64,000 bases of DNA from NCBI GenBank assembly GCA_023667345.1, contig JAMPAF010000004.1:1-64000 (forward strand), given 5' to 3'. The stretch's first letter is position 1; the number at the start of each line of letters is the position of its first letter. The DNA comes from Clostridiales bacterium. GTDB lineage: Bacteria > Bacillota > Clostridia > Christensenellales > Borkfalkiaceae. Below the pieces are notes generated by a model. It did not search any database. It was not told where the DNA came from and was given only the letters and a program-made list of their open reading frames with translations. Shown one piece after another: positions 1 to 64,000 of this stretch. The translations under genes and the position numbers were made by a program.

Positions 1-733
1 ACTCGTTGTAGTAGCCCAAAAGGTCTGTTCTTTCCTTCCACATGGGCTGTATGGGAACGACTACCGTCTTGTTGTCCAGATACTCGCCGAAAGCGTATGC
101 GAGCGAGGTTTTACCCGTGCCCGACATACCTTGCAGTATGATTAGCTTTGTTACAGCAAGTCCGCCTATGAACCTGCGGATATCCTCGATATCGTAATAC
201 AAATGCAGTGACCCCGCCGAGAAATTGCGAAAATCTTCACAAAGTTCCTTTAACCCTATCTTGTCGTCATAGTCGGGGCGCACGTAACTTTCGTACTCCT
301 TATCTATCTGCGTGAGCATATAGAACCGCGAACCGTCCGTATTGATATCTTCGTCGGGCTTGCCGTTCGCTACCTCGGCGGGGCTGGGCGCCGCTATCGC
401 CTGCTGAGCCATATTGCGGACGGGGGCGGGATAGCCCGCGGCGTTGGCAAGATTGCGCTTTACGTAGTTCAAATCGCCGCCTATTCTCTCGAAATGCTTG
501 TCTATCTTTTTGGACACGCCGTCGATTACCGCCTCTTGCGCCGCTTCCTCTTTGAGTTTGGCTTTGCGGCGCTCGCCCTCGACGCGCTCCTGCTCGCCGA
601 GCATTACTCTGATTGCGAGCACAACCACGAGCACTAATATCACCGTTATGTAAATTATCAGCGCGACCTTGCTTGTAAGCGCGGAAACGAGCTTCGGAAA
701 AAACTTATCCGCCGCTAAAATGCCGTACGTCAT
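1..733 (-). CDS. Membrane-anchored McrB-type AAA+ ATPase (C-terminus cut by window edge)
   Basis: The reading frame opens with ATG at 733 and runs off the left edge, leaving 244 N-terminal residues. Residues about 21-44 form one hydrophobic transmembrane segment. A charged, probably coiled-coil linker (45-95) and a low-complexity stretch follow. An AAA domain starts near 160, with Walker A GMSGTGKTS at 202-210 and the segment PIQPMWKERTDLLGYYNE, the pattern that follows Walker A in McrB/MoxR-like GTPases/ATPases. The start overlaps the stop of the upstream gene as ATGA, so the two are probably translationally coupled. The same order of motifs, with the P-loop lost, occurs at the C-terminus of that upstream protein. 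Inference: the two proteins form a mixed AAA assembly on the inner face of the membrane. The substrate is unknown. Confidence 0.8.
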   Translation of the reverse strand, partial: MTYGILAADKFFPKLVSALTSKVALIIYITVILVLVVVLAIRVMLGEQERVEGERRKAKLKEEAAQEAVIDGVSKKIDKHFERIGGDLNYVKRNLANAAGYPAPVRNMAQQAIAAPSPAEVANGKPDEDINTDGSRFYMLTQIDKEYESYVRPDYDDKIGLKELCEDFRNFSAGSLHLYYDIEDIRRFIGGLAVTKLIILQGMSGTGKTSLAYAFGEYLDNKTVVVPIQPMWKERTDLLGYYNE

Positions 734-3700
734 AAGCCCTCCTCCCCGTCGCCGTCCTGCTCCTCAACTGCGGGTTGTGCGACCGCTTCGGGTTGTTCTT
801 CAACTGTGGGTTCTTCCGTAGCCGCGGGCTCTTCTTCAACCGCCGTTTCAACTTGCTCGGGCTGAGCCGTTGCAACCGTTTCAACCTGCTCGGGCTGAAC
901 TTCCGCGACGCGCACGATTTTTGCAAGCGAACGTTTTATCTTCGTAAGTTCCTCGTCGCCGAACAGCTTTTCGACGATTGCAAACACCGTCTTTTCGCCG
1001 CCGTCCTGCCTGAACATGCGCGTGTTTTTGAGTATGTACGAAAGCTTTGCCAGAAACATATCGGTGACTGCTTCGGGCTCGTCTGCGCCGCACGCGAGCA
1101 GTACCGAGGTGTAACTTTCGCTCTGAATTATGTTTTTGTTGCCTATCGCAAACCTTTCGGTTGCGTTGATAGCTTCGCAGAGGCCGTCCACCTTGCGCCA
1201 TATCCTTTCGGTTACGTAGTATTCCTCTTTCGCTTCGGAAAGCATTAAAAGAAAATCTTCGTGCGAGAGAATTTTTGGTTCCGCCTCTTCGCCCTCGGTT
1301 ACCGTCGCGTCGGATAACATTACGTCGGCTACGAGAGCCGCGTTGAGTATTTCGGGCGGCAGCATATCCAAAACGCCGTCCTTTGCAACCAACACGTAGG
1401 TGAGATTGTCGGGCAGACGGAAGGACGTTTCCTCGTTAAAGTTTATTACGTACTCCTCGGTAGGGTGGTTTGCGTACTCCAAAAAGTTGCAAAAGTAACT
1501 GCCGAGGTTGTTTATGTTGACGTTTTCAATCACCAAAACGCGCTCCTGCTCGCGCGATTTGTGCGCGCCGTACACCGCGTTGGAAAAAGCCGAAAGCACG
1601 AATTTGCCGTCGCCCTCTTCCCAGAGAAGGTCGGAAAGCGCCTTCCAGCCGTCGTCGGCGCGGACGGGCATTTCGTTGCCGTAATACTCGTTCAGAATTT
1701 TAACGAACGCGGGCAGAAGTTCGGCGTTTTTCGAGGTTAAGAACACGAGCTTGCACGAGGCGATTGCCGCGACGAGCGAGCGCGCCGACGTTATTTCGAG
1801 GTTTATGCCCCTGTGCATTGCAAAGTTGCGCAGGTTTCTGCACAGCTCGCCGAAGGACACCTTTTCGGCGCGGGTCATATCGGCGGCTTCCGCGTCGTCG
1901 AAACGCACCTCGTACGTGGCGGCGAGCGCCTCGGCGGCTTGCTGCTCCGCCGTCTGCTCTTCGACAACCTCAGTCTCCGCTTCCGCCTCCTGCTCGACGG
2001 GCAGTTTGTATTTAACCTTCGCTATCTCGGTAAACTCGCCAACATTGTCGAGCATATCGGTAAGCACGGTGTTGGGGTGCAGATATTTCTGCTTTTTGCG
2101 CTGAGCCGCAACTACACATATGTACGTTACGGCAAGCCCGTTTACAACCAGCGCGACCGCCCCTATTACCGCGTAGAAAATTATATCCTTGTTAGCCACG
2201 GCGTTGCCGAGGACAAAGAAAACGAGTACCGCGTCCACGTAGAGCGCAAGCACGATTGCAATGGCTATGCGAAGGGCGACGGGCAGTTTTTTGCGCGCCG
2301 CTTTAACGTCGGCGGGAAGGTCGCTTTCGGTAAAGTCGACGGGCGTGCCGTCGGTCGACGTTTCCACCACCGCGTTCCTGAATTTACGCTTTTCGTCGTA
2401 CTCTTTGAGCATCAATATGCCCGAAAGCTTGTCCGTCGTCTCGCTGTCGCCTATCGACACGGTGTAGAGACCGCCCTCGACAAAGTAGCCCCTTTCCTGC
2501 GTATACTGGCTGAAAGTCGTTTCGTCGAAGGGTATTTTGACGCGAACCGCGTCGCCAGCGGGCACCTTTACCTTGGCAAAGCCCTTTAAAGATTTTTGTC
2601 TGAACGACGACTTTGTGTTCTTTTTGACGACGTACATGCGGGGCACCGCATAGCCGTCGCACGCGCCTGTGTTTTTTACCGTAAAGCTGACGCCGCTTTC
2701 GTTGACTTGCAGATTGCAATATTCGAACGAGGTGTACGAAAGCCCGAAGCCGAAGGGGAATTTTTCGATAAAGCCCTCCGCGCCTATAATGCCGGCGGAC
2801 GCCGCGAGTTTGCCCGACGGCGAAATTACGCCCGTTAAAATATCGAGCGCGGCGACCGTGCCGCCCTGACCCGATACGTACGTTAAAAGTACCGCGTCGC
2901 ACATATCCGCAAAGCTCATATCTATATTGCCGTCGCAAGCTACAACCGCCGCGATTTTGGCGTGCCTGCCCGCGATTGCGTTTAAAAGCTCCATCTGCTC
3001 GGGAGGCAGTCTGTCCGCGCCGTTCGGCGCCGAAAGATATAAAATAACGCAGTCGGCGTCGTTGCATAAAAGGTGCGCGTGGTCAATCAAATCGCTTCTG
3101 CCCCGCTCGCCCTTCTGATATCCCAGCCCGTAGCCGACTGTTTCGAGCTCGTACGCGTTTATCGCGGTAAAGGGCGAAGCTTCGGCGGTTGCCGCCGTGT
3201 CGTAATACCCCCGCTGATATTTCAAATCTTTCGCGTATTCGCCGAGCACGGCGATTTTTTTGCCGCGCCCCAAAGGCAAAAGCCCGCCCTCGTTTTTAAG
3301 CAAAACCGCCGACTGGCGCGCCGCTTCGAGCGCGAGTTCGTTGTGGTTTATCTCGTCGAAGAACGCCTTTTCGCCCTTTTTGAGCGAACGGAAGCCCTCC
3401 TCCGCGTTGTCCTTGTCGCTCTGCATCGAGAAGATGATGTCGATTACGTTGTCGCACGCTTTATCCAAAATTTCGCCGTTGAAGATTTTGAAATTCCTTA
3501 CAAGGCGGGCGAAACTGCTTTCGGGCATCTGGTCGTTGACGTAGCGCGCGTGCGCCTGCTTATACGACTGCGTAAGCTCGGTGAGCTTGTTTGCGAGGGC
3601 GTCCGTTATATCCTCGCTGAGGAACAAAAAAGATGCGCCGCTGTATAAAAAGTCGAGAGCTTCCTCGACGGTGGAAACGACGCCGAAAACCAGCCCCTTG

Positions 3701-4239
3701 TACTTAAACTTTTTAACCGCCGACTCCGCCTCGGCAACGTCCGAAAAGATTGCGGAGTCGGGCGCGGATGAGCCGAGCACGATATCGCGCACGCCCCGCC
3801 TTGCCGTCTCGTCGCCCTCGTCGTCGGAGGGAACGTCCTCGAAATTGACGTGCCCGCCGCCCCTTGCAAGACCGGAAATTTTTTCCGCGAGCATGCGGGC
3901 GAGAACGCAGTTGTCGGTGGTGAATTTTTCCCGCGATAAGTCGTTTGTGCAGTTAAAGTAGGCAAAGCTGTTTCTGGCGCGCGCCTCTTCGCCTATCGCG
4001 GCGTAAACGTCGGAAATAAGTTCGCCGTTCCAGGATGACGCCAAAGCCGCGTCGGAAGGGAAATGCGTTACGCGCACCCCTTTGCAGCTTTCGCCGAAGG
4101 GTTGGTTCTGAAGTTCGAAAACGGGGAATTCGTAGTTGCCGACCGTAGAGCTTTTATAAAACTCCGTCGAGGTGACGAGCTTTACTTTCTGCTCGGTCGA
4201 AAGCTTTACGATAAACCGTTCGTATTTTAAAACAGCCAT
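730..4239 (-). CDS. Degenerate GH3-like protein with two TM helices and an inactivated McrB-like AAA domain
   Basis: The protein has 1169 residues. Residues about 15-300 resemble a decayed GH3 N-terminal barrel. Residues 305-500 are a clear GH3 C-terminal sandwich (SAVLLKNEGGLLPL at 310-322, FPFGFGLSYTSFEY at 494-507), followed by an Fn3-like domain (about 515-610). I see neither the KH/HF motif nor the SDW nucleophile motif; GVVST near 186-190 sits where the nucleophile is expected, so hydrolysis is unlikely. There is no signal peptide. Two TM helices (653-678, 686-711) flanked by basic residues put both ends in the cytosol by the positive-inside rule. Residues about 795-975 align by eye with the neighbouring ATPase (ELC..RNF; W..LSDLL; Walker-B-like VLVIENVN at 901-908), but the P-loop is replaced by LTSKNAELL. 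An acidic Glu/Pro/Ala tail ends the protein. GGAG lies 5 nt before ATG 4239. Confidence 0.8.
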   Translation of the reverse strand: MAVLKYERFIVKLSTEQKVKLVTSTEFYKSSTVGNYEFPVFELQNQPFGESCKGVRVTHFPSDAALASSWNGELISDVYAAIGEEARARNSFAYFNCTNDLSREKFTTDNCVLARMLAEKISGLARGGGHVNFEDVPSDDEGDETARRGVRDIVLGSSAPDSAIFSDVAEAESAVKKFKYKGLVFGVVSTVEEALDFLYSGASFLFLSEDITDALANKLTELTQSYKQAHARYVNDQMPESSFARLVRNFKIFNGEILDKACDNVIDIIFSMQSDKDNAEEGFRSLKKGEKAFFDEINHNELALEAARQSAVLLKNEGGLLPLGRGKKIAVLGEYAKDLKYQRGYYDTAATAEASPFTAINAYELETVGYGLGYQKGERGRSDLIDHAHLLCNDADCVILYLSAPNGADRLPPEQMELLNAIAGRHAKIAAVVACDGNIDMSFADMCDAVLLTYVSGQGGTVAALDILTGVISPSGKLAASAGIIGAEGFIEKFPFGFGLSYTSFEYCNLQVNESGVSFTVKNTGACDGYAVPRMYVVKKNTKSSFRQKSLKGFAKVKVPAGDAVRVKIPFDETTFSQYTQERGYFVEGGLYTVSIGDSETTDKLSGILMLKEYDEKRKFRNAVVETSTDGTPVDFTESDLPADVKAARKKLPVALRIAIAIVLALYVDAVLVFFVLGNAVANKDIIFYAVIGAVALVVNGLAVTYICVVAAQRKKQKYLHPNTVLTDMLDNVGEFTEIAKVKYKLPVEQEAEAETEVVEEQTAEQQAAEALAATYEVRFDDAEAADMTRAEKVSFGELCRNLRNFAMHRGINLEITSARSLVAAIASCKLVFLTSKNAELLPAFVKILNEYYGNEMPVRADDGWKALSDLLWEEGDGKFVLSAFSNAVYGAHKSREQERVLVIENVNINNLGSYFCNFLEYANHPTEEYVINFNEETSFRLPDNLTYVLVAKDGVLDMLPPEILNAALVADVMLSDATVTEGEEAEPKILSHEDFLLMLSEAKEEYYVTERIWRKVDGLCEAINATERFAIGNKNIIQSESYTSVLLACGADEPEAVTDMFLAKLSYILKNTRMFRQDGGEKTVFAIVEKLFGDEELTKIKRSLAKIVRVAEVQPEQVETVATAQPEQVETAVEEEPAATEEPTVEEQPEAVAQPAVEEQDGDGEEGL

Positions 4240-4327
4240 GTTTACTCCATTTCTCTTGCGCGGTTTTTCCGCGCGCGGCGCTCACGCGCGGGCGTGAGAC
4301 GGATTTTCCATAATAATTGCATTTTGA

Positions 4328-4357
4328 ATTATATCATCTTGCACGCGTGTGTGTCAA
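4328..4357 (-). promoter_or_regulatory. SigmaA-type promoter of the GH3-like/AAA operon
   Basis: On the minus strand TTGACA (4357-4352) and TATAAT (4333-4328) are separated by 18 nt. The leader of about 80 nt contains two short GC-rich hairpins (arms CTCACGC/GCGTGAG and GCGCGG/CCGCGC) before the ribosome binding site of the 1169-residue gene. Confidence 0.75.
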
Positions 4358-4436
4358 TATATATAATGCACTAATTTTCACAATATGATTTTGTTCGTTT
4401 TTTACATTTAAATTGACAAAAAAACATTAAGGACTT

Positions 4437-4616
4437 GTCGCCGTTTGAAGTATGCCGTCATTGCGAGGCGAAGCCGTGGCAATCCAGAATTACGTAGTCT
4501 GCGGAACGTCGCTTCCTACTTGTCGCCGAATTACCACGAGGGGATTCTCTCACTCAATCGAACCCTCTACGAGGGCTTCTCAATCGTTCGAAATGACACG
4601 CTCCTATGCGCTCGCA
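4437..4616. repeat. Dispersed palindromic repeat, family A
   Basis: The element begins near GTCATTGCGAGG and ends near CGAAATGACACG, so its ends are inverted (GTCATT/AATGAC), as in a MITE or REP-like element. Inside it is the segment 'gtggcaatccagaattacg', which recurs directly or inverted near 8280, 36730, 43450, 58910 and 63640. The rest of 4240-4833 holds the promoter above and nothing recognised as a gene. Confidence 0.7.
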
Positions 4617-4833
4617 AATTATTTTACTCCGCGGTTTGCAAAGAGAAGGAACGCGGGCTTGCGTCCGCGTTCCTTCTATAAGAGAGAATATGAAAAAAGT
4701 TAGAGTGTGCAATTTTATGCGTCGGGGATTTTCCTCCCTTTCGCACGCTCATTATATCCGCCGATTGTGTAATTTGTATGAACAAAATATGAATTTAAAG
4801 TAAAGTTTTACGCCCGCGCAACTTAAAAATCTC

Positions 4834-6369
4834 TTATTTAAAGCGCATGAAAATGTTTTCCGCCGCGCGTATTCCGTCCGCCGCCGACGAGGTTATGCCG
4901 CCGCTGTACCCGCTCCCCTCGCCGCAGGGGTAAAGATTTTTTACGGACGTGCTCTGTCCGTCGTCGCCGCGCGTAATTTTCACGGGCGAGGAAAAGCGCG
5001 TTTCAACGCCCGTCATTACCGCCGAGCCGCCGTCGAAGCCTTTGAGCTTTTTACCCATATCGGGCACCGCCGCTTTAAGCGCGTCGCACGCGGCGCGGGG
5101 CAGAATTTCCGACAGCGGCGCGAAAACGGTGCCCGCCGCGTAGGTGGGGTTCACCTCGACGAAACTCTGCGAAATTCTGTCCGCGGCAAAATCTTTATAG
5201 AGTTGGCAAGGCGCCTTGTAGCTGCCGCCGCCGAGCAAAAACGCCTTTCTTTCGATTTCGCGCTGAAAGCGCACGCCCGCAAAGAGGTCGTCCCCGCAAA
5301 AGTCCCGCCGCCCCATCTGCACCATAAGCGCGGAGTTGGAATTTACGCCGTCGCGGGCGCGGTTGCTCATGCCGTTTACGACCACGCCGCCCTCCTCGCT
5401 CGCCGCGGGCATTACCACTCCCCCGGGGCACATACAGAATGTGAACACCGTCCGCTCGTGCGCGTGGCTGACGAGCTGATAGTCCGCCGCGGGCAGATAT
5501 TTCGCAAACCCGCCGTACTGCGCCGCCGATATGACCGACGAGAGGTGTTCTATCCGCACGCCCACAGCGAAGTCGCGCGGCTCCATATGCACGCCGCATT
5601 TATCGAGCATTTCATACGTGTCGCGCGCGGAGTGCCCCACGGCAAGAACCGCGGCGGCGACGGGCATTTCGCTCATCTCTCCGCTCTTCACGTTTTTTAG
5701 GGTGAGCGATTTGAGTTCGCCCTCTTCCGTCTTTATGCCGACGAGCTTTGTATCGAAAAGATATTCCCCGCCGTTTTCGGTTATGAAGGCGCGGATATTT
5801 TGAAGCACCGTGTACAGCTTATCGCTGCCGACGTGCGGTTTGTTGAGGTATAAAACGTCCTCGGGCGCACCGAAACGGACGAAGCCTTCAAGCACGTCGC
5901 GGTTGAAGCCGTCCTTGGTGCGGGTGTTGAGTTTGCCGTCCGAAAACGCACCCGCGCCGCCCTCGCCGAACTGCACGTTGCTTTCGGTATTCAGTCTGCC
6001 GCCGCCGAAGAAATTCAGGCAGCTTGTCTGCCTCTTTCCGACGGGCTCGCCCCGCTCGATTATGACAGGTTTAAACCCGTGAGCTATGAGCCGAAGCGCG
6101 CAAAACAGCCCCGCGGGTCCGCTGCCGACGACGGCTATTTGCGGCGGGTTTACAATCCTTTCGAACGCGGGTTCGGGTTCCTTTTCCTCTTCCGCCGAGC
6201 AAGCCACCGAATACAGCCAGAAAATGTTGCGTTTGTCGCGGGCGTCGAGCGATTTTTTTAAAATTTTAAAATATTTTACTTTCGCGCCGAGCTTCTTTGC
6301 GGCAATCTTCAAAAGGTCGCTTTCGGGAGCCGACGGGGAAAGTTTTACGTTGTCGAAACGCTTAATCAT
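4834..6369 (-). CDS. FAD-dependent dehydrogenase, COG2509 family
   Basis: A 511-residue flavoprotein of the large uncharacterised FAD-dependent dehydrogenase family common in Clostridia. The dinucleotide-binding motif GSGPAG is at 82-87, after an N-terminal extension of about 75 residues typical of this family. The C-terminal FAD-contact motif (CGEGSGYSGGITSSAADG) lies near 485-502. The protein is cytosolic with no signal peptide. Its 5' end overlaps the 3' end of the next flavoprotein gene by 8 nt, so they are probably co-transcribed. Substrate and physiological role are unknown for the family. The family call is confident, the reaction is not. Confidence 0.85.
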   Translation of the reverse strand: MIKRFDNVKLSPSAPESDLLKIAAKKLGAKVKYFKILKKSLDARDKRNIFWLYSVACSAEEEKEPEPAFERIVNPPQIAVVGSGPAGLFCALRLIAHGFKPVIIERGEPVGKRQTSCLNFFGGGRLNTESNVQFGEGGAGAFSDGKLNTRTKDGFNRDVLEGFVRFGAPEDVLYLNKPHVGSDKLYTVLQNIRAFITENGGEYLFDTKLVGIKTEEGELKSLTLKNVKSGEMSEMPVAAAVLAVGHSARDTYEMLDKCGVHMEPRDFAVGVRIEHLSSVISAAQYGGFAKYLPAADYQLVSHAHERTVFTFCMCPGGVVMPAASEEGGVVVNGMSNRARDGVNSNSALMVQMGRRDFCGDDLFAGVRFQREIERKAFLLGGGSYKAPCQLYKDFAADRISQSFVEVNPTYAAGTVFAPLSEILPRAACDALKAAVPDMGKKLKGFDGGSAVMTGVETRFSSPVKITRGDDGQSTSVKNLYPCGEGSGYSGGITSSAADGIRAAENIFMRFK

Positions 6370-7543
6370 CGTTGTTTAAAGAGTTCACAATGCACTTCGC
6401 CGCGTGCATGCCCGAAACGAGCGCCCAGGTTAAATTATAGCCGCCGCAATCGCCGTCGACGTCTAAAAGCTCGCCCGTAAAATAGAGGTTGGGCACCAGT
6501 CTGCTTTGAAGGTCGTCGTCAACCTCCGCGGCGGGCACCCCGCCCTTGGTTACCTGCGCGTAGTCGAAGCCGAGGCTCCCCTGCGCGGCGAGCGTGAAAT
6601 TTTTTACGGCGCGGGCAACGGTGCGCGGGTCACTGCTTTCTAAGCGGCGCATAATCGCCCTGCCTATCTGATTGTGCAGAGTGCCGCATAGAAGCTCGGC
6701 TTGCGCATATCCCTTTGAGAGTTTGTTTGCAACGTCCTCCGCTATCTTTTCCTCGGGGACGTCGGGCAGAAATTCGAGCGACAGCGTGACGCCGTCCTCG
6801 CCCGCGCAATACGCCGAAACGTAAAACGCCGCGTTGCCCGAAACGCCGTAGTCGGTGAAGATTATATCGCCCGTGGACGAGCCTAAAATTTTGCCGTCCT
6901 TACCCACCGCGGTTACGCGGCACTCGGTGCGTATGCCCTTTAACGTTTTGATATGGCGGGTGTCGCACTTCAACTGCACGAGCGAGGGATAAAGGGGCGT
7001 TACGCTGTGCCCGAGCCCCTGCGCGAGTTTGTACCCGCCGCCGTCCGTCCCGAACTGCTTTTGCGCTCTTCCCCCCGCCGCCAGAACCACTTTGTCCGCG
7101 GCTATCTTCCCGCCGTCCGAAAGGGTGAGAAAAAAGCCCTTGTTTACCGCGGTTACGGCGGTGGATAATCTGAGCTCCGCGCCCGACGCTTCGACCTTTC
7201 TTAAAAGGCAGTCGGAAAGGGCGGAACCTTGCTTACCTGCGGGATATATGCGCCCCAATCTGTCGGAAACAAATAAAAAATCGAAAATTCCGAGCGGGTT
7301 ATAGAGGCGCGAAGAGCACAGTTTTTCCGCCAAATGCGCACCGCTTCCGTGGTAGTGCTCCGCGCCCAAATCGGTGTTGGAAACGTTGCCCTGACCGTTG
7401 CCAGAAGCGGCGATTTTTTTGCCCGCGCGCTCCCCCTTTTCGATTACGACGACCGACAGATTTTTATCGAGTTCCTTTAAACGGACGGCGCAGGCAAGCC
7501 CCGACGCGCCGCCGCCTATTACGGCAATATCGTATTTTTGCAT
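6362..7543 (-). CDS. NAD(P)/FAD-dependent oxidoreductase, HI0933/BaiN-like family
   Basis: A 393-residue flavoprotein with the N-terminal Rossmann motif GGGASG at 10-15 and a conserved GNGQGNVSNTDL region downstream. The C-terminal FAD motif TGELLDVDGDCGGYNL is characteristic of the HI0933/YhiN (COG2081) family, which includes BaiN-type reductases. Length is normal for the family. It is the first gene of an overlapping pair with the COG2509 dehydrogenase. No substrate can be deduced from the sequence. Confidence 0.85.
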   Translation of the reverse strand: MQKYDIAVIGGGASGLACAVRLKELDKNLSVVVIEKGERAGKKIAASGNGQGNVSNTDLGAEHYHGSGAHLAEKLCSSRLYNPLGIFDFLFVSDRLGRIYPAGKQGSALSDCLLRKVEASGAELRLSTAVTAVNKGFFLTLSDGGKIAADKVVLAAGGRAQKQFGTDGGGYKLAQGLGHSVTPLYPSLVQLKCDTRHIKTLKGIRTECRVTAVGKDGKILGSSTGDIIFTDYGVSGNAAFYVSAYCAGEDGVTLSLEFLPDVPEEKIAEDVANKLSKGYAQAELLCGTLHNQIGRAIMRRLESSDPRTVARAVKNFTLAAQGSLGFDYAQVTKGGVPAAEVDDDLQSRLVPNLYFTGELLDVDGDCGGYNLTWALVSGMHAAKCIVNSLNNDD

Positions 7544-7574
7544 AGTGTAATTTTACATCTTCTCTGCGGTTATG

Positions 7575-8084
7575 TCAACAGGAAAGCCCCTCCAAACTCG
7601 CTTTAAGCTCCTGCAAATGCAGTTGTTCGTCCTCTAAAATTCTGCAAATCAGCGTGCGCAAAAGGTCGCTTTTCAGCCGCGGCAACATTCTTTCGTAGCC
7701 GTATATCGCATACTTTTCGCCCATTATATCGTCCTCTATCATATTGCGGAGAGTGCGCGAATAGGCGACGAATTTGGTGGAATAAAAATTGTACTGCGCT
7801 GGAGGCGAAAAGCTGTAAACGGGAGGCGAGCCTAAGCGGGCGAGAGCCTCGCCGAGCAAATCGAGGTGTATCATTTCGGCAATGGCAATGCTCTTTAAAA
7901 GCTCGGCGCGCACCCCGTCGCTCTTGCTTAAAAAGCTGATTGAGTGGTATATATACTGCAACGAAGCGTTTAATTCGCCCGACGAGGTTGCGTATGCGGA
8001 CGAGATTATCCGCGCGGCGTACGGGTCGGGCTGTAAGTTTTCGAGCGAGGGGTAAGCCCCCTCCGCTATCAGCGGTTTCGGCAT
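7575..8084 (-). CDS. Ferritin-like di-iron protein
   Basis: A four-helix ferritin-like protein of 169 residues. Metal-ligand candidates appear in the usual order: a Glu in SSGELNASLQY, ExxH in IAEMIHLDLL, a Glu in DDIMGEKYAIYGYE, and ExxH in EDEQLHLQEL. This E/ExxH/E/ExxH arrangement matches rubrerythrin/manganese-catalase-like proteins of anaerobes. No rubredoxin domain is present. I chose ATG 8084 because AAAGGGAGAG lies just upstream; a TTG further upstream lacks such a site. A role in peroxide or iron handling is inferred. Confidence 0.75.
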   Translation of the reverse strand: MPKPLIAEGAYPSLENLQPDPYAARIISSAYATSSGELNASLQYIYHSISFLSKSDGVRAELLKSIAIAEMIHLDLLGEALARLGSPPVYSFSPPAQYNFYSTKFVAYSRTLRNMIEDDIMGEKYAIYGYERMLPRLKSDLLRTLICRILEDEQLHLQELKASLEGLSC

Positions 8085-8189
8085 GGTTTTCGGCTCTCCC
8101 TTTGTTTTTTTGTGTATTAACAAAGTATTCGCGCCGCATTAAAAATGTGCGGCACGCAAGCTACGCCCGCACGCCGCACATTTTTAATC

Positions 8190-8553
8190 AATTCGGAATT
8201 AGGAATTAGGAATTCGCAATTGAGGTTGGAGTAATTAACCTCTATCCCCTCTTCGAGGTACTCTTCGCAGACTACGTAATTCTGGATTGCCACGGGCACA
8301 AGTGCCCTCGCAATGACGGGTACCGAACCCTCGCCTTCCCCTTTGAAGGGACGAACAACGCATTTCTCAAAACAGCACTGTGCGCTGTTTTGGCGTTGCG
8401 AGATGAGCAAACGCATACGTCCCGCGTTTGCGGTGCCCGAACACGCCGTTTTCCTTGCGGCGTGTGAGAAGGGTGGCTGCGTAGCAGACGAAAGAGGTTG
8501 GTTCTACTAATTATTCCTTAGCATAATTCTTAATTCTGAATTCTTAATTCTTA
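8190..8553. repeat. Composite dispersed repeat block (family A inverted, family D, TTAATTC heptads)
   Basis: The 470-nt spacer has no gene. It starts and ends with short tandem heptads of the type AATTAGG/TTAATTC. Between them is an inverted family A fragment (about 8240-8325) and family D (about 8340-8510): a run ending in 'aaaacagcac', its inverted copy 'gcgctgttttg', and 'acgtcccgcg'. The same composite occurs at 43360-43608 and 58855-59217. Confidence 0.7.
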
Positions 8554-8554
8554 A

Positions 8555-11371
8555 TTATTTTAATATTTCCTTTAAAAACTGACCCGTGTAGCTGTTTTCG
8601 CACGCCGCTATATCCTCGGGCGAGCCGCTCGCTATCAGCGTGCCGCCCCTGTCGCCCCCCTCGGGTCCTAAATCGACTATCCAGTCGCTCGTCTTTATTA
8701 CGTCTAAATTGTGCTCGATTACAATAACGGTGTTGCCGCCGTCGCGAAGGCGCGCAAGTATCCCTACAAGCTTGTCTACGTCGAAGGTGTGCAAGCCCGT
8801 GGTGGGCTCATCGAGGATATACACCGTTTTGCCCGTGCCGCGCTTAGAAAGTTCTGTTGCGAGCTTGACCCTCTGCGCCTCTCCGCCCGAAAGCGTAGTT
8901 GCGCTCTGCCCTAATTTTATATAGCCGAGCCCCACATCCACGAGCGTTTTCAGCTTGTTGTAGATGGACGAGACGGGTTCGAAAAATTCAGCCGCTTCGT
9001 CGACCGTCATTTCCAAAACGTCGGATATCGACTTGCCCTTGTACTTGACTTCGAGCGTTTCGCGGTTGTACCTCTTCCCTCCGCACACCTCGCACGGGAC
9101 GAAAATGTCGGGCAGAAAGTGCATGGCTATCTGCAAAATGCCGTCGCCCTGACAGTGTTCGCACCGCCCGCCCGCAACGTTGAACGAAAACCGCCCGCTC
9201 TTGTAGCCGCGCTCCTTTGCGTCGGGCGTAGCCGCGAACAGGTCGCGTATCATCGTAAACACGCCCGTGTACGTCGCGGGGTTGCTGCGCGGCGTTCTGC
9301 CTATGGGCTGCTGGTCGATTGCGATAACCTTGTCGAAATTTTCCAACCCCTCGTACCCCTCGGCGTTGCCCAGAATTTTGCGCGCGCCGTTTAGATTGTT
9401 TGCAAGATAGGGGTAAACTATCTCGTTGACAAGGCTCGATTTGCCGCTTCCCGATACGCCCGTAACCGTGGTTATGAGCCCCACGGGGAACTCGACGTCT
9501 ATGCCCTTTAAATTGTTCTGGCGGCACCCCTTGACTTTGAAAAATCTGCCGTCGGGCATCGCTCTTCTTTCGGGTACCTTTATCATTCTGCGCCCCGCAA
9601 GATAGTCGCCCGTAATGGAAAGCGGCTGGGACATAATGTCCTCCTGCGTGCCGCAAGCGACCACTTCGCCGCCGTGCACGCCCGCCTTCGGACCTATATC
9701 CACGATATAGTCCGCCGCTTTAATCGTGTCCTCGTCGTGCTCGACGACAATCAGCGTGTTGCCCAAATCCCGCAAGCCTTTCAAGGAATTCAGAAGCTTT
9801 TGATTGTCGCGCTGGTGAAGCCCTATTGACGGCTCGTCGAGGATATATAAAACGCCCGTGAGTGCGCTGCCTATCTGCGTTGCAAGGCGTATGCGCTGAC
9901 TTTCGCCGCCCGAGAGCGTCGCCGCCGAGCGGGACAGCGTTAAATATCCCAGTCCTACGTTTTCCAAAAAGCTTATGCGGTTGTTTATTTCCTTAATTAT
10001 GTTGTCGGCTATCATATGCTCGGTTTTGCCGAAGAAGGAAAAATCGGAAAACGCGTGCAATTCTTCGACCGACATATCGCATATCTCGGCTATGTTTTTG
10101 CCGCCGACGGTGACTGCGAGCGCCTCTTTTTTCAGCCTTTTGCCGTGACAGCAAGGGCAGTCGGACGTGCGCATATACCGCTCGATATCCCACTTTACGC
10201 TGTCGGACGAGGTCTGCTCGTAACGGCGTTGCAGGTTGGTGACAAAGCCTTCCCATGACTTGTTGAAGCTGCCCTTAAAATGGTAGGCGTTGTACTCCAT
10301 TTCAATCTTTTCGCCGCCGTTACCGTACATGAGCATATCATAGACACCCTTCGGCAAGTCCTTTACGGGCACGTCGAGCGAGAAGCCGTACACCTTTGCA
10401 AGCGAATTTAAATTCATCTGCGTGATGACTGAACTGTCCAGATTCCAGCCGCTTATTTTAATCGCGCCCTCGCGCAGAGATTTTGATTTGTCCGGACAGA
10501 TTAAATCGGGGTCGACAATCTGACGGAAGCCCAGTCCCGAACACTCGGGGCACGCGCCCCACGGGGTGTTGAAAGAGAAGAGACGCGGCTCTATCTCCTC
10601 TATCGAAATGCCGCAGTCGGGGCAGGCGTATTTGGTGGAATACAGCTCCTCTTTTCCCTCGCTGTCGATTACGACTATGCCGTCAGCGAGCTTTAACGCG
10701 CTTTCCAAGCTGTCGGTCAAACGCTTTAACACGCCATCTTTTACGACCAATCTGTCCACCACCACCGAAATGTTGTGGCGGATATTCTTTTCGAGGTGAA
10801 TCTCTTCCTGTAAATCGTACAGTGAGCCGTCGATTTTCACTCTGCCGTAGCCGCTCTTTTTGTAGCCCGTAAGCTCCTTGACGAACTCGCCCTTTTTGCC
10901 GCGCACAACGGGGGCTTCGACCATAATTTTACTGCCCGCAGGCAACAACATTACCCTGTCGGCTATCTCGTCGACCGACTGGCGGCGTATCTCTCTGCCG
11001 CAGTTGGGGCAGTGCGGAACGCCCACGCGCGCAAACAAAAGACGGAAGTAATCGTAAATTTCGGTCACCGTGCCTACCGTCGAACGCGGGTTGTGCGAGG
11101 TCGTTTTCTGGTCTATCGAGATTGCGGGCGAGAGCCCCTCGATAAGTTCGACGTCGGGTTTTTCCATCTGCCCCAAAAACTGGCGGGCGTACGAGGAAAG
11201 GCTTTCGATATACCGCCTTTGACCCTCGGCGAAGATGGTGTCGAACGCGAGCGTAGATTTGCCGCTGCCCGAAAGCCCCGTAAACACCGTTAAAGAGTTG
11301 CGGGGTATATGCACGTCGATATTTTTTAAATTGTTTTCCTTTGCGCCTTTAACAAAGATTTCTTCTTTCAT
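8555..11371 (-). CDS. uvrA: Excinuclease ABC subunit A
   Basis: A full-length UvrA of 938 residues, the damage-sensing ATPase of nucleotide excision repair. The first Walker A, GLSGSGKS, is at 32-39. Both ABC signatures (LSGGESQRIRLA and LSGGEAQRVKLA) are present, as is the second Walker A, GVSGSGKSS. Zinc-binding CxxC pairs are seen in CPNCGREI, in the insertion before CPECSGLG, and in CEHCQGDG/CEVCGG. It lies downstream of uvrB on the same strand, separated by a repeat element, so co-transcription is possible but not certain. uvrC is not in the window. Confidence 0.98.
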   Translation of the reverse strand: MKEEIFVKGAKENNLKNIDVHIPRNSLTVFTGLSGSGKSTLAFDTIFAEGQRRYIESLSSYARQFLGQMEKPDVELIEGLSPAISIDQKTTSHNPRSTVGTVTEIYDYFRLLFARVGVPHCPNCGREIRRQSVDEIADRVMLLPAGSKIMVEAPVVRGKKGEFVKELTGYKKSGYGRVKIDGSLYDLQEEIHLEKNIRHNISVVVDRLVVKDGVLKRLTDSLESALKLADGIVVIDSEGKEELYSTKYACPDCGISIEEIEPRLFSFNTPWGACPECSGLGFRQIVDPDLICPDKSKSLREGAIKISGWNLDSSVITQMNLNSLAKVYGFSLDVPVKDLPKGVYDMLMYGNGGEKIEMEYNAYHFKGSFNKSWEGFVTNLQRRYEQTSSDSVKWDIERYMRTSDCPCCHGKRLKKEALAVTVGGKNIAEICDMSVEELHAFSDFSFFGKTEHMIADNIIKEINNRISFLENVGLGYLTLSRSAATLSGGESQRIRLATQIGSALTGVLYILDEPSIGLHQRDNQKLLNSLKGLRDLGNTLIVVEHDEDTIKAADYIVDIGPKAGVHGGEVVACGTQEDIMSQPLSITGDYLAGRRMIKVPERRAMPDGRFFKVKGCRQNNLKGIDVEFPVGLITTVTGVSGSGKSSLVNEIVYPYLANNLNGARKILGNAEGYEGLENFDKVIAIDQQPIGRTPRSNPATYTGVFTMIRDLFAATPDAKERGYKSGRFSFNVAGGRCEHCQGDGILQIAMHFLPDIFVPCEVCGGKRYNRETLEVKYKGKSISDVLEMTVDEAAEFFEPVSSIYNKLKTLVDVGLGYIKLGQSATTLSGGEAQRVKLATELSKRGTGKTVYILDEPTTGLHTFDVDKLVGILARLRDGGNTVIVIEHNLDVIKTSDWIVDLGPEGGDRGGTLIASGSPEDIAACENSYTGQFLKEILK

Positions 11372-11384
11372 AAAATCACCTTAT

Positions 11385-11530
11385 TGTGACCTTCCCCTTT
11401 GGGGGAAGGTGTCGCCGACTTTTAGGCGGGGACGGATGAGGGGTTAGTAGGTTTATAAGAGCCAACCCCTCATTCGTCATTTTCTCATTCTTCGAAAATG
11501 CCACCTTCCCCCTAAGGGGAAGGTTAAATT
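11385..11530. repeat. Dispersed palindromic repeat, family C
   Basis: The element is bounded by the inverted ends 'accttcccctttggggg' and 'ccccctaaggggaaggt'. It contains the segment 'ggatgaggggtt' and its inverted partner 'aacccctcattcgtc'. The whole unit can fold into a long imperfect hairpin. It fills the uvrB-uvrA gap. Confidence 0.75.
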
Positions 11531-11571
11531 GCGGGCGAATTATTTAATAATTAACTCAATTCCGAATTAAC

Positions 11572-13548
11572 TCAGCTTTTCTTCGCCTTTAAAAGCTTCT
11601 TGCGAAGCTGCGAGATTGTGTCGCGGATTTCGATTGCCTTTTCGAAGTCGAGCTGGGCGGAAGCTACCTTCATTAAGCCCTTCAATTTTTCGATTTCGGC
11701 GGGAATATCCGCAAGCTTTATGTCGTCGCCCACGCTCTTTTTGTTAGTTATCCCGAGCGATATTTTGCTTTCCTTTATGATTGTTTTGGGCACAATGCCG
11801 TGCTCGTCGTTATACGCCTTCTGAATTTTGCGGCGGCGGGTCGTTTCGTCGATTGCGCGGCGCATACTGCCCGTTATCTCGTCCGCGTACATTATGACCC
11901 TGCCCTCGGCGTTTCGCGCCGCTCTGCCTATCGTCTGCACGAGCGCGGTCTCGCTGCGCAAAAAGCCCTCTTTGTCCGCGTCCAAAATCGCAACGAGCTT
12001 GACCTCGGGCAAATCCAGCCCCTCGCGCAGGAGGTTTATGCCGCACAGAACGTCGAACTCGTCGCCCCTAAGTCCGTTTATGATGTCGATACGCTCCAAC
12101 GCGTCGATGTCCGAGTGCATATAGCGCACCCTTTTCCCGTGTTCCTTTAAGTAGTCGGTCAAGCTTTCCGCCATGCGCTTGGTCATGGTGGTGACGAGCA
12201 CCTTGCCCCCGCCGCCGACGACGGAATTTATTTCGCCCAACAAATCGTCAATCTGCCCCTTTGTCGGGCGGATTGTCACCTCGGGGTCTAAAAGCCCCGT
12301 GGGGCGAATGAGCTGTTCGACCGTCTGCCCCGACTGTTCCAACTCGTACGGGGCGGGCGTTGCCGATACGCATATGAGCTGGGGCACCCGCCCGTCGAAT
12401 TCCTCGAAGGTCAAAGGGCGGTTGTCGTACGCCGATTTTAAGCGGAAGCCGTAGCCGACGAGGTTGTCCTTGCGGGAACGGTCGCCGTGATACATTGCGC
12501 GTATCTGCGGGATAGTCATATGGCTTTCGTCGATAAACACCAAAAATCTGCCCGCGGGGAAGTAGTCCAAAAGGGTGAACGACGGCTCGCCGGGGGCGCG
12601 CCCGTCAAAGTACCGCGAGTAGTTTTCGACACCGCTGCAATAGCCTATCTCCCGCATCATTTCGAGGTCGTAGCGGGTGCGCTGTTCGAGGCGTTGCGCT
12701 TCCAAAAGCTTGCCCTCGTCGCGGAAGGCTTTGACCTCGCTATTCATGTCGCATTCTATCATGGAGAGCGCGTGCTGCATTTTGTCGTTGCCCACCGCGT
12801 ACTGGCTGGCGGGGAAGATGAGCACGTGACTGAGCTGCGAGATAATGTTGCCCGTGAGCGCGTCCTCTTCGCAGATTCTGTCTATCTCGTCGCCGAAAAA
12901 CTCGACGCGGACAGCGACTTCCGAATTGCTCGCGGGGAAAATTTCGACCGTGTCGCCGCGCACTCTGAAACACGAACGGTGAAAGTCGGTATCGTTGCGC
13001 TGGTACTGAATTTCGACAAGCTTTCTTAAAAGGTCGTCGCGGTTCATTTCGTCGCCCGGGCGCATGGAAATCGCGAGGCGGAAATACTCCTCGGGCGCGC
13101 CCAAGCCGTATATGCACGAGACGGATGCGACAACAATCACGTCCTCCCTTTCGCCCAAAGAGCTGGTTGCCGAGTTGCGGAGCTTGTCTATCTCATCGTT
13201 CAGGCTCATATCCTTTTCGATATAGGTGTCGGTCGAGGGGATATAGCTTTCGGGCTGATAGTAGTCGTAGTACGAAACGAAGTACTCGACGCGGTTTTCG
13301 GGGAAGAACTCCTTGAACTCGTTACAAAGCTGTGCAGCGAGCGTCTTGTTGTGCGCGATGACGAGCGTGGGGCGGTTGACTGCCTTTATCACGTTTGCCA
13401 TGGTAAAGGTTTTACCCGAACCGGTTACGCCCAAAAGCACCTGCGTGCGTATGCCGTCCTCTACGCCCTCGACAAGCTTTTCTATCGCCTGCGGCTGGTC
13501 GCCCGTGGGCTCGTATTTCGAATGAAGTTTAAATTCACGTTTTTCCAT
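11572..13548 (-). CDS. uvrB: Excinuclease ABC subunit B
   Basis: A full-length UvrB helicase-like subunit (658 residues). Walker A is GVTGSGKT. The beta-hairpin that inserts between DNA strands is seen as [20 protein letters not shown]. Helicase motifs DESH and QTIGRAARN are intact. A C-terminal UVR domain ([19 protein letters not shown]) provides the UvrC contact. The gene has its own promoter (13600-13572) and a LexA-like box between promoter and start, which suggests SOS control. Confidence 0.98.
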
Positions 13549-13549
13549 A

Positions 13550-13600
13550 CAAACAAAAGTTCCGTATTTCTATTATAGGTCGGGCGAAGAAAAAAATCAA
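13550..13600 (-). promoter_or_regulatory. uvrB promoter with LexA-like box
   Basis: On the minus strand TTGATT (13600-13595) and TATAAT (13577-13572) are 17 nt apart. Between the predicted start site and the ATG lies GGAACTTTTGTTTG (13563-13550), matching the Gram-positive SOS box core (GAAC-N4-GTT) at most symmetric positions. Confidence 0.6.
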
Positions 13601-13627
13601 GCAAATTATTGACCTTGCGGACAATAT

Positions 13628-14320
13628 TTATAATAGCTCTTTTATCACCTCGGAAGCTATCAAAAGCCCCGCCGCGGGCGGCACGAAGGATACCGAGCCG
13701 GGCACGCGCATATCCTCTTCCGCGCTTATCTTGCGAGTGGGCTCTTCCTCGGAATAGATTACTTTAAGTTTGTTTACGCCCTCCTTTTTCAGCTCTCTGC
13801 GCATGACCCTTGCAAGCGGACAGACGGACGTCTTATATATGTCGGCAACCTTGAACCCCATGGGGTTGAGCTTGTTGCCCGTGCCCATACACGATATGAG
13901 CGGCACGCCCGCACTCTGACAGTTTACCGCGAGCATTATCTTGGAAGTCACGCAGTCTATCGCGTCTACAACGCAGTCGTAAAGCGTAAAATCGAACTGA
14001 TTTTCGGTGTCTTTATTATAGAAAATATTGCGTTCGTTGGCACATATGTGGGGGTTAATCGCCTTTACGCGCTCTGCGGCGACCTCGCACTTTGCCCTGC
14101 CGACGGTCGTGTGCAGAGCGATAATCTGGCGGTTGATATTACTTTCGGCAACCGTGTCGCCGTCAATCAAATCGAGCGTTCCCACCCCCGCGCGGGCGAG
14201 AGCTTCGACGACGTAGCCGCCCACTCCGCCCAGCCCGAAAACGGCTACGCGGCTATTATTTAACTTTTGTATTGCGCCCTCTCCCAACACGAGCGCGGTG
14301 CGTTCGAACTGTTTTTGCAT
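13628..14320 (-). CDS. tcdA: tRNA threonylcarbamoyladenosine dehydratase (ThiF/MoeB-E1 family)
   Basis: A 230-residue member of the E1-like superfamily. The ATP-binding motif GLGGVGG is at 29-35. The acidic segment LIDGDTVAESNINRQ follows, as in TcdA/CsdL. TcdA cyclises t6A37 to ct6A in tRNA. The length and the C-terminal motif GSVSFVPPAAGLLIASEV match TcdA better than MoeB or ThiF. Downstream is the regulator/kinase pair, separately terminated. Confidence 0.88.
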   Translation of the reverse strand: MQKQFERTALVLGEGAIQKLNNSRVAVFGLGGVGGYVVEALARAGVGTLDLIDGDTVAESNINRQIIALHTTVGRAKCEVAAERVKAINPHICANERNIFYNKDTENQFDFTLYDCVVDAIDCVTSKIMLAVNCQSAGVPLISCMGTGNKLNPMGFKVADIYKTSVCPLARVMRRELKKEGVNKLKVIYSEEEPTRKISAEEDMRVPGSVSFVPPAAGLLIASEVIKELL

Positions 14321-14350
14321 ACGCGTATTATATCACCGCAAAAGAAGAAA

Positions 14351-14369
14351 AGCAACACAATGTGTTGCT
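14351..14369 (-). terminator. Intrinsic terminator after the histidine kinase gene
   Basis: The perfect palindrome agcaacacaatgtgttgct is followed on the minus strand by TTTTCTTCTTTT. It lies downstream of the kinase stop codon, beyond a fragment of the family C/D repeat (about 14390-14490). Confidence 0.6.
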
Positions 14370-14505
14370 CTATGTTTCAATTTTAAATAGCCAACTCCTG
14401 TTCGGCTTCGTGCGGTCTGAGTAATCAACCTCTTCCGTCACTTGCAGTGACACCTTCCCCTTCAAAGTGGAAGGCAAGGTTATGGGGCGCATTGACAATT
14501 ATGAA

Positions 14506-15810
14506 TTACGCCGACGGGAAGTCTACGTAGAACGTCGAGCCCTCGCCCACCGAGGTGTTTACGCCGAAATTAAAGCCGTGCTTTTGCAGAATTACCTTGA
14601 CTATATTCAAGCCTAATCCCGTGCCCTTTACAGGGCGCAAGTGACTGTCTTTACTGCGGTAATATCTGTCCCAGATATGCGCGAGCTCGTCCTCTTCTAT
14701 GCCCTTACCCGTATCGCGGACGGCAAAATTAATGCGCTTGTCTGCGGCATTGTATTTTAATGTTACGTAGATTGTCTTGTCGTCGCCCGTGTAGTTTACG
14801 GCGTTGGATATGAGGTTGTAGATGACCTGATAAATCTGTTCCTCGTCGGCGAGAGTGTACAGCTCGGTATCCACGTCGACCATTACAGAGTACCCCTGCG
14901 TTTCCTGCAAGTAGCTGAATTTATTGATTACGCCGTACAAAAGCTCTGTTAAATTGAACACCTTTTTGTTGAGCTGTTCAAGCCCCGCGGTTATCTTCGA
15001 CGTGCTTAAAATGTCGTTTACAAGCCCCGTAAGGCGGTCGGCTTCGTCGATTATAACGTCGAGGTGCTTCTCCCTCTTTTCGGGGTCGTTGCCCGAAATT
15101 TCCTTTATCATCGAAGCGTACGCCTTTATCATTGTGAGCGGCGTCTTTAAGTCGTGCGAGACGTTTGCCAAAAGCTCTTTGCGGAAGTCCTCGCTCTTTT
15201 TAATCTCGTCCTTCATATAGTTGAGCGTATCGGAAAGCTTGGCTATCTCGTCGTACTGTGCCGAATTGAACTGCACGTCGTAGTTGCCTCCCGCAAGCTT
15301 TTGCGCCGTGCCCGAAATCTCACGCAGAGGTCCCGAAAGCTTGTTTGCAAGCGAGTAGGATATTAAAAAGGCTATCACGAACGCCACGAGCCCGACGATA
15401 AGAAGATAAACTTCCATTCTCCGCACGAGCTCGGCAATGTGCGTGACGGGGTAGCGGACAAGCAGTTTATACTGCTCACCGCCGAGCGTGACGCACGCGC
15501 CGTAATTGAACGTTGTGCGGTTGCCGCTGCGCGAGCTGTACTCTACCTCTTTGCCCTCCTTCCACTCGCCGAGGCGGGTATCGAGAGAGGAATACACGGG
15601 CGCGATTTTATCTTCCGAGATTGCGGCGTACGGCATTTCGAGTTCGCCGTCCATACCGAAAACGAACGCGTCTACGCCGTCCGAGAGCGAGTAGTCAGTA
15701 ATTTTTAAAACTATTTCCTCCGCGGTTGCTCCGCCGTTTATCAGCCCCGCCAATTCGCCGCCTACCGCGCTCACGCGCCGCCTTGACTGCGACATTACGG
15801 TGTTGCCCAA
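14506..15810 (-). CDS. Membrane sensor histidine kinase (N-terminus unresolved)
   Basis: The sensor kinase has an extracytoplasmic region and a TM segment (VYLLIVGLVAFVIAFLISYS). HAMP, the H-box LLANVSHDLKTPLTM and the ATPase boxes (DTGKGIEEDE, GTGLGLNIV) follow. The first standard start is TTG 15810 or ATG 15795, but the same frame stays open to 15966. The extra part encodes an obvious first TM helix (LWRYFTFFALGVIAVIAIVC at about 15884-15825) typical of such kinases. No ATG, GTG or TTG precedes that helix. The true start is probably non-standard (ATA at 15963-15961 follows AAGGGGTG), or there is a frameshift or assembly error. It pairs with the upstream response regulator. Confidence 0.85.
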   Translation of the reverse strand: MGNTVMSQSRRRVSAVGGELAGLINGGATAEEIVLKITDYSLSDGVDAFVFGMDGELEMPYAAISEDKIAPVYSSLDTRLGEWKEGKEVEYSSRSGNRTTFNYGACVTLGGEQYKLLVRYPVTHIAELVRRMEVYLLIVGLVAFVIAFLISYSLANKLSGPLREISGTAQKLAGGNYDVQFNSAQYDEIAKLSDTLNYMKDEIKKSEDFRKELLANVSHDLKTPLTMIKAYASMIKEISGNDPEKREKHLDVIIDEADRLTGLVNDILSTSKITAGLEQLNKKVFNLTELLYGVINKFSYLQETQGYSVMVDVDTELYTLADEEQIYQVIYNLISNAVNYTGDDKTIYVTLKYNAADKRINFAVRDTGKGIEEDELAHIWDRYYRSKDSHLRPVKGTGLGLNIVKVILQKHGFNFGVNTSVGEGSTFYVDFPSA

Positions 15811-15946
15811 AATGCCGAAACAGACTATTGCTATTACGGCTATGACCCCCAGCGCGAAGAAGGTGAAATACCTCCATAAAATTATGTTCGTGCTGTTTAC
15901 TCTTTTAAGTTTTAAAGGCTTGCGGCGGCTCGCTTTCCCCGCCTTT

Positions 15947-16612
15947 TCAGACTTCGAACTTATACCCTACACCCCTTAAAGTCACGATAAATTTGCGGTA
16001 CTGCTTTAAGTTTGCCCGCAGCATTTTTATGTGCGTGTCCACCGTGCGGTCGTCGCCGTAGAAGTCGAAACCCCACACGTCGTATAAAAGCTTTTCGCGC
16101 GTCAAAGCAATGCCTTTGTTCTTTATAAAGTAAAATAGAATTTCGTACTCCTTGGGGGTGAGCTCGACCTTTTCGCCGTCGACGTACACGTTGCGCCCCG
16201 CAAAGTCCACGGTGAGCCCCTCGAAGGTTACGCTGTCGCCCGTCTCGTCCTTCTGCTTTCTGCGCTTTGTAACAACGTTTATGCGCGCCATAACCTCTTT
16301 GGGCGAAAAGGGCTTGGTCACGTAGTCGTCGACGCCTATCTCGAACCCGAAAAGTTTGTCGTACTCCTCGCCCCTCGCCGACAGCATTATCACGGGGATA
16401 TCCTTGAATTTTTTAATTTCCTTTACGGCGGAAAACCCGTCGAGGCGGGGCATCATTACGTCCATTAAAATCACGTCGAAGTCTTCCTCGCGGCACATCT
16501 TCACGGCTTGCATACCGTCCGCCGCCTCGAACGCCTCGTTGCCCTCGAACTCAACGTACTCTTTCAAAACGTTTCTTATCATATCTTCGTCGTCAACAAT
16601 CAGCACGCGCAT
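15947..16612 (-). CDS. OmpR/PhoB-family response regulator
   Basis: A 221-residue regulator. The receiver domain has acidic residues DDED at 7-10, the phospho-acceptor Asp at about 51 (LMDVMMPRLDG), and the conserved Lys in VTKPFSPKE. A C-terminal winged helix (LTPKEYEILFYFIKNKG ... RTVDTHIKMLR) binds DNA. A good Shine-Dalgarno site (AGGAGG) precedes ATG 16612. It is the first gene of a two-component operon; its stop lies inside the open frame of the kinase. The stimulus and regulon cannot be read from the sequence. Confidence 0.93.
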   Translation of the reverse strand: MRVLIVDDEDMIRNVLKEYVEFEGNEAFEAADGMQAVKMCREEDFDVILMDVMMPRLDGFSAVKEIKKFKDIPVIMLSARGEEYDKLFGFEIGVDDYVTKPFSPKEVMARINVVTKRRKQKDETGDSVTFEGLTVDFAGRNVYVDGEKVELTPKEYEILFYFIKNKGIALTREKLLYDVWGFDFYGDDRTVDTHIKMLRANLKQYRKFIVTLRGVGYKFEV

Positions 16613-16725
16613 AAAGGGTTCCTCCTCTTTTGACCTTATTATAATTATACCTTACGTAATTTAAATGTAAATGCCGTAACAATGAAAAATCAGTGAAAAT
16701 TTTTTAAAAAAGTGCAAAAAAGTTA

Positions 16726-16754
16726 TTGACAACGGCGTTTGGGGGTGGTATTAT
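16726..16754 (+). promoter_or_regulatory. SigmaA-type promoter for the radical-SAM operon
   Basis: TTGACA (16726-16731) and TATTAT (16749-16754) are 17 nt apart. The leader contains a hairpin with 10-bp arms, tttttcacgc (16772-16781) and gcgtgaaaaa (16799-16808), before the GAGG ribosome binding site of the gene at 16826. Confidence 0.75.
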
Positions 16755-16825
16755 ATCAATACGAACAAATGTTTTTCACGCGTAAAGAACGGGTTTATGC
16801 GTGAAAAAATCTTCGAGGAACGCCT

Positions 16826-18082
16826 ATGTTGGACGCTGAAAGACTTACAATTTTAACCGAAAGCGCCAAATACGACGTTTCCTGCTCCTCCTCGGGTTCG
16901 AAACGGGTGAACACGAAGGGCGGGCTCGGGAACGCTTCCGTCGGCGGGATATGCCACTCCTTTACCCCCGACGGAAGATGTATCTCGCTACTTAAAATTT
17001 TAATGAGCAACGACTGCATCTGCGACTGCGAGTACTGCCCCAACAGACGGAGCGCGGACGTGAAGCGGGCGAGCGTTACGCCCGACGAGATATGCGAGCT
17101 TACTGTAAACTTTTACAAGCGCAACTATATCGAGGGACTGTTCTTATCCTCCGCCGTCTTTTCGTCGCCCAACCGCACTATGGAACTTTTGTGCGACACG
17201 GTTATCAAGCTTCGGAAAGTATACAATTTCAACGGCTATATTCATTTAAAGGGCATACCGCACGCCGACGACGCACTCATTATGCGGGCGGCAAAATTCG
17301 TCGACAGAATGAGCTTTAATATCGAACTTCCGAGCGAGAAATCGCTTAAACTTTTGGCGCCGCAAAAGACGCGCGAAAGCTTGCTTTTACCCATGAAAAA
17401 GCTGAGCACGGCTCTTATGTACGACAGGGAAAACAAGGTTCGCAAGGGCAAGGTTATACCCGCTGGACAGACGACGCAGATGATTGTGGGCGCGTCGCCC
17501 GAGAGCGACGGACAGATACTGCGCCTTACGGAAGCTTTGTACCGCAGAATGGGGCTTAAACGCGTTTACTATTCCTCGTATATCCCCGTTGTGACGAGCC
17601 CGAAGCTACCCGCCGCGGGCGCGGGGCTGCTGCGCGAACACCGCCTTTATCAAGCCGACTGGCTGATACGCTTTTACGGCTTCGACGTAGGCGAGATTTG
17701 CGGCGAGGGCGAAAACCTTTCCCCCGACTACGACCCGAAGTGCGCCTGGGCTATGCGGAATATGCACCTCTTCCCCGTCGAAATTAACACCGCGCCGCTC
17801 GAAATGCTGCTTCGGGTGCCGGGGATAGGCGCGCGCGGCGCATACCGCATTACTAAGGCGCGAAAATACGGCGTTCTCGACTTTGATAATCTTGCGAAAA
17901 TGCGCATAATATTGAAGAGGGCGAAGCATTTTATAACCTGTAAGGGCAAATTTTACGGGTCGGAGAGCGAGAACGCGGTTAAAGCCGCGCTGATGCTCGA
18001 CGGTATTAAAGAGACACGTGAGCAACTGAGCATGTTTTCCTGCTCGTCGGTTGCCGTAAGCGCCCTTTCGGGTGAGATATGA
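16826..18082 (+). CDS. Putative DNA modification/repair radical SAM protein
   Basis: A 418-residue radical SAM enzyme of the conserved family paired with the TIGR03915/DUF4130 protein. The 4Fe-4S ligands are the CxxxCxxC motif at Cys64, Cys68 and Cys71 (CICDCEYC). The C-terminal half carries a helix-hairpin-helix motif (LLRVPGIGARGAYRI), which supports DNA binding. The next gene starts within its stop region (ATGA, 4-nt overlap), a tight operon that is the usual arrangement for the pair. A role in DNA modification or repair is proposed from family context; the chemistry is not established. A strong promoter and leader hairpin precede it. Confidence 0.9.
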   Translation: MLDAERLTILTESAKYDVSCSSSGSKRVNTKGGLGNASVGGICHSFTPDGRCISLLKILMSNDCICDCEYCPNRRSADVKRASVTPDEICELTVNFYKRNYIEGLFLSSAVFSSPNRTMELLCDTVIKLRKVYNFNGYIHLKGIPHADDALIMRAAKFVDRMSFNIELPSEKSLKLLAPQKTRESLLLPMKKLSTALMYDRENKVRKGKVIPAGQTTQMIVGASPESDGQILRLTEALYRRMGLKRVYYSSYIPVVTSPKLPAAGAGLLREHRLYQADWLIRFYGFDVGEICGEGENLSPDYDPKCAWAMRNMHLFPVEINTAPLEMLLRVPGIGARGAYRITKARKYGVLDFDNLAKMRIILKRAKHFITCKGKFYGSESENAVKAALMLDGIKETREQLSMFSCSSVAVSALSGEI

Positions 18083-18807
18083 CGTACTTTTTGGTTGACG
18101 GAAGCGAAAACTGTTTTTACACGGCGGTGTTTGACGCATACAAAAATAAGGACTGTCTGATAACTTCGGAGCGCGATGTACAGCTCGGGCTGGACTTCGA
18201 GGTTTTTGACGTTGTTGCCGACGAAAACAAGGCGGAGCGCGTTAAAGCGAAGCTGCACGCCCTCGACCGTGGCGCTGCGGAAGATATTACTCTGCTTTTG
18301 CGGAGCGACAACCCGCTCAAAGAGAGCGTCGCTTTCGAGTATATAAAGCTGATAATTTCAAACGGCGGCGCGGTACGCGGCATGCTCGCCAACCCCACCG
18401 TCATTGAAATGAGCCAGATACGCTCGCGAGTGACCTCGGAGCTGCACAACCTCAAAGGCTTTCTGCGGTTTATGGAGAGCGCGAACGGCGTTATGTACGC
18501 CCCCTACTCGCCCGACAACGACATAACGGATATGATTGCGGTGCATTTTGCGGCTCGGTTTAACGGGCGCCCCTTCGTTATACACGATATTAAGCGCAAG
18601 GTTGCCGCCATGTACGACGGAAGAGAAATAGTGATGACCTCGGCGGGCGACGCGGAAATTTACCTTTCGGAATACGAAAACTATTTTCAGGACCTTTGGA
18701 AGCAGTATTACAGTTCGGTGAACATCGAAAGCCGCCCCCACGAAAAGCAGATGCGCGGCAGTATGCCCGTGCGCTACTGGCGCTTTCTCCCCGAAAAACG
18801 GCGGTGA
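18079..18807 (+). CDS. DNA metabolism protein, TIGR03915/DUF4130 family
   Basis: A 242-residue protein translationally coupled to the upstream radical SAM gene. The N-terminus (MTYFLVDGSENCFYTAVFDAY) and C-terminus (MPVRYWRFLPEK) match the family found next to that enzyme. The middle (MIAVHFAARFNGRPFVIHD) is the DUF4130 core, distantly related in pattern to uracil-DNA-glycosylase-type partners. It has no TM segment. It is presumably the partner or substrate-recognition subunit of the radical SAM protein; the activity is unknown. Confidence 0.85.
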   Translation: MTYFLVDGSENCFYTAVFDAYKNKDCLITSERDVQLGLDFEVFDVVADENKAERVKAKLHALDRGAAEDITLLLRSDNPLKESVAFEYIKLIISNGGAVRGMLANPTVIEMSQIRSRVTSELHNLKGFLRFMESANGVMYAPYSPDNDITDMIAVHFAARFNGRPFVIHDIKRKVAAMYDGREIVMTSAGDAEIYLSEYENYFQDLWKQYYSSVNIESRPHEKQMRGSMPVRYWRFLPEKRR

Positions 18808-18888
18808 GCCATTGCGCACGAAAGTTAATTTATTTTATTTTTCATAAACCTTACACCATAATAAATTTATTTTACATCAATTAAACTA

Positions 18889-18917
18889 TTGATTTAAAAC
18901 CGCAAATATGCTATACT
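18889..18917 (+). promoter_or_regulatory. Promoter of the structured RNA at 18924
   Basis: TTGATT (18889-18894) and TATACT (18912-18917) have a 17-nt spacer. The predicted start, about 18924, is exactly the first base of the long closing stem of the RNA. Confidence 0.65.
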
Positions 18918-18923
18918 GATTTT

Positions 18924-19126
18924 GCTAAACAAACTTTATACTCTAATTAAGATACTTACTATTTTTATAGTCACGAGTATACTTTTTCTGTACTCATTTA
19001 AGAATTTGGCAAATATGCAAATTCCTTTTATGTGGGTACAGAAATCCTTACTATGCATAAAGTTTGTTTAGCGACAGTCGGAGTTTGCATTTTGCGTGCG
19101 TTAACTTCGGTTGGCGCACTTTTTTA
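18924..19126 (+). ncRNA. Structured RNA with long closing stem and intrinsic terminator (6S-like architecture or leader)
   Basis: A perfect 16-bp inverted repeat, gctaaacaaactttat (18924-18939) and ataaagtttgtttagc (19057-19072), encloses an asymmetric bubble. Inside are a small hairpin (actat/atagt) and an apical arm with paired segments tttctgtac/gtacagaaa and gaatttg/caaattc. A terminator follows at 19096-19126: a 10-bp stem closed by a UUCG loop, then a T-run. The transcript would be about 200 nt. The rod shape resembles 6S RNA, but I cannot match sequence signatures, and it could also be an attenuator leader for the AT-rich gene at 19151. Confidence 0.6.
19096..19126 (+). terminator. Intrinsic terminator of the structured RNA
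   Basis: The arms gtgcgttaac and gttggcgcac pair (two G-U pairs) around a TTCG loop and are followed by seven T residues. Confidence 0.8.
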
Positions 19127-19150
19127 TTTTATATGCCTGAATGGAGCGTT

Positions 19151-20023
19151 ATGATTACACGAAAATTTATCGAAAAAGTTCACTACTATTTTGACGAATT
19201 AAACTATTACGAAATCCAAAGTTTGGATTTAGCTAAATTTGAACAGTCAGCAATAAACACATTAATACATTGCAAAGACTTAGACGACGCCATAACCGCA
19301 ACGCGCATGTTACAATTTTGTTTACAAAAATGGAACAAAATTAAGCGAATATTTAAGCGTAAACTGAATATATTCAATGAATATGAATATGAAGGTATCT
19401 CGGAAATTTCACAAATATCTGACGATGAAGCTATGGGCACATGGTACGTAACTAATGCACTAAACGATTCTGTCGAAGATATTTATTTCACTAATATAAA
19501 TTTAGGTACAGAGTTTCTATGTTTTGACGTTAAAAACAAACATTTCAGAGTTTCTAACAATGGGGAATGTTATATAAAATATGCTAAAATGTCGTCAAAC
19601 AAAATGAAATTATATAACAAACAAAAAAATTGTTTATGTAATATAGTTTTAAGCGACACAGCTGATATATTCTTGGAAAATAATACTACGCCATATGAAC
19701 TTATTATATATGAAAGCTTTATTGGAATTTATGACCGAGATTATATTAGTAGCTTGACTGGCGAAGAGCCAGATGCAAACAAACTCATAGCCGATATTGA
19801 GTGGGATATAATAGACAGCAAATCTAATTTAGGAATTGCAAAATTAAACATTTATGTCCCTAATCAAGACATTGATATGTTTTTACTTTTAGCCTCCTCT
19901 ACGTTTTTGTTGTTCCATAAATACGTAAAAGCACAACAACGAGTTGAACTAAGCAGAAATTTATTGCTGTGGTGGTATTTAGATGGTATGAAAAGATATA
20001 TGTACAAAAATATGCACAGATAA
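19151..20023 (+). CDS. AT-rich orphan protein, unknown function
   Basis: The gene encodes 290 residues from ATG 19151, chosen because GGAG lies 5 nt upstream; ATG 19133 and upstream starts fall in or next to the terminator. Base composition is far more AT-rich than neighbours, with codons such as AAA, TTA and ATA common, which suggests horizontal acquisition. No catalytic motif is recognised. The middle (FRVSNNGECYIKYAKMSSN to NTTPYELIIYES) alternates short hydrophobic strands like a beta-rich binding domain. The C-terminus has a helical hydrophobic stretch (MFLLLASSTFLLFHKY) that may touch a membrane. It follows the structured RNA and precedes a toxin-antitoxin segment, so a mobile or defence role is possible but unproven. 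Confidence 0.6.
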   Translation: MITRKFIEKVHYYFDELNYYEIQSLDLAKFEQSAINTLIHCKDLDDAITATRMLQFCLQKWNKIKRIFKRKLNIFNEYEYEGISEISQISDDEAMGTWYVTNALNDSVEDIYFTNINLGTEFLCFDVKNKHFRVSNNGECYIKYAKMSSNKMKLYNKQKNCLCNIVLSDTADIFLENNTTPYELIIYESFIGIYDRDYISSLTGEEPDANKLIADIEWDIIDSKSNLGIAKLNIYVPNQDIDMFLLLASSTFLLFHKYVKAQQRVELSRNLLLWWYLDGMKRYMYKNMHR

Positions 20024-20104
20024 GAGCTAACCGCTCAACGAAAAAAATTTTCCCCAGAGCGGTGAGCCACCGCGGACAGTAGCGGAAAACCGTACCCCAC
20101 TCCC

Positions 20105-20345
20105 CGTCATTATGAGGTTTTTGCGGCATAGCGGACTTGTTTGAAACATTATAGAATTTAGCCGTAAAAACCATAATAATCTTTTTGCGCGTTCTTTCCC
20201 GCGCAAAACTAACTTTGCCGCATTACAACGCTATTTAAGGCGATATCACTTCCTACTTTCCGCCGTATTACCACGAGGGGATTCTCTCGGTCGGGCGAAC
20301 CCCTTACGGGGCTTCTTCCTCCACTCGAAATGACATACTCCTACA
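20105..20345. repeat. Dispersed repeat family B, copy 1
   Basis: The copy begins 'cgtcattatgaggttttt' and ends near 'cgaaatgacatactcc'. It contains an internal inverted pair (ggtttttgcgg / ccgtaaaaacc) and shares its right third with family A. A near-identical copy lies in the same orientation at 21924-22173 and a left-end fragment at 26832. No gene is seen in the rest of 20024-20391. Confidence 0.7.
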
Positions 20346-20391
20346 ATCTCACAAATTATTATAAAATGCAGCGCGGCGAAAATTTTTTCTG

Positions 20392-20428
20392 TTGACATAT
20401 AATAAATATTGTGGTATAATTGTACCAC
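20392..20428 (+). promoter_or_regulatory. Promoter and palindromic operator of the antitoxin-toxin operon
   Basis: A consensus-like promoter: TTGACA (20392-20397), 17 nt, TATAAT (20415-20420). The -10 box sits within the inverted repeat GTGGTA (20411-20416) and TACCAC (20423-20428), the position expected for autorepression by the antitoxin. Confidence 0.8.
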
Positions 20429-20443
20429 AATAAGGAGATTTTT

Positions 20444-20716
20444 ATGGCTCAGATAATTCCGATAAGAGATTTAAAGAATACGGCAGAAATTTCGGCGAAA
20501 TGCGCGGCATCGTCGGAACCTATTTTTATAACGAAAAACGGCTACGGCGATATGGTCATTATGAATATGGACGTTTACAACCGCACGGTAGCCAAACTAC
20601 ACTTATACGGCGAACTGAAAAAAGCCGAGGACGAACTTGCAAGCGGCATAGCCGCTTCTTCTGCCGAAGATTTTATGAGGGAAATTAAGGGCAAGTATGA
20701 AAAACTTTCGCGTTGA
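20444..20716 (+). CDS. Phd/YefM-family antitoxin
   Basis: A 90-residue protein starting MAQIIPIRDLKNTAEIS, typical of Phd/YefM antitoxins whose N-terminal fold binds operator DNA. ITKNGYGDMVIMNMDVY is the conserved beta-hairpin. The C-terminal helix (SAEDFMREIKGKYEKL) is the likely toxin-neutralising tail. ATG 20444 has an AAGGAGA site 8 nt upstream. The toxin gene begins 20 nt before the antitoxin stop, so the genes overlap and are coupled. Confidence 0.88.
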   Translation: MAQIIPIRDLKNTAEISAKCAASSEPIFITKNGYGDMVIMNMDVYNRTVAKLHLYGELKKAEDELASGIAASSAEDFMREIKGKYEKLSR

Positions 20717-21014
20717 AATATTGCCGATTGCGCAAAACGACGTTATAGCCGCCCTCGACTATATCGCCGTCGACCTTGCCAACCCCGCCGCGGCGTTAAA
20801 ACTTTATTCAACGGTTGCCGACTGTTTCTCACTTTTGAAAGACACACCCTATTGCGGGCGTGAATTGGAAACGGATATTCCGCTCAAATACAAATACCGT
20901 TGGGTATTGGCGGAAAATTATATGATTTTTTACACCGTAGACGAAGTCGCCGAAACAGTTTACATAATGAGAATGCTTTTCGGTTCGTCCGACTACGTTT
21001 CGATATTAAAATAA
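20697..21014 (+). CDS. RelE/ParE-superfamily toxin
   Basis: A 105-residue protein with the RelE/ParE fold signature: N-terminal helix VIAALDYIAVDLANPAAALKLY, central CGRELETDIPLKYKYRWV, and the C-terminal strand pair YMIFYTVDE..VYIMRMLFG. Members either cleave ribosome-bound mRNA or poison gyrase; the sequence alone does not separate these, although pairing with Phd/YefM is common for RelE-type toxins. It overlaps the antitoxin by 20 nt. The module sits between direct copies of repeat family B. Confidence 0.85.
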   Translation: MKNFRVEILPIAQNDVIAALDYIAVDLANPAAALKLYSTVADCFSLLKDTPYCGRELETDIPLKYKYRWVLAENYMIFYTVDEVAETVYIMRMLFGSSDYVSILK

Positions 21015-21105
21015 TATTATCTATTAAGTGCGCGGCGCGCGGGTGCCACGCAGACAAGTCCTTAAATGCTTTTGCGGCGAACTAACTGACATCAACAAAG
21101 CAATA

Positions 21106-21138
21106 GCGCGGCGGGCAGGATTTACCTGCCCGCCGCGC
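21106..21138. terminator. GC-rich hairpin between convergent genes
   Basis: The arms are 14 nt (21106-21119 and 21125-21138) around loop ATTTA, placed between the toxin gene and the convergent XRE gene. No strong T-run follows on either side, so termination is likely but not certain. Confidence 0.5.
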
Positions 21139-21145
21139 CGCGTGC

Positions 21146-21355
21146 TTAATCGTTGCTCCACTCCACCAACTCGTCCAAAGTCACGTCAAAAATATCGGCA
21201 AGCTTGCACAACGTATATACGTCGGGCGTGCTGTAACCGTTCTCGTAATTGGAAACAAGGCTCTTTTTACCGCACAGTTTTGCGGCAAGTTCTTCCTGCG
21301 TAAGCCCCATTTGTTTTCTGAAAAATTTGATATTTTCCGCGATTTTCGTTTTCAT
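21146..21355 (-). CDS. XRE-family HTH transcriptional regulator
   Basis: A 69-residue regulator consisting almost only of a helix-turn-helix domain: MGLTQEELAAKLCGKKSLVSNYENG, then a dimerisation tail DIFDVTLDELVEW. ATG 21355 is preferred; a TTG four codons upstream is possible. The upstream region carries two palindromes built on TACAAG/CTTGTA (21371-21385 and 21398-21418), which are probable binding sites of this protein. It may control itself and the divergent promoter at 21361. Confidence 0.85.
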   Translation of the reverse strand: MKTKIAENIKFFRKQMGLTQEELAAKLCGKKSLVSNYENGYSTPDVYTLCKLADIFDVTLDELVEWSND

Positions 21356-21360
21356 AGCTC

Positions 21361-21418
21361 TTGACAAATGTACAAGCTACTTGTATAATTTAGTTGTAAG
21401 TACAAGCAACTTGTACTT
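21361..21418. promoter_or_regulatory. Palindromic operators and plus-strand promoter upstream of the XRE gene
   Basis: Palindromes TACAAG-CTA-CTTGTA-like (21371-21385) and AAGTACAAG-CAA-CTTGTACTT (21398-21418, perfect 9-bp arms) share a half-site. A perfect promoter, TTGACA (21361-21366), 17 nt, TATAAT (21384-21389), points rightward with the first palindrome inside its spacer. A hairpin terminator lies about 45-65 nt downstream, so any plus-strand transcript would be very short. Confidence 0.7.
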
Positions 21419-21431
21419 ATAGTATTAACAG

Positions 21432-21462
21432 AAAAGAGCCGAGAAACGGAACTCTTTTTTTT
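21432..21462. terminator. Bidirectional intrinsic terminator
   Basis: An imperfect stem, AGAG.CCG / CGG.CTCT, is flanked by an A-run on the left and eight T residues on the right. It serves the minus-strand 66-residue gene and any short plus-strand RNA from the promoter at 21361. Confidence 0.6.
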
Positions 21463-21661
21463 ATTTGCGTATTTCTTCCACCTTTACCCTGAACTTTTGC
21501 CCGTTAATAAAAGATACTTTAAGTCCGTCCCTCTCGAACCTGTAAACCGCACCTACCTCTTCCGCCAAAAGAGACTTTATCATTTTTAAAAGCACAGCGG
21601 GCGAAATGTAGTCCGCCCCTCTTATGTCGTCTTGCATTTCGGCTTTAATGTCCTTCTCCAT
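21461..21661 (-). CDS. Small hypothetical protein
   Basis: The gene encodes 66 residues and is preceded by a strong GGGAGGTAAAAA ribosome binding site, which supports real translation. The protein is charged, with an N-terminal helix (MEKDIKAEMQDDIR) and a C-terminal pair of strands (GLKVSFINGQKFRVKVEEI). No family is recognised. It lies between the XRE operators and the MITE-like palindrome in the accessory patch. Confidence 0.6.
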   Translation of the reverse strand: MEKDIKAEMQDDIRGADYISPAVLLKMIKSLLAEEVGAVYRFERDGLKVSFINGQKFRVKVEEIRK

Positions 21662-21712
21662 TTTTTACCTCCCGTAAATATATTATTTGCGGTATTTTCC
21701 TTAAAAAAATAA

Positions 21713-21731
21713 GGCGACCGTTAAGGTCGCC
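21713..21731 (-). terminator. Intrinsic terminator upstream of the 66-residue gene
   Basis: GGCGACC / GGTCGCC arms are followed on the minus strand by TTATTTTTTT. It would stop transcripts arriving from the repeats to the right, insulating the small gene. Confidence 0.55.
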
Positions 21732-21751
21732 CGCAAACGAACCCTAACGTC

Positions 21752-21855
21752 GTCAAACATTTTCACATATACATTAATTGTGTAGGGAAAAAGGGCTCCG
21801 ATTTGCGCAAAATCAGCCCTACACAATAGGTGTATAAATAATAAAAATGTTTGAC
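21752..21855. mobile_element. MITE-like palindromic element
   Basis: A 104-bp unit bounded by perfect inverted ends GTCAAACATTTT (21752-21763) and AAAATGTTTGAC (21844-21855). It has a nested inner stem TTGTGTAGGG / CCCTACACAA and, inside that, AGGGCT/AGCCCT and GATTT/AAATC. There is no coding capacity. It is a non-autonomous element or a very large hairpin; no target duplication can be fixed. Confidence 0.55.
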
Positions 21856-21923
21856 AGCATTATTTTAACACACCACCAAACATTATGCAATGATTTTTTC
21901 AAATAAAAAGCAATTCTCTGCTC

Positions 21924-22173
21924 CCGTCATTATGAGGTTTTTGCGGCATAGCGGACTTGTTTGAAACATTATAGAATTTAGCCGTAAAAACCGTAATAAT
22001 CTTTTTGCGCGCCTCGAAGAGGTATTCTCGCGCAAAACTAACCTTGCCGCATTACAACGCAATTTAAGGTGTATCGCTTCCTACTTTCCGCCGTATTACC
22101 ACGAGGGGATTCTCTCACTCAATCGAACCCTCTACGAGGGCTTCTCAATCGTTCGAAATGACACGCTCCTATG
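21924..22173. repeat. Dispersed repeat family B, copy 2
   Basis: Nearly identical to the copy at 20105-20345 and in the same orientation, so the two bracket the toxin-antitoxin/XRE segment as 1.8-kb-spaced direct repeats. It ends 'cgaaatgacacgctcctatg', as in family A. The rest of 21856-22228 shows nothing else. Confidence 0.7.
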
Positions 22174-22228
22174 TGCTTTTATGATTATGCCCCGCCTACG
22201 GCGGAGCGAAATAACAAGGAAAAATAAT

Positions 22229-22275
22229 GCGGCGCGGCGGATATGGGTGTTTATGCACCCTATCCGCCGCGCCGC
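22229..22275 (-). terminator. Intrinsic terminator after the DUF975 gene
   Basis: A roughly 20-bp GC-rich stem (22229-22249 with 22256-22275, one bulged T, loop TTTATG) is followed on the minus strand by TTATTTTT. Confidence 0.75.
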
Positions 22276-22332
22276 GCGCTTATTCGATTTACTTTACTTT
22301 TCCTTAATTTTTTGTAACGACATTGAATTTTT

Positions 22333-23103
22333 TTATAAATCGTCGGCGGAAAAAGGCGAAGAGTCGTCTGTGTCGCCCTTTTGCAAGCCGTCGTCCGTGT
22401 TATATCCGCCGTTAGCATTTCCGCCGTAGCTTGTATTTCCGCCGCCGTTCGCGTCATAGCCGCCGTTTGCATTATACCCGCTGCCGTAATACGAGCCACC
22501 GAAATCCGAGCTCTGCTCCGCGAGCAGACTCTGGTAAAACTCTGCATACGCGACCTTTTGATAAGGCTCTACCCAAAAGCTTAAAATGCCGAGAGTTAAT
22601 ATGCACAGTATCCACCAACCGATAAAGCTTAAATCAAGGCAGAAAAGACGCCACTTGTTGCCCCTCATCATCTCGATTGACCTCTTGCGCGCCGTGTTTG
22701 CGTCCATCTGCGGGTTGTCGTTGAGGATATAAAAGCTCATGCTGTACGCGTATGATTTGATTATACCGGGGATAATGAAAAGAAGCGACCACAGCGCAAT
22801 AAATATCGAATTTAAAAGCGAGAGCAAAAACGCGCCGCCGAAGTTTTTAAAGCCGTCGAAGGTGTTCGAAACCTCTACGCTTTGACCGCGGACTACCCTT
22901 AAACACGAGCCCGCAACGCCGAGCGAGAGCGGACCTGTTATCAAAAGCAGCACAATCGCGCCCACACCGATAATAGTGAGCCCGCCGCACGCGCCCGAAA
23001 TGAGCGACACGATTAGCATAATCACTATCATTGTGCCCCATTTGCCCGACAGTGCGGACCAGGCACGCTGTCTGAAATCCCTTGCCCTTAACATACTTTT
23101 CAT
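22333..23103 (-). CDS. DUF975-family integral membrane protein
   Basis: A 256-residue membrane protein. The N-terminal LRARDFRQRAWSALSGKW is the DUF975 signature, followed by about five TM segments (GTMIVIMLIVSLISGACGG; IGVGAIVLLLITGPLSLGV; SLLNSIFIALWSLLFIIPGI; WWILCILTLGILSFWV). MDANTARKRSIEMMRGNKWRL is a conserved cytosolic loop. The C-terminal 60 residues form a Gly/Asn/Tyr/Asp low-complexity tail with repeated NANGG/DANGG units. AAGGAGAAA precedes ATG 23103. The function of the family is unknown. Confidence 0.85.
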   Translation of the reverse strand: MKSMLRARDFRQRAWSALSGKWGTMIVIMLIVSLISGACGGLTIIGVGAIVLLLITGPLSLGVAGSCLRVVRGQSVEVSNTFDGFKNFGGAFLLSLLNSIFIALWSLLFIIPGIIKSYAYSMSFYILNDNPQMDANTARKRSIEMMRGNKWRLFCLDLSFIGWWILCILTLGILSFWVEPYQKVAYAEFYQSLLAEQSSDFGGSYYGSGYNANGGYDANGGGNTSYGGNANGGYNTDDGLQKGDTDDSSPFSADDL

Positions 23104-23137
23104 TTTCTCCTTAGTATTTTATTAAACACAAGTTTTG

Positions 23138-23977
23138 TTATGACTTTTTTTCAAGCCCCGCGGCAATTTTGTCGAAAAAGCTCTGCAAATAGTTGTTTTC
23201 TATCTCCTCTATCTTGCCCGCATCCGCCGCGGCTGTCAGCGCGCTGTCGACGGGCACTTTGGCGACTGCGGGTATGCCGTGCTCCAACGCAAGCGCGTCA
23301 ACCTGACTTTCGCCGAAAATATTCAGCTTTCTACCGCAGTCGGGGCAGGAAATGTAGCTCATATTTTCGACGATACCCAAAATGGGCACGTTCATTAAAT
23401 CAGCCATATTGACCGCCTTTTGCACAATCATTCCGACCAAATCCTGCGGCGTGGTGACGATAATTATGCCGTCCAACGGCACACTTTGGAAGATAGTGAG
23501 GGGCACATCGCCCGTTCCGGGGGGCATATCGACGAACATAAAGTCTACATCTTCCCATATAACGTCCGTCCAGAACTGCAAGACCGTGCCCGAAATGAGC
23601 GAGCCGCGCCAGACAACAGGCTCCGCCTCGTTTTCCAAAAGCACGTTCATGCTCATAACCTGTATGCCGCTTGCGCTGTCGACGGGCAGAATTCCGTTTT
23701 CGCTGCCCATTGCGCGGGAATGAATACCGAACATTTTGGGTATGGACGGACCGGTTATGTCGGCGTCCATTATCGCGGTGTTATAGCCGCGGCGCTGCGA
23801 CGACACGGCGAGCATTGCGCTCGTCATCGACTTGCCCACGCCGCCCTTGCCCGAAACAACGGCGATAACCTTTTTGATTTTGCTGAGCTTATGCGGCTTT
23901 TTTATAAGACTTTCCGCCTTACGCGAGGAACAGGTTTCCCCGCAAGACGAGCAATCGTGAGTACAATTTTCAGGCAT
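23138..23977 (-). CDS. mrp: Mrp/NBP35-family Fe-S cluster carrier ATPase
   Basis: A 279-residue P-loop protein that carries and transfers Fe-S clusters. The deviant Walker A, GKGGVGKS, is at 43-50 with the family's extra Lys. DMPPGTGD is Walker B. The C-terminal CxxC (SYISCPDCG) binds the bridging cluster. The N-terminal cysteine cluster (CTHDCSSCGETC, residues 5-16) is seen in anaerobe and NBP35-like members. ATG 23977 has an AGGAG site. Confidence 0.93.
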   Translation of the reverse strand: MPENCTHDCSSCGETCSSRKAESLIKKPHKLSKIKKVIAVVSGKGGVGKSMTSAMLAVSSQRRGYNTAIMDADITGPSIPKMFGIHSRAMGSENGILPVDSASGIQVMSMNVLLENEAEPVVWRGSLISGTVLQFWTDVIWEDVDFMFVDMPPGTGDVPLTIFQSVPLDGIIIVTTPQDLVGMIVQKAVNMADLMNVPILGIVENMSYISCPDCGRKLNIFGESQVDALALEHGIPAVAKVPVDSALTAAADAGKIEEIENNYLQSFFDKIAAGLEKKS

Positions 23978-24019
23978 TGTCTAACTCCTATTTAGTTTAT
24001 TTTTAAGTTAATTACCTAT

Positions 24020-24165
24020 ATTCGGCTTCCCCCTTTCAAGGGGGAGGCTCCGCGCAACGCAGTGTAGCGGTGGTGAGGGTTTAATCGGTACATAATTCCA
24101 CAACCCTCATTCGTCACCTAAGGTGCCACCTTCCCCCTTTATTAAGGGGGAAGGCACGCGGTGGG
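24020..24165. repeat. Dispersed repeat family C copy
   Basis: Inverted ends 'ccccctttcaaggggg' and 'cttccccctttattaag' flank 'ggtgagggtttaatcgg' and 'caaccctcattcgtcacc'. It precedes the SRP RNA promoter. Confidence 0.6.
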
Positions 24166-24230
24166 TTGGTTTATATTCTAAATTATTGACAAGGCAAAGT
24201 CAAGTTATTTGCAAACGGTTGAAATTTTAC

Positions 24231-24259
24231 TTGCAAATTGCGGCGGGGTGTGGTATACT
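24231..24259 (+). promoter_or_regulatory. Promoter of the SRP RNA gene
   Basis: TTGCAA (24231-24236), 17 nt, TATACT (24254-24259). The start is predicted at about 24266, just before the 5' strand of the closing helix (gccgtgc). Confidence 0.75.
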
Positions 24260-24265
24260 CCCTTT

Positions 24266-24536
24266 TGCCGTGCTAAGTGGGGAGATAGCGGTGCCCTGTA
24301 CCCGCAATCCGCTACAGCGGGACTGAACTGCCCCTCCCGACTTCCGCAGTGGAAGGCTGCCCCGTATAAGGGGTGTTGATAACAAGGTCTTATGCAACTT
24401 CTCGCCGCGAACCGTGTCAGGGTAGGGATACAGCAGCACTAAACGGTAAGAGGGGTGTGCCATAGGGTTGCTTTGCAGTAGCTACCTGTACAGGTTACGC
24501 TTCGGCTGCGGTTGGCAAAAGGGGCTGCACGGTTAT
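24266..24536 (+). ncRNA. ffs: Signal recognition particle RNA, large Firmicutes type
   Basis: The 5' part (gccgtgctaagtggggagat, then gcggtgccctgtacccgcaa) is the Alu-like domain of Bacillus/Clostridium-type SRP RNA. Helix 8 with the Ffh-binding tip is seen as 'accgtgtcagggtaggg' followed by 'acagcagcactaaacgg'. The 3' end (ctgcacggt) pairs with the 5' gccgtgc to close the molecule, about 270 nt. The gene has its own promoter and terminator. It scaffolds Ffh for co-translational membrane targeting. Confidence 0.93.
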
Positions 24537-24548
24537 ATTTTGTTTCGT

Positions 24549-24583
24549 AAAATTTCCCGCTTGACGACAGCGGGAAATTTTTC
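24549..24583 (+). terminator. Intrinsic terminator of the SRP RNA
   Basis: The 12-bp arms AAATTTCCCGCT (24550-24561) and AGCGGGAAATTT (24569-24580) are followed by T residues. Confidence 0.75.
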
Positions 24584-24632
24584 GATTTGAAAGGCTCTGC
24601 CTCCCTTTTCGCATTTATAAGGTAAAATTCCA

Positions 24633-24815
24633 CAACCCTCATTCGTCACCTACGGTGCCACCCTTCTCAAAAGGCGTAAGGACAACGCCTTTTTCGGGCA
24701 CCGCAAACGCGGGACATATGCGTTTGCTCATCTCGCAACGCCAAAACAGCACAAGCCGAGTGCTGTTTTGAGAAATGCGTTGCTCGTCCCCTTTATTAAG
24801 GGGGAAGGCAAGGGT
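24633..24815. repeat. Dispersed repeat families C and D (inverted)
   Basis: The block contains 'ccctcattcgtcacctac', then an inverted family D copy ('cgccaaaacagcac', 'agtgctgttttgagaaatg'), then 'ctttattaagggggaaggc'. It has no gene. Confidence 0.6.
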
Positions 24816-24823
24816 GAGGTAAA

Positions 24824-25909
24824 TTATTTATTAAACATAATTTTTTCGCTCTTGAACATGAGCGTCAGCACGAACACCAAAACCGCCGCGAAAGCTAAGT
24901 TTATACATATAGTTATGGCAATCCCCGCCGCGCTCATTGCGCCCGAAAGCACGCTCGATATTACCAGCGCGCTGTTGAATACGGGGATAAAGTACAGCCC
25001 CAACGATGCGACCGTGCCCGCAAACATACTGAAAACGCCGCAAAGCATTACCAAAATCATAATCGGCACGACAAGTCCGCTCGCCTCTTTCACGCTCTTT
25101 GCGTAGGCGGAAACGATGGATATTACCGCAACCAATATCAAAACGGTTGACAGTATTACCCCGAGTATCGCCGCGTAGTCGCCGAAGCCGTACATCGAAA
25201 AGCTCATACCGCCGCCGTCCGCGCCCGCAAGCTTGGGCATAGACAACAGCATGCCGAGAGCGCTGGAAAGTCCGCTTAAAAGCGCGATTACGCTGAGCGC
25301 GGCTATCTTGCCGACCGCGATTACACTGCGCTTTACGGGCGTAACCAAAAGCGTTGCAATCGTGCCCCTCTCCTTTTCGCCCGCAATCGACTCGGGTGCG
25401 ACAGCCATACAGCCGCTGAATAAGAGCATTAAAAGCACCATAGGCACCACGTTTGAAAGCACCGTGCGCGCCGTGCTCTGCGCGTCGGCTAAATCTATTA
25501 TCTCGTAGTTGGCAACGAGCGCGACGGCTAACGCGTACGCCGTCTGCGATTTTGATTGGGCGGAATTGAAATAAATGCCTATCTTGCCCGCCGCGCCCTC
25601 TTCGGGGAAGCTGACAATCAAATCCAGCTTACCCTCTTTGAGAGCTTCGTTCGCCTCCTCCGCCGCGGAATATTCCTTTATATCGAACATTGCGGAAAAA
25701 GTTTGCTCTTGACTTTCGGGCATATTGACAACGTACGCCGTGCAGAGCGTGTCGGCTTCCTTTTCCGCCTCGCTCTCCATTATCGTGCCCATTATATTGT
25801 ATACTGCGAAAATGAGCAGCCCCGGCAGAATGAGCGCGGTTATCCAAAGGCGGGTATCCTTGAAAAAGCGGGCGAATTCTTTCTTTATTATTGTTAGCAC
25901 GGCTTTCAT
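24824..25909 (-). CDS. ABC-2 type transporter permease (NatB-like)
   Basis: A 361-residue permease with an N-terminal cytosolic helix (LTIIKKEFARFFKDTRLWITAL), a TM segment, and an extracytoplasmic domain of about 120 residues. Six TM helices follow, with the cytosolic signature APESIAGEKERGTIATLLVTP typical of NatB/ABC-2 exporters. Its start overlaps the ATPase stop by 4 nt (ATGA). The pair probably exports an ion, drug or peptide; the substrate is not evident. Confidence 0.88.
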   Translation of the reverse strand: MKAVLTIIKKEFARFFKDTRLWITALILPGLLIFAVYNIMGTIMESEAEKEADTLCTAYVVNMPESQEQTFSAMFDIKEYSAAEEANEALKEGKLDLIVSFPEEGAAGKIGIYFNSAQSKSQTAYALAVALVANYEIIDLADAQSTARTVLSNVVPMVLLMLLFSGCMAVAPESIAGEKERGTIATLLVTPVKRSVIAVGKIAALSVIALLSGLSSALGMLLSMPKLAGADGGGMSFSMYGFGDYAAILGVILSTVLILVAVISIVSAYAKSVKEASGLVVPIMILVMLCGVFSMFAGTVASLGLYFIPVFNSALVISSVLSGAMSAAGIAITICINLAFAAVLVFVLTLMFKSEKIMFNK

Positions 25910-26679
25910 TGTTCGTTCCCCTTTACGCTTTTATAGAGGTCGAAAAACCTGTCTTCGAGGTTCTTTTCCGCAGTCAGATTTTCAAGCGTGTCCAAAGCGA
26001 CGAGTTTGCCGTCGATTATAACGCCGACCCTGTCGCACAGCTTTTCGATTAAACTGAAAATGTGCGTGGAAAGTATGATTGTCTTGCCCGCGCCGCGCAG
26101 TTCGGAAAGATAGTCGGTGACCGTTTTGGCGGTTAAGACGTCGAGCCCGTTTGTCGGCTCGTCGAAGATTATAAAATCGGGGTCGTTTACGAGCGAAATT
26201 ACAAGCGAAAGCTTTTGCTTCATGCCCGTTGAGAGGTTGGCGACCTTGACCTCGGCAAACTTGTCTATGCCGAATTTTTTAAACATTTCGCCCTTTCTTG
26301 CCGCCGCCTTGTCCTCGGGTATGCCGTACAGCTTCGAAAAATAGCCGTACAGATAGTTGGGCGTGAAAAAGTCCTCTAATTTCAGCTCGCTGGTTAAAAA
26401 GCCTATTTTGGAACGCACGCCGTACGGGTCGGAAACTATGCTCGCGCCGTCTATGACCGCGTCGCCGCTATCGGGCTTTATAAGGGTTGCGAGCATACGC
26501 AAAGTCGTCGTTTTGCCCGCGCCGTTGGGACCCAACAGCCCGAAAATTTCGCCCTTGTATGCGGTGAAAGACAGATTGTCCACCGCCACCTTTACCGTCG
26601 CGCCGCCCTCTAACTTGCGCTGTTTGCGCGAAAGTTTAAAGGTTTTGCTAAGGTTTTTGACGACAAGAATTTCTTCCAT
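25906..26679 (-). CDS. ABC transporter ATP-binding protein (NatA-like)
   Basis: A 257-residue ATPase. Walker A is GPNGAGKTT, the signature is LSTGMKQKLSL (G to T variation at the second position of LSGG) and Walker B is FIIFDEPTNGLD. The switch His is in LSTHIFSLIEKLCDRV. It is the first gene of a two-gene exporter operon with the downstream permease. Confidence 0.92.
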   Translation of the reverse strand: MEEILVVKNLSKTFKLSRKQRKLEGGATVKVAVDNLSFTAYKGEIFGLLGPNGAGKTTTLRMLATLIKPDSGDAVIDGASIVSDPYGVRSKIGFLTSELKLEDFFTPNYLYGYFSKLYGIPEDKAAARKGEMFKKFGIDKFAEVKVANLSTGMKQKLSLVISLVNDPDFIIFDEPTNGLDVLTAKTVTDYLSELRGAGKTIILSTHIFSLIEKLCDRVGVIIDGKLVALDTLENLTAEKNLEDRFFDLYKSVKGNEQ

Positions 26680-26831
26680 AAAATGCCGTTTCTCCTTTAA
26701 TCGGTCAGATTATACCATTTTTTAACAGCTCTTTCAACGGCGAAAGGCTGTATTTTTTACAGTAAAATTGCAGGTTTTACAGAAAATAAGCGGCGGGTGA
26801 GTATAGTTTACAAAAAGCGTGTTCACCTACC

Positions 26832-27020
26832 CGTCATTATGAGGTTTTTGCGGCATTGCGGACTTGTTTGAAATGTTATAGATTTTAGCCGCAAAAACCG
26901 TGCCCGCCCGCGTAGCGGTCGCACGAAGTACGAATGAGGGGTTAGTCGGTTTTAATGTGCCAACCCCTCATCCGTCACCGCGTTTAGCGCGGCGACACCT
27001 TCCCCCTAAGGGGAAGGTTA
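26832..27020. repeat. Partial family B joined to family C
   Basis: The left end of family B (cgtcattatgaggttttt through ccgcaaaaaccg) is fused to 'gcggtcgcacgaagtac' and then a family C palindrome ending 'cctaaggggaagg'. No gene is seen in 26680-27089; an AT-rich promoter-like region lies at 26690-26800. Confidence 0.65.
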
Positions 27021-27042
27021 AGCTAATGTCAAATATGATAAT

Positions 27043-27064
27043 GCCCCGCGCTTACGCGCGGGGC
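27043..27064 (-). terminator. Hairpin after uppP
   Basis: The arms gccccgcgc and gcgcggggc close a TTAC loop 26 nt after the uppP stop. The T-rich tail is weak. Confidence 0.5.
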
Positions 27065-27089
27065 GAAATATATATTACGGTGAATATTA

Positions 27090-27917
27090 TTAGAATTTGC
27101 CGAGGCACTGCAACACCGTGCATGCGATTGCAAGCAGTACAAGATACAGCGAAAACCACTTGTAGTTTGCCTTTTTGATTGCCGCAAGCATAATTTTTAT
27201 CGCAAACAAGCCCGCCGCCGCTGAAATTATAAAACCTATCGCTATGCACCAGCCGAACTGCGGTCCCGCCACCCCGAACGAATAGGCAAAGCCCTTTTCC
27301 CCTTCGCCGACGAGCCCCTTTACAAGCTCCACTGAAAAACTGCCCAAAATGACGGGTATGGACATTAAAAAGGAAAATTTCGAGACCTCTTCCGCCGTGC
27401 CGCCCGCGAACGTGCCCGCCGCGATTGTGGAGCCGCTGCGCGAAACCCCCGGCAATATTGCCACGGCTTGCGCAAAGCCCATGGGAACAGTCGTGCGAAA
27501 GCAAAGCGGCAACACGCGCTTTCTGCGCTTTGCAAACACTTCGGTCGCAAACAGCACCGCCGCGGTGAGCGCGAAGAACGCCGCAAGATAAGCCCCCGCA
27601 AACTTTCCGCCCATCATATGCTCCTCGATAATATCGTCAAGAAGAAGCCCCGCAACGCCCGCGGGTATCGTTGCGACAACCAGATACAAGAGCGTTTTGA
27701 ACGGCTTTTTAAACAAATCGAGAATATCCCGCCAAAAAATAATGCACACCGCCACGAGTGTGCCGAGGTGCAAAATTATGTTGAAAAATAATTCCGCCCC
27801 GCCGATATTTATGCCGAGCACCCGATGTAAAAAAGTGAGGTGCCCGCTCGACGAGACGGGTAAAAATTCAGTTAATCCTTGCGTAAGTCCGAGAACAAGC
27901 GCTTGCCACCATTGCAT
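27090..27917 (-). CDS. uppP: Undecaprenyl-diphosphatase
   Basis: A 275-residue polytopic membrane enzyme that dephosphorylates undecaprenyl pyrophosphate for reuse in cell-wall synthesis. It underlies bacitracin resistance when abundant. The two catalytic signatures are present: GLTQGLTEFLPVSSSGHL at the N-terminus and PGVSRSGSTIAAG in the middle. It follows the foldase-like lipoprotein gene with its start adjacent to that gene's stop, so co-transcription is likely. Confidence 0.95.
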   Translation of the reverse strand: MQWWQALVLGLTQGLTEFLPVSSSGHLTFLHRVLGINIGGAELFFNIILHLGTLVAVCIIFWRDILDLFKKPFKTLLYLVVATIPAGVAGLLLDDIIEEHMMGGKFAGAYLAAFFALTAAVLFATEVFAKRRKRVLPLCFRTTVPMGFAQAVAILPGVSRSGSTIAAGTFAGGTAEEVSKFSFLMSIPVILGSFSVELVKGLVGEGEKGFAYSFGVAGPQFGWCIAIGFIISAAAGLFAIKIMLAAIKKANYKWFSLYLVLLAIACTVLQCLGKF

Positions 27918-30044
27918 TTAGCCGAGCTCCGATAAATCCTTATAAGCACCCTTATAGACGGTAACCGCCTTATCGTTATTATAATTCTTCGCGACCTCGT
28001 TACTCTTTAAGGTAACCTCTTTGGATAGGTGCGAATCCTTTATCCAGTTGTAGAAACGGTTTTGAAACGTGCCTTCCTTTTCTATCTGCGCGTCCGTGAA
28101 CTCAACGTCCTTATAGACCTCGCCGCCTTCCGTTGCGAACGTTTCGGTAACGTAGATTAAGTGCCAGCCGTAGTCGCCCGCGCACACCGCGAAGGTGCCC
28201 GCACCGCCCTTTACAGCCGTCTGCGCCGCATACTCGAACTCCTTGATATAGCTCGTGTCGTACGCCGAAACGGTGTAGCCTATATACTGCGACAGAACGC
28301 CCGTGTCGGTCGTGTACGCGTACTGCAACTCGTTGACCGCGCACATTGCCTTGTAGCGGTCGGAGTCGGTTGCAAGCATATTTTCTCTGCTGCCGTCGGC
28401 GAAAGTTACTTTGCCCGTCGCGTAGACAAGCTTGGAATAGTCAATCTCCTTGTCCTCGCCCGCCGCGGTAAAGTCGGTTTTCTCATAGTAGCCCGAGGTT
28501 TTAGTAGTCGAAACCTTGCCGCCTGCGGGGTCGCCCGTGAGCACATAGTTAATATATGCTTCGAATTCCGAAAGCATATCATCAATCGACAATTTGTTTG
28601 GAATTAACGTGTAACTGCCGTTCGTGTTTTTCTTTACCTTGCCGTTGTAGGAGTATCTGCCGTCGTACTTTTCGAGCGCTTCATACTGCTTGTGCTCGGT
28701 GTCGGTCACGTTGTTTTCGAAGAACAGATAATTTCTTCCGTTATCCTTGCCGAAGTAATCAAGCTCGGTTTCGGACGCGTCGAAGGAATAGTCGGTCGTG
28801 CCGTTGAACCAGGCTTCACGCTGGTCGGTTGTAACGATATTCTTTAAGAGCTTGTTTCTCTCTTCGAAATACTTGCTCTCGGTATAGATTTCACTGTCGC
28901 GATAGCTCTGCAACACCGCAAGCTGTGCTTCCTGCGCCGTGGAGAAGGGCAGTAAAATGTTGTAGACGTACCCGAACGTGCCGTAGCCGCCGTTCTTATT
29001 TTCGGTATCGTTTTGCGTTGAGGGGCTGTACAGCACGAACTTTTCGTCCGCGAGCGTGCCCATACCCGTCTCGAAAGAGGAAGCCGTATCGTAGTTAGCC
29101 GTATCCACGCTCAGAAGGCTTTCGTACTGCTTTTGCACGTATTCGGCGGTGATTTTTTCTTCTTGGTCCTCGACTATCTTATCCTGAAACGCGGTGATTA
29201 TTTCCGACTGCAACTGCGAAACGTACGATTCCTGCACGTAGGAAAGCTCCCAGATGTCTGTGGTTTCGGTGTCCGCTTCGGTGAGAAGATAATTGGAATT
29301 AAGGCTGGTTAAGAAAGACGCGTACGCCTTCTGCCTCGAAACCATAGTCGTGCCGTATAAAGGCTCGTAATCGCCGTTATCTACGGACTCCTGAATATCT
29401 TCCATTTTATATCCGTCGTAGCCCGTGTAAACCTTGTAGTTTGCGGGGACGTACTCCTCGACTGTGGCGTCAATGCCCGAAGGTGTCGAGCGCGTTCCCG
29501 AGCCCGTGTACTCGTCCTCTTCCTCGTCCGTTAAGATATTGCGCTCCGCGCTGTCGAGCACGGAATTGAGCGTTACGCTCAACGTGTATTTCGCTCTTGC
29601 AACCGCGCTTTCGTCGTAGTTGTCGAGAATATATTCGCACTTTTCCGCTTCGGTCGCTTTTGCGTTATATGCGGAAAGCGCGCTACCGCCCATATTGTAC
29701 AGAAGATAAACGGTTGCGTACTGGGTCGTTACCGCGTTGGAGACAAGACCGTCCTTTATCATTTCGAAAATATCGGCGTACGAATAGCCCATCTGCGTAT
29801 ACGAGCTGTACGAATTATAGAACGCGGTGAGCATATCGCGCTTTAAAAACTTCTTTTCCGTAACCGTCTGCTTGTACTCCTCGCCGAATTCTTCGGCAAA
29901 CGCGTCGGTTTTGGATATATTTACTGTGGCAACCGTCTGCTTGACGTCCGCCTCGTTCATTACCGCCGTACAGCCCGTAAACGCCGCGCCCATAACGAGC
30001 GACGCCGCAACGGCAAGGCAAATAAGTTTTTTTCTGCTTTTCAT
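27918..30044 (-). CDS. Large lipoprotein, PrsA/SurA-like foldase candidate
   Basis: A 708-residue exported lipoprotein. Its signal peptide ends in lipobox FTGC (Cys25). The helical N-terminal half (KFLKRDMLTAFYNSYSSYTQ, YADIFEMIKDGLV) resembles SurA_N/PrsA chaperone domains. The C-terminal part (FAVCAGDYGWHLIYVTETF) resembles the end of a parvulin PPIC domain, whose G-WH-I-V pattern is visible. The catalytic rotamase core is not obvious, so it may be a chaperone only. Many Thr/Asp/Tyr residues fit an exported protein. It precedes uppP directly. Confidence 0.65.
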   Translation of the reverse strand: MKSRKKLICLAVAASLVMGAAFTGCTAVMNEADVKQTVATVNISKTDAFAEEFGEEYKQTVTEKKFLKRDMLTAFYNSYSSYTQMGYSYADIFEMIKDGLVSNAVTTQYATVYLLYNMGGSALSAYNAKATEAEKCEYILDNYDESAVARAKYTLSVTLNSVLDSAERNILTDEEEDEYTGSGTRSTPSGIDATVEEYVPANYKVYTGYDGYKMEDIQESVDNGDYEPLYGTTMVSRQKAYASFLTSLNSNYLLTEADTETTDIWELSYVQESYVSQLQSEIITAFQDKIVEDQEEKITAEYVQKQYESLLSVDTANYDTASSFETGMGTLADEKFVLYSPSTQNDTENKNGGYGTFGYVYNILLPFSTAQEAQLAVLQSYRDSEIYTESKYFEERNKLLKNIVTTDQREAWFNGTTDYSFDASETELDYFGKDNGRNYLFFENNVTDTEHKQYEALEKYDGRYSYNGKVKKNTNGSYTLIPNKLSIDDMLSEFEAYINYVLTGDPAGGKVSTTKTSGYYEKTDFTAAGEDKEIDYSKLVYATGKVTFADGSRENMLATDSDRYKAMCAVNELQYAYTTDTGVLSQYIGYTVSAYDTSYIKEFEYAAQTAVKGGAGTFAVCAGDYGWHLIYVTETFATEGGEVYKDVEFTDAQIEKEGTFQNRFYNWIKDSHLSKEVTLKSNEVAKNYNNDKAVTVYKGAYKDLSELG

Positions 30045-30154
30045 TCAATTATCTCCGCGATAAAAGTAACTTAACGCGCGCCCCGCGCGTATCCCGCGCA
30101 TAATGCGCGTTGTATCTAATTATATAGCATTTCTTTGCCGTTGACAAATAATTT

Positions 30155-33100
30155 TTACGCATTTTGCGCGAAACTTGCGGCAAATTTTAAAAATTTGGTC
30201 ATACCGAGCATTGTTTTCGTCTGCGAACCCTGCGGCGCGAACACAATCTGCACGCCCTTCGACACCGAAAGCTTAATCTCGCGCCCGTATTTTTCCGTCG
30301 CGGCGGCAAGGCGCGCGTCCTTCAACGCGTTTATCGACGGCAATTCGAGCGAGCCGCCCTGCCCGTCTACGGTCACCTTTTTTACATTGAAGCGCGCCGC
30401 ATACGATTTGAGCACCGCGATTATAAGCAGATTTAACACCTCGTCGGGCATTGCGCCGTAGTTTTCCTCCACCGAGCGGCACACCCGCTTGTAGTCGTCC
30501 ACAGAGCGTATCTCGGCTATCTGCTTGTAGCAGTCCATTCTGCCCGCGCTGCTCTCTATGTACGCCTCGGGTATGTATGCGGTGGCGTGGATATCGAGCT
30601 CGCACGAGATTTGCTCGCCCGTGAGCTCCTCTTTTAAGAGCTTTGAATACAGCTCGTAGCCGACCTTGTCCATATGCCCGTGCTGTTCCGCGCCCAAAAC
30701 GTTGCCCGCGCCCCTTATTTCCAAATCGCGCATGGCTATCTTAAAGCCCGAGCCGAGCTCAGTGAACTGCATTATTGCCTTCAACCTTTCCGCCGCGTCC
30801 GCCGTCATCACCTTTTCGGGCTTGAACGTAAAGTACGCCTGCGCAAGGCGCGCGCCCCTTCCGACCCTGCCGCGGAGCTGATAGAGCTGGGATATGCCGA
30901 GGCGGTCGGCGTCGATTACGATTATGGTGTTGGCGTTGGGTAAATCTATTCCGTTTTCGATAATAGTCGTCGTGACGAGCACGTTCTTCTCGCCGCGGTA
31001 GAAGGAAAACACGTTGTTTTCGAGGGTGTTTTTATCCATTCTGCCGTGGGCGTACGTGACGCAAGCCTCGGGGATAATCTGACATATTTTGCCCGTGAAC
31101 TGCGAAATGCTTTCCACGCGGTTATAGAGTATGAACACCTGCCCGCCGCGGGCTATCTCCCTTACGACGGCGTCGCGGATAAGCGTTTCGGTCTCCTCGA
31201 CAACGTACGTCTGCACGGGCAATCTGCGCGTGGGCGCGGTGTTTATCGTGCTGATATCGCGTATGCCCGCAAGCGACATATGAAGCGTTCTGGGTATGGG
31301 CGTCGCGGTCATCGTAAGGCAGTCGACGTCCGATTTTATGTGCTTTATCTTTTCCTTGTGCTCGACGCCGAACCGCTGTTCTTCGTCTAATACCAAAAGC
31401 CCCAAATCCTTGAACTTAACGTCGTCGGATAAAAGGCGGTGCGTGCCGATTAAAAGGTCGACCTCGCCGTTTGCCACCGCCTTTAAAGTCTGCTCCTGCT
31501 GTTTGGGCGTTTTGAAGCGGTTTAGCTTTTCGACGCGCACGCCGAACTCTTTGAACCTTTCGCACGCCGTCTGAAAATGCTGTTCGGAAAGTATGGTGCT
31601 CGGGCACATCAAAGCCGCCTGTTTGCCGCCTAAAACGCACAGATAAATTGCGCGGAGTGCCACCTCGGTTTTGCCGTAGCCGACGTCGCCGCACAGCAGT
31701 CTGTCCATAACCTTGTCCGAGCACATATCCCCCTTTATTTCCTCTATGCAGGTGAGCTGGTCGGGCGTTTCCTCGTGTATGAACGCGTTTTCGAACTCCT
31801 CCATCATTACGGCGTTTTCGGGGAAACGGTAGCCGCGCTTTTCGCCCCTTTCGGCGTATAAAAGCTTTAAGTCGAACGCGAGTTTTTTGATGGACGAGCG
31901 CACCCGCTCCTTCACCCTTTCGAACTCCGCGCCGCCTATTTTGGAGAGCGTGGGGTTGCCGTCACCGACGTATTTCGAGAGAATATCCATCTGCTCGACG
32001 GGCACATACAAAACGTCGCCGCCGCGGTATTCTATGGCGACGTACTCCTTTATGCCGTCGGTCGTCTCTATCTTTTTGGTGCCCGTAATCTTGCCGACGC
32101 CGTGTTTTTCGTGCACGGCAAAGTCGCCTATTTCGGGGGCGGCGAACATATCGCCCCGCCTTCTTCTTATGCGCTTTTGCGCGGGCTTTGTGTATATATC
32201 GCCGCTGCCTATCACCGCAAGGCGCGCTTCGTGCAGTATAAAGCCCTTATCTAAATTTTCGCTCGAAATTGCAACGTCTTTTAAGGCGGAAAGCTCGTAC
32301 GGAACGGGATTGACCCCTATATATGCCTCGTTTAACACCTCGCAGAGCTTCTGATAGCGCTGAACGCCGCCCGCATAGATAAGCACTCGGTACCCGCCCG
32401 AAAGCCACCTTTTTACGTCGTCGCAGAGCATGGGCACGTTGTTGAGATAGGAAGGCGACGGCACGGATTTTAGGTTGTAGGTCTTTAAGGGGCGGAAGAA
32501 TTTTATATCTGTCGTAAAGGTCTGCAACGCGACGTTTAAAAAGCGCGAGAACCCGCCGAAAAACTGCTCTTCCGTAAGTAGCTGTCTTTTGGAAAAGGGG
32601 CAGACCTCGCCCCCCGCGAATAGGTCGGAAAAGCGTTCTTCATGCTCCTTTAAAGCCGCCTTTAATCTGTCGTAGACAGGCTTACACTCGTCGAAAACCA
32701 CAGCCGTGTCGGGCGGCAGCAAGTCGAAAACCGTGCACGCGCAAGCAAGAAGAGGAAACAGAAAATCCTGCCCCGCAAAGGGCGCGCCCGCGGCGAGCTT
32801 GCCCGCGATTTCGCCGCATACCGTGTGCAGTCTTTTAAACGCCGCCTCGCATTTACACTCCCTTAAAGCGCGGTTGAGCTTTTCAATAAGCCCGTCCGCT
32901 TCCCCCTCACCGACAAAGCAGTCGACGGCGGGCGCGAGGGTAATTTCGCCGATATCCGGAAAGCGCTCGCCGCTCACGAAATCGTAGGGGCGTATGCGCT
33001 CTGCGGTGTCGCCGAAAAAGTCTATCCGCACGGGGTTTTCCGCGGTGACGGGGTAGATATCGAGAATGTCGCCGCGCACGGCGAACGCGCCCTTGCTTTC

Positions 33101-33571
33101 CACCGCGTATTCGCGCACGTAGCCGAGCTTAACGAGCATTTTGGGCAACTGCGCGTAGTCGTACTCCCCGCCCGCTTTCAAGGTTATTACGGGCAGTTTT
33201 TTCGGCACGAGTTGCAGAGCCGCCTCCACCTCGCACACGATAACCTCCGCGCCCGCCAAGAGGTTGTAAATGCCCTCTATGCGTTTGAAAAGCGCGTCCT
33301 TCGAGACGGCGGTCTTGTATAAAAGAACGTCGTCCTTGGCGGCAAGGAAGGCGCACTTTTTGCCTGAAAGAGTTTTGATAGCCGCGTACGCCTTGCCCGC
33401 CGAAACCGCGTCCGCCGCGATATACAAAACGGGGCGGTCAATGACGCTTGCCGTAAGATATTTATGGCTGTCCGAAACGCCGAAAACCGCCGTCGGAGCA
33501 CCGAGGCGGAGGTCGTTTGCAAGGGCGGGATAATCGCCCCCTAAGTTGTGACAGTTAAAAAAATTTTTCAC
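30155..33571 (-). CDS. mfd: Transcription-repair coupling factor
   Basis: A 1138-residue Mfd, which displaces stalled RNA polymerase and recruits UvrA. The order is normal: UvrB-like N-terminal module, the RNAP-interaction domain (DFAVHEKHGVGKITG, RGGDVLYVPVEQMD), a helicase core with Walker A GDVGYGKTEVALRA and DEEQRFGV, the motif GRVGRGARLAQAYF, and the TRCF C-terminal domain. It is adjacent to pth, as in many Firmicutes. With uvrA and uvrB it completes most of the excision repair set. Confidence 0.97.
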   Translation of the reverse strand: MKNFFNCHNLGGDYPALANDLRLGAPTAVFGVSDSHKYLTASVIDRPVLYIAADAVSAGKAYAAIKTLSGKKCAFLAAKDDVLLYKTAVSKDALFKRIEGIYNLLAGAEVIVCEVEAALQLVPKKLPVITLKAGGEYDYAQLPKMLVKLGYVREYAVESKGAFAVRGDILDIYPVTAENPVRIDFFGDTAERIRPYDFVSGERFPDIGEITLAPAVDCFVGEGEADGLIEKLNRALRECKCEAAFKRLHTVCGEIAGKLAAGAPFAGQDFLFPLLACACTVFDLLPPDTAVVFDECKPVYDRLKAALKEHEERFSDLFAGGEVCPFSKRQLLTEEQFFGGFSRFLNVALQTFTTDIKFFRPLKTYNLKSVPSPSYLNNVPMLCDDVKRWLSGGYRVLIYAGGVQRYQKLCEVLNEAYIGVNPVPYELSALKDVAISSENLDKGFILHEARLAVIGSGDIYTKPAQKRIRRRRGDMFAAPEIGDFAVHEKHGVGKITGTKKIETTDGIKEYVAIEYRGGDVLYVPVEQMDILSKYVGDGNPTLSKIGGAEFERVKERVRSSIKKLAFDLKLLYAERGEKRGYRFPENAVMMEEFENAFIHEETPDQLTCIEEIKGDMCSDKVMDRLLCGDVGYGKTEVALRAIYLCVLGGKQAALMCPSTILSEQHFQTACERFKEFGVRVEKLNRFKTPKQQEQTLKAVANGEVDLLIGTHRLLSDDVKFKDLGLLVLDEEQRFGVEHKEKIKHIKSDVDCLTMTATPIPRTLHMSLAGIRDISTINTAPTRRLPVQTYVVEETETLIRDAVVREIARGGQVFILYNRVESISQFTGKICQIIPEACVTYAHGRMDKNTLENNVFSFYRGEKNVLVTTTIIENGIDLPNANTIIVIDADRLGISQLYQLRGRVGRGARLAQAYFTFKPEKVMTADAAERLKAIMQFTELGSGFKIAMRDLEIRGAGNVLGAEQHGHMDKVGYELYSKLLKEELTGEQISCELDIHATAYIPEAYIESSAGRMDCYKQIAEIRSVDDYKRVCRSVEENYGAMPDEVLNLLIIAVLKSYAARFNVKKVTVDGQGGSLELPSINALKDARLAAATEKYGREIKLSVSKGVQIVFAPQGSQTKTMLGMTKFLKFAASFAQNA

Positions 33572-33718
33572 CCGCAGTTACCTTTTAACCACCGATAATT
33601 TAACTTCGTAATTTTTGATTGCTTAATGCGCGGCAAAGCCGATAGATTCTTCCGCAAGCGTCAGAATGACAAATGGGTGCCGCATATGTCGCGGGGAATT
33701 ATGGTTTTGCCGTTTAAA

Positions 33719-34282
33719 TCAGCCGTTAAAATCGGTCATAACGCGCTCGCACGGGGTGCCCTTTGCAAGCTGTACCGCCGCTTCCGCCGCGCGGTTGCAG
33801 GCGGCTACGAACAGGTCGTAATCTTCCTCTTTCACGTTGGATAAAACGTAGTTAATTATGGGGATATTCACCTCATTATCGCGTATGCCTATGCGAATGC
33901 GCTTAAAGGCGGACGTGCCTATTTCCGCAATTACGGAACGCATGCCGTTGTGCGTGCCCGCGCTGCCGTCGGGGCGGATACGGATTTTGCCCTTAGGAAT
34001 ATCGTAGTCGTCGTATAAAATTACCAGCTCGTCGGGGGTTGCCCTGTACTTTGCCAAGAGCTGTTTGACCGCCCTGCCCGAGTTGTTCATATAGGTTAAA
34101 GGCTGCGCCAAAATTACCTTTTCGCCGCCAAAGTGTGCCTCGGCGGTGAGCGCCTCGCACTCCCTTTTTTTGAACTTTACGCCCAAAATATTCGCCGCGT
34201 CGCCGACAGCGAGGTAGCCCATATTATGAAAGGTTTTTAAATATTTTTGCTCGGGATTGCCGAGCCCTACGATTATAAACAT
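33719..34282 (-). CDS. pth: Peptidyl-tRNA hydrolase
   Basis: A 187-residue Pth that releases tRNA from drop-off peptidyl-tRNA. The N-terminus MFIIVGLGNPEQKY and the catalytic His in TFHNMGYLAV are intact. LTYMNNSG and DDYDIPKGKIRIR are conserved substrate-cleft motifs. GSAGTHNGMRS completes the family signature. It lies between prs and mfd on the same strand, matching the classical prs-pth-mfd gene order of Firmicutes. Confidence 0.97.
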   Translation of the reverse strand: MFIIVGLGNPEQKYLKTFHNMGYLAVGDAANILGVKFKKRECEALTAEAHFGGEKVILAQPLTYMNNSGRAVKQLLAKYRATPDELVILYDDYDIPKGKIRIRPDGSAGTHNGMRSVIAEIGTSAFKRIRIGIRDNEVNIPIINYVLSNVKEEDYDLFVAACNRAAEAAVQLAKGTPCERVMTDFNG

Positions 34283-34300
34283 AAGCGTACCTTTAAAACG

Positions 34301-34326
34301 AAAGCCACAGCTTAGCCTGTGGCTTT
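34301..34326 (-). terminator. Intrinsic terminator between prs and pth
   Basis: AAAGCCACAG and CTGTGGCTTT arms around CTTAGC are followed on the minus strand by CGTTTTAAA. It would end the prs transcript. Heptad repeats occupy 34346-34445. Confidence 0.7.
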
Positions 34327-34472
34327 GTTATTCGGAATTATATCCAAATTAAGAATGCAGAATGCAGAATGCAGAATTATGGTAAATTATTTAAAATAGT
34401 ATTCCTTAGCATCATTCTTAATTCTTAATTCTTAATTCTGAATTTGTTGCTGCACCGCTTATAAGCGGAGAA

Positions 34473-35420
34473 TTAGTCGTAAATCTTCGACATCGGTCTG
34501 TCCATATATACGTTCTCAATAGCGTTGGCAAATATGGTTGCCGTGGATATCATTTTGAATATGGGCAGCATCTTTTCCTGAGGAATATTGATGGTGTCGA
34601 GCATAGCGAGCTCGGTTATAGGCGAGTCTTTAAGCCTTTCGATTGCCGGTCCCGACAAAACGCCGTGCGAACAGCAAGCGTAAATTTCCTTTGCGCCAGC
34701 CTCTTTCAAAGCCTTCGCGCCCTGCACTATCGTGCCCGCCGTGTCAATCATATCGTCGACCATAAGGCAGTTCTTGCCCTTTACGTCGCCTATGATATTC
34801 ATAACTTCCATAACGTTCGCCTTGGGGCGGCGCTTGTCTATAATCGCCATCTTCGCGTCCATTCTCGCGGCGACCTTTCTCGCCCTCGCCACCGAGCCTA
34901 TATCGGGCGATACGACCACGAAGTCCTCGTCCACCTTCGGTTTAAAGTAGTTATACAGCGTGGGACCTCCGACGAGGTTGTCTAAGGGGATATCGAAAAA
35001 GCCCTGAATTTGCAGACAGTGCAAATCCATTGTTAAAATTCTGTCCGCGCCCGCGCTGGTCAAAAGGTTTGCAACCAGCTTTGCCGTGATGGGCTCGCGC
35101 GAACGCGCCTTTCTGTCCTGCCTTGCGTAGCCGAAATAGGGCATAACCGCGGTGATACGACCGGCACTTGCGCGCTTAGCCGCGTCAATCATTATGAGCA
35201 GTTCCATTAAGTTGTTGTTTACGGGGTAGCTTGTCGACTGAACGAGGAACACGTCCTTGCCGCGCACCGTTTCATCGAAGCGGACGTAAATCTCGCCGTC
35301 GGAGAAATGGGTGACTTCCATTTCGCCGAGAGAGGTGTTTAAGTGCTCCGCAATTTTTTCCGCCAAAGGGCGGTTGGAATTGCCCGAAAAAATCTTGATT
35401 TCGTTGCCGTGGTTAATCAT
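34473..35420 (-). CDS. prs: Ribose-phosphate pyrophosphokinase
   Basis: A 315-residue PRPP synthetase, making the precursor of nucleotides, His and Trp. The ATP-binding loop has [12 protein letters not shown] and the flexible loop [13 protein letters not shown]. The ribose-5-phosphate/PRPP motif is [28 protein letters not shown] is the metal-binding stretch. All are class I features and the length is standard. Confidence 0.97.
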
Positions 35421-35586
35421 TGGGTTTTGCCTCCGCTGTTCATTAGTAATTTAAAGGCTTTGCCGCCTTTATGACAACAATAATTTTACTTTGTAAAAAG
35501 CTATAAGTCAACCGATAAATTGTGTGAAAAATTATCAACATTAAAATGTTAGAAAATAACTATGAGTGAAAAGTTTGTGAGAAAAG

Positions 35587-35621
35587 GTACCCGCCCGCGC
35601 TTTTTCAGCGCGGGCGGGTAC
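35587..35621 (-). terminator. Intrinsic terminator after the small lipoprotein gene
   Basis: A perfect 14-bp GC-rich stem (35587-35600 with 35608-35621) is followed on the minus strand by CTTTTCTC. Confidence 0.65.
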
Positions 35622-35644
35622 AGAAAGGCTTGCGAAGTTAAACT

Positions 35645-36325
35645 TTAAGCGTTTGCCGCTTTATAATTTGCAATCGCCAGTTTTGCGTCTGCCGGCATTT
35701 CGCAGGACGCGGTGCCGAAATCCGAAAAGGTGTATTCCGTGAGCGAGCTTCCGTCTTCGTCGGTATAATTTCTCGCCGTATAGAATACATATCCGTCGGC
35801 ATTGATTTTCACCGTTAAGTTTTCCTCTCCGCCGTATTCCGTTAAAGTTGCGGTATATTTTCCGCCCTTATACGCAAACTGCGAGTACGGAAAAGGCATT
35901 AATGTCGCTCCGATACTATTTCCTTGCATTACATACCATTCCTTTTCATCATTGATTTTACTTGCCGTATAAGCATGGTTTTCCCCGATTAAAGCGTATT
36001 CGTACCTTGTATCTGCGGGCGCGCCGTTGCTGTAAGAGGTAGTCATTACGCTATACGCTTCGTTTCCGACGCGATAAGTCGTGCCCTCCAAAGTTACCTT
36101 TACCGGCGCGTTCGTTTCGTCAATATCGTCGTAATAAGCGTACACGCTCTGTTTATAATTTGTCGCATTGCCTGTCTTTTGGAATGCGGCGTTCCAAGCC
36201 TCTTCGCTTCCGACCTGCACGGAGCTCTGCCCGCTGCCGCCGCTATTGCTACACGCAGTTGCCCCGAATACGCAAGCCGCACTTATAACGCATACCGCCG
36301 CTGCCGCGATAATTTTCTTTTTCAT
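35645..36325 (-). CDS. Small secreted lipoprotein, unknown function
   Basis: A 226-residue protein with a signal peptide (MKKKIIAAAAVCVISAACVF) and lipobox ATAC (Cys25), then a Ser/Gly linker. The mature part is rich in Tyr, Thr and Asp. Repeated strand-like stretches (YKQSVYAYYDDID, GTTYRVGNEAYSVMTTSY, GKYTATLTEYGGEENLTVKI) resemble the beta-rich fold of LolA/LppX-like or DUF-type lipoproteins, but no family is identified. ATG 36325 has a GGAG site; an upstream in-frame Met is ignored. It is divergent from the ribbon-helix-helix gene. Confidence 0.75.
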   Translation of the reverse strand: MKKKIIAAAAVCVISAACVFGATACSNSGGSGQSSVQVGSEEAWNAAFQKTGNATNYKQSVYAYYDDIDETNAPVKVTLEGTTYRVGNEAYSVMTTSYSNGAPADTRYEYALIGENHAYTASKINDEKEWYVMQGNSIGATLMPFPYSQFAYKGGKYTATLTEYGGEENLTVKINADGYVFYTARNYTDEDGSSLTEYTFSDFGTASCEMPADAKLAIANYKAANA

Positions 36326-36432
36326 AATTTTCTCCTTTGTCCGCATAATTTATTTTAGTAGTATTTTATCCTACTTTGTACTACTTGTCAAGTAAAAGTA
36401 AGATTTTTGTTATAATTTTTACGGGGTGACTT

Positions 36433-36579
36433 ATGAAACCGTTAAAAGAAAAGATTAGCATTACGATTGATTCGGACTTACTGAAAGAATTGAAAGCGAG
36501 AGCGGACGAGGACGAACGCTCGCTGTCGCAATATATAAACTTGATTTTAAGAAATTATTTAAAGACGAAAACGGAATGA
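36433..36579 (+). CDS. Short ribbon-helix-helix (CopG/Arc-like) DNA-binding protein
   Basis: A 48-residue ORF. EKISITIDSDLLKELKARAD is a canonical ribbon strand plus first helix, and RSLSQYINLILRNYL the second helix of a CopG/Arc-type regulator. GGGGTGAC precedes ATG 36433 by a suitable distance, and an AT-rich -10-like box (TATAAT) lies at about 36411-36416. It is transcribed divergently from the lipoprotein gene. The shared region contains AGTAGTA/TACTACT-type inverted repeats (36357-36388) that could be its operator. A perfect terminator follows. Confidence 0.75.
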   Translation: MKPLKEKISITIDSDLLKELKARADEDERSLSQYINLILRNYLKTKTE

Positions 36580-36604
36580 CAATTATCTTTATTATGAATT
36601 TTTA

Positions 36605-36640
36605 ATAGCGGCGCGCGTTGAAACCAACGCGCGCCGCTAT
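36605..36640 (+). terminator. Intrinsic terminator after the ribbon-helix-helix gene
   Basis: A perfect 15-bp stem (36605-36619 with 36626-36640, loop GAAACC) is followed by TTTGTTTATTT. Confidence 0.8.
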
Positions 36641-36708
36641 TTGTTTATTTCCGTATACTTGGCGTCTTACTTAACCGCATATAACCTTCCCCTTAGCCCG
36701 TCCACACC

Positions 36709-36912
36709 GCGTCATTGCGCTGGCGGCTTGCCGCCGTGGCAATCCAGAATTACTTAGTCTGCGTATGTTCGCTTCCTACTTGCCGCCGTATTACCACGAG
36801 GGGATTCTCTCGGCTCAATCGAACCGTTACACGGTTCTCAATCGCTCGAAATGACACGCTCCTATGGGCTTATATGAATATGCCCCGCCTTATGGCGGGG
36901 CGCAATGACGGC
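36709..36912. repeat. Dispersed palindromic repeat, family A
   Basis: The element starts 'cgtcattgcgctggcggc' and ends 'cgaaatgacacgctcctatg', followed by a small 'gccccgcc..ggcggggc' hairpin. No gene is seen in 36641-36923. Confidence 0.7.
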
Positions 36913-36923
36913 GGGTTGCGTAA

Positions 36924-37379
36924 TTATTTCCTTTCCCTCAATCTCATTTCGGAAAAGAAGCGGGAGAGAATTTCTCGGCACTCTTCTTCCATTACGCCGC
37001 CCTCTACCTCGACCGTGTGATTTAAAAGATTTGCCGTAGCAAGCTCGCGCGTCAATGACCGCCCTTTATCCTCGGGCGCGCCGAAGTACACCTTTTTTAT
37101 GCGCGAGTTCAAAACCGCGCCCATGCACATTGGGCAGGGCTCCAACGTGACGTACAGTTCGCACTCGGGTATGCGCCAGCTTTTAAGTTTTTTGCACGCC
37201 TTTTCTATCGCCTCTATCTCGGCGTGGGCGGTGGCAATCTGCCGTTTTGTGCGGCGGTTGTGTCCGCGGGCGATAACCTTGCCGTCCAGCACAACTACCG
37301 CGCCTATGGGCACCTCGCCCTCTTTTAAAGCCTTTTCCGCGCATTTAAGCGCGCTCTTCATAAATTTATCGTAGCTCAT
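36924..37379 (-). CDS. tadA: tRNA-specific adenosine deaminase
   Basis: A 151-residue deaminase that converts A34 to inosine in tRNA-Arg(ACG). The zinc and catalytic residues are in HAEIEAI and PCPMCMGAV. VPIGAVVVLDGKVIARGHN is the conserved N-terminal strand set. The C-terminus (LLNHTVEVEGGVMEEECREIL) is typical of TadA and not of cytidine deaminases. Its start overlaps the stop of the M14 peptidase gene by 14 nt. Confidence 0.95.
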   Translation of the reverse strand: MSYDKFMKSALKCAEKALKEGEVPIGAVVVLDGKVIARGHNRRTKRQIATAHAEIEAIEKACKKLKSWRIPECELYVTLEPCPMCMGAVLNSRIKKVYFGAPEDKGRSLTRELATANLLNHTVEVEGGVMEEECREILSRFFSEMRLRERK

Positions 37380-38097
37380 AATTTTCGGTAAAATATTTTA
37401 AGAGTTTAAAGCACTCCTTTATCTTTTTAATCTTTTTAATAGGGTGCGAAAGACCGTCGTCGCCGCACTCCACCGTGTAGGCGGGTATACCGAGCTTTTG
37501 TATGCACCAGTCCTTATATCCGCCCGCGCTGCCAGTAATTTTTTTTGGGATATAGCCCGTGTGAGCGGCGATTATTTCCGCGCCCCTTATATCGCCCGCG
37601 CCGCCGTACTCCCAGTAAATTTCGCCGCCCTTGGTGTGAAAGGCGAGCGTTACGGCGGGTTTTATGCGCAGAGTGAAGCGGGCGAGAGCCGCGCTTTCGC
37701 ACTCAGAAAAGGGGTAATCGCCTATGCAGTTTTCGGCGCCGCGAGTGCGGGTGTTGAGCCTGCCCGAGCCCCAGTCCGCGTCGAAATTGCAGTTTAAATC
37801 GACACCTCTGCCGTTTGCTTTCCACAGAGGTTCCCGCGTTTCGCAGATTGCAACGCCGTCGGGATTTAAAAGCGGAATTATCCAACCGCCGCCGCATACT
37901 CCCTCTTTTATATGGCGGAGTGCGAGCATGGCGGTCACGTATTCGCGGGCGTGCACGGCATACACGGCGATAAACTGCTTGCCGTAGTCGCAGCCCGTGT
38001 GCATTGCGTAGATATTGCGATTAAAATGCGTGTAGCCTATTACGCACTTTTTGCCTTTGTAGGAATTATAGAACGCCGTTACCTTTTCGTATATCAC
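37366..38097 (-). CDS. M14-family zinc carboxypeptidase-like protein
   Basis: A 243-residue compact M14 peptidase. The zinc motif HxxE is seen in VHAREYVTAML, PLLNPDG and GVDLNCNFDADWG are the substrate-pocket motifs, and the third zinc His is in TLAFHTKGGEIYWEY. Length and absence of a signal peptide resemble small gamma-D-glutamyl-diamino-acid endopeptidases of spore-formers, which act on peptidoglycan peptides. The exact substrate is inferred. It overlaps tadA by 14 nt. Confidence 0.82.
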   Translation of the reverse strand: MIYEKVTAFYNSYKGKKCVIGYTHFNRNIYAMHTGCDYGKQFIAVYAVHAREYVTAMLALRHIKEGVCGGGWIIPLLNPDGVAICETREPLWKANGRGVDLNCNFDADWGSGRLNTRTRGAENCIGDYPFSECESAALARFTLRIKPAVTLAFHTKGGEIYWEYGGAGDIRGAEIIAAHTGYIPKKITGSAGGYKDWCIQKLGIPAYTVECGDDGLSHPIKKIKKIKECFKLLKYFTENYELR

Positions 38098-38135
38098 ATA
38101 ATAGTATATGATTTATGCGGAACAAATCCGCCCTT

Positions 38136-38308
38136 AATCTTGCTTTCCCCTTGCGTTTAAGGGGAAAGTGTCGTTGCCGTCAGGCAATGACGATAGAGGT
38201 TTCGGTAATTCCACCTAATTTTAATAAGGTCAAAATTACACATCCCTCATCCGTCTTGACCTAAACGGTCAAGCCACCTTCCCCCTTTATTAAGGTGGAA
38301 GGCAAGGG
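38136..38308. repeat. Dispersed repeat family C copy
   Basis: Inverted ends 'tttccccttgcgtttaag' and 'tattaaggtggaaggcaagg' flank 'ccctcatccgtcttgacc'. It is non-coding and separates the M14 peptidase and rlmH genes. Confidence 0.6.
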
Positions 38309-38321
38309 GGGGAATTCCTAA

Positions 38322-38759
38322 TTACTTATGGTATTCGCTGCCGGACAAAATCATAAAACCGCGGTAGACTTGCTCCAATAAAATTACACGCATAAGCTGG
38401 TGCGGAAAGGTCATTTGCGAGAAGGAAAGATTTAAATCCGCCGCCGCCTTTACGCTGTCGTCAAGTCCGCACGACGAGCCTATGATAAAGGTTATTTCCT
38501 CGCCCTTATCGACGAGCGTGCCCAACCTTTCGGCGAGCGCGGGGCTCGAAAGCTGACCGCCCTCCACGCATAGCGCGATTTTGTATCCCTTTGCGCTCCT
38601 TAAAATCGCCGCCGCCTCTTCCTTTAAATTCCTGCCCTCGGCAAGCTCTTTGACCTCTAACTTACAAAACCGCGAAAGCCTTTTTATATACTCGGCGCAC
38701 GCGGCGCGAAGGTATTCTTCCTTAATCCTGCCCACGCAAACAATATTGACTTTAATCAT
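38322..38759 (-). CDS. rlmH: 23S rRNA pseudouridine(1915) N3-methyltransferase
   Basis: A 145-residue SPOUT methyltransferase acting on 70S ribosomes. The start is ATG 38759 (MIKVNIVCVGRIKEEYLRAA), chosen because it is the family N-terminus and overlaps the previous stop as ATGA. FIIGSSCGLDD and SFSQMTFPHQLMRVILLEQ form the SAM-binding trefoil knot. The end YRGFMILSGSEYHK is the invariant C-terminus. Confidence 0.96.
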   Translation of the reverse strand: MIKVNIVCVGRIKEEYLRAACAEYIKRLSRFCKLEVKELAEGRNLKEEAAAILRSAKGYKIALCVEGGQLSSPALAERLGTLVDKGEEITFIIGSSCGLDDSVKAAADLNLSFSQMTFPHQLMRVILLEQVYRGFMILSGSEYHK

Positions 38760-39661
38760 TTTATAAACAGCCCCACTATCCACAAAAGCGCCATAACGGC
38801 TATGCCGACCGCCGCGAAAATAAAGAATTGCTTAACCCCGCCCGACGAGCATTTTTTCAGCTTTGATTTATCGAGAATAAGCCATACTATCCCGCCTATT
38901 AACGAGAGCGCGGACAGCACAGATAAAATTATATTGACCGTCTGCGGAATAATGAGGTTGCCCGTGCCGTCGAGCGCGCCGCATGCCATTAAAATTATTA
39001 TTACGGCGTTGTTTAAAAAGTGCAGAAGCACCCCCGGCGCTATCGAGCGGGAACGGACGGCGAGAAGCCCGAAAATACACCCCAAAACAAACTGGTATGC
39101 GGTCTGCTCGATTGAGCCGTGATACAGCGAAAAACAGAAGCCCGAAACGAGCGCGGCGCGCACCGAGCCCATGCCCTCTTCCGCGTTCTGCAAGATAATG
39201 CCGCGGAATAAAATTTCTTCCGCTATTGCGGGAATTACCGCCACGACTATGAGTACGGGTACGACCTTCCAGCCCGAAACGTCGGGGACGAAGCTGTCCC
39301 TCGGAACGTAGCCCAAAAGAGTGATACCCTGCAAAATCAAATCGTTTATCCAACTGAGCGAAAAGAGCGCGCCGAAAGCGAGCATAAAAGCGATGAGATA
39401 GAATTTGGGGTGCGTCCTTATCGGCAGCAAGCTTTTTGTAGGCTGTTTTACAACGCGGAGCGCGAGTGCGAGCGTTATTGAAACAGCGAGCGGCGAGACG
39501 AGCAGAGAAATATAATTTCCGCCCTCGTCGCCGATAGAGAAAATAGCTATTATTATGCTTGCCGCAAAGCTTAAAATAAGGTTTATGATAACCGCGGCTG
39601 AATACGCCGTTCCGCCCGCCTTAGAGCCGAGCGGAAGCTGCAATCCCTCTCTGTTTTCCAT
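38756..39661 (-). CDS. CPBP-family intramembrane metalloprotease
   Basis: A 301-residue polytopic membrane protein of the CPBP (Abi) family. The family motifs EEILFRG, FxxxH in FCFSLYHGS, and HFLNN supply the presumed zinc-binding residues. About eight TM segments are visible. Members process prenylated or bacteriocin-related substrates in some organisms, but the role here is unknown. It is coupled to rlmH by a 4-nt overlap. Confidence 0.9.
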   Translation of the reverse strand: MENREGLQLPLGSKAGGTAYSAAVIINLILSFAASIIIAIFSIGDEGGNYISLLVSPLAVSITLALALRVVKQPTKSLLPIRTHPKFYLIAFMLAFGALFSLSWINDLILQGITLLGYVPRDSFVPDVSGWKVVPVLIVVAVIPAIAEEILFRGIILQNAEEGMGSVRAALVSGFCFSLYHGSIEQTAYQFVLGCIFGLLAVRSRSIAPGVLLHFLNNAVIIILMACGALDGTGNLIIPQTVNIILSVLSALSLIGGIVWLILDKSKLKKCSSGGVKQFFIFAAVGIAVMALLWIVGLFIK

Positions 39662-39744
39662 AGTTAAGATTATACAATATTTACTGCCGCTATGTAAATA
39701 AAATCGTTTTACTTTTGGGTGAAAATATAATAAAATTTAAACGT

Positions 39745-40584
39745 ATGAGAAAGATTGACACGAAAGAAATTGCGGACAAGATTTACGGTATGGCGCTTAA
39801 AGCTGGCGTGACTTTGACGGACGACTGCAAGGCGGCTTTGAAAAGCGCGGCGGAAAGCGAGACGGAGGGCGCGGCGAAATTCGCGCTCGACACGCTTATC
39901 GAAAACTGCCGCATAGCCGAAGAGGATTGTTTGCCCGTCTGTCAGGACACGGGCATGGCAATAGTTATGCTCGATATAGGGCAGGACGTTTTACTCGTCG
40001 GAAAGCCTTTGGAAGAGGCGGTAAACGGGGCGGTGCGCGCGGCTTACGAGGACGGATTTTTCCGCAAGTCGGTATGCGACCCGATTACCCGCGAAAACAC
40101 GGGCGACAACACCCCCGCGGTCATTCATACGCACATATGTGCGGGCGAACGCATAAAAATCACCTTTTTGCCAAAGGGGTTCGGCAGTGAAAATATGAGC
40201 GCTATATATATGTTAAAGCCCGCGCAAGGCGTCGACGGAATTGTGGACGCGATTGTTGAAACGGTTAAAAAAGCGGGCTCCCGCCCCTGCCCTCCCGTCT
40301 ATGTGGGCGTGGGGATAGGCGGCAGTTTCGATACGTGCGCGTACCTTGCAAAAAAGGCTCTCACGCGCGAAATTGGCAGCCGTTCGGAACGCGAGGATAT
40401 TGCAAAAATAGAACAGATTGCGCTCGAAAAAATCAATTCTTTGAATATAGGCTGTCAGGGCTTTCACGGCAAGACTACCGCTTTGGGCGTGAGCTGCGAG
40501 TGGGCGTACACACACATTGCGGGTCTGCCCGTGGCGGTGAATATTCAGTGCCACTGCGTGCGTTGCCAAAAAGCCGAGATTTAA
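39745..40584 (+). CDS. fumA: Class I fumarate hydratase, alpha subunit
   Basis: A 279-residue subunit from ATG 39745 (MRKIDTKEIADKIYGMALKA). The 4Fe-4S ligands are in LPVCQDTGMAIV, GGSFDTCAYLAKKAL and NIGCQGFHGKTTALGV. It converts fumarate and malate with the beta subunit encoded downstream. The heterodimeric form is typical of anaerobes; L-tartrate dehydratase is a homologous alternative. The upstream region has a TATAAT at about 39726 and no clear Shine-Dalgarno, so the transcript may have a very short leader. Confidence 0.9.
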   Translation: MRKIDTKEIADKIYGMALKAGVTLTDDCKAALKSAAESETEGAAKFALDTLIENCRIAEEDCLPVCQDTGMAIVMLDIGQDVLLVGKPLEEAVNGAVRAAYEDGFFRKSVCDPITRENTGDNTPAVIHTHICAGERIKITFLPKGFGSENMSAIYMLKPAQGVDGIVDAIVETVKKAGSRPCPPVYVGVGIGGSFDTCAYLAKKALTREIGSRSEREDIAKIEQIALEKINSLNIGCQGFHGKTTALGVSCEWAYTHIAGLPVAVNIQCHCVRCQKAEI

Positions 40585-40640
40585 TTCGGAATTCGTAATT
40601 CGTAATTCGTAATTCGGAATTCGTAATTCGTAATTACTGC
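40585..40640 (+). repeat. Tandem AATTCGT-type heptads between fumarase genes
   Basis: About seven to eight tandem copies of aattcgt/aattcgg start at the fumA stop. A small hairpin (gccacgc..gcgtggg) follows near 40655. The 126-nt spacer carries no gene. Confidence 0.7.
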
Positions 40641-40710
40641 GCTTCGCTCCGTGCCACGCAAGCGTGGGGCGGAATTCAGGTAAAAAGTTATAGGTAGGTT
40701 AGTTATTCAA

Positions 40711-41229
40711 ATGATAAAATTGCATTTGCCTATTGATAAAGACGGAATAACAAAACTGCACGCCGGCGACAGCGTGCTATTATCGGGCGTCATTTACACC
40801 GCGCGGGACTGCGCCCACAAGCGGCTTAAAGAAATGTTGGATAGGGGCGAGCCCCTCCCCTTCGATATCGGCGGTGCGTTCATTTATTACGCCGGTCCCT
40901 GCCCCGCAAAGCCCGGCTACGCAAGCGGAAGCTGCGGTCCGACTACCTCCGCGCGCATGGACGCATATGCGCCGCTGCTGCTCGATAACGGGCTGGGCGG
41001 CATGATAGGCAAGGGCGAAATGAGTTCGGACGTGACCGACGCGCTTGTGCGCAACACGGGCGTTTACTTTGCCGCAATAGGCGGCGCGGGCGCGACCTAC
41101 GGCAAGGCTATCATCAAGAGCGAGCTTATCGCTTTTCCCGAGCTGTTGTCCGAGGCGGTGCGCCGTTTGGAAGTTATCGACTTCCCCGCCGTCGTGGCGA
41201 CAGATTGCTACGGAAAAAGCATTTATTAA
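40711..41229 (+). CDS. fumB: Class I fumarate hydratase, beta subunit
   Basis: A 172-residue C-terminal-type subunit. The segments DSVLLSGVIYTARDCAHKRL and IYYAGPCPAKPGYASGSCGP match the fumarase/tartrate dehydratase beta fold, and MIGKGEMSS and AAIGGAGATYGKAI complete it. With the alpha subunit it forms the Fe-S hydratase of the reductive or oxidative TCA branch. TTG/ATG choice is simple: ATG 40711. The spacer to alpha contains a tandem heptad repeat but no terminator. Confidence 0.92.
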   Translation: MIKLHLPIDKDGITKLHAGDSVLLSGVIYTARDCAHKRLKEMLDRGEPLPFDIGGAFIYYAGPCPAKPGYASGSCGPTTSARMDAYAPLLLDNGLGGMIGKGEMSSDVTDALVRNTGVYFAAIGGAGATYGKAIIKSELIAFPELLSEAVRRLEVIDFPAVVATDCYGKSIY

Positions 41230-41349
41230 TTAAGAATTAGGAATTAGGAATTAGGAATTATGCTAAGGTAAAAATATTTATAATAATCCGACTTTCATTC
41301 TTAATTCTGCATTCTACATTCTGCATTAACAATAATTCCGCATTAACTC

Positions 41350-41727
41350 TCACTCATAGTCGTCGAAACTGCGGCGCGGGTCGGGCGGCGGACAGTGCGA
41401 CTGCGGCGGACAGTGCGACTGCGGCGGGTACGGCGGTCTGCCGTCGGGCGGACACGGCGGCAAAGGCGGCGGGCAGTTTTCGCCCTTGGGCGGCTTGCCC
41501 TGACCGAGCTTTACGAGAACCACGTCCTCACCTATCTTCACCACGTCGCAAAGCGGAATAAACACGTCCGACTTAGTGAATTTGAACCCCTTACTGCCCG
41601 TGACGAAAAAGCCCTTTATTTTGCCCTCGGGAAAGTGAAACGACATATCGCACACGCGCCCTAAGTTTTTGCCGTCCGAGACGGACACGACGTCCATTTT
41701 TTTCAACTGACTGAACAAAAATTCCAT
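41350..41727 (-). CDS. ylmC: YlmC/YmxH-family sporulation protein with Pro-rich tail
   Basis: A 125-residue protein whose first about 80 residues form a PRC-barrel (MEFLFSQLKKMDVVSVSDGK, GRVCDMSFHFPEGKIKGFFV). This is the YlmC/YmxH family, found near sigG in spore-formers. The remaining about 45 residues are an unusual Pro/Cys/His tail with tandem PPQSHC units. ATG 41727 is chosen because the family begins there. A 12-bp hairpin (41740-41768) ends 12 nt upstream and no Shine-Dalgarno is visible. Confidence 0.82.
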   Translation of the reverse strand: MEFLFSQLKKMDVVSVSDGKNLGRVCDMSFHFPEGKIKGFFVTGSKGFKFTKSDVFIPLCDVVKIGEDVVLVKLGQGKPPKGENCPPPLPPCPPDGRPPYPPQSHCPPQSHCPPPDPRRSFDDYE

Positions 41728-41739
41728 ATAAAAGTATAT

Positions 41740-41768
41740 GCGGCAGACAACGCAAAGTTGTCTGCCGC
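41740..41768 (-). terminator. Hairpin between the CvpA and ylmC genes
   Basis: The perfect arms GCGGCAGACAAC and GTTGTCTGCCGC surround a 5-nt loop. The T-rich tail on the minus strand is weak (ATATACTTTTAT), so it may be a partial terminator or a leader hairpin for ylmC. Confidence 0.5.
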
Positions 41769-41787
41769 AACGCAATTTTTTTATAGG

Positions 41788-42363
41788 TTAAATATTTACG
41801 CTCTCCCCTATCTTCTGAACGATAAATCTTAAAGGATTGTTTTCGTACACCCAGTCGAGCTTGAACACGCTTCCGCTTATACTCTGGTGGAAATTGCCCG
41901 CCGTATTGCCGCCGATAAGCTGAATTATATGGAACACGATTAGCGTGACCATACACGCCACCGCGAGCATAAACACCGCGCCCGCGACCCTGTTTATGGT
42001 TTTTAAAACTACGTTGTCCGCTTCCATTACGCCCTTTATGATATTGACGATTATCACCCTTATAATCTGAATGATAATAAACAGCGCGATGCCGAGAATT
42101 ATTTTTTCGATACCGATTTTAATTAAAAAATTTACGAAGGCGTTGTCCGCGCCCGCCATGGCGTTGTGCAGTTTTAACATTATATCCTGCACGAACCCCC
42201 AGCTTGCCACGACGCCTATGCTGAAATAGGTGACGACAAGCGAAATGAGCACGCCGATTATTCCGCCGGTAAATATTTTAAGTTGTTTGCCGAAGCCGAG
42301 CAGCGTGCCTATCGCAATCGCGCCGAGCACTACGCCTATGGCTACCCAGTCAATAACCTGCAT
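41788..42363 (-). CDS. CvpA-family membrane protein
   Basis: A 191-residue protein with four TM helices. The N-terminus VIDWVAIGVVLGAIAIGTLLGFGKQLKIF and the central SIGVVASWGF have the CvpA/colicin-V-production pattern. VMEADNVVLKTINRVAGAVF is the conserved GxxxxxNRxxG-type loop. The family's biochemical role is unclear. It sits between sigG and ylmC. Confidence 0.8.
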   Translation of the reverse strand: MQVIDWVAIGVVLGAIAIGTLLGFGKQLKIFTGGIIGVLISLVVTYFSIGVVASWGFVQDIMLKLHNAMAGADNAFVNFLIKIGIEKIILGIALFIIIQIIRVIIVNIIKGVMEADNVVLKTINRVAGAVFMLAVACMVTLIVFHIIQLIGGNTAGNFHQSISGSVFKLDWVYENNPLRFIVQKIGESVNI

Positions 42364-42496
42364 TTTTATCTCCCTTGACTGTTATAATTATATCACATTA
42401 TATAATCTTTTCAAACCGTGTAGGCGTTTTATTTTGCTGTTTTTATGCAATTTTTACAAGTTTCGACTTTATTTTTGACTAATTTGTCATATTTAA

Positions 42497-42532
42497 AAGC
42501 CGCGCCGCGTTAATTTTAACGCGGCGCGGCTT
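42497..42532 (-). terminator. Intrinsic terminator after sigG
   Basis: A near-perfect 17-bp stem (42497-42513 with 42516-42532) is placed 18 nt after the sigG stop and followed by a TTTAAAT stretch on the minus strand. On the plus strand TTTTTT follows slightly later. Confidence 0.65.
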
Positions 42533-42549
42533 GACTGTAATTTTTTAAT

Positions 42550-43320
42550 TCAGCAAATTTCCGACCTTATTCTTTTGAGCGCGCTCTTTTCAAGGCGGGA
42601 AACCTGTGCCTGCGAAATGCCCACCTGCTCGGATATTTCGGTCTGCGTTTTACCCTCGAAATATCTTAAAAACAGAATGCTCCGCTCCCTCTCGCCCAAA
42701 CGGGTTATCGCCTCGTACAGCGCGGCTTTCTCCGTCCATACCTCGTCGTTGTTCTTCACGTCGAAAATCTGGTCCATGAGTAGCAGCGTATCGCCCTGCT
42801 TGTTGTACACGGGGTCGTACAGCGAAACTGGGTCGGATATGGCGTCGAGCGCGTAGGCAACCTCGGAAACGGCAACGTTCATTTCCTTTGCTATCTCGTC
42901 GTAGGTCACCACGTCGCTACGCTCTTCGAGCTTTTCGCGAACCTTTAAAACCTTGTACGCCGTGTCGCGGATAGAGCGCGAAACACGCAGAGAATTTCCG
43001 TCCCGCAAGTACCTTTTAATTTCGCCCAAAATCATGGGCACTGCGTATGTTGAAAAGCGCACGCCTACGGACACGTCGAAGTTGTCGATTGCCTTTATAA
43101 GCCCCACGCAACCCACCTGAAACACGTCGTCAGCGTTGGCTTTTTTCGACCAGAACCTTTTAACCAGCGACAGAACGAGGCGCATATTGCCCACGATGAA
43201 CTTTTCGCGTGCGGCGTTGTCGCCCGCCTTGATTTTCAGCATTAATTCTTCCTGCTCTTTGTTTGAAAGCTTGGGCAAGCCCGAAGTTTCCACACCGCAA
43301 ATAACGACTTTATCGTACAT
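42550..43320 (-). CDS. sigG: RNA polymerase sporulation sigma factor SigG
   Basis: A 256-residue sigma-70 factor. The N-terminus MYDKVVICGVETSGLPKLSN is the SigG signature. Region 2 is NMRLVLSLVKRFWSKKANADDVFQVG, region 3 RSIRDTAYKVLKVREKLEE, and region 4 has the HTH TEISEQVGISQAQVSRLE. SigG drives late forespore genes. ATG 43320 is chosen because GGAGGT lies just upstream and the family begins there. A repeat block separates it from sigE, unlike the compact Bacillus operon. Confidence 0.96.
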   Translation of the reverse strand: MYDKVVICGVETSGLPKLSNKEQEELMLKIKAGDNAAREKFIVGNMRLVLSLVKRFWSKKANADDVFQVGCVGLIKAIDNFDVSVGVRFSTYAVPMILGEIKRYLRDGNSLRVSRSIRDTAYKVLKVREKLEERSDVVTYDEIAKEMNVAVSEVAYALDAISDPVSLYDPVYNKQGDTLLLMDQIFDVKNNDEVWTEKAALYEAITRLGERERSILFLRYFEGKTQTEISEQVGISQAQVSRLEKSALKRIRSEIC

Positions 43321-43359
43321 ATTTTTTACCTCCGATATGTACGATGCGGCGTTGCAAAA

Positions 43360-43608
43360 TGCAGAATGTAGAATTAAGAATGTAGAATTAAAGGTCGGAT
43401 TAATCAACCTCTATCCCCTCTATGAGGTACTCTTCGCAGACTACGTAATTCTGGATTGCCACGGGCACAAGTGCCCTCGCAATGACGGGTACCAACCCCT
43501 CGCCTTCCACTTTGAAGGGGAAGGTGGCTGCGTAGCAGACGGAAGAGGTTGGTTCAATTAATTATTCCTTAGCATAATTCTTAATTCTGAATTCTGAATT
43601 CTTAATTA
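43360..43608. repeat. Composite repeat block between sigE and sigG
   Basis: The block contains heptads (gcagaatgtagaattaag), an inverted family A segment (tggattgccacgggcacaag), the end of family D (gtggctgcgtagcagacgg) and a final run of ttaattctga/ttaattc heptads up to the sigE stop. It matches 8190-8553 and 58855-59217. Confidence 0.7.
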
Positions 43609-43609
43609 G

Positions 43610-44305
43610 CTAAATCTGTTTCGATATGTCTTTTTTAAGTTTTGCTATTATCTTTTTTTCGAGGCGGGATATGTAGCTTTGCGATATGCCGAGCTTGTCG
43701 GCAACGTCCTTTTGCGTCATTTCGTCGCCGCCGTCCAGCCCGAAACGCATACGCATTATCTTCTGCTCACGCATAGATAAGCGGGATAACGACTTTTTCA
43801 GAAGCTCCCTTTCAACTCCCCCCTCGACGTCCGAATACACCGCGTCGGCGTCCGTACCCATAACATCGGATAAAAGTAGCTCGTTGCCCTCCCAGTCGGT
43901 GTTCAACGGTTCGTCGAAGGACACCTCCTGCCGCGCACGGCTCAATCTTCGAAGATACATCAAAATCTCGTTTTCGATACACCGCGAGGCGTAGGTTGCA
44001 AGCTTTATGTTCTTGTCCGCGCGGAAAGAATCTATAGCCTTAATGAGCCCTATCGTGCCCACGGAAACAAGGTCGTCGCCGTCCGCGCCCGTGCCCTCGA
44101 ACTTTTTGGCTATGTACACGACCAGCCGCAGGTTGTGCTCGACAAGCTCCGCCTTCGCCCGCTCGTCGCCGCCTTGCAGCAGCGTGAGCTTTGCCCGCTC
44201 TTCCTCGGACGATAACGGCAGGGGCAATGCCTCGGTTCCGCATATGTAGTCGAGAGTGTTCAGCCCGAAGATTTCGCGCAATAAGCTTTTGATTTTTTCA
44301 AACAT
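43610..44305 (-). CDS. sigE: RNA polymerase sporulation sigma factor SigE (pro-SigE)
   Basis: A 231-residue sigma factor for mother-cell gene expression. Residues 1 to about 22 are the hydrophobic/basic pro-sequence ([15 protein letters not shown]), followed by [14 protein letters not shown], equivalent to the region where SpoIIGA cleaves in Bacillus. Region 2 ([21 protein letters not shown]) and the region 4 HTH ([20 protein letters not shown]) are intact. The start ATG abuts the spoIIGA stop (TGAATG), indicating translational coupling. Confidence 0.96.
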
Positions 44306-45091
44306 TCAATTTACCTCCGATAAATCCGGGTGAAGCACCATCTTACCGATGTGCCGCGGCGATATACCCAAAGCTACGTTTTGCCGCGTAATTTTGTTTT
44401 TTCCGTCGTCAATCTCTATTTTTTCGGCTGTAAATACGGGAATTTTACTCTTCCCTGCAACAGTATGTATTTCCGCAAAAGTTTTTATACCCGCGCCGTC
44501 CGTAAGCTGTTTTGCCACGTACGACGGGATTATGCTCACGGGCGCGCCGCCGAGGTACACCCTGTTGCCGCTGTCGTAAAACGCGGACACCACCGCGCTC
44601 TTATCCTTGAAATAAATTTTACAATGCGCCTCTACGCTCTTGTTTGCAACGAACTTTTTGCGCACCCTCGCAATAATCAGCGCGAGCATAAGCGCGAAAA
44701 AGAGCGGAATCCCGACGGGCACGGACGAGAGCACGAACCCGCCGCCTTGCTTGTAACTTACGCCCGCAAGCGAGAAGAGGGCGATGAGCGCGCCGCCGAC
44801 AACGAAGGTTGCCGCGGTGAACACGGCGGTAAATTTTAAATAGCCCTTAACGCTGTCAAACTTCCCCGCCGCCGCGCACATTGCCGCGCCCGAGGCGATT
44901 TTTACGGCAATGCCTGCCGCTCCGCTTAAATTAAAGAGCGGGTACGCGACGGCAAAGCACGCGCCGAGCACGGCGGCTGCCGCAATGCGGGCGTATTTGG
45001 CGGGATTTTTTGCCGCCGCCTTTGCCGCGAAAAGAAGCGTGAAGTCCATACAGAAATTTTCGATAAGAGCGTATTCAACGTACACTTGCAT
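44306..45091 (-). CDS. spoIIGA: Sigma-E processing peptidase SpoIIGA
   Basis: A 261-residue membrane aspartic protease that activates pro-SigE. The N-terminal half has five TM segments. The C-terminal protease domain contains the catalytic DSGN motif in AFYDSGNRVYLGGAPV, and the tail ISPRHIGKMVLHPDL is family-like. It lies directly upstream of and coupled to sigE. The predicted -10 box (TATAAT, 45106-45101) is only 9 nt from ATG 45091, so the mRNA may be almost leaderless. Confidence 0.92.
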   Translation of the reverse strand: MQVYVEYALIENFCMDFTLLFAAKAAAKNPAKYARIAAAAVLGACFAVAYPLFNLSGAAGIAVKIASGAAMCAAAGKFDSVKGYLKFTAVFTAATFVVGGALIALFSLAGVSYKQGGGFVLSSVPVGIPLFFALMLALIIARVRKKFVANKSVEAHCKIYFKDKSAVVSAFYDSGNRVYLGGAPVSIIPSYVAKQLTDGAGIKTFAEIHTVAGKSKIPVFTAEKIEIDDGKNKITRQNVALGISPRHIGKMVLHPDLSEVN

Positions 45092-45100
45092 CGTGCAAGC

Positions 45101-45128
45101 ATTATAGCAAGCTTTTGCCTGTCGGAAA
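45101..45128 (-). promoter_or_regulatory. Putative spoIIGA promoter with Spo0A-box-like site
   Basis: TATAAT lies at 45106-45101 on the minus strand; the -35 region (TTTTCC) is weak, as in activated promoters. The plus-strand sequence TGTCGGAAAA (45119-45128) is one mismatch or insertion from the Spo0A box core TGTCGAA. Confidence 0.45.
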
Positions 45129-45140
45129 ATGTAAAAAAAA

Positions 45141-45163
45141 GACGCAATTTAAAAAATTGCGTC
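45141..45163 (-). terminator. Intrinsic terminator upstream of spoIIGA
   Basis: The arms GACGCAATTT and AAATTGCGTC are followed on the minus strand by eight T residues. It would end transcripts from the zinc-ribbon membrane protein gene and insulate the sporulation operon. Confidence 0.8.
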
Positions 45164-45195
45164 GATTGAAATGAAAGCATTTTTTTACTCTCCGT

Positions 45196-45362
45196 CCTCA
45201 TTATGACCTTCCCCTTGGGGGGAAGGTGGCATTTTCGAGGTACGAGAAAATGACGAATGAGGGGTTGGTAGGTTCAATGAGCAATAGCACAACTACGAGC
45301 CAACCCATCATCCGTCCCAACCTTACGGTTGCGACACCTTCCCCCCAAGGGGAAGGTTCTAT
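45196..45362. repeat. Dispersed palindromic repeat, family C
   Basis: Inverted ends 'gaccttccccttgggggg' and 'ccccccaaggggaaggtt' with internal 'gaatgaggggttggtagg' and 'ccaacccatcatccgtcc'. It is a close copy of the element at 46370-46655. Confidence 0.75.
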
Positions 45363-45375
45363 TGCGGTAAATTAA

Positions 45376-46257
45376 TCAAGGTTTTATGTCTATAACGTAG
45401 TCGTCGACATAACGGTAAATTTTCGTGTTTTTTACCTGCCATTGGGTAAGCTTGCATTTACCGTAAAGTTCAACCGTGACAGGGAACGAACGGTCATACC
45501 CTCTGTGGTCGCTTCTTTCCCTTTTCATAATTTCGTATTCGCACTTTCTGCACCTGCAAACAATTCTGCCGCCGGCATACTCCTTATATTCAATAGTGTG
45601 ATATGTAGGCGTAACTTCCGCCGTATTGTAGCCCGTCACTTTGACGTTGTATGCGTCCTGAACATAACCCCGCGTTTCGAGCGTGCCTCTGTCGGTTTTG
45701 CACTCGATTTCGCCGCCGCAGAACTCGCACGTAAAAATTTCTTTCAGCTTGTTTCTCTTTTCCTCTTCCGCCGCAAGCTGGGCAGCCCTTTTCTCCGCCT
45801 CTTCCTTTTCCCGCTGCTTTTCACTTTTAAACGCTTTATAAGCATCCATTTTTCTTCTTATATATGTTTTTGCCTGCAATTTTTTTGCGACTGCGCGGGA
45901 TATGAATACCGAGGCTACAACAGCCGCTATAATTAAGATTACCCCGACGACTATCGCGATTACCGCGTTCCTTACGGCGGTCTCGGGCTCGGGCGTCCCT
46001 TCCTGCCAAGCCATAATTTCCTTGGCGCACGGAAGATTGGTAAATACTATACTGAAAACGATTATACCGACGATAAGCGTTACGATTGCCGATATTATAC
46101 ACATGCGCTTTATCATAAAATTTGTATAATAGAACTGCGGATATGTACTGTCGAACTCCGTCCAAAGCCGCTTGCTTTCGCTCTCTTTATCGGAAGGCGC
46201 GCCGTCGGCACTTATTTGTGAAGTTCCGTTTGTCTTTTCAAAAATATCTTCGCTCAT
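45376..46257 (-). CDS. Membrane protein with C-terminal zinc-ribbon-like domain, unknown function
   Basis: A 293-residue protein with a disordered charged N-terminus. Two TM helices follow (IKRMCIISAIVTLIVGIIVF; AVIAIVVGVILIIAAVVASV). A long Lys/Glu-rich helix (YKAFKSEKQREKEEAEKRAA) precedes a cysteine domain with CEFCGGEIEC and CRCRKCEYE, likely one zinc site. No family is recognised. It is terminated before spoIIGA and flanked on both sides by family C repeats, so it is transcribed alone. Confidence 0.75.
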   Translation of the reverse strand: MSEDIFEKTNGTSQISADGAPSDKESESKRLWTEFDSTYPQFYYTNFMIKRMCIISAIVTLIVGIIVFSIVFTNLPCAKEIMAWQEGTPEPETAVRNAVIAIVVGVILIIAAVVASVFISRAVAKKLQAKTYIRRKMDAYKAFKSEKQREKEEAEKRAAQLAAEEEKRNKLKEIFTCEFCGGEIECKTDRGTLETRGYVQDAYNVKVTGYNTAEVTPTYHTIEYKEYAGGRIVCRCRKCEYEIMKRERSDHRGYDRSFPVTVELYGKCKLTQWQVKNTKIYRYVDDYVIDIKP

Positions 46258-46369
46258 ATGTATTCTCCGAAAATGTTAATATTATTATACCATAAGCGGT
46301 TGCTTGTTGCAAGTTAAATGACGCACTTAAATGTCAGACGACGAAAGCGGCTTTTCGCATATACCGTCC

Positions 46370-46655
46370 TCATTATGACCTTCCCCTTGGGGGGAAGGTG
46401 GCATTTTCGAGGAACGAGAAAATGTCGAATGAGGGGTTGGTAGGTTCAATGAGCGTTAGTACAACTACGAACCAACCCCTCATCCGTCACAACCTTACGG
46501 TTGCGACACCTCTACGCAACGGTAAGGGCAACCGTCGCTACGGTCACCGCAAACGCGGGACGTATGCGTTTGCTCATCTCACGTTGCAAAACAACCGGAG
46601 CAACGGTTGTTTTGAGAAATCAACGCTCGTCCCCCTAAGGGGAAGGTTTTATTGC
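46370..46655. repeat. Family C palindrome with an inserted family D core
   Basis: The element has the same ends as 45196-45362. Between 'cttacggttgcgacacc' and the right end is an extra piece containing 'cgcaaacgcgggacgtatg', 'cgttgcaaaacaacc' and its inverted 'ggttgttttgagaaatc'. It shows that family D inserts inside family C. Confidence 0.7.
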
Positions 46656-46668
46656 GGTGGAATTTATT

Positions 46669-47610
46669 TTAAAAATTAAGGTTTTCCAGCACTTCTTCGA
46701 TTTGTTCCTTGCGGGTGCATGACATCAGTTTTACACGGATAGCCGCCGCGTTGGGCTGCCCCTTTATGTAAAAGGCGAGCATTTTGCGCATGTACACCGC
46801 GGCAAAACGGGCGTCGTATTTTGCAAAAGTTTCGCTTAGTTGCTTTTGTATTACCGCCTTTTTGTCGGGTACGGGCGTGCCGCAAATCTCGGCAAAAATA
46901 AACGGGTTGTACATTGCGCCGCGGGCGACCATAACGCCGTCCGCGCCCGTTTCATTTAAAAGTTTTTCCGCGTCCGCATTGCAAAAAATGCCGCCGTTTG
47001 CAATCACGGGAATATCAACCGCCGCCTTTGCCGAGGCAATCTCTTTATAGTTCACCCCGCCCGAGTACATTTTATCGCGCGTGCGCCCGTGCACGGTTAT
47101 CATGTCCGCGCCCGCGTCCCGCATGGCGAGCGCAAAGTCGCGCGTGACGATATGTTCGCCGTCTATGCCTGTTCTGAATTTTACCGATACGGGTTTGCCG
47201 CTTCTCTTTGCCGCCTTGACAAGTTTTTGCGCGAGCGGAATATTTGCAAGCAGTGCGCTGCCCTCGCCGTTTTTGAAAATTTTCGGCACGGGACAGCCCA
47301 TATTTATATCTATCAAATCGAACGGCGCGATATCCTCGCTTTGCGCCGCACGTTGCATATATTCGGGCTCGCTTCCGAACAGTTGAACGGCGTTGATTGC
47401 GCCATATCCGGGGGTCAACACCAAAAGTCCGCGGGTATTTTCGCTGTTGTAACACAGCCCCTTAGCGCTCACCATTTCGGTGAATGTCAGCCCCGCTCCC
47501 AGACTTTCGCACATACCGCGAAACACTGCGTTGGTGTAGCCCGCGAGCGGCGCCAAAAGCAGGTTGTTTTTAATTTTCAGTCCGCCGACCTCAAGCTTTT
47601 TTAAGAGCAT
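46669..47610 (-). CDS. dusB: tRNA-dihydrouridine synthase (DusB/NifR3-like)
   Basis: A 313-residue FMN enzyme reducing tRNA uridines. The barrel motifs are LLAPLAGYTNAVFRGMCESL, NMGCPVPKIFKNGEGSALL, the catalytic Cys in that segment, KFRTGIDGEHI, TVHGRTRDKMYSG, and IANGGIFCNADA. The tail GQPNAAAIRVKLMSC fits the DusB helical domain. It overlaps mazG by 20 nt, so the two are co-transcribed. Confidence 0.93.
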   Translation of the reverse strand: MLLKKLEVGGLKIKNNLLLAPLAGYTNAVFRGMCESLGAGLTFTEMVSAKGLCYNSENTRGLLVLTPGYGAINAVQLFGSEPEYMQRAAQSEDIAPFDLIDINMGCPVPKIFKNGEGSALLANIPLAQKLVKAAKRSGKPVSVKFRTGIDGEHIVTRDFALAMRDAGADMITVHGRTRDKMYSGGVNYKEIASAKAAVDIPVIANGGIFCNADAEKLLNETGADGVMVARGAMYNPFIFAEICGTPVPDKKAVIQKQLSETFAKYDARFAAVYMRKMLAFYIKGQPNAAAIRVKLMSCTRKEQIEEVLENLNF

Positions 47611-49006
47611 TTTTCGCCTTCACCCAATAATAGTCCAGCTCCAATTCGTCCAAATCGGGCATATTTTTGCCGTCGGCGAGAATGAGCTTTTCGCACTCTA
47701 CAAACCTTGCCGCGAACTTGTCCGTCGCCGCCCTTAAAGCCTCTTCGCAGTCCACGCCCGCAAGACGGCAACAATTAACCGCCGCGAAAAGCACGTCGCC
47801 CGCCTCGTCGAAAGTCGCCTGTTTGTCGCCCGCCTGCATGGCTTCGACCATTTCCTTTACCTCTTCCCACAGCTTTTCGGAAGCCGACACGGGGGAGAGA
47901 AAGTCCATACCGCTCTTTCCCGCGCGCTTGCCCACTTTCTGCGCGCGCATACACGCGGGGAAATTTTTGGGAACCGCCATAACGCTTTCGCCGAAAGTTT
48001 CCATATGCTTTTCTTTGAGCTTGTTTTTATCCCACACGCCCAAAGCCTCGCTCTCGCTCGACGCCTTGTCGCCGCCGAAAATGTGCGAGTGGCGGAAAAT
48101 TAGCTTTTTTACGTTGCCCGTCGTGGCGTCGGTTGCGTTGAAAACGCCCTGTTCTTCCTTTAACAGCGCGTGGAAAGCCGCCTGCAAAAGTATGTCGCCC
48201 GTCTCTTCCAAAATACCGTCGTCGTCGCCCCGCTCTATCGCATCGGCGAGCTCGTAAGCTTCCTCTATAACGTTGCCCTTTATGCTCTCGTTGGTCTGCA
48301 CCCTGTCCCACGGGCACCCGTCCGGCGCGCGCAAAAGCTCCACCAAATGCACGAGGTCGGCAAAGTCGTACCGCTCTTTCTTTAAAAACTCGCCCTCTTC
48401 CACCGCCACGGCGCAGGTTAAATCGTAGTTCTTCTGACGGTCAATCTCGTAAATTTTTATCCTTTTAACCTCGTCGCCACGAATAAAGGCGCACTGCGTT
48501 TCCTCGCCGAAAAGGTCGGTTAAAACTATCTTCGTCTCCGACGCGGCGTAATAATCGTCGATATCGTACACGACGGCGGCGCGGCAGCTTTTGAGCGTGC
48601 GCACCTCGTACGCGGACAGCGCGGTAACCGCGGAGCAATTCAGCCGCGCTAAATTTTTTACGTGGGAAATGCGGGAAACGCCCTCGAAAACGACGGCGTT
48701 TTTGTCCCTTTTAAGTATAATGCGGCAAGCCTCGTCCTCGCTGACCGCGCCGTCGACGCAGTAGCAGACGTTCGCCGTTTTGCCTGCGGTTAAGACCTCT
48801 TTCGCAAGGTTTTTATTCAGCGTGTCGAAATTGCGCGAGCGTTCGAAAACGCCGTCGAGCGTTTCGACGTTAAAGCCCTGCAAGCTTTTAAAGCTTTCGC
48901 TGTTTTTTGTGCGGGCGAGAATTCTGTCCGCCCCTTTAAGCGCCCTTTCCGCCGACAGCGTTAAGTCCCCTTCCCTTATTCCCAATCCTATCAGTGTGAT
49001 TGACAT
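47591..49006 (-). CDS. mazG: MazG/YabN nucleoside triphosphate pyrophosphohydrolase with tetrapyrrole-methylase-like N-terminus
   Basis: A 471-residue two-domain protein. Residues 1 to about 210 resemble a SAM-dependent tetrapyrrole methylase (MSITLIGLGIREGDLTLSAE). The MazG domain has LLRAPDGCPWDRVQTNESIK, NVIEEAYELADAIERGD and EETGDILLQAAFHA. A second MazG repeat (EEVKEMVEAMQAGDKQATFDEAGDVLFAAVN) follows. It hydrolyses non-canonical NTPs in the YabN family. The start lies 71 nt inside the spoVB 3' end with its own AAGGGGC site. Confidence 0.93.
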   Translation of the reverse strand: MSITLIGLGIREGDLTLSAERALKGADRILARTKNSESFKSLQGFNVETLDGVFERSRNFDTLNKNLAKEVLTAGKTANVCYCVDGAVSEDEACRIILKRDKNAVVFEGVSRISHVKNLARLNCSAVTALSAYEVRTLKSCRAAVVYDIDDYYAASETKIVLTDLFGEETQCAFIRGDEVKRIKIYEIDRQKNYDLTCAVAVEEGEFLKKERYDFADLVHLVELLRAPDGCPWDRVQTNESIKGNVIEEAYELADAIERGDDDGILEETGDILLQAAFHALLKEEQGVFNATDATTGNVKKLIFRHSHIFGGDKASSESEALGVWDKNKLKEKHMETFGESVMAVPKNFPACMRAQKVGKRAGKSGMDFLSPVSASEKLWEEVKEMVEAMQAGDKQATFDEAGDVLFAAVNCCRLAGVDCEEALRAATDKFAARFVECEKLILADGKNMPDLDELELDYYWVKAKNALKKA

Positions 49007-50318
49007 TCGTGTGCCCCTTTTTATTCGTTATGGCAATAATATAACAGAAATTGAGCACGACCGCAACCAAATACGCGCAGTTTGCCGAAACCGCGACCCC
49101 GACGACCGACAGATTTGTGAACGCGACCAAAGCCGCCGAGAGGGCTACCCTCACCGCCGCCGTCACCCACTGCGTGACTGTGCCGAGGAGTGGCTTGCCG
49201 AGCGAGGTTATGCATGCAGACGAGGTCTGCACGAGCGACGACGTGACGGCGTTTACCGCCATTATGCGGACGAGGTTTATCAAAAGCCCCTTTTCGCCCG
49301 CCGACAGCGAGGGGAAAATTATGCGCGCGGCGAGGGGCGCGAACGCGTACAGCGCGATTGCGAAAGGCACAGAGATTGCCGCGGTGTACAAAAGCGCTTT
49401 TTTTACCTCGCGCTTGGCTCCACGCATATCCCCGTTCGCGGCGAGAGGCGTAATATTTGGCACGCTTGCCGCCGCCAAGCCGTAGGTCACCGACACGGGC
49501 AGGTTGATAATGGTCACCGCACAGCCCGAAAATATGCCGTACAGCGCGGTGGCGTTGTCCGCTATTCCGCGCAGGAGATTGACGACGATTATGCTTTCCA
49601 GAAGCTGACTTACGGGCAAGGCGATTGCGGTGAAGGTTAACGGCACGGTGAACGCGAAAATGCTCTTTGCCGAGATGAGCGGGGTTTTGTACAGCGGCTT
49701 TTTCTTTGCTCTGTCGCCAAGGTACAGTGCGACGGCGAGGGCGCAGGTTATGACCTCGCTCAACGTTACGGCAATTACCGCCGCCGCGGTTGCTTTTGCC
49801 ACGTTGCCGCGGAAAAGCCCCGCAAGCGCAATGCCCGCCGCCACCTTTACCGCCTGCTCCAACACCTCGGTAAAAGCCGTGGGATACATGTTGCCCTTGC
49901 CCTGAAAGTAGCCGCGCACTATCGAAATTAACGCGACGAAAAACACCGACGGCGACAAGAGCTTACAGCAGAGCGCGACCTCCGCCTCGCCCTGCGCCGC
50001 CGCGAGCGGAGCCGAAAACGCGAACATTAAAAGCGAGCCTATGAGCCCTATTCCGCCGTACAGATAAAAGGCTTTCCTCTCCGCGCCGTGATTGCCGCCC
50101 GAGGATATCAGCCTCGCTATACCCGTGGGTATGCCGCTTGCCGACACGGTTAAAAGTATGCAGTACAGGGGGTAAACCATCTGGTAAATGCCCATACCCT
50201 CGCCGCCTAAGTTGGCAACGAGGGGTATGCGGTAAACCGCGCCCAAAAGCTTGGACAGAAAACCGCCGACGGATATTATGATTGCACCTTTTAAATAGCT
50301 TTGCTTTTTAACCGACAT
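48936..50318 (-). CDS. spoVB: SpoVB-like MOP/MATE-type lipid flippase
   Basis: A 460-residue transporter with 12 or more TM segments. The N-terminus KKQSYLKGAIIISVGGFLSKLLGAVYRIPLV is the SpoVB/YabM signature for lipid II or precursor flippases. It is involved in spore cortex synthesis. The C-terminal end (KKGHTNVNHTDRIGNKGRG) overlaps mazG by 71 nt. The ribosome binding site (GGAG, 8 nt before ATG) lies inside a perfect 12-bp hairpin (50323-50352), suggesting translational control. Confidence 0.9.
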   Translation of the reverse strand: MSVKKQSYLKGAIIISVGGFLSKLLGAVYRIPLVANLGGEGMGIYQMVYPLYCILLTVSASGIPTGIARLISSGGNHGAERKAFYLYGGIGLIGSLLMFAFSAPLAAAQGEAEVALCCKLLSPSVFFVALISIVRGYFQGKGNMYPTAFTEVLEQAVKVAAGIALAGLFRGNVAKATAAAVIAVTLSEVITCALAVALYLGDRAKKKPLYKTPLISAKSIFAFTVPLTFTAIALPVSQLLESIIVVNLLRGIADNATALYGIFSGCAVTIINLPVSVTYGLAAASVPNITPLAANGDMRGAKREVKKALLYTAAISVPFAIALYAFAPLAARIIFPSLSAGEKGLLINLVRIMAVNAVTSSLVQTSSACITSLGKPLLGTVTQWVTAAVRVALSAALVAFTNLSVVGVAVSANCAYLVAVVLNFCYIIAITNKKGHTNVNHTDRIGNKGRGLNAVGGKGA

Positions 50319-50322
50319 AAAA

Positions 50323-50352
50323 TTAACTCCGCAATATAGTTTGCGGAGTTAA
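50323..50352 (-). promoter_or_regulatory. Hairpin sequestering the spoVB ribosome binding site
   Basis: The arms TTAACTCCGCAA and TTGCGGAGTTAA (12 bp, loop 6 nt) contain the GCGGAG site at the proper 8-nt distance from ATG 50318. It may also be a remnant terminator of the upstream gene, as TTAATTTT follows. Confidence 0.6.
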
Positions 50353-50398
50353 TAAATTTATATGTAATTTTACCTTTTGCAAGTTTACCGTAAAGAGC

Positions 50399-50857
50399 TT
50401 AAACAACTACCACGAAAAGCGCAATAAATCCAATGACGAACATTGCAAAATCCACGACAAACAACGCAATAGCCGAAGCGAATTCAAAGCCGTCGTCGTC
50501 ATCGTTAAGCGCTACAATCCCCATGATAACCGAAATTATCAGCGTGCCTATGCCGATAAAGAAGCAGATTTTTGCAATATGTCTGAACAAATCGCTTACG
50601 TTCGCTAATCCCAAGCACATTAAAACGCACAGAGTAATATTTGCCAAAATAAACAGCACGTTTATTATAGAGAATTTATTGTCGGCGATAAACTCGAAAA
50701 AATCCTCCATACCGTTCGTAAAGGCTGCTCTGCGGGCGCGCGACTTTTTCTTGCGCACAGCCGTTTTCCGCGCTTTTTCCTTCGCCTTTTCCTCAGCCGC
50801 CGCTCTTTCCGCCGCCCTTAATTTAGCCGCTCTTTCCGCCGCGTTGTCGTATTCCAT
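50399..50857 (-). CDS. Small membrane protein with charged N-terminal helix, unknown function
   Basis: A 152-residue protein. Residues 1-50 are an Ala/Lys/Glu/Arg helix (AAERAAKLRAAERAAAEEKA). The rest has about four TM helices (FSIINVLFILANITLCVLM; ICFFIGIGTLIISVIMGIV; DFAMFVIGFIALFVVVV) with an acidic DDDD loop. No family is recognised. It sits between spoVT and spoVB on the same strand. Confidence 0.65.
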   Translation of the reverse strand: MEYDNAAERAAKLRAAERAAAEEKAKEKARKTAVRKKKSRARRAAFTNGMEDFFEFIADNKFSIINVLFILANITLCVLMCLGLANVSDLFRHIAKICFFIGIGTLIISVIMGIVALNDDDDGFEFASAIALFVVDFAMFVIGFIALFVVVV

Positions 50858-50998
50858 AAAAACCTCAGATATAATTTATTAATAGCTTTATTATATAATC
50901 TATTATATGAATTATACCGTGAGTTTTATTTATTGTCAATAAATACGTTGTAATGCGGCAATTTTAAAAGCAAACTGCCGCATTACAAGGCGCAATTA

Positions 50999-51544
50999 TT
51001 ACTCGAACTGGTTGGCAAGAATGGTTGCCGACAACTGTGCAAGCTTGCAAGCCGCGGGCTCTATCTTAGCCCCCTGGTCGCAGGACACAAGCGCAACCGC
51101 TCCGAGGCAGTCGCCGTTGGAAACAATAGGCACGATAATCTGCGCGGTCACCGTGTTTTCACTGCCCTCGCAGATGGGCACGATGTCGCCCCCCTCGGCA
51201 AGATTGGCGATATAACTGCGCCGCTCCTGCATAATTTTATCGAGCTTTTGCGATACGGCTTTGCCCGCAACGTCGCGTTTGCCGCTGCCCGACGCGTGCA
51301 GTACCTCGTCGGTATCGCAAACGATTGCAAGGTGCCCCGAGAGCTCTGAAAGGCTCTTTGCCGTGCCCTCCGAAAACTTTTCGAGCGAGGCTATCGGTGA
51401 GTACTTTTTGAGCATTAGCTCGTCGCGGTCGGTAAATATTTCCAGCGGGTCACCCGATTTTAAGCGAAGGGTTGAGCGTATCTCCTTGGGGATAACCACT
51501 CTGCCTAATTCGTCAATTCTGCGTACAATTCCTGTTGCTTTCAT
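50999..51544 (-). CDS. spoVT: Stage V sporulation protein T
   Basis: A 181-residue regulator of forespore SigG-dependent genes. The N-terminal AbrB-type swapped-hairpin (MKATGIVRRIDELGRVVIPK, EIRSTLRLKSGDPLEI) binds DNA. The C-terminal GAF-like domain (LAIVCDTDEVLHASGSGKRD, NGDCLGAVALVSCDQG) is complete. ATG 51544 is chosen because an AAAAGGAG site lies 6 nt upstream and the family begins MKATGIVRRID. Confidence 0.96.
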   Translation of the reverse strand: MKATGIVRRIDELGRVVIPKEIRSTLRLKSGDPLEIFTDRDELMLKKYSPIASLEKFSEGTAKSLSELSGHLAIVCDTDEVLHASGSGKRDVAGKAVSQKLDKIMQERRSYIANLAEGGDIVPICEGSENTVTAQIIVPIVSNGDCLGAVALVSCDQGAKIEPAACKLAQLSATILANQFE

Positions 51545-51586
51545 TTTTTCTCCTTTTAACAACACAAACAGTTTGCGCCTTCGCCT

Positions 51587-51634
51587 TAAAAAAATACGCG
51601 GGGCGAAAATTCGCTCCGCATTAAAATTTTTTAT
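51587..51634. repeat. 48-bp direct repeat, left copy, containing a terminator and the kinase stop codon
   Basis: It differs from the copy at 52996-53043 by one base (A at 51620). It contains the hairpin GCGGGGCG-AAAATT-CGCTCCGC (51598-51619) with T-runs on the minus strand, so it works as the terminator of the kinase gene, and the stop codon of that gene (51631-51633) falls inside it. Confidence 0.85.
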
Positions 51635-52377
51635 ATTATTTCATTCAGTTGATAAAGCAAAACCTGCTTGTAAAAACTGTCCGTCGCGGTACTTAGCCAC
51701 TTTATGGCTTTGGTGATATCAATGTCGAAGCCTTTGCCGAAGTATTCGTACATGGCTTTATGCGAGCCGGAAAAAGGTCTTGCAACGACGCGTTTGACGT
51801 TTTCTTCAACGGGCAAACCGCGGTTTACGGAAGAATTGCAATTCAACAGGCTTTTGCCGTTATCGAAAATAGGCGCGGGCTTGTAACTGCCGTCAGAATT
51901 CATTATTATACCGAGATTATGAAAATGCCTGTCCTCGTTAAGCGTAATATAATCGAGAGTAAAAACCTTTCTGAAATAGTCGGTTAAGTCAAGCCCCACC
52001 GTCTGTTTGCAGAATTTTAAAACATATTTTACTTTCGCGTCTATACCGCTAAACTCTTTTATCTTCTCAAAAAGCGGAATACCCTTTACGTTGCCGTGCA
52101 GCCGTTCAAGCGTGACGAACGATTGGGTCGGTGATAAAAATGTCTTGCTTCTGCAACCGAACCTGCCGTTGATTTTACCCTGCTCGTAGACGACGTACTC
52201 TTCGGGTTTTAGCGTAGAAAAGGTTAAAAGTTTTGAAACGAGAAACTCAACCTCGCCCTCGCAGCCCTCGTTATCCTCTTTATACCAATATCCGTCCTTA
52301 AAAAATTTTAACTGCGTTCCGTCGCTCGTGCCCTCGGTATCCACAAGAAAGTCGTCTGAAATTTTAACGTTAAACAT
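51631..52377 (-). CDS. HipA-like serine/threonine kinase (toxin candidate)
   Basis: A 248-residue HipA-superfamily kinase. The catalytic loop is NEDRHFHNLGI, with the Asp and Asn expected for phosphotransfer and metal binding. The Mg-binding segment is APIFDNGKSLL. The protein lacks the usual N-terminal HipA subdomain, so it is shorter than HipA (about 440). It is preceded by, and overlaps by 8 nt, an XRE protein whose C-terminus may supply the missing part. Toxicity and substrate are inferred; a general signalling kinase is an alternative. Confidence 0.78.
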   Translation of the reverse strand: MFNVKISDDFLVDTEGTSDGTQLKFFKDGYWYKEDNEGCEGEVEFLVSKLLTFSTLKPEEYVVYEQGKINGRFGCRSKTFLSPTQSFVTLERLHGNVKGIPLFEKIKEFSGIDAKVKYVLKFCKQTVGLDLTDYFRKVFTLDYITLNEDRHFHNLGIIMNSDGSYKPAPIFDNGKSLLNCNSSVNRGLPVEENVKRVVARPFSGSHKAMYEYFGKGFDIDITKAIKWLSTATDSFYKQVLLYQLNEII

Positions 52378-52927
52378 TCCTTAACCTCTTGGGCGCAACA
52401 TCCTTCCAGGTCAAACTTTCGCCGTTGAACCTGAACCACAAAAAATCGTTGTAAGAAACGCCGTGCGTCTTTTTGACTATCGCAAGAGGGTCGTAATACG
52501 GAATACCGAGTTTTTTCAAATAGTTATCTATGTTGCGGCAATCGCGTTGCCAGCAACGGGTTTCGAGTATGGTTGAAAGCTTGAAAACGTCAATCTCGTC
52601 GTCACGGAAAATCTGCTTGACCGGGTGTTCGGTAAATCTTTGTACTTTGACTTTGTTGTTTTTCACCGTTACGTAAGAGACAAGTTCGTCGTTCCAAAAG
52701 CACAGCATTTCAAGCCCGTCCCACCTGTCGGCACCGTTTTTCGGCGTAAGGCTTAATTTCATTCCGAGCTCGTTTGCAAGCTTTTGTAAAGTCGGCAAGC
52801 TCGGTGTGACAATTCCCGCCTCTATTCGCCCCACGGTTGACTGCGGAAGCCCGCACCTTTGCGCAAGCTCCCTCTGCGAGATTTTCAATTTTTTTCTCTT
52901 TTGTGATATTTCCGTAGAAAGTTGCAT
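52370..52927 (-). CDS. XRE-family antitoxin-like protein with HipA-associated C-terminal domain
   Basis: A 185-residue protein. Residues about 8-60 form an HTH (KISQRELAQRCGLPQSTVGR, EAGIVTPSLPTLQKLANELG). The C-terminal part (YYDPLAIVKKTHGVSYNDFL, WFRFNGESLTWKDV) resembles the leader segment that precedes the kinase fold in clostridial HipA-like proteins. ATG 52927 has a GAGGTGA site 6 nt upstream. Its stop overlaps the kinase start. It probably binds and represses its own promoter and neutralises the kinase. Confidence 0.78.
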   Translation of the reverse strand: MQLSTEISQKRKKLKISQRELAQRCGLPQSTVGRIEAGIVTPSLPTLQKLANELGMKLSLTPKNGADRWDGLEMLCFWNDELVSYVTVKNNKVKVQRFTEHPVKQIFRDDEIDVFKLSTILETRCWQRDCRNIDNYLKKLGIPYYDPLAIVKKTHGVSYNDFLWFRFNGESLTWKDVAPKRLRNV

Positions 52928-52995
52928 ATATATCACCTCGCTTATATAATAGCATTCGTGCTATCAAATTGTCAATAGTTTTAGGTGAAATTAGG

Positions 52996-53043
52996 TAAAA
53001 AAATACGCGGGGCGAAAATTCGCTCCGCGTTAAAATTTTTTAT
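52996..53043. repeat. 48-bp direct repeat, right copy, acting as lgt terminator
   Basis: It matches 51587-51634 with one substitution (G at 53029). It holds the same hairpin (53007-53028) and T-runs, placed 14 nt after the lgt stop, where it would end the lgt transcript. The two copies bracket the XRE/HipA-like pair precisely. Confidence 0.85.
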
Positions 53044-53056
53044 TTGTATTTTAATT

Positions 53057-54025
53057 TTATTCGTCTTTGTCGCTATCGTCGCGGGTTGCCTCGTCTAACG
53101 TAAGCTTTTCGGCTAAGTCCTCGTCGGGCGCATTTCCGCCGACCGCCGCCGCTGCTTTGACCTTTTTCTGCCGCACGGGCGGTTGATTTTCGGGGTGCTT
53201 TTCGAACCGCACGAGCCAGTATTTATATATAAAGAAGTACGCAATGCCTAATAAAACCAAAATTATCGACCAGAACTGCGAGGGCGTTAAACTGCCGATA
53301 AAGTTGCCGCGGTGGTCCTTGCGGACGAACTCTATGATAAACCGCCAAATGCCGTACGCGATTGCGTACACGCCGAGGTTATATTTAAACTTGAATTTAA
53401 ACAGCAATACTATCATAACCGCCGTCAAAATTACGAGGAACAGGCACTCGAAAAGCTGTGTGGGCACAACCTTTACCGCGTCGCCGACGGGATAGCCGCT
53501 GTCGCTGCGCTGAATGTACATCCAGATGCCGTACCAGGCGGTCGTTTCGCCGCCGTGACAACAACCCGCAAACGTACAGCCGAGCCGCCCGAACGCATGC
53601 GCAATCGTTACCCCGACGGGGATTATCTGCAAAGCGTCGGTTAAAGAGGCGTTCATATTGTTTTTTAAAAACTTTACTTTGGTGCGCGGCGCAATGACGA
53701 AGATATACAGATTCCACACGATTAAAAAGCTGACGACGCCGCCGATAAGTCCGCCGAAGAAGGTCATGGACTCGCCGAGCTTAAAGCCCTCGGAAGGCTT
53801 TTCGATATAGTCGTACAGAGCCTGAAAGACCATTGCCATAAACACGCCGAACGCCGTCGCGCCTATGCCGATTATTAAGATTTTGTCGATGGCTTCGTCG
53901 TTGAAATTGCGCTTCTGCATTGTGAAATACAGAAACGCGAAACACGCGATTATGCCCAGCGCCATGCACAGCCCGTAATACTGAACGTGCAGACTGCCGA
54001 TTGAAAATAAAGGTCCGTTTGCCAT
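53057..54025 (-). CDS. lgt: Prolipoprotein diacylglyceryl transferase (Lgt family, Cys-rich variant)
   Basis: A 322-residue protein with seven TM helices that transfers diacylglycerol to prolipoprotein lipobox cysteines. The conserved core is AFGRLGCTFAGCCHGGET, the clostridial variant of the canonical GRIGNFINGE signature. GIWRFIIEFVRKD carries the essential Arg/Glu region. The C-terminus is a charged tail (KHPENQPPVRQKKVKAAAAV). The several lipoproteins in this window need such an enzyme. A paralogous role is possible because of the variant motif. Confidence 0.85.
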   Translation of the reverse strand: MANGPLFSIGSLHVQYYGLCMALGIIACFAFLYFTMQKRNFNDEAIDKILIIGIGATAFGVFMAMVFQALYDYIEKPSEGFKLGESMTFFGGLIGGVVSFLIVWNLYIFVIAPRTKVKFLKNNMNASLTDALQIIPVGVTIAHAFGRLGCTFAGCCHGGETTAWYGIWMYIQRSDSGYPVGDAVKVVPTQLFECLFLVILTAVMIVLLFKFKFKYNLGVYAIAYGIWRFIIEFVRKDHRGNFIGSLTPSQFWSIILVLLGIAYFFIYKYWLVRFEKHPENQPPVRQKKVKAAAAVGGNAPDEDLAEKLTLDEATRDDSDKDE

Positions 54026-54054
54026 ATTTGTTACCAGATTAATTTTGTATTAGG

Positions 54055-54300
54055 AAATTGTTTTAATTCAGAATGTAGAATGCAGAATGCAGAATTAGCG
54101 GTCGGATTATTTTAATAAATATTCCGCATTGTAGCCTTCCCCCTGCGTGGAGAAGGTGGCTTAACCGTTTAGGTTAAGACGGATGAGGGGTGCATTTAAA
54201 AGAATTCCCCTCACCACCGCTACGCGGAGCCTCCCCACCGAGGGGAAGCCTAAATTAAGGTCGGATTTAATTCTTAATTCTTAATTCTTAATTCCTAATT
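54055..54300. repeat. Heptads plus family C palindrome
   Basis: It starts with gcagaatg-type units, continues with 'ccttccccctgcgtgg', 'ggttaagacggatgagg' and 'ccgaggggaagcc', and ends with ttaattc heptads up to the leuA stop. It is non-coding. Confidence 0.6.
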
Positions 54301-55953
54301 CCGCATTAGATTGTTTACTGCCGAAACAAGCGCCTTGTAGCCCGACTTGATAACGTCGTCGTCGACGCCCGCGCCCCAGTAGGTTTTGCCGCCCTTTTCC
54401 ACGCCGACGTACGATATCGCCTGCGAGCCCGAGCCGTCGGTTAAGGCGTGCTGTTCGTAGCCCGTTAAAACGTAGTCCAGAGCGAAGAGCGCCTTTATCG
54501 CGTTGGAAACCGCGTCCAACCTGCCGTTGCCCTTTGCAACCACCGTCGCGACGTCCTCGCCGTAATCGACCGTGAGCGTCGTTTCTATGCCGTCCGTCTG
54601 CTTAAAGTGGCACTCGGTAATATCGAAACTCGCGCGGGGCGTTAAATAGCTCTGCTCGAAAACCGCGTAAACCTCGGCGGGTTTGAGCTCTTTATGCCGC
54701 TTGTCGGAGAGGTCCTTGACCTTGTAGCCCATGTCCTCCTTCATTTTTGCGGGCATAACTATGCCGTAGTTCTGCGTCATTATAAAGCCGACGCCGCCCT
54801 TGCCCGACTGCGAATTTATGCGGATAACGTCCGTTTCGTACTCCCTGCCCACGTCGGCGGGGTCGACGGGAAGATACGGAACGTCCCATATTTTGCGCCC
54901 CGTCTTTTTACGGAACGCCATGCCCTTGGCGATTGCGTCCTGATGACTGCCCGAAAATGCGGCGAACACGAGCTCGCCCGCGTACGGGTGGCGCGGACTT
55001 ACGGGCATTGCCGTAAACTCACCGTATTTTGCCGTGACGTAGGGCATATCCGAAAAATCAAGCTCGGGGTCGATGCCCTGCGAGTACATATTGCCCGCGA
55101 GAGTGATAATATCGACGTTGCCCGTGCGCTCGCCGTTACCGAAGAGCGTGCCCTCTATTCTGTCCGCTCCCGCCAACAGCCCGAACTCTGCGCTTGCAAC
55201 GCCCGAACCGCGGTCGTTATGCGGGTGCAGCGAGAGCACTACCGCGGGGCGGTACTTCATATTTTTGGATATGTACTCGACTTGCTGTGCGTACACGTGC
55301 GGCATTGCGTTTTCGACCGTGGCGGGCAGATTTATTACCGCCTTTTTGTCCTCGGTCGGCTGCCAGATATCGAGTACCGCGTTTATAACCTCTAACGCGT
55401 ACTCCGGTTCGGTACCCGTGAACGATTCGGGCGAGTACTCGAAACGGTAGTCCGCCCCCTCACTCTCGCCTAAATCCTTCAATAGCCGCGCACCTTCAGT
55501 CGCTATCTTTTTTATCTGCTCCCTGTCCTTGCCGAACACCTGCTCGCGCTGTGCCACGGAGGTTGAATTGTAGACGTGCACAATGGCGTTCTTCGCACCA
55601 CGCAGCGCCTCGAAGGTCTTTTTTATTATGTGCTCGCGCGCCTGCGTTAAAACCTGCACGGTTACGTCGGCGGGGATTAAGTCCTCTTCGATAAGCTTTC
55701 TTAAAAAGTCGTACTCCGTGCGGCTTGCGGCGGGGAAGCCCACCTCTATCTCCTTGAAGCCGAGCTTTACGAGCAGTTTGAAAAACTCGACCTTAGTGTC
55801 GAGCGACATAGGCTCAATTAAACTTTGATTGCCGTCGCGGAGGTCGACCGAGCACCAAACGGGAGCCTTTTCGACGCAATCCTTTTTTACCCAGTCGTTG
55901 CAAGGTTGCGGCGGAAGTATGTACTGTTTTGCATATTTTGTATAATTATTCAT
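54295..55953 (-). CDS. leuA: 2-isopropylmalate synthase
   Basis: A 552-residue enzyme of leucine synthesis that condenses acetyl-CoA and 2-oxoisovalerate. CSVDLRDGNQSLIEPM is the DRDG-type metal/substrate motif of the longer LeuA type 2 group. LSLHPHNDRGSGVASAEFGL carries the metal-binding histidines. GNGERTGNVDIITLAGNMYSQ is conserved. The C-terminal regulatory domain starts near 430. A promoter-like TATAAT (near 55983-55978 on the minus strand) and AAAGGATAGG site precede ATG 55953; no T-box is visible. Confidence 0.96.
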   Translation of the reverse strand: MNNYTKYAKQYILPPQPCNDWVKKDCVEKAPVWCSVDLRDGNQSLIEPMSLDTKVEFFKLLVKLGFKEIEVGFPAASRTEYDFLRKLIEEDLIPADVTVQVLTQAREHIIKKTFEALRGAKNAIVHVYNSTSVAQREQVFGKDREQIKKIATEGARLLKDLGESEGADYRFEYSPESFTGTEPEYALEVINAVLDIWQPTEDKKAVINLPATVENAMPHVYAQQVEYISKNMKYRPAVVLSLHPHNDRGSGVASAEFGLLAGADRIEGTLFGNGERTGNVDIITLAGNMYSQGIDPELDFSDMPYVTAKYGEFTAMPVSPRHPYAGELVFAAFSGSHQDAIAKGMAFRKKTGRKIWDVPYLPVDPADVGREYETDVIRINSQSGKGGVGFIMTQNYGIVMPAKMKEDMGYKVKDLSDKRHKELKPAEVYAVFEQSYLTPRASFDITECHFKQTDGIETTLTVDYGEDVATVVAKGNGRLDAVSNAIKALFALDYVLTGYEQHALTDGSGSQAISYVGVEKGGKTYWGAGVDDDVIKSGYKALVSAVNNLMRN

Positions 55954-56000
55954 GCCTATCCTTTATTTTATGATAATTATACTATAATCGGCGACAAAAA

Positions 56001-57395
56001 TCAACTGTTTTGACTATCGGTTTCCGCGGCGGCGGGTTTTGCCTTTTTCTTCCTTAAACAGGGCACGCCCAAGAAGAAGCCGAGGGCTATGAACATACTG
56101 ACCGACCAGCCTATTGCCCACGCCCAGCACACGCCCGAAAAGCCCATTCCCGCGCCGACGAGTATGTACACGAACGCCACCCTTAAAATAAGGTCGGTGA
56201 ACGTTGAAACGGTGAAGCCCAAGTTGCCGCCGCACCCGCGCACCGCGCCGTCCGACACGATTTTTACGCACACTGCGGGCAAAAACGCCGCTACGATATG
56301 CAAAAACTCAATCGAGCTCGACACCGCTTCCTCGGTCGGGTTGTCGATAAACAGCATAGTCAGCGGGCGGGGTATGCACTCGCAGAGAATTAAAAACAGC
56401 AGGCTCGTCGCCATTGCGTAGGTCAGCACCGCAAGGTAGCCTTGCTTTATGCGCCCGTACTCGCCCGCCGCCTTGTTCTGCGAGCAGAAGTTGGCGAGCC
56501 CGTTTGTCATCGTGCCCACGCCCACGTTTGCTATCTGCACGAGCTTAAAGCCCGTGGTAAAGCCCGCGGTCGCCTCCTCGCTTATCAGATTTATGCGCTT
56601 TACGATAAAGAAGTTGCCGACCGAGACGAAGCTGTTCTGCAAAATTACGGGAATTGACGTTAAGGTTAAATCTCTGCAGATACCCTTATCGAACATTTTC
56701 GGCTTTTCGTCGCTCTTTATGGTTTTGAGCTTGCGAATAAGCACGAACACGGTGAGCGCGGTTGCCGCCGCCTGCGATATAAAGGTCGCCCACGCCGCGC
56801 CCGCCACGTCCATTTTAAAGGCGCAGACAAACAAAAAGTCGAGCCCCACATTCAAAACGGACGAAAAGACGAGGAACAGAAATGGCATTTTGCTGTCGCC
56901 GAGAGCCGAGCAAATGCCGCAGCCTATATTGTATAAAAAGACGAACGGCAACGAGCCGAGATATATGTACAGATAGGCAAGACTGCCCGACATAATTTCG
57001 GGGGTCTTGATATCCAAAAGATACATGGAAGGGCGCGCCACGCCGAAGCCGACCGCCATTACGGCGGCGCACAGCACCGAAAAGGACACGAGCGCGGTGT
57101 TGACCGTCTCCCTCATCTTTAAGTTGTTCTTTGCGCCGAAATATTTGGCTACGATTACCGAACAGCCGCCGTTACAGCCGAGCGCGAACGCCAAAAGAAT
57201 GTTGACCATTGTCGACGCGTCGCCCACCGCCGTTAAAGCCGTTTGACCGTTTGCGGCGAAATTGCCTACTATCAAAAGGTCGACGAGCGAATACGCCTGC
57301 TGAACCATTGCGCTGCCGAGTAGCGGCAAGGAATATAAAAGAAGGGTCTTCCACACTGAACCCTTTGTTAAATCAACCGTCTTTTGTCCTTTCAT
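56001..57395 (-). CDS. MATE-family efflux transporter
   Basis: A 464-residue transporter with 12 TM helices of the MATE family, exchanging cations for drugs or metabolites. The start ATG 57395 (MKGQKTVDLTKGSVWKTLLL) follows GAAGGC; a TTG three codons upstream overlaps that site. The N-terminal LYSLPLLGSAMVQQAYSLVD and duplicated ALGCNGGCSVIVAKYFGAKN are typical DinF/NorM-like motifs. A 240-nt structured leader with its own promoter precedes the gene. The substrate is unknown. Confidence 0.88.
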   Translation of the reverse strand: MKGQKTVDLTKGSVWKTLLLYSLPLLGSAMVQQAYSLVDLLIVGNFAANGQTALTAVGDASTMVNILLAFALGCNGGCSVIVAKYFGAKNNLKMRETVNTALVSFSVLCAAVMAVGFGVARPSMYLLDIKTPEIMSGSLAYLYIYLGSLPFVFLYNIGCGICSALGDSKMPFLFLVFSSVLNVGLDFLFVCAFKMDVAGAAWATFISQAAATALTVFVLIRKLKTIKSDEKPKMFDKGICRDLTLTSIPVILQNSFVSVGNFFIVKRINLISEEATAGFTTGFKLVQIANVGVGTMTNGLANFCSQNKAAGEYGRIKQGYLAVLTYAMATSLLFLILCECIPRPLTMLFIDNPTEEAVSSSIEFLHIVAAFLPAVCVKIVSDGAVRGCGGNLGFTVSTFTDLILRVAFVYILVGAGMGFSGVCWAWAIGWSVSMFIALGFFLGVPCLRKKKAKPAAAETDSQNS

Positions 57396-57683
57396 ACGTA
57401 ACAAGCCTTCAAAAATAAATTAACGTAGCAAGCAAAACCGCGCTTTTGCGCAGTCGCGCCCGCCCGCCAAGGCGGTCGCACGAAGCGTAGCTAAGTACCC
57501 AATTTGCGCATACCGGCGCCTCAGCGGGTGTGCGGCTGCAATTTTATTATATGAGTGCCCCTAAGATTGCAGCCGCGAGGGCAGCGCCCTTAAATTCGTA
57601 GCGTTTTGTTGTCGGCGCCAGACAACAAAACCGAGAGCACGATTATTATAGCACTTCGCCCGCCGTTTGCAAGCGGCGGGCGA
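57396..57683 (-). promoter_or_regulatory. Structured 5' leader and promoter of the MATE gene
   Basis: On the minus strand TTGCAA (57672-57667), 16 nt, TATAAT (57650-57645) predict a start near 57638. The leader then folds into a perfect 11-bp hairpin GTTTTGTTGTC/GACAACAAAAC (57631-57603, loop TGGCGCC), a short GGGC/GCCC stem, and an 11-bp stem GCGGCTGCAAT/ATTGCAGCCGC (57576-57532). Loop GGCGCC could pair with a second GGCGCC at about 57515-57520. A third perfect hairpin overlaps the promoter. No known riboswitch family is recognised. Confidence 0.5.
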
Positions 57684-57714
57684 ATATTGTTATATTTTGT
57701 TGTAAGGTAACATT

Positions 57715-57734
57715 TTAACACTTTAAAGTGTTAA
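57715..57734. promoter_or_regulatory. 20-bp perfect palindrome
   Basis: TTAACACTTTAAAGTGTTAA is fully symmetric and lies upstream of the MATE promoter. It is a candidate protein-binding site; the partner is unknown. Confidence 0.4.
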
Positions 57735-57774
57735 TATATGACAGCGGATAATTAGGGGCAGAATTATACCTTAG

Positions 57775-58088
57775 ACTTGCTTTCCCCCTTGCGTTTAAGG
57801 GACGAGCAACGCATTTCTCAAAACAGCACTCGGTTTGTGCTGTTTTGGCGTTGCGAGATAAGTGAGCGCATACGTCCCGCGCGAACGGCGACCAAACACG
57901 CCGCTTTCCTTACGGCGTGTGCGAAGAGTACCCAAACCGCAAGGTTTGGGGGATAGAGGGATATAATTCAGACCTCATTTAATAAGGTTTAAATTTGCAC
58001 AACCCTCATCCGTCACCTACGGTGCCACCTTCCCCCTTTATTAAGGTGGAAGGCAAGGGTGTGGTCGAATTCTTAATTCTTAATTCGC
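57775..58088. repeat. Family D followed by family C
   Basis: Family D (about 57790-57945: 'ctcaaaacagcact', 'gtgctgttttggcg', 'acacgccgctttcc') is followed by a family C half (57968-58060) and ttaattc heptads up to the SSB-like gene stop. No gene is seen. Confidence 0.65.
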
Positions 58089-58090
58089 TC

Positions 58091-58786
58091 TCACTCGCCG
58101 CTTATTTTCTGTGCGGCGGCGTTCGGCACGGAGTAGAGGTCGAATTCCTCGTCGATATCGAAGTCGCTGTCGTCGTCGAACGCGGCGAGCTTGGACACCG
58201 AAACCTCGTATGCGGTCATTGTCACCATACTCTCGTCGGGCTGTTTTTTCTGATACTCGCGCGACTGAATTCTGCCCGAAAGCGCAATCTTATCGCCCAC
58301 GGCGAGGTTTTTCACAAACCGCGCATTCCTCCCCCAGGCTATCGCGGGGATATAGTCGCTCTTGTTGTATGAGCGGTTGACTGCTATAAGCAAGTCGGCA
58401 ATCTCGCGGTTAAACGGCGTCGTGCGGTACACTGGCGGTTTGCAGATATAGCCCGAAAGCACTATGCTGTTGGGGTTTTTACCAGGATGATAGTCCAAAA
58501 CCTCGCGCACAAACACCGTGAGCATAAGCCGCGATTTGCCGTTTTCGAGCTTGTTGTACGAGCGGAACTGCCCCAGCGCGCACAGCTCGTCGCCCTTTTT
58601 CATTCCGCCGCCCATTAGCCGCTCGGAAATGGTTACGGGCAGAATATCCGCCTGCCCCGAAAGCCTGTTCACCTCGACGAAAAACTCGTAAAAGCCTTCG
58701 CCGAACACTTCGTGAGAGAAAACCGCGTCGGAAGCTATCGTGCCGCAGATATATACTCTGTTGTTCTTTTCGTTCAAGTAGTTCAT
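58091..58786 (-). CDS. Single-stranded DNA-binding-like protein with two OB folds
   Basis: A 231-residue protein from ATG 58786 (MNYLNEKNNRVYICGTIASD), chosen for its GAGGT site. Residues 1-105 and 106-205 are two OB-fold halves (NRVYICGTIASDAVFSHEVF; PNSIVLSGYICKPPVYRTTP, NREIADLLIAVNRSYNKSDY, IPAIAWGRNARFVKNLAVGD). The second matches bacterial SSB motifs closely. The acidic DDDSDFDIDEEFDLYSVP tail resembles an SSB tail but lacks the usual DDDIPF ending. It may be a specialised rather than the primary SSB. Confidence 0.78.
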   Translation of the reverse strand: MNYLNEKNNRVYICGTIASDAVFSHEVFGEGFYEFFVEVNRLSGQADILPVTISERLMGGGMKKGDELCALGQFRSYNKLENGKSRLMLTVFVREVLDYHPGKNPNSIVLSGYICKPPVYRTTPFNREIADLLIAVNRSYNKSDYIPAIAWGRNARFVKNLAVGDKIALSGRIQSREYQKKQPDESMVTMTAYEVSVSKLAAFDDDSDFDIDEEFDLYSVPNAAAQKISGE

Positions 58787-58854
58787 ATTTTTTACCTCGT
58801 TTTTTAGTGTTTCGTTGTTTTTAATTCGGAAAAATGTTAATGCGTAATTAAGGT

Positions 58855-59217
58855 ATGAATAATCAACCTCTATCCCCTCTTCGAGGTACTCTTCGCAGAC
58901 TACGTAATTCTGGATTGCCACGTCGCTACGCTCCTACTACGCTAACGCTTCGTGCGACCGCCTTTGGCGGGCGGGCGCAATGACGGGTACCAAACCCTCG
59001 CCTTCCACTTTGAAGGGACGAGCAACGCATTTCTCAAAACAGCACTGTGCGCTGTTTTGGCGTTGCGAGAGCAGTGAGCGCATACGTCCCGCGCGAACGG
59101 CGACCAAACACGCCGTTTCCCTTACGGCGTGTGCGAAGGGTGGCTGCGTAGCAGACGAAAGAGGTTGGTTCAATTAATTATTCCTTAGCATAATTCTTAA
59201 TTCTTAATTCTAAATTC
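58855..59217. repeat. Composite repeat block (family A inverted, family D, heptads)
   Basis: It shares the left segment 'cttcgcagactacgtaattc' with 8190-8553, then an extra insert 'gcgaccgcctttggcgggcg', then family D, and ends 'taattcttaattctaaatt'. It is non-coding. Confidence 0.7.
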
Positions 59218-59991
59218 TTAATTAGCGGGCTGTTGCCTGCCGGTAACGTCTATCGTGTAGTTTTCGCGGTAGATAAGCTCGCCTATCGGCACGAACGTGA
59301 AGCCCTTGTTTTTAAGCGTTTCGATTATTATCGGCACCGCCTCCGCCGTATGTAAGCCGTTGTTGTGCATCAAAATTATCGAGCCGTTCTTCGCGCCGTT
59401 TATGACGCGCATCGCAATGTCCGTCGCCGACAGGTCACGCCAGTCAAGCGAATCCACGTCCCACTGAATACAGTAGAAACCCTCTTCCGACGCCGTTTTT
59501 ATAAGGCGGTCGTTGTAGTCGCCGTAGGGCGGGCGGAACAGTTCCACCTTTTTGCCAGTGATATCGGTTATCGCCTGCGAGGAGGTTTTTAGCTCTAAGC
59601 GCACCTCCTCGGCGTTCTGTTTGGACATATACGAGTGGGTCGCCGAGTGCGTGCCTATCTCGTGCCCCGCCGCGTCTATTTTTTTGACGTATTCGGGGTA
59701 CTTTTCCGTCCAGAATTCAACCATAAACCAAGTGGCTTTCACGTCGGATACGCGGAGCGCATTCAGAATTTTGTCGGTGTAGTCGGTGCCCCAGGCGCAG
59801 TCGAAAGAGATGGCGATGGTTTTGTCTTCCCTTGCCACCGAATAAATGGGAAGGGCGCGCGGCGTGTTGCCGAACCACACCGCATATGCGCTTGTGTAGT
59901 GCGCGCCAACCGACAGCGCGGTTATTGTAAGCGCGCATAAAAGACACGCTATAATGCTTTTCAATTTGACTGTTACTGCCAATCTGCTCAC
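59218..59991 (-). CDS. Polysaccharide deacetylase, PdaB-like
   Basis: A 257-residue exported NodB-domain enzyme. The N-terminal signal anchor (LKSIIACLLCALTITALSVG) precedes the catalytic domain. Motif 1 is AISFDCAWGTD, motif 2 (metal) HSATHSYM, motif 3 RPPYGDYND, and motif 4 WDVDSLDWRD. The final His motif is ILMHNNGLHT. It resembles sporulation-associated PdaB, which acts on spore-cortex or cell-wall glycans. Here it follows a 370-nt spacer with no other gene. Confidence 0.87.
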   Translation of the reverse strand: MSRLAVTVKLKSIIACLLCALTITALSVGAHYTSAYAVWFGNTPRALPIYSVAREDKTIAISFDCAWGTDYTDKILNALRVSDVKATWFMVEFWTEKYPEYVKKIDAAGHEIGTHSATHSYMSKQNAEEVRLELKTSSQAITDITGKKVELFRPPYGDYNDRLIKTASEEGFYCIQWDVDSLDWRDLSATDIAMRVINGAKNGSIILMHNNGLHTAEAVPIIIETLKNKGFTFVPIGELIYRENYTIDVTGRQQPAN

Positions 59992-60359
59992 CTATATTAG
60001 CAAAATAATAATTGCCGAATTTGAGTTTTAATGTCGTTTTCGGACTTGTTTTGACGAAAGTGCCGTGCAGAGCTGCACCGCACGGCAAACTTTTACAGCC
60101 GTGTTATAGCTTATTTTTGTTTGTCCGCGATTATGACTTAAATTTATATAACAAACTAATATTTGAAAGATATACAAAATTAATTTCGCGTTAAGTAAAC
60201 TTATTCGGATTAGTTAGCGTTGCGACGACTCAGATTTACACGGAAGTGACGACCGCACGTAAAAAACAAGTTTTGAGAAAATTTAATTACAGAAATAAAT
60301 TATGAAAGCGATAGCGGCGCGTTCTTCCGAACGCGCCGCTATTTACAAATTAAAATTTA
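59992..60359. other. Intergenic region between the deacetylase and rluA genes
   Basis: It contains a 7-bp stem GCCGTGC/GCACGGC with an 11-nt loop (60062-60087), AT-rich sequence at 60100-60200, and the rluA terminator at 60311-60342. No coding sequence is supported. Confidence 0.5.
60311..60342 (-). terminator. Intrinsic terminator after rluA
   Basis: A 14-bp stem (60311-60324 with 60329-60342, loop TTCC) is placed 18 nt after the rluA stop; the following minus-strand tail is moderately T-rich (CGCTTTCATAATTTATTTC). Confidence 0.65.
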
Positions 60360-61187
60360 TTAAGTTTTTAAAAAATCAGCGGGGGAAAATGCGCTTGTGA
60401 ATACTTTGCCGTTGAGGTATGAAAGGTTGCCAGAGAGGTTGAATGTGAGCTCTCGCGAAACCAAAACCTGCCTTGTGAGCCCGTATTTTTTGTTGAGCGC
60501 AAAGTCGCCGTACTTTGTATCCCCCAAAACGGGACAGCCTATATGCGCCAAATGCGCGCGTATCTGGTGGGTCTTGCCCGTGTGTAGCGTGACGCGCACG
60601 AGCGCGATATCCCCGCGCCTTTCCAAAACCTCGTATTCGGTTACAATCTTCACCGCACCCGCGTTCGGCGAGGCATATATGCGCACCAACCCGCTGTTTG
60701 CGTCCTTTGAAAGATAGCCGCAAAGCACCTCGCCCGCACTTTTAAACGAGTTTTTCGCATAGCAAAGATAGACCTTTTTAACTGCACGCTCTGCAAACGC
60801 GGCAACAAGTTCCGCTTGCGCCGCCGCACCCTTTGCAAGCGCTATCAGCCCGCACGTGTTTCTGTCTAACCTGTGCACGGGCAGGCACCCCCGCCCTTCG
60901 AGCTCGCAAAACAGCGCTTCGGACGACACGCCAGAAAACTTGTCCGCAATGAGCACGTTTTCGTCCTCGTACACAACGCTATGCGAGGGCTTCGCTTCCT
61001 GCGCGGGCGTGGTGTAATATACGACCTCGTCGCCCGCCGCAACCGCGCAATTTACCCGCCGCTTTACGCCGTTGACGCGGATATCGCCCCTCTTTATGAG
61101 CGCACCGAAATAAAAACTGCCCTGCGGGTAGGTTGCGTCGGTAAAGTCCTTTAAAGTTGAATTTTCTTTTACGATGAATTTTTTCAT
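60360..61187 (-). CDS. RluA-family pseudouridine synthase
   Basis: A 275-residue synthase. The catalytic motif is HRLDRNTCGLIALAKG, with the essential Asp. An S4-like N-terminal region (LIKRGDIRVNGVKRRVNCAV) recognises RNA. VTLHTGKTHQIRAHLAHIGCPVLGD is the family RTHQIR segment. Which rRNA or tRNA uridine is modified cannot be told. It is coupled to feoB by a 4-nt overlap, an incidental operon. Confidence 0.92.
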   Translation of the reverse strand: MKKFIVKENSTLKDFTDATYPQGSFYFGALIKRGDIRVNGVKRRVNCAVAAGDEVVYYTTPAQEAKPSHSVVYEDENVLIADKFSGVSSEALFCELEGRGCLPVHRLDRNTCGLIALAKGAAAQAELVAAFAERAVKKVYLCYAKNSFKSAGEVLCGYLSKDANSGLVRIYASPNAGAVKIVTEYEVLERRGDIALVRVTLHTGKTHQIRAHLAHIGCPVLGDTKYGDFALNKKYGLTRQVLVSRELTFNLSGNLSYLNGKVFTSAFSPADFLKT

Positions 61188-62902
61188 GTGAACATTAATA
61201 TCGTCGCGAGCGCCGACATATCTATTAAAAAATTAGTCGCGTATGCCATCACGAACGCAAAGACGAGTTGCGCGAGATTGTATAAAAGCGTGCGCTTAAA
61301 GCCTATTTCCTTGACCGACGCGCCGAACGCCGAAATGCACGCGGGGCAACAGAGGAAAAATGTGCAGAGCGCGAAGCTCGCACCCCAGCTTAACGACAGC
61401 CCTTCGGGTATGAGCATTGCGACAGTCGCCGCGACGTTTTCCTTTGCGGCAAAGCCAGTGAGCGCGGCATAGGCGATGCGCCAGTCCTTTACGCCCATCG
61501 GGTAGAAAAGGTAGCTTATCGCGCGGGAGATTACGCCTAAAATACTCTCTTCGGGGGCGCAAAAACCCTGCGTAAACGACACGTGCGATAAAAGCCAACT
61601 TACCGTGCAGAACGCGAAAACGTAAGTCGTCACCTTGATTATAAACGATTTTACCTGAAAATACAACTTTTTTGCGGTCGTTGAAAGGGGCGGAAAACTT
61701 ACGGGCGTTACCTCGGATATCAGCCCCTCGCCCTTGCCCTTGATTATCGCCGAAACGACGATTGCAAGCGAAACCCCGCCGAAATACAGCGCGCACACCG
61801 CGGGGAAGGGATTTTTGAACAGCGGCGATAAAAAGGTTAAAAATACGGGCATCTTTGCGCCGCACGGAATAAAGGGCAGCACGGCTATCGTCTTGCGGCG
61901 CGCGCCCTCTTCCGAAAAGCCGCGGGTTGTGGCGATTGCCGCGGCGGTACAGCCGAAGCCGGATATGAGCGAGAACGCCGCTCTGCCCGAGAGTCCTGCC
62001 TTTTCGAACAGTCCGTCGGTGACGAACGTGAGCGCGGAGGACACGCCGCTCTCGTCCAAAAGTATTAGCACGAGATACAAAATGGTAATCTGCGGTATAA
62101 ACGAAAGCACGCCGCCTACGCCGCCGATTATGCCTTCGGCGACGAACGAGGATAGAAGCGGATTGGATATCGCCGAGCCCACCGCGCCGCCGAATTTTTC
62201 GCAGATAAGCTCCTCGGTCAAGTCCTTTAAAAGCGAGCCTATCATATACGGATGAAAGGTTATAAAAAAGGTGAAAGTGAGCGAAGTGACAAAGAATAGC
62301 AGTGCGAAAAATTTGTTGTAAAACAGCTTTTCCGCCCGCGAAATTGCGCCGTTACCCCCGTAGTATGCCTCGGCGAATTGTATTTCGGGCGATTTTACGG
62401 GTTTTGCAAACGAGCCCTCTTCCACCGCTTTTTTAAGCTGTTTTGCCTGACAGACAAGTACGGGCACGCCTAAAATTTGCGCTAATTTTTCCGCGTCCAG
62501 ACGCCCGCCCCGCCGCCTTAAAAGGTCGAGTTTAGTAACGTACACCACCGTGTTTTTGTTGAGCGCAATCAACCGCCGCGTTAAATTCAAAGAGTTTTCG
62601 AGCGTGGTCGCGTCGACTACGTTTATTATTATATCCGCGGCTTTGCAGGCTTCCTGCGCACTGTCCTCCTCCATCGTGTAGGAGTTGAACGAGTACATGC
62701 CGGGCACGTCGGTGTAGGTTACGCCGCCCACCGTTTTGCTCGCGGGCGAGGTGGTCACGCCGTGGTAGTTGCCCGTCTTTAAGCGGCTTTTGGTGAGCGA
62801 GTTGAAAAGCGTTGTTTTGCCCGCGTTGGGGTTGCCCGCAAGAACAACATTCAAAGTTTTTGCACTGCTTTCAGCCTTCGCGCGCGAGAGAATTTTCAGC
62901 AT
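61184..62902 (-). CDS. feoB: Ferrous iron transport protein B (compact form)
   Basis: A 572-residue Fe(II) transporter with an N-terminal G domain: G1 GNPNAGKT, switch GVTTSPASK, G3 DVPGMYSFN, and G4 TKLD (the usual NKxD with Thr replacing Asn). The membrane part has about eight TM helices with duplicated Gate motifs (LPFIPCGAKMPVFLTFLSPLF; CPACISAFGASVKEIG). Its length is below that of enteric FeoB (about 770). feoA lies upstream and overlaps by 7 nt. It supplies iron under anaerobic, reducing conditions. Confidence 0.93.
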   Translation of the reverse strand: MLKILSRAKAESSAKTLNVVLAGNPNAGKTTLFNSLTKSRLKTGNYHGVTTSPASKTVGGVTYTDVPGMYSFNSYTMEEDSAQEACKAADIIINVVDATTLENSLNLTRRLIALNKNTVVYVTKLDLLRRRGGRLDAEKLAQILGVPVLVCQAKQLKKAVEEGSFAKPVKSPEIQFAEAYYGGNGAISRAEKLFYNKFFALLFFVTSLTFTFFITFHPYMIGSLLKDLTEELICEKFGGAVGSAISNPLLSSFVAEGIIGGVGGVLSFIPQITILYLVLILLDESGVSSALTFVTDGLFEKAGLSGRAAFSLISGFGCTAAAIATTRGFSEEGARRKTIAVLPFIPCGAKMPVFLTFLSPLFKNPFPAVCALYFGGVSLAIVVSAIIKGKGEGLISEVTPVSFPPLSTTAKKLYFQVKSFIIKVTTYVFAFCTVSWLLSHVSFTQGFCAPEESILGVISRAISYLFYPMGVKDWRIAYAALTGFAAKENVAATVAMLIPEGLSLSWGASFALCTFFLCCPACISAFGASVKEIGFKRTLLYNLAQLVFAFVMAYATNFLIDMSALATILMFT

Positions 62903-63120
62903 TTTTCCACCCCGATACGCGTCGCCACAGACCTTCGTATTGCCAGACGGTTGTAGCCTATCAAGATAAGCACGCTGCCTTTAAACAGAGAAAAGGCGAC
63001 CGCCGTTATCTTTTGTCCCGATTTTACACCGAGCGACGCGAGCCTTTCGCCCGCCGCACCGTCCACCGCCACCGTTTTCACGGTTGCGCTTTCGCCCTTT
63101 TTCAAATCAAAAACGCTCAT
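62896..63120 (-). CDS. feoA: Ferrous iron transport protein A
   Basis: A 74-residue SH3-like protein, MSVFDLKKGESATVKTVAVD then GERLASLGVKSGQKITAVAF. It stimulates FeoB. It overlaps feoB by 7 nt. No clear Shine-Dalgarno precedes ATG 63120, and the upstream DNA is shared with the divergent orphan RNA at 63196. Confidence 0.88.
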   Translation of the reverse strand: MSVFDLKKGESATVKTVAVDGAAGERLASLGVKSGQKITAVAFSLFKGSVLILIGYNRLAIRRSVATRIGVEKC

Positions 63121-63160
63121 AGAATAAGATATGGCTGTTTTGTGATTTTAATGAAAACAC

Positions 63161-63189
63161 TTGCATTTTATTGGGCAGTATGTTAGAAT
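63161..63189 (+). promoter_or_regulatory. Promoter of the orphan RNA divergent from feoAB
   Basis: TTGCAT (63161-63166), 17 nt, TAGAAT (63184-63189). The predicted start coincides with base 63196, the first base of the closing stem of the RNA. Confidence 0.7.
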
Positions 63190-63195
63190 AATTTT

Positions 63196-63321
63196 GCGTC
63201 AATTCAACAAATAGTAACAGGTTACAACCGGCATAGTTGTATCCTAATTTCCTGTTACTTGGAATTGGCGCAACCTATAGGGTACTTCGTGCAGGCGCCC
63301 TGTAAGGGGCGCTCTTTTTTT
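63196..63321 (+). ncRNA. Orphan structured RNA with alternative stem and intrinsic terminator
   Basis: The stems nest as gcgtcaattc/gaattggcgc (63196-63205 with 63262-63271, one G-U), agtaacagg/cctgttact (63213-63221 with 63251-63259) and tacaac/gttgta. A terminator follows (GGCGCCC at 63294-63300 with GGGCGCT at 63307-63313, then T-run). The 7-bp pairing tataggg/ccctgta (63276-63282 with 63298-63304) competes with the terminator, a riboswitch-like arrangement, yet no plus-strand gene follows. No known RNA family is recognised. Confidence 0.65.
63294..63321 (+). terminator. Terminator of the orphan RNA
   Basis: A 7-bp GC stem (63294-63300 with 63307-63313) is followed by CTTTTTTT. Confidence 0.8.
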
Positions 63322-63388
63322 GTGCAAAATCAGTAATTATGTAATAACGTTCAACCCTTAGTGCGCCAACACACAGAGAAGCCCACCG

Positions 63389-63871
63389 CGCAAATTTTTG
63401 CGCGGCGGGTTGATTTTATATTGAATTTATTGCACATCCCTCATCCGTCTGCTACGCAGCCACCTTCCCCCTTTATTAAGGGGGAAGGCAAGGTAGTGGT
63501 GAATTTTGCGCGGCGGGTGATTTTATAACGAGGTAAAAAAGCATTAGAAAAGATTTCTCGACTGCGCTTCGCTCCGCTCAAAATGACGCCTTGCGGCGGA
63601 GAAGAATGACGGTGGCGAACACATTCAAACTCCGTAATTCTGGATTGCCACGGCTTCGCCAGCGCAATGACGGTAATCGGGCAACGGATACGCGGGCGGA
63701 CGCAATGACACGCTCCTATGTGCTTTTATGATTATGCCCCGCCTTACGGCGGGGCGAAATGGCGTTGTCAAATATTAACAACCCCCATCCGTCACAACCT
63801 TAGCGGTTGCGCCACCTTCTCCCTTGAAAGGGAGAAGGCACGATTAAGGAATAATTCTTAATTCTTAATTC
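63389..63871. repeat. Mosaic of repeat fragments upstream of ileS
   Basis: A hairpin cccaccgcgc/gcgcggcggg comes first, then two family C fragments (63430-63500 and 63778-63842), family A fragments ('aattctggattgccacgg' near 63637, 'aatgacacgctcctatg' near 63705) and ttaattc heptads running into the ileS stop region. No coding sequence is seen. Confidence 0.6.
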
Positions 63872-64000
63872 TTAATTCTTAACTATCGTAAGCGTTGCTT
63901 TTTCGCCGTTGACGGAAAGGTCTTTGGTGAAGCCTTCCGCCGTGCCCTCTTCAACCTTTTCGGCAAGCACCGACTTTGCAAACGCGCCCGCACGCAGGAT
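63872..64000 (-). CDS. ileS: Isoleucyl-tRNA synthetase, C-terminal fragment (cut by window edge)
   Basis: The last 42 residues of a minus-strand gene are present, with no stop to the window edge. The ending AEGFTKDLSVNGEKATLTIV matches by eye the C-terminal beta-hairpin of clostridial-type IleS (GxxxEW-INGE-VTL pattern). The final few codons and the stop fall in the heptad repeat. The call rests on a short segment, so another class I synthetase tail is possible. Confidence 0.55.
   Translation of the reverse strand: MLRAGAFAKSVLAEKVEEGTAEGFTKDLSVNGEKATLTIVKN

Follow-up and report, generated by a model that had tools for sequence, protein, structure and literature searches.

What does a pair of McrB-type proteins, one with an intact P-loop and one without, do at the membrane of a Clostridiales bacterium? 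Work on McrBC has treated it as an enzyme of defence that cuts DNA, and an earlier note on this DNA, which described the pair as an active and an inactive AAA protein encoded in one membrane operon, raised defence or surveillance as a hypothesis for it. Here, on the basis of the relatives of both genes and of the genes that follow them, we suggest with moderate confidence that the pair starts the operon of an McrBC-derived, membrane-associated NTPase machine for giant cell-surface proteins. We read it, from sequence comparison, as a machine for surface-protein biogenesis rather than restriction, and we infer the mechanism set out below. The same NTPase and activator seem to be put to use for the cell surface by a large, so far unstudied group in gut Firmicutes.

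The window, that is, the whole stretch of DNA analysed, spans positions 1–64,000 of contig C30 (100,377 bp) in a source genome of 1.59 Mb and 35 contigs. Gene 1 (730..4239, minus strand) encodes a protein of 1,169 residues that comprises a pseudo-GH3 half, a transmembrane hairpin, a pseudo-McrB NTPase domain (psAAA) and an acidic tail. Gene 2 (2..733, minus strand) encodes the first 244 residues of a membrane-anchored McrB-type NTPase and is open at the contig end. The stop and start codons of the two genes overlap in ATGA (730..733, minus strand) and, about 90 bp before gene 1, there is a sigma-70 promoter (4328..4357, minus strand, read from 4357 to 4328) that matches the consensus TTGACA-18-TATAAT at 12 of 12 positions and carries TG before the −10 element; four promoter-like sites occur in the stretch, compared with a mean of 1.1 (s.d. 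0.9) after shuffling. The gene coordinates, the ATGA overlap and the strong promoter given in the earlier note all hold, and the membrane anchors that it assigned to both proteins are seen as hydrophobic segments in each. Genes 1 and 2 are one end of a longer operon interrupted by the contig end.

The two halves of gene 1

The psAAA domain (904..1857, minus strand) is of the McrB type and lacks Walker A, Walker B, the NxD motif and the arginine pair; a psAAA profile matches the window at 916–1857 with an E value of 9e-104. BLASTP aligns residues 792–872 of gene 1 with residues 157–239 of gene 2 (26%, E 2e-4), in agreement with an alignment of the two proteins made previously by eye, and the C-terminal part of gene 1 aligns with complete relatives of gene 2 over about 300–480 residues, at E values from 7e-4 (a paralogue on contig C13) to 2e-21. 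The segment of gene 1 aligned to the P-loop of gene 2 reads SKNAELLP, and the P-loop pattern occurs nowhere in gene 1. None of 50 psAAA domains (49 relatives and that of the window) keeps Walker A, Walker B, NxD or the DR pair; a P-loop-like pattern is present in two psAAA proteins, yet outside the psAAA domain. When a profile of 29 psAAA domains was compared with PDB sequences, E. coli McrB alone matched at E ≤ 1 (best 1.3e-5). The active/inactive pair is therefore real, with the P-loop lost in gene 1 and kept in gene 2, and the profile search identifies the C-terminal domain of gene 1 as a P-loop-less member of the McrB family rather than placing it outside AAA+.

In a midpoint-rooted tree of 103 NTPases and 50 psAAA domains, the NTPases form a clade free of psAAA (support 0.966) and 44 of the 50 psAAA domains fall into one clade (support 0.932), so that the dead domain is of old descent rather than a product of repeated decay. 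Versions of psAAA that are not fused to GH3 are found in loci labelled Lachnospiraceae, Anaeroplasmataceae, Bacilli and others.

The GH3-like half of gene 1, approximately its first 600 residues, had gone unnoticed in the earlier note; its best PDB matches are GH3 glycosidases. It consists, on the minus strand, of a remnant of a GH3 N-domain with its catalytic residues lost (residues 1–311; 3307..4239), a GH3_C domain (residues 312–502; 2734..3306; Pfam PF01915, E 1.6e-23) and an Fn3-like domain (residues 532–599; 2443..2646; Pfam PF14310, E 8.4e-11). Our reference for comparison was a real GH3 protein of the same genome, with 780 residues and the motif VVSDWGG, to which gene 1 is identical at 105 of 315 aligned residues in the C-domain and Fn3 part and at 43 of 244 in the N-domain, where a valine occupies the position of the nucleophile. 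As the N-domain alignment is loose, a search for the motifs themselves is the firmer test: both the nucleophile motif SDW and the KHF motif are absent from all 34 relatives, with an aspartate aligned in the nucleophile column in 5 of the 34 and a histidine in the KH column in one. Gene 1 thus shares the GH3_C and Fn3-like domains with GH3 β-glucosidases, but differs from them in its eroded N-domain, in its lack of a signal peptide (none is visible by eye) and in its fusion to a transmembrane hairpin and psAAA.

The hydrophobic stretch at the junction of the two halves (residues 648–709; 2113..2298, minus strand), recognized by hydropathy, is read as a two-helix hairpin; the window's own protein has three hydropathy peaks there, which we read as two helices. 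Across 34 proteins, the junction shows two or four peaks in 28, three in two, one in three and none in one, so that odd or zero counts at 6 of the 34 junctions, along with the three peaks of the window's own, count against a topology with an even number of transmembrane segments. The one GH3–psAAA protein without a peak belongs to the cultured species Anaerocaecibacter muris (locus L093). Together, the even counts in most proteins and this protein without a transmembrane segment suggest that GH3 and psAAA share the cytosolic side of the membrane. We considered and rejected the possibility that the GH3 half is an active secreted enzyme, given the lack of a visible signal peptide, the loss of its catalytic motifs and the transmembrane counts that place it in the cytosol. 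To judge from its sequence, gene 1 is a double pseudo-enzyme, in which a dead GH3 glycosidase is joined through a transmembrane hairpin to a dead McrB-type NTPase.

Operon order and the NTPase pair

Gene 2 begins with a hydrophobic anchor (residues 11–48; 590..703, minus strand), assigned by hydropathy, and its P-loop GMSGTGKT lies at residues 202–209 (107..130, minus strand). Among 126 NTPases of this kind, Walker A is present in 121, Walker B in 122 and NxD in 122, the remainder being gapped at these positions; the NxD motif reads NNDD or NDDD in the 122, the other four being gapped. The NTPase profile matched McrB chains alone in the PDB set at E ≤ 0.1 (best 1.4e-5), and the PDB entries matched by the NTPase and psAAA profiles are 6hz4 and 6ut6, both McrB.

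Relatives of gene 2 occur in 110 of 301 genomes of the same family. Their neighbourhoods were analysed in 20 loci and in 77 named loci drawn from the best 80 of 574 confirmed stretches (595 found), and the order in these relatives is GH3–psAAA, NTPase, a DUF2357-like coiled-coil partner, a second NTPase and then giant genes. An NTPase gene lies within 150 bp after psAAA in the open-reading-frame list of 39 of 49 loci, and an all-frame search recovered the same order in the other ten, in which longer antisense open reading frames or overlaps had masked the NTPase. Because these 49 loci had been fetched through the NTPase, a second search was seeded with psAAA. A long psAAA frame, of 867–1,342 residues, is present in at least 52 genomes of the family, two of them with one in-frame TGA, and among the matches listed psAAA is followed by the NTPase in 51 of 52 genomes: the NTPase comes next in 43, the contig ends inside the start of the NTPase in eight, and a genome without the first NTPase (G221) is the sole exception. 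An order that is fixed in 49 of 49 NTPase-fetched loci and 51 of 52 psAAA-seeded genomes listed rejects chance adjacency, and excludes the outcome, named in the earlier note as one that would count against a coupled pair, that the two genes are never adjacent. A class-wide psAAA profile matched 35 of 391 genomes, although NTPases, or brief stretches of other AAA proteins, account for many of these matches.

The same conservation bears on whether gene 1 has a function at all. If a degraded glycosidase gene and a degraded AAA gene had been joined by chance into a functionless remnant, both catalytic centres would be lost, as they are. Yet the long open frames, the fixed gene order and the perfect promoter argue for selection on gene 1, and psAAA without GH3 in other lineages also speaks against such leftovers, an explanation that we consider scarcely credible and that conservation in practice refutes. 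Gene 1 is doubly dead, as a glycosidase and as an NTPase, yet conserved.

The coiled-coil partner, the second NTPase and the giant cargo would lie beyond the contig end and were missed by the earlier note. DUF2357, the McrC activator domain, is detected in 12 of 20 members of the partner family at E ≤ 0.01, and the partner matches the DUF2357 protein of the window's genome at E 1.7e-26; its best 60 of 449 PDB matches are coiled coils only, with no McrC among them. A nuclease in the partner was considered and rejected, as a Pfam scan of 20 partners recognized no nuclease family.

At one end of contig C7 in the window's genome lie the 84 C-terminal residues of an NTPase, 96% identical to those of locus L082, after which the same strand encodes a protein of 2,092 residues and one of about 5,390 residues (4,367 and 1,026 residues in two open pieces that lie astride a fetch border and were not joined). 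These are followed by a 379-residue protein with several transmembrane segments and by proteins of 268, 324 and 1,587 residues. The C7 end is the expected downstream half of the window's operon; searches of this genome did not recover the remainder of gene 2, the coiled-coil partner or the larger part of the second NTPase. The core is complete in A. muris, a cultured mouse-gut species, which makes bench testing possible.

The two NTPases of a locus differ in their N-terminal anchors, the first having one hydrophobic stretch and the second a two-helix hairpin. Their C-terminal parts were compared over the last 1 kb of the gene in 35 loci with two complete NTPases. Within-locus copies are 94–100% identical at the DNA level in 20 of the 35, the best match in another genome reaching at most 89.4%; the pair within the locus is the best match in 23 of the 35, and in the remaining 12 (L128, L131, L136, L137 and L155 among them) an NTPase from a different genome matches better. 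The simple reading of this pattern, which comes from sequence identity, is that the catalytic domains of the two NTPases have undergone gene conversion in some lineages, and this would explain why the window's contig and others end inside an NTPase. Such pairs would be a ready-made test case for mixed NTPase rings.

Giant surface proteins and the proposed machine

A protein was counted as cargo when it was co-directional, N-terminally anchored, within 9 kb of the core and endowed with at least three YDG-type motifs. By this definition, YDG-repeat cargo is found in 35 of 41 psAAA loci (22 of 26 with GH3–psAAA and 13 of 15 without GH3), in 4 of 9 other two-NTPase loci and in 8 of 31 single-NTPase loci. 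Pfam recognizes transglutaminase, AgI_II_C2 and YDG domains in some giant proteins; one such repeat protein has AgI_II_C2 above the cut-off and YDG just below it, and another has no Pfam match. We take these repeat proteins to be those labelled MBG. Leucine-rich-repeat proteins close to the loci are BspA-like.

The larger giant protein has a short cytosolic tail with the pattern YxxYxx[KR], followed by basic residues and one N-terminal transmembrane segment; the protein of about 5,390 residues on C7 carries this motif. The pattern is present in 44 downstream proteins, in none of 312 other open reading frames in the loci and in none of 40 long N-anchored frames elsewhere, a control that tests specificity only, because the pattern was picked by eye from these same downstream proteins. 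It is a testable candidate for a docking site, although 132 other proteins within three genes downstream are without it, which counts against docking.

These features suggest how such a machine might work. The two NTPases and psAAA would form one mixed ring at the inner face of the membrane, into which the DUF2357 protein would plug to stimulate hydrolysis as McrC does. psAAA may occupy a fixed, non-hydrolysing position and make the ring asymmetric, while the homogenized domains of the two NTPases could render both interchangeable within it. The cytosolic tails of the giant proteins would dock on the machine, and NTP hydrolysis would export, assemble or position these proteins, with the GH3-like module in the cytosol serving as a scaffold or ligand-binding part. 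We infer the hetero-oligomeric ring and a regulatory role of gene 1. The full scheme is tentative: it is possible that a ring with one dead subunit and two gene-converted, alternately anchored active subunits grips the tails and drives export or assembly of the giant proteins, with the dead glycosidase domain as a cytosolic scaffold or ligand gauge. If this is true, it would represent a new kind of surface-protein machine made from restriction parts. Against the machine stand the lack of an McrC among the best PDB matches of the coiled-coil partner and the detection of DUF2357 in no more than 12 of 20 partners, the 12 of 35 loci in which the NTPase pair is not homogenized, the genome without the first NTPase and the match of the NTPases to a phage-defence candidate.

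The position of the tail, conserved in the cytosol and adjoining a transmembrane segment, would also suit outside-in signalling, in which the giant proteins are adhesins exported by Sec and the NTPase–psAAA complex senses tension or binding through their tails and reports it inward, while export and assembly proceed without it. Sensors are often built as a pseudo-enzyme joined to a pseudo-NTPase, the layout of gene 1; in addition, two c-di-GMP enzymes adjoin the sister locus on contig C13 of the window's genome. On the other hand, no kinase, regulator or second-messenger gene was recognized by Pfam among the proteins chosen from the 77 named loci, and the sister loci are tied to secreted-protein processing through S26 signal peptidases, so that biogenesis fits better; we regard signalling as rather unlikely.

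Sister loci and known systems

The tie to processing comes from loci with a single NTPase. S26 signal peptidases were found in 19 of 31 such loci as against none of 50 other loci, and 15 of the 31, but none of the 50, encode two or more secreted proteins of the AWF type, the peptidase HMM having been seeded with 11 sequences from six of these single-NTPase loci. One S26 protein matches the SipW model at 3e-33, below its curated cut-off, and an archaeal-type signal peptidase model above the cut-off. The C13 sister locus encodes two S26-like proteins, an NTPase, a DUF2357 protein and a secreted protein bearing STFAWFT. S26 and psAAA never share a locus in this set. A clean split between two kinds of cargo was nonetheless rejected, as the S26 loci L123 and L126 hold a co-directional protein with exactly three YDG motifs.

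The sister loci, with their S26 peptidases and AWF-type signal peptides on secreted proteins, fit what is said of CoCoPALM in the passages of Bell et al. (eLife 2024, PMC11090510) considered here. There, CoCoPALM is described as an NxD NTPase with an FtsB-like transmembrane segment and coiled coil, with neighbours of the signal-peptidase family and a likely role in pilus assembly, details being deferred to a later paper (PMC11090510). With CoCoPALM as so described, the operon has in common an NxD McrB-type NTPase fused to transmembrane and helical segments, a DUF2357 coiled-coil partner, the lack of a recognized nuclease and a link to surface structures (PMC11090510). A transmembrane segment is present on the operon NTPases, and a Pfam scan of 12 of them recognized no FtsB/DivIC family, with a single FtsL_2 match at E 0.026. 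In contrast to CoCoPALM, no signal peptidase lies near any of the 50 loci that are of the window's kind or have two NTPases, and the mentions of CoCoPALM in those passages do not include a pseudo-NTPase, a GH3 fusion, two NTPases, concerted evolution or giant repeat proteins (PMC11090510).

On a defence reading, the operon would act against phages or in surveillance as McrBC or CoCoNuT does: the ring would sense nucleic acid or membrane damage and then kill the cell or cut the invader. The operon shares with E. coli McrBC, a type IV restriction system, the McrB-family NTPase domain and the DUF2357-like partner, and with CoCoNuT, as described in the same passages, the NxD motif, long coiled coils and an McrC partner that often has no active nuclease (PMC11090510). 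The NTPase also matches the PADLOC phage-defence candidate PDC-M26A (E 2e-14 for the window's fragment, 3e-44 and 7e-46 for complete relatives), and there are weak coiled-coil matches to JetC and LmuB, at E 1e-6 or weaker. Yet the operon differs from McrBC in having no recognized nuclease or DNA-reading domain, in its membrane anchors, in its pseudo-NTPase and in its surface-protein cargo; an McrC with a PD-(D/E)xK nuclease was found in none of the 20 partners by Pfam. It differs from CoCoNuT in having membrane anchors and giant surface proteins, and no HEPN or other nuclease was recognized in the proteins scanned. The scanned proteins of the core genes showed no recognizable nuclease or other effector, whereas CoCoNuTs without a nuclease of their own always have another predicted nuclease, according to those passages (PMC11090510). 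Moreover, relatives of the coiled-coil partner are absent, at E ≤ 1e-10, from the 72,556 plasmid and 50,697 phage records searched, genes 1 and 2 sit beside housekeeping genes in the window, and it is surface proteins that are conserved as their partners. With a coiled coil in place of the nuclease in the DUF2357-like partner, the defence or surveillance role raised in the earlier note is not borne out, and we hold it to be distinctly improbable. Surface-protein biogenesis remains our preferred reading.

Among McrB-family proteins, PcdA of Staphylococcus aureus has degraded Walker motifs and has been co-opted away from restriction, as the portion of its description considered here relates (PMC10602043). 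PcdA is there a single EVE-domain protein of cell division, whereas psAAA is the dead partner of intact NTPases in an operon (PMC10602043). A literature search yielded, among the papers listed, no description of the quartet of psAAA, NTPase, coiled-coil partner and NTPase. The quartet, the double pseudo-enzyme and the giant cargo look new, and stand next to CoCoPALM.

Contig ends and the giant protein of contig C7

Assemblies repeatedly stop within or close to the gene for the first membrane-anchored McrB-type NTPase of the operon: at the start of the window's contig, at the end of contig C7 of the same genome, and at contig ends in five other genomes (G064, G120, G131, G186 and G277). This is what one would expect if duplication of the NTPase domain interrupts assembly. 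On C7 (stretches L174 and L175), a 2,092-aa protein precedes a giant protein of about 5,390 aa, the latter encoded by a genome of 1.6 Mb. The operon's neighbours in the window (4834..16612) comprise two FAD oxidoreductases, a ferritin-like protein, UvrA, UvrB, a ThiF protein and a two-component pair.

A simpler NTPase locus in the same genome

The window's genome carries a second, simpler NTPase locus on contig C13 (L063:105-10954), with two S26-like signal peptidases, a DUF2357 protein, a single NTPase and AWF-type secreted proteins, followed by two EAL-domain proteins. Because a stretch from a second genome (L062) has this gene set too, control of fibres by c-di-GMP is possible.

Unusual relatives and a candidate phage-defence model

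Within the sister locus on stretch L139, two pairs of small genes, each an ATPase-like gene with its partner (L139:6447-8319 and L139:15589-17461), look as if they had been inserted; judged by eye, they are similar to abortive-infection pairs. The NTPase protein is much longer in L142 and L145 (AAA of 1115 aa), each with a coiled-coil partner. The NTPases (window 2..733, reverse strand, and relatives) match PDC-M26A, a PADLOC phage-defence candidate whose model may describe a relative of the surface-linked NTPase group.
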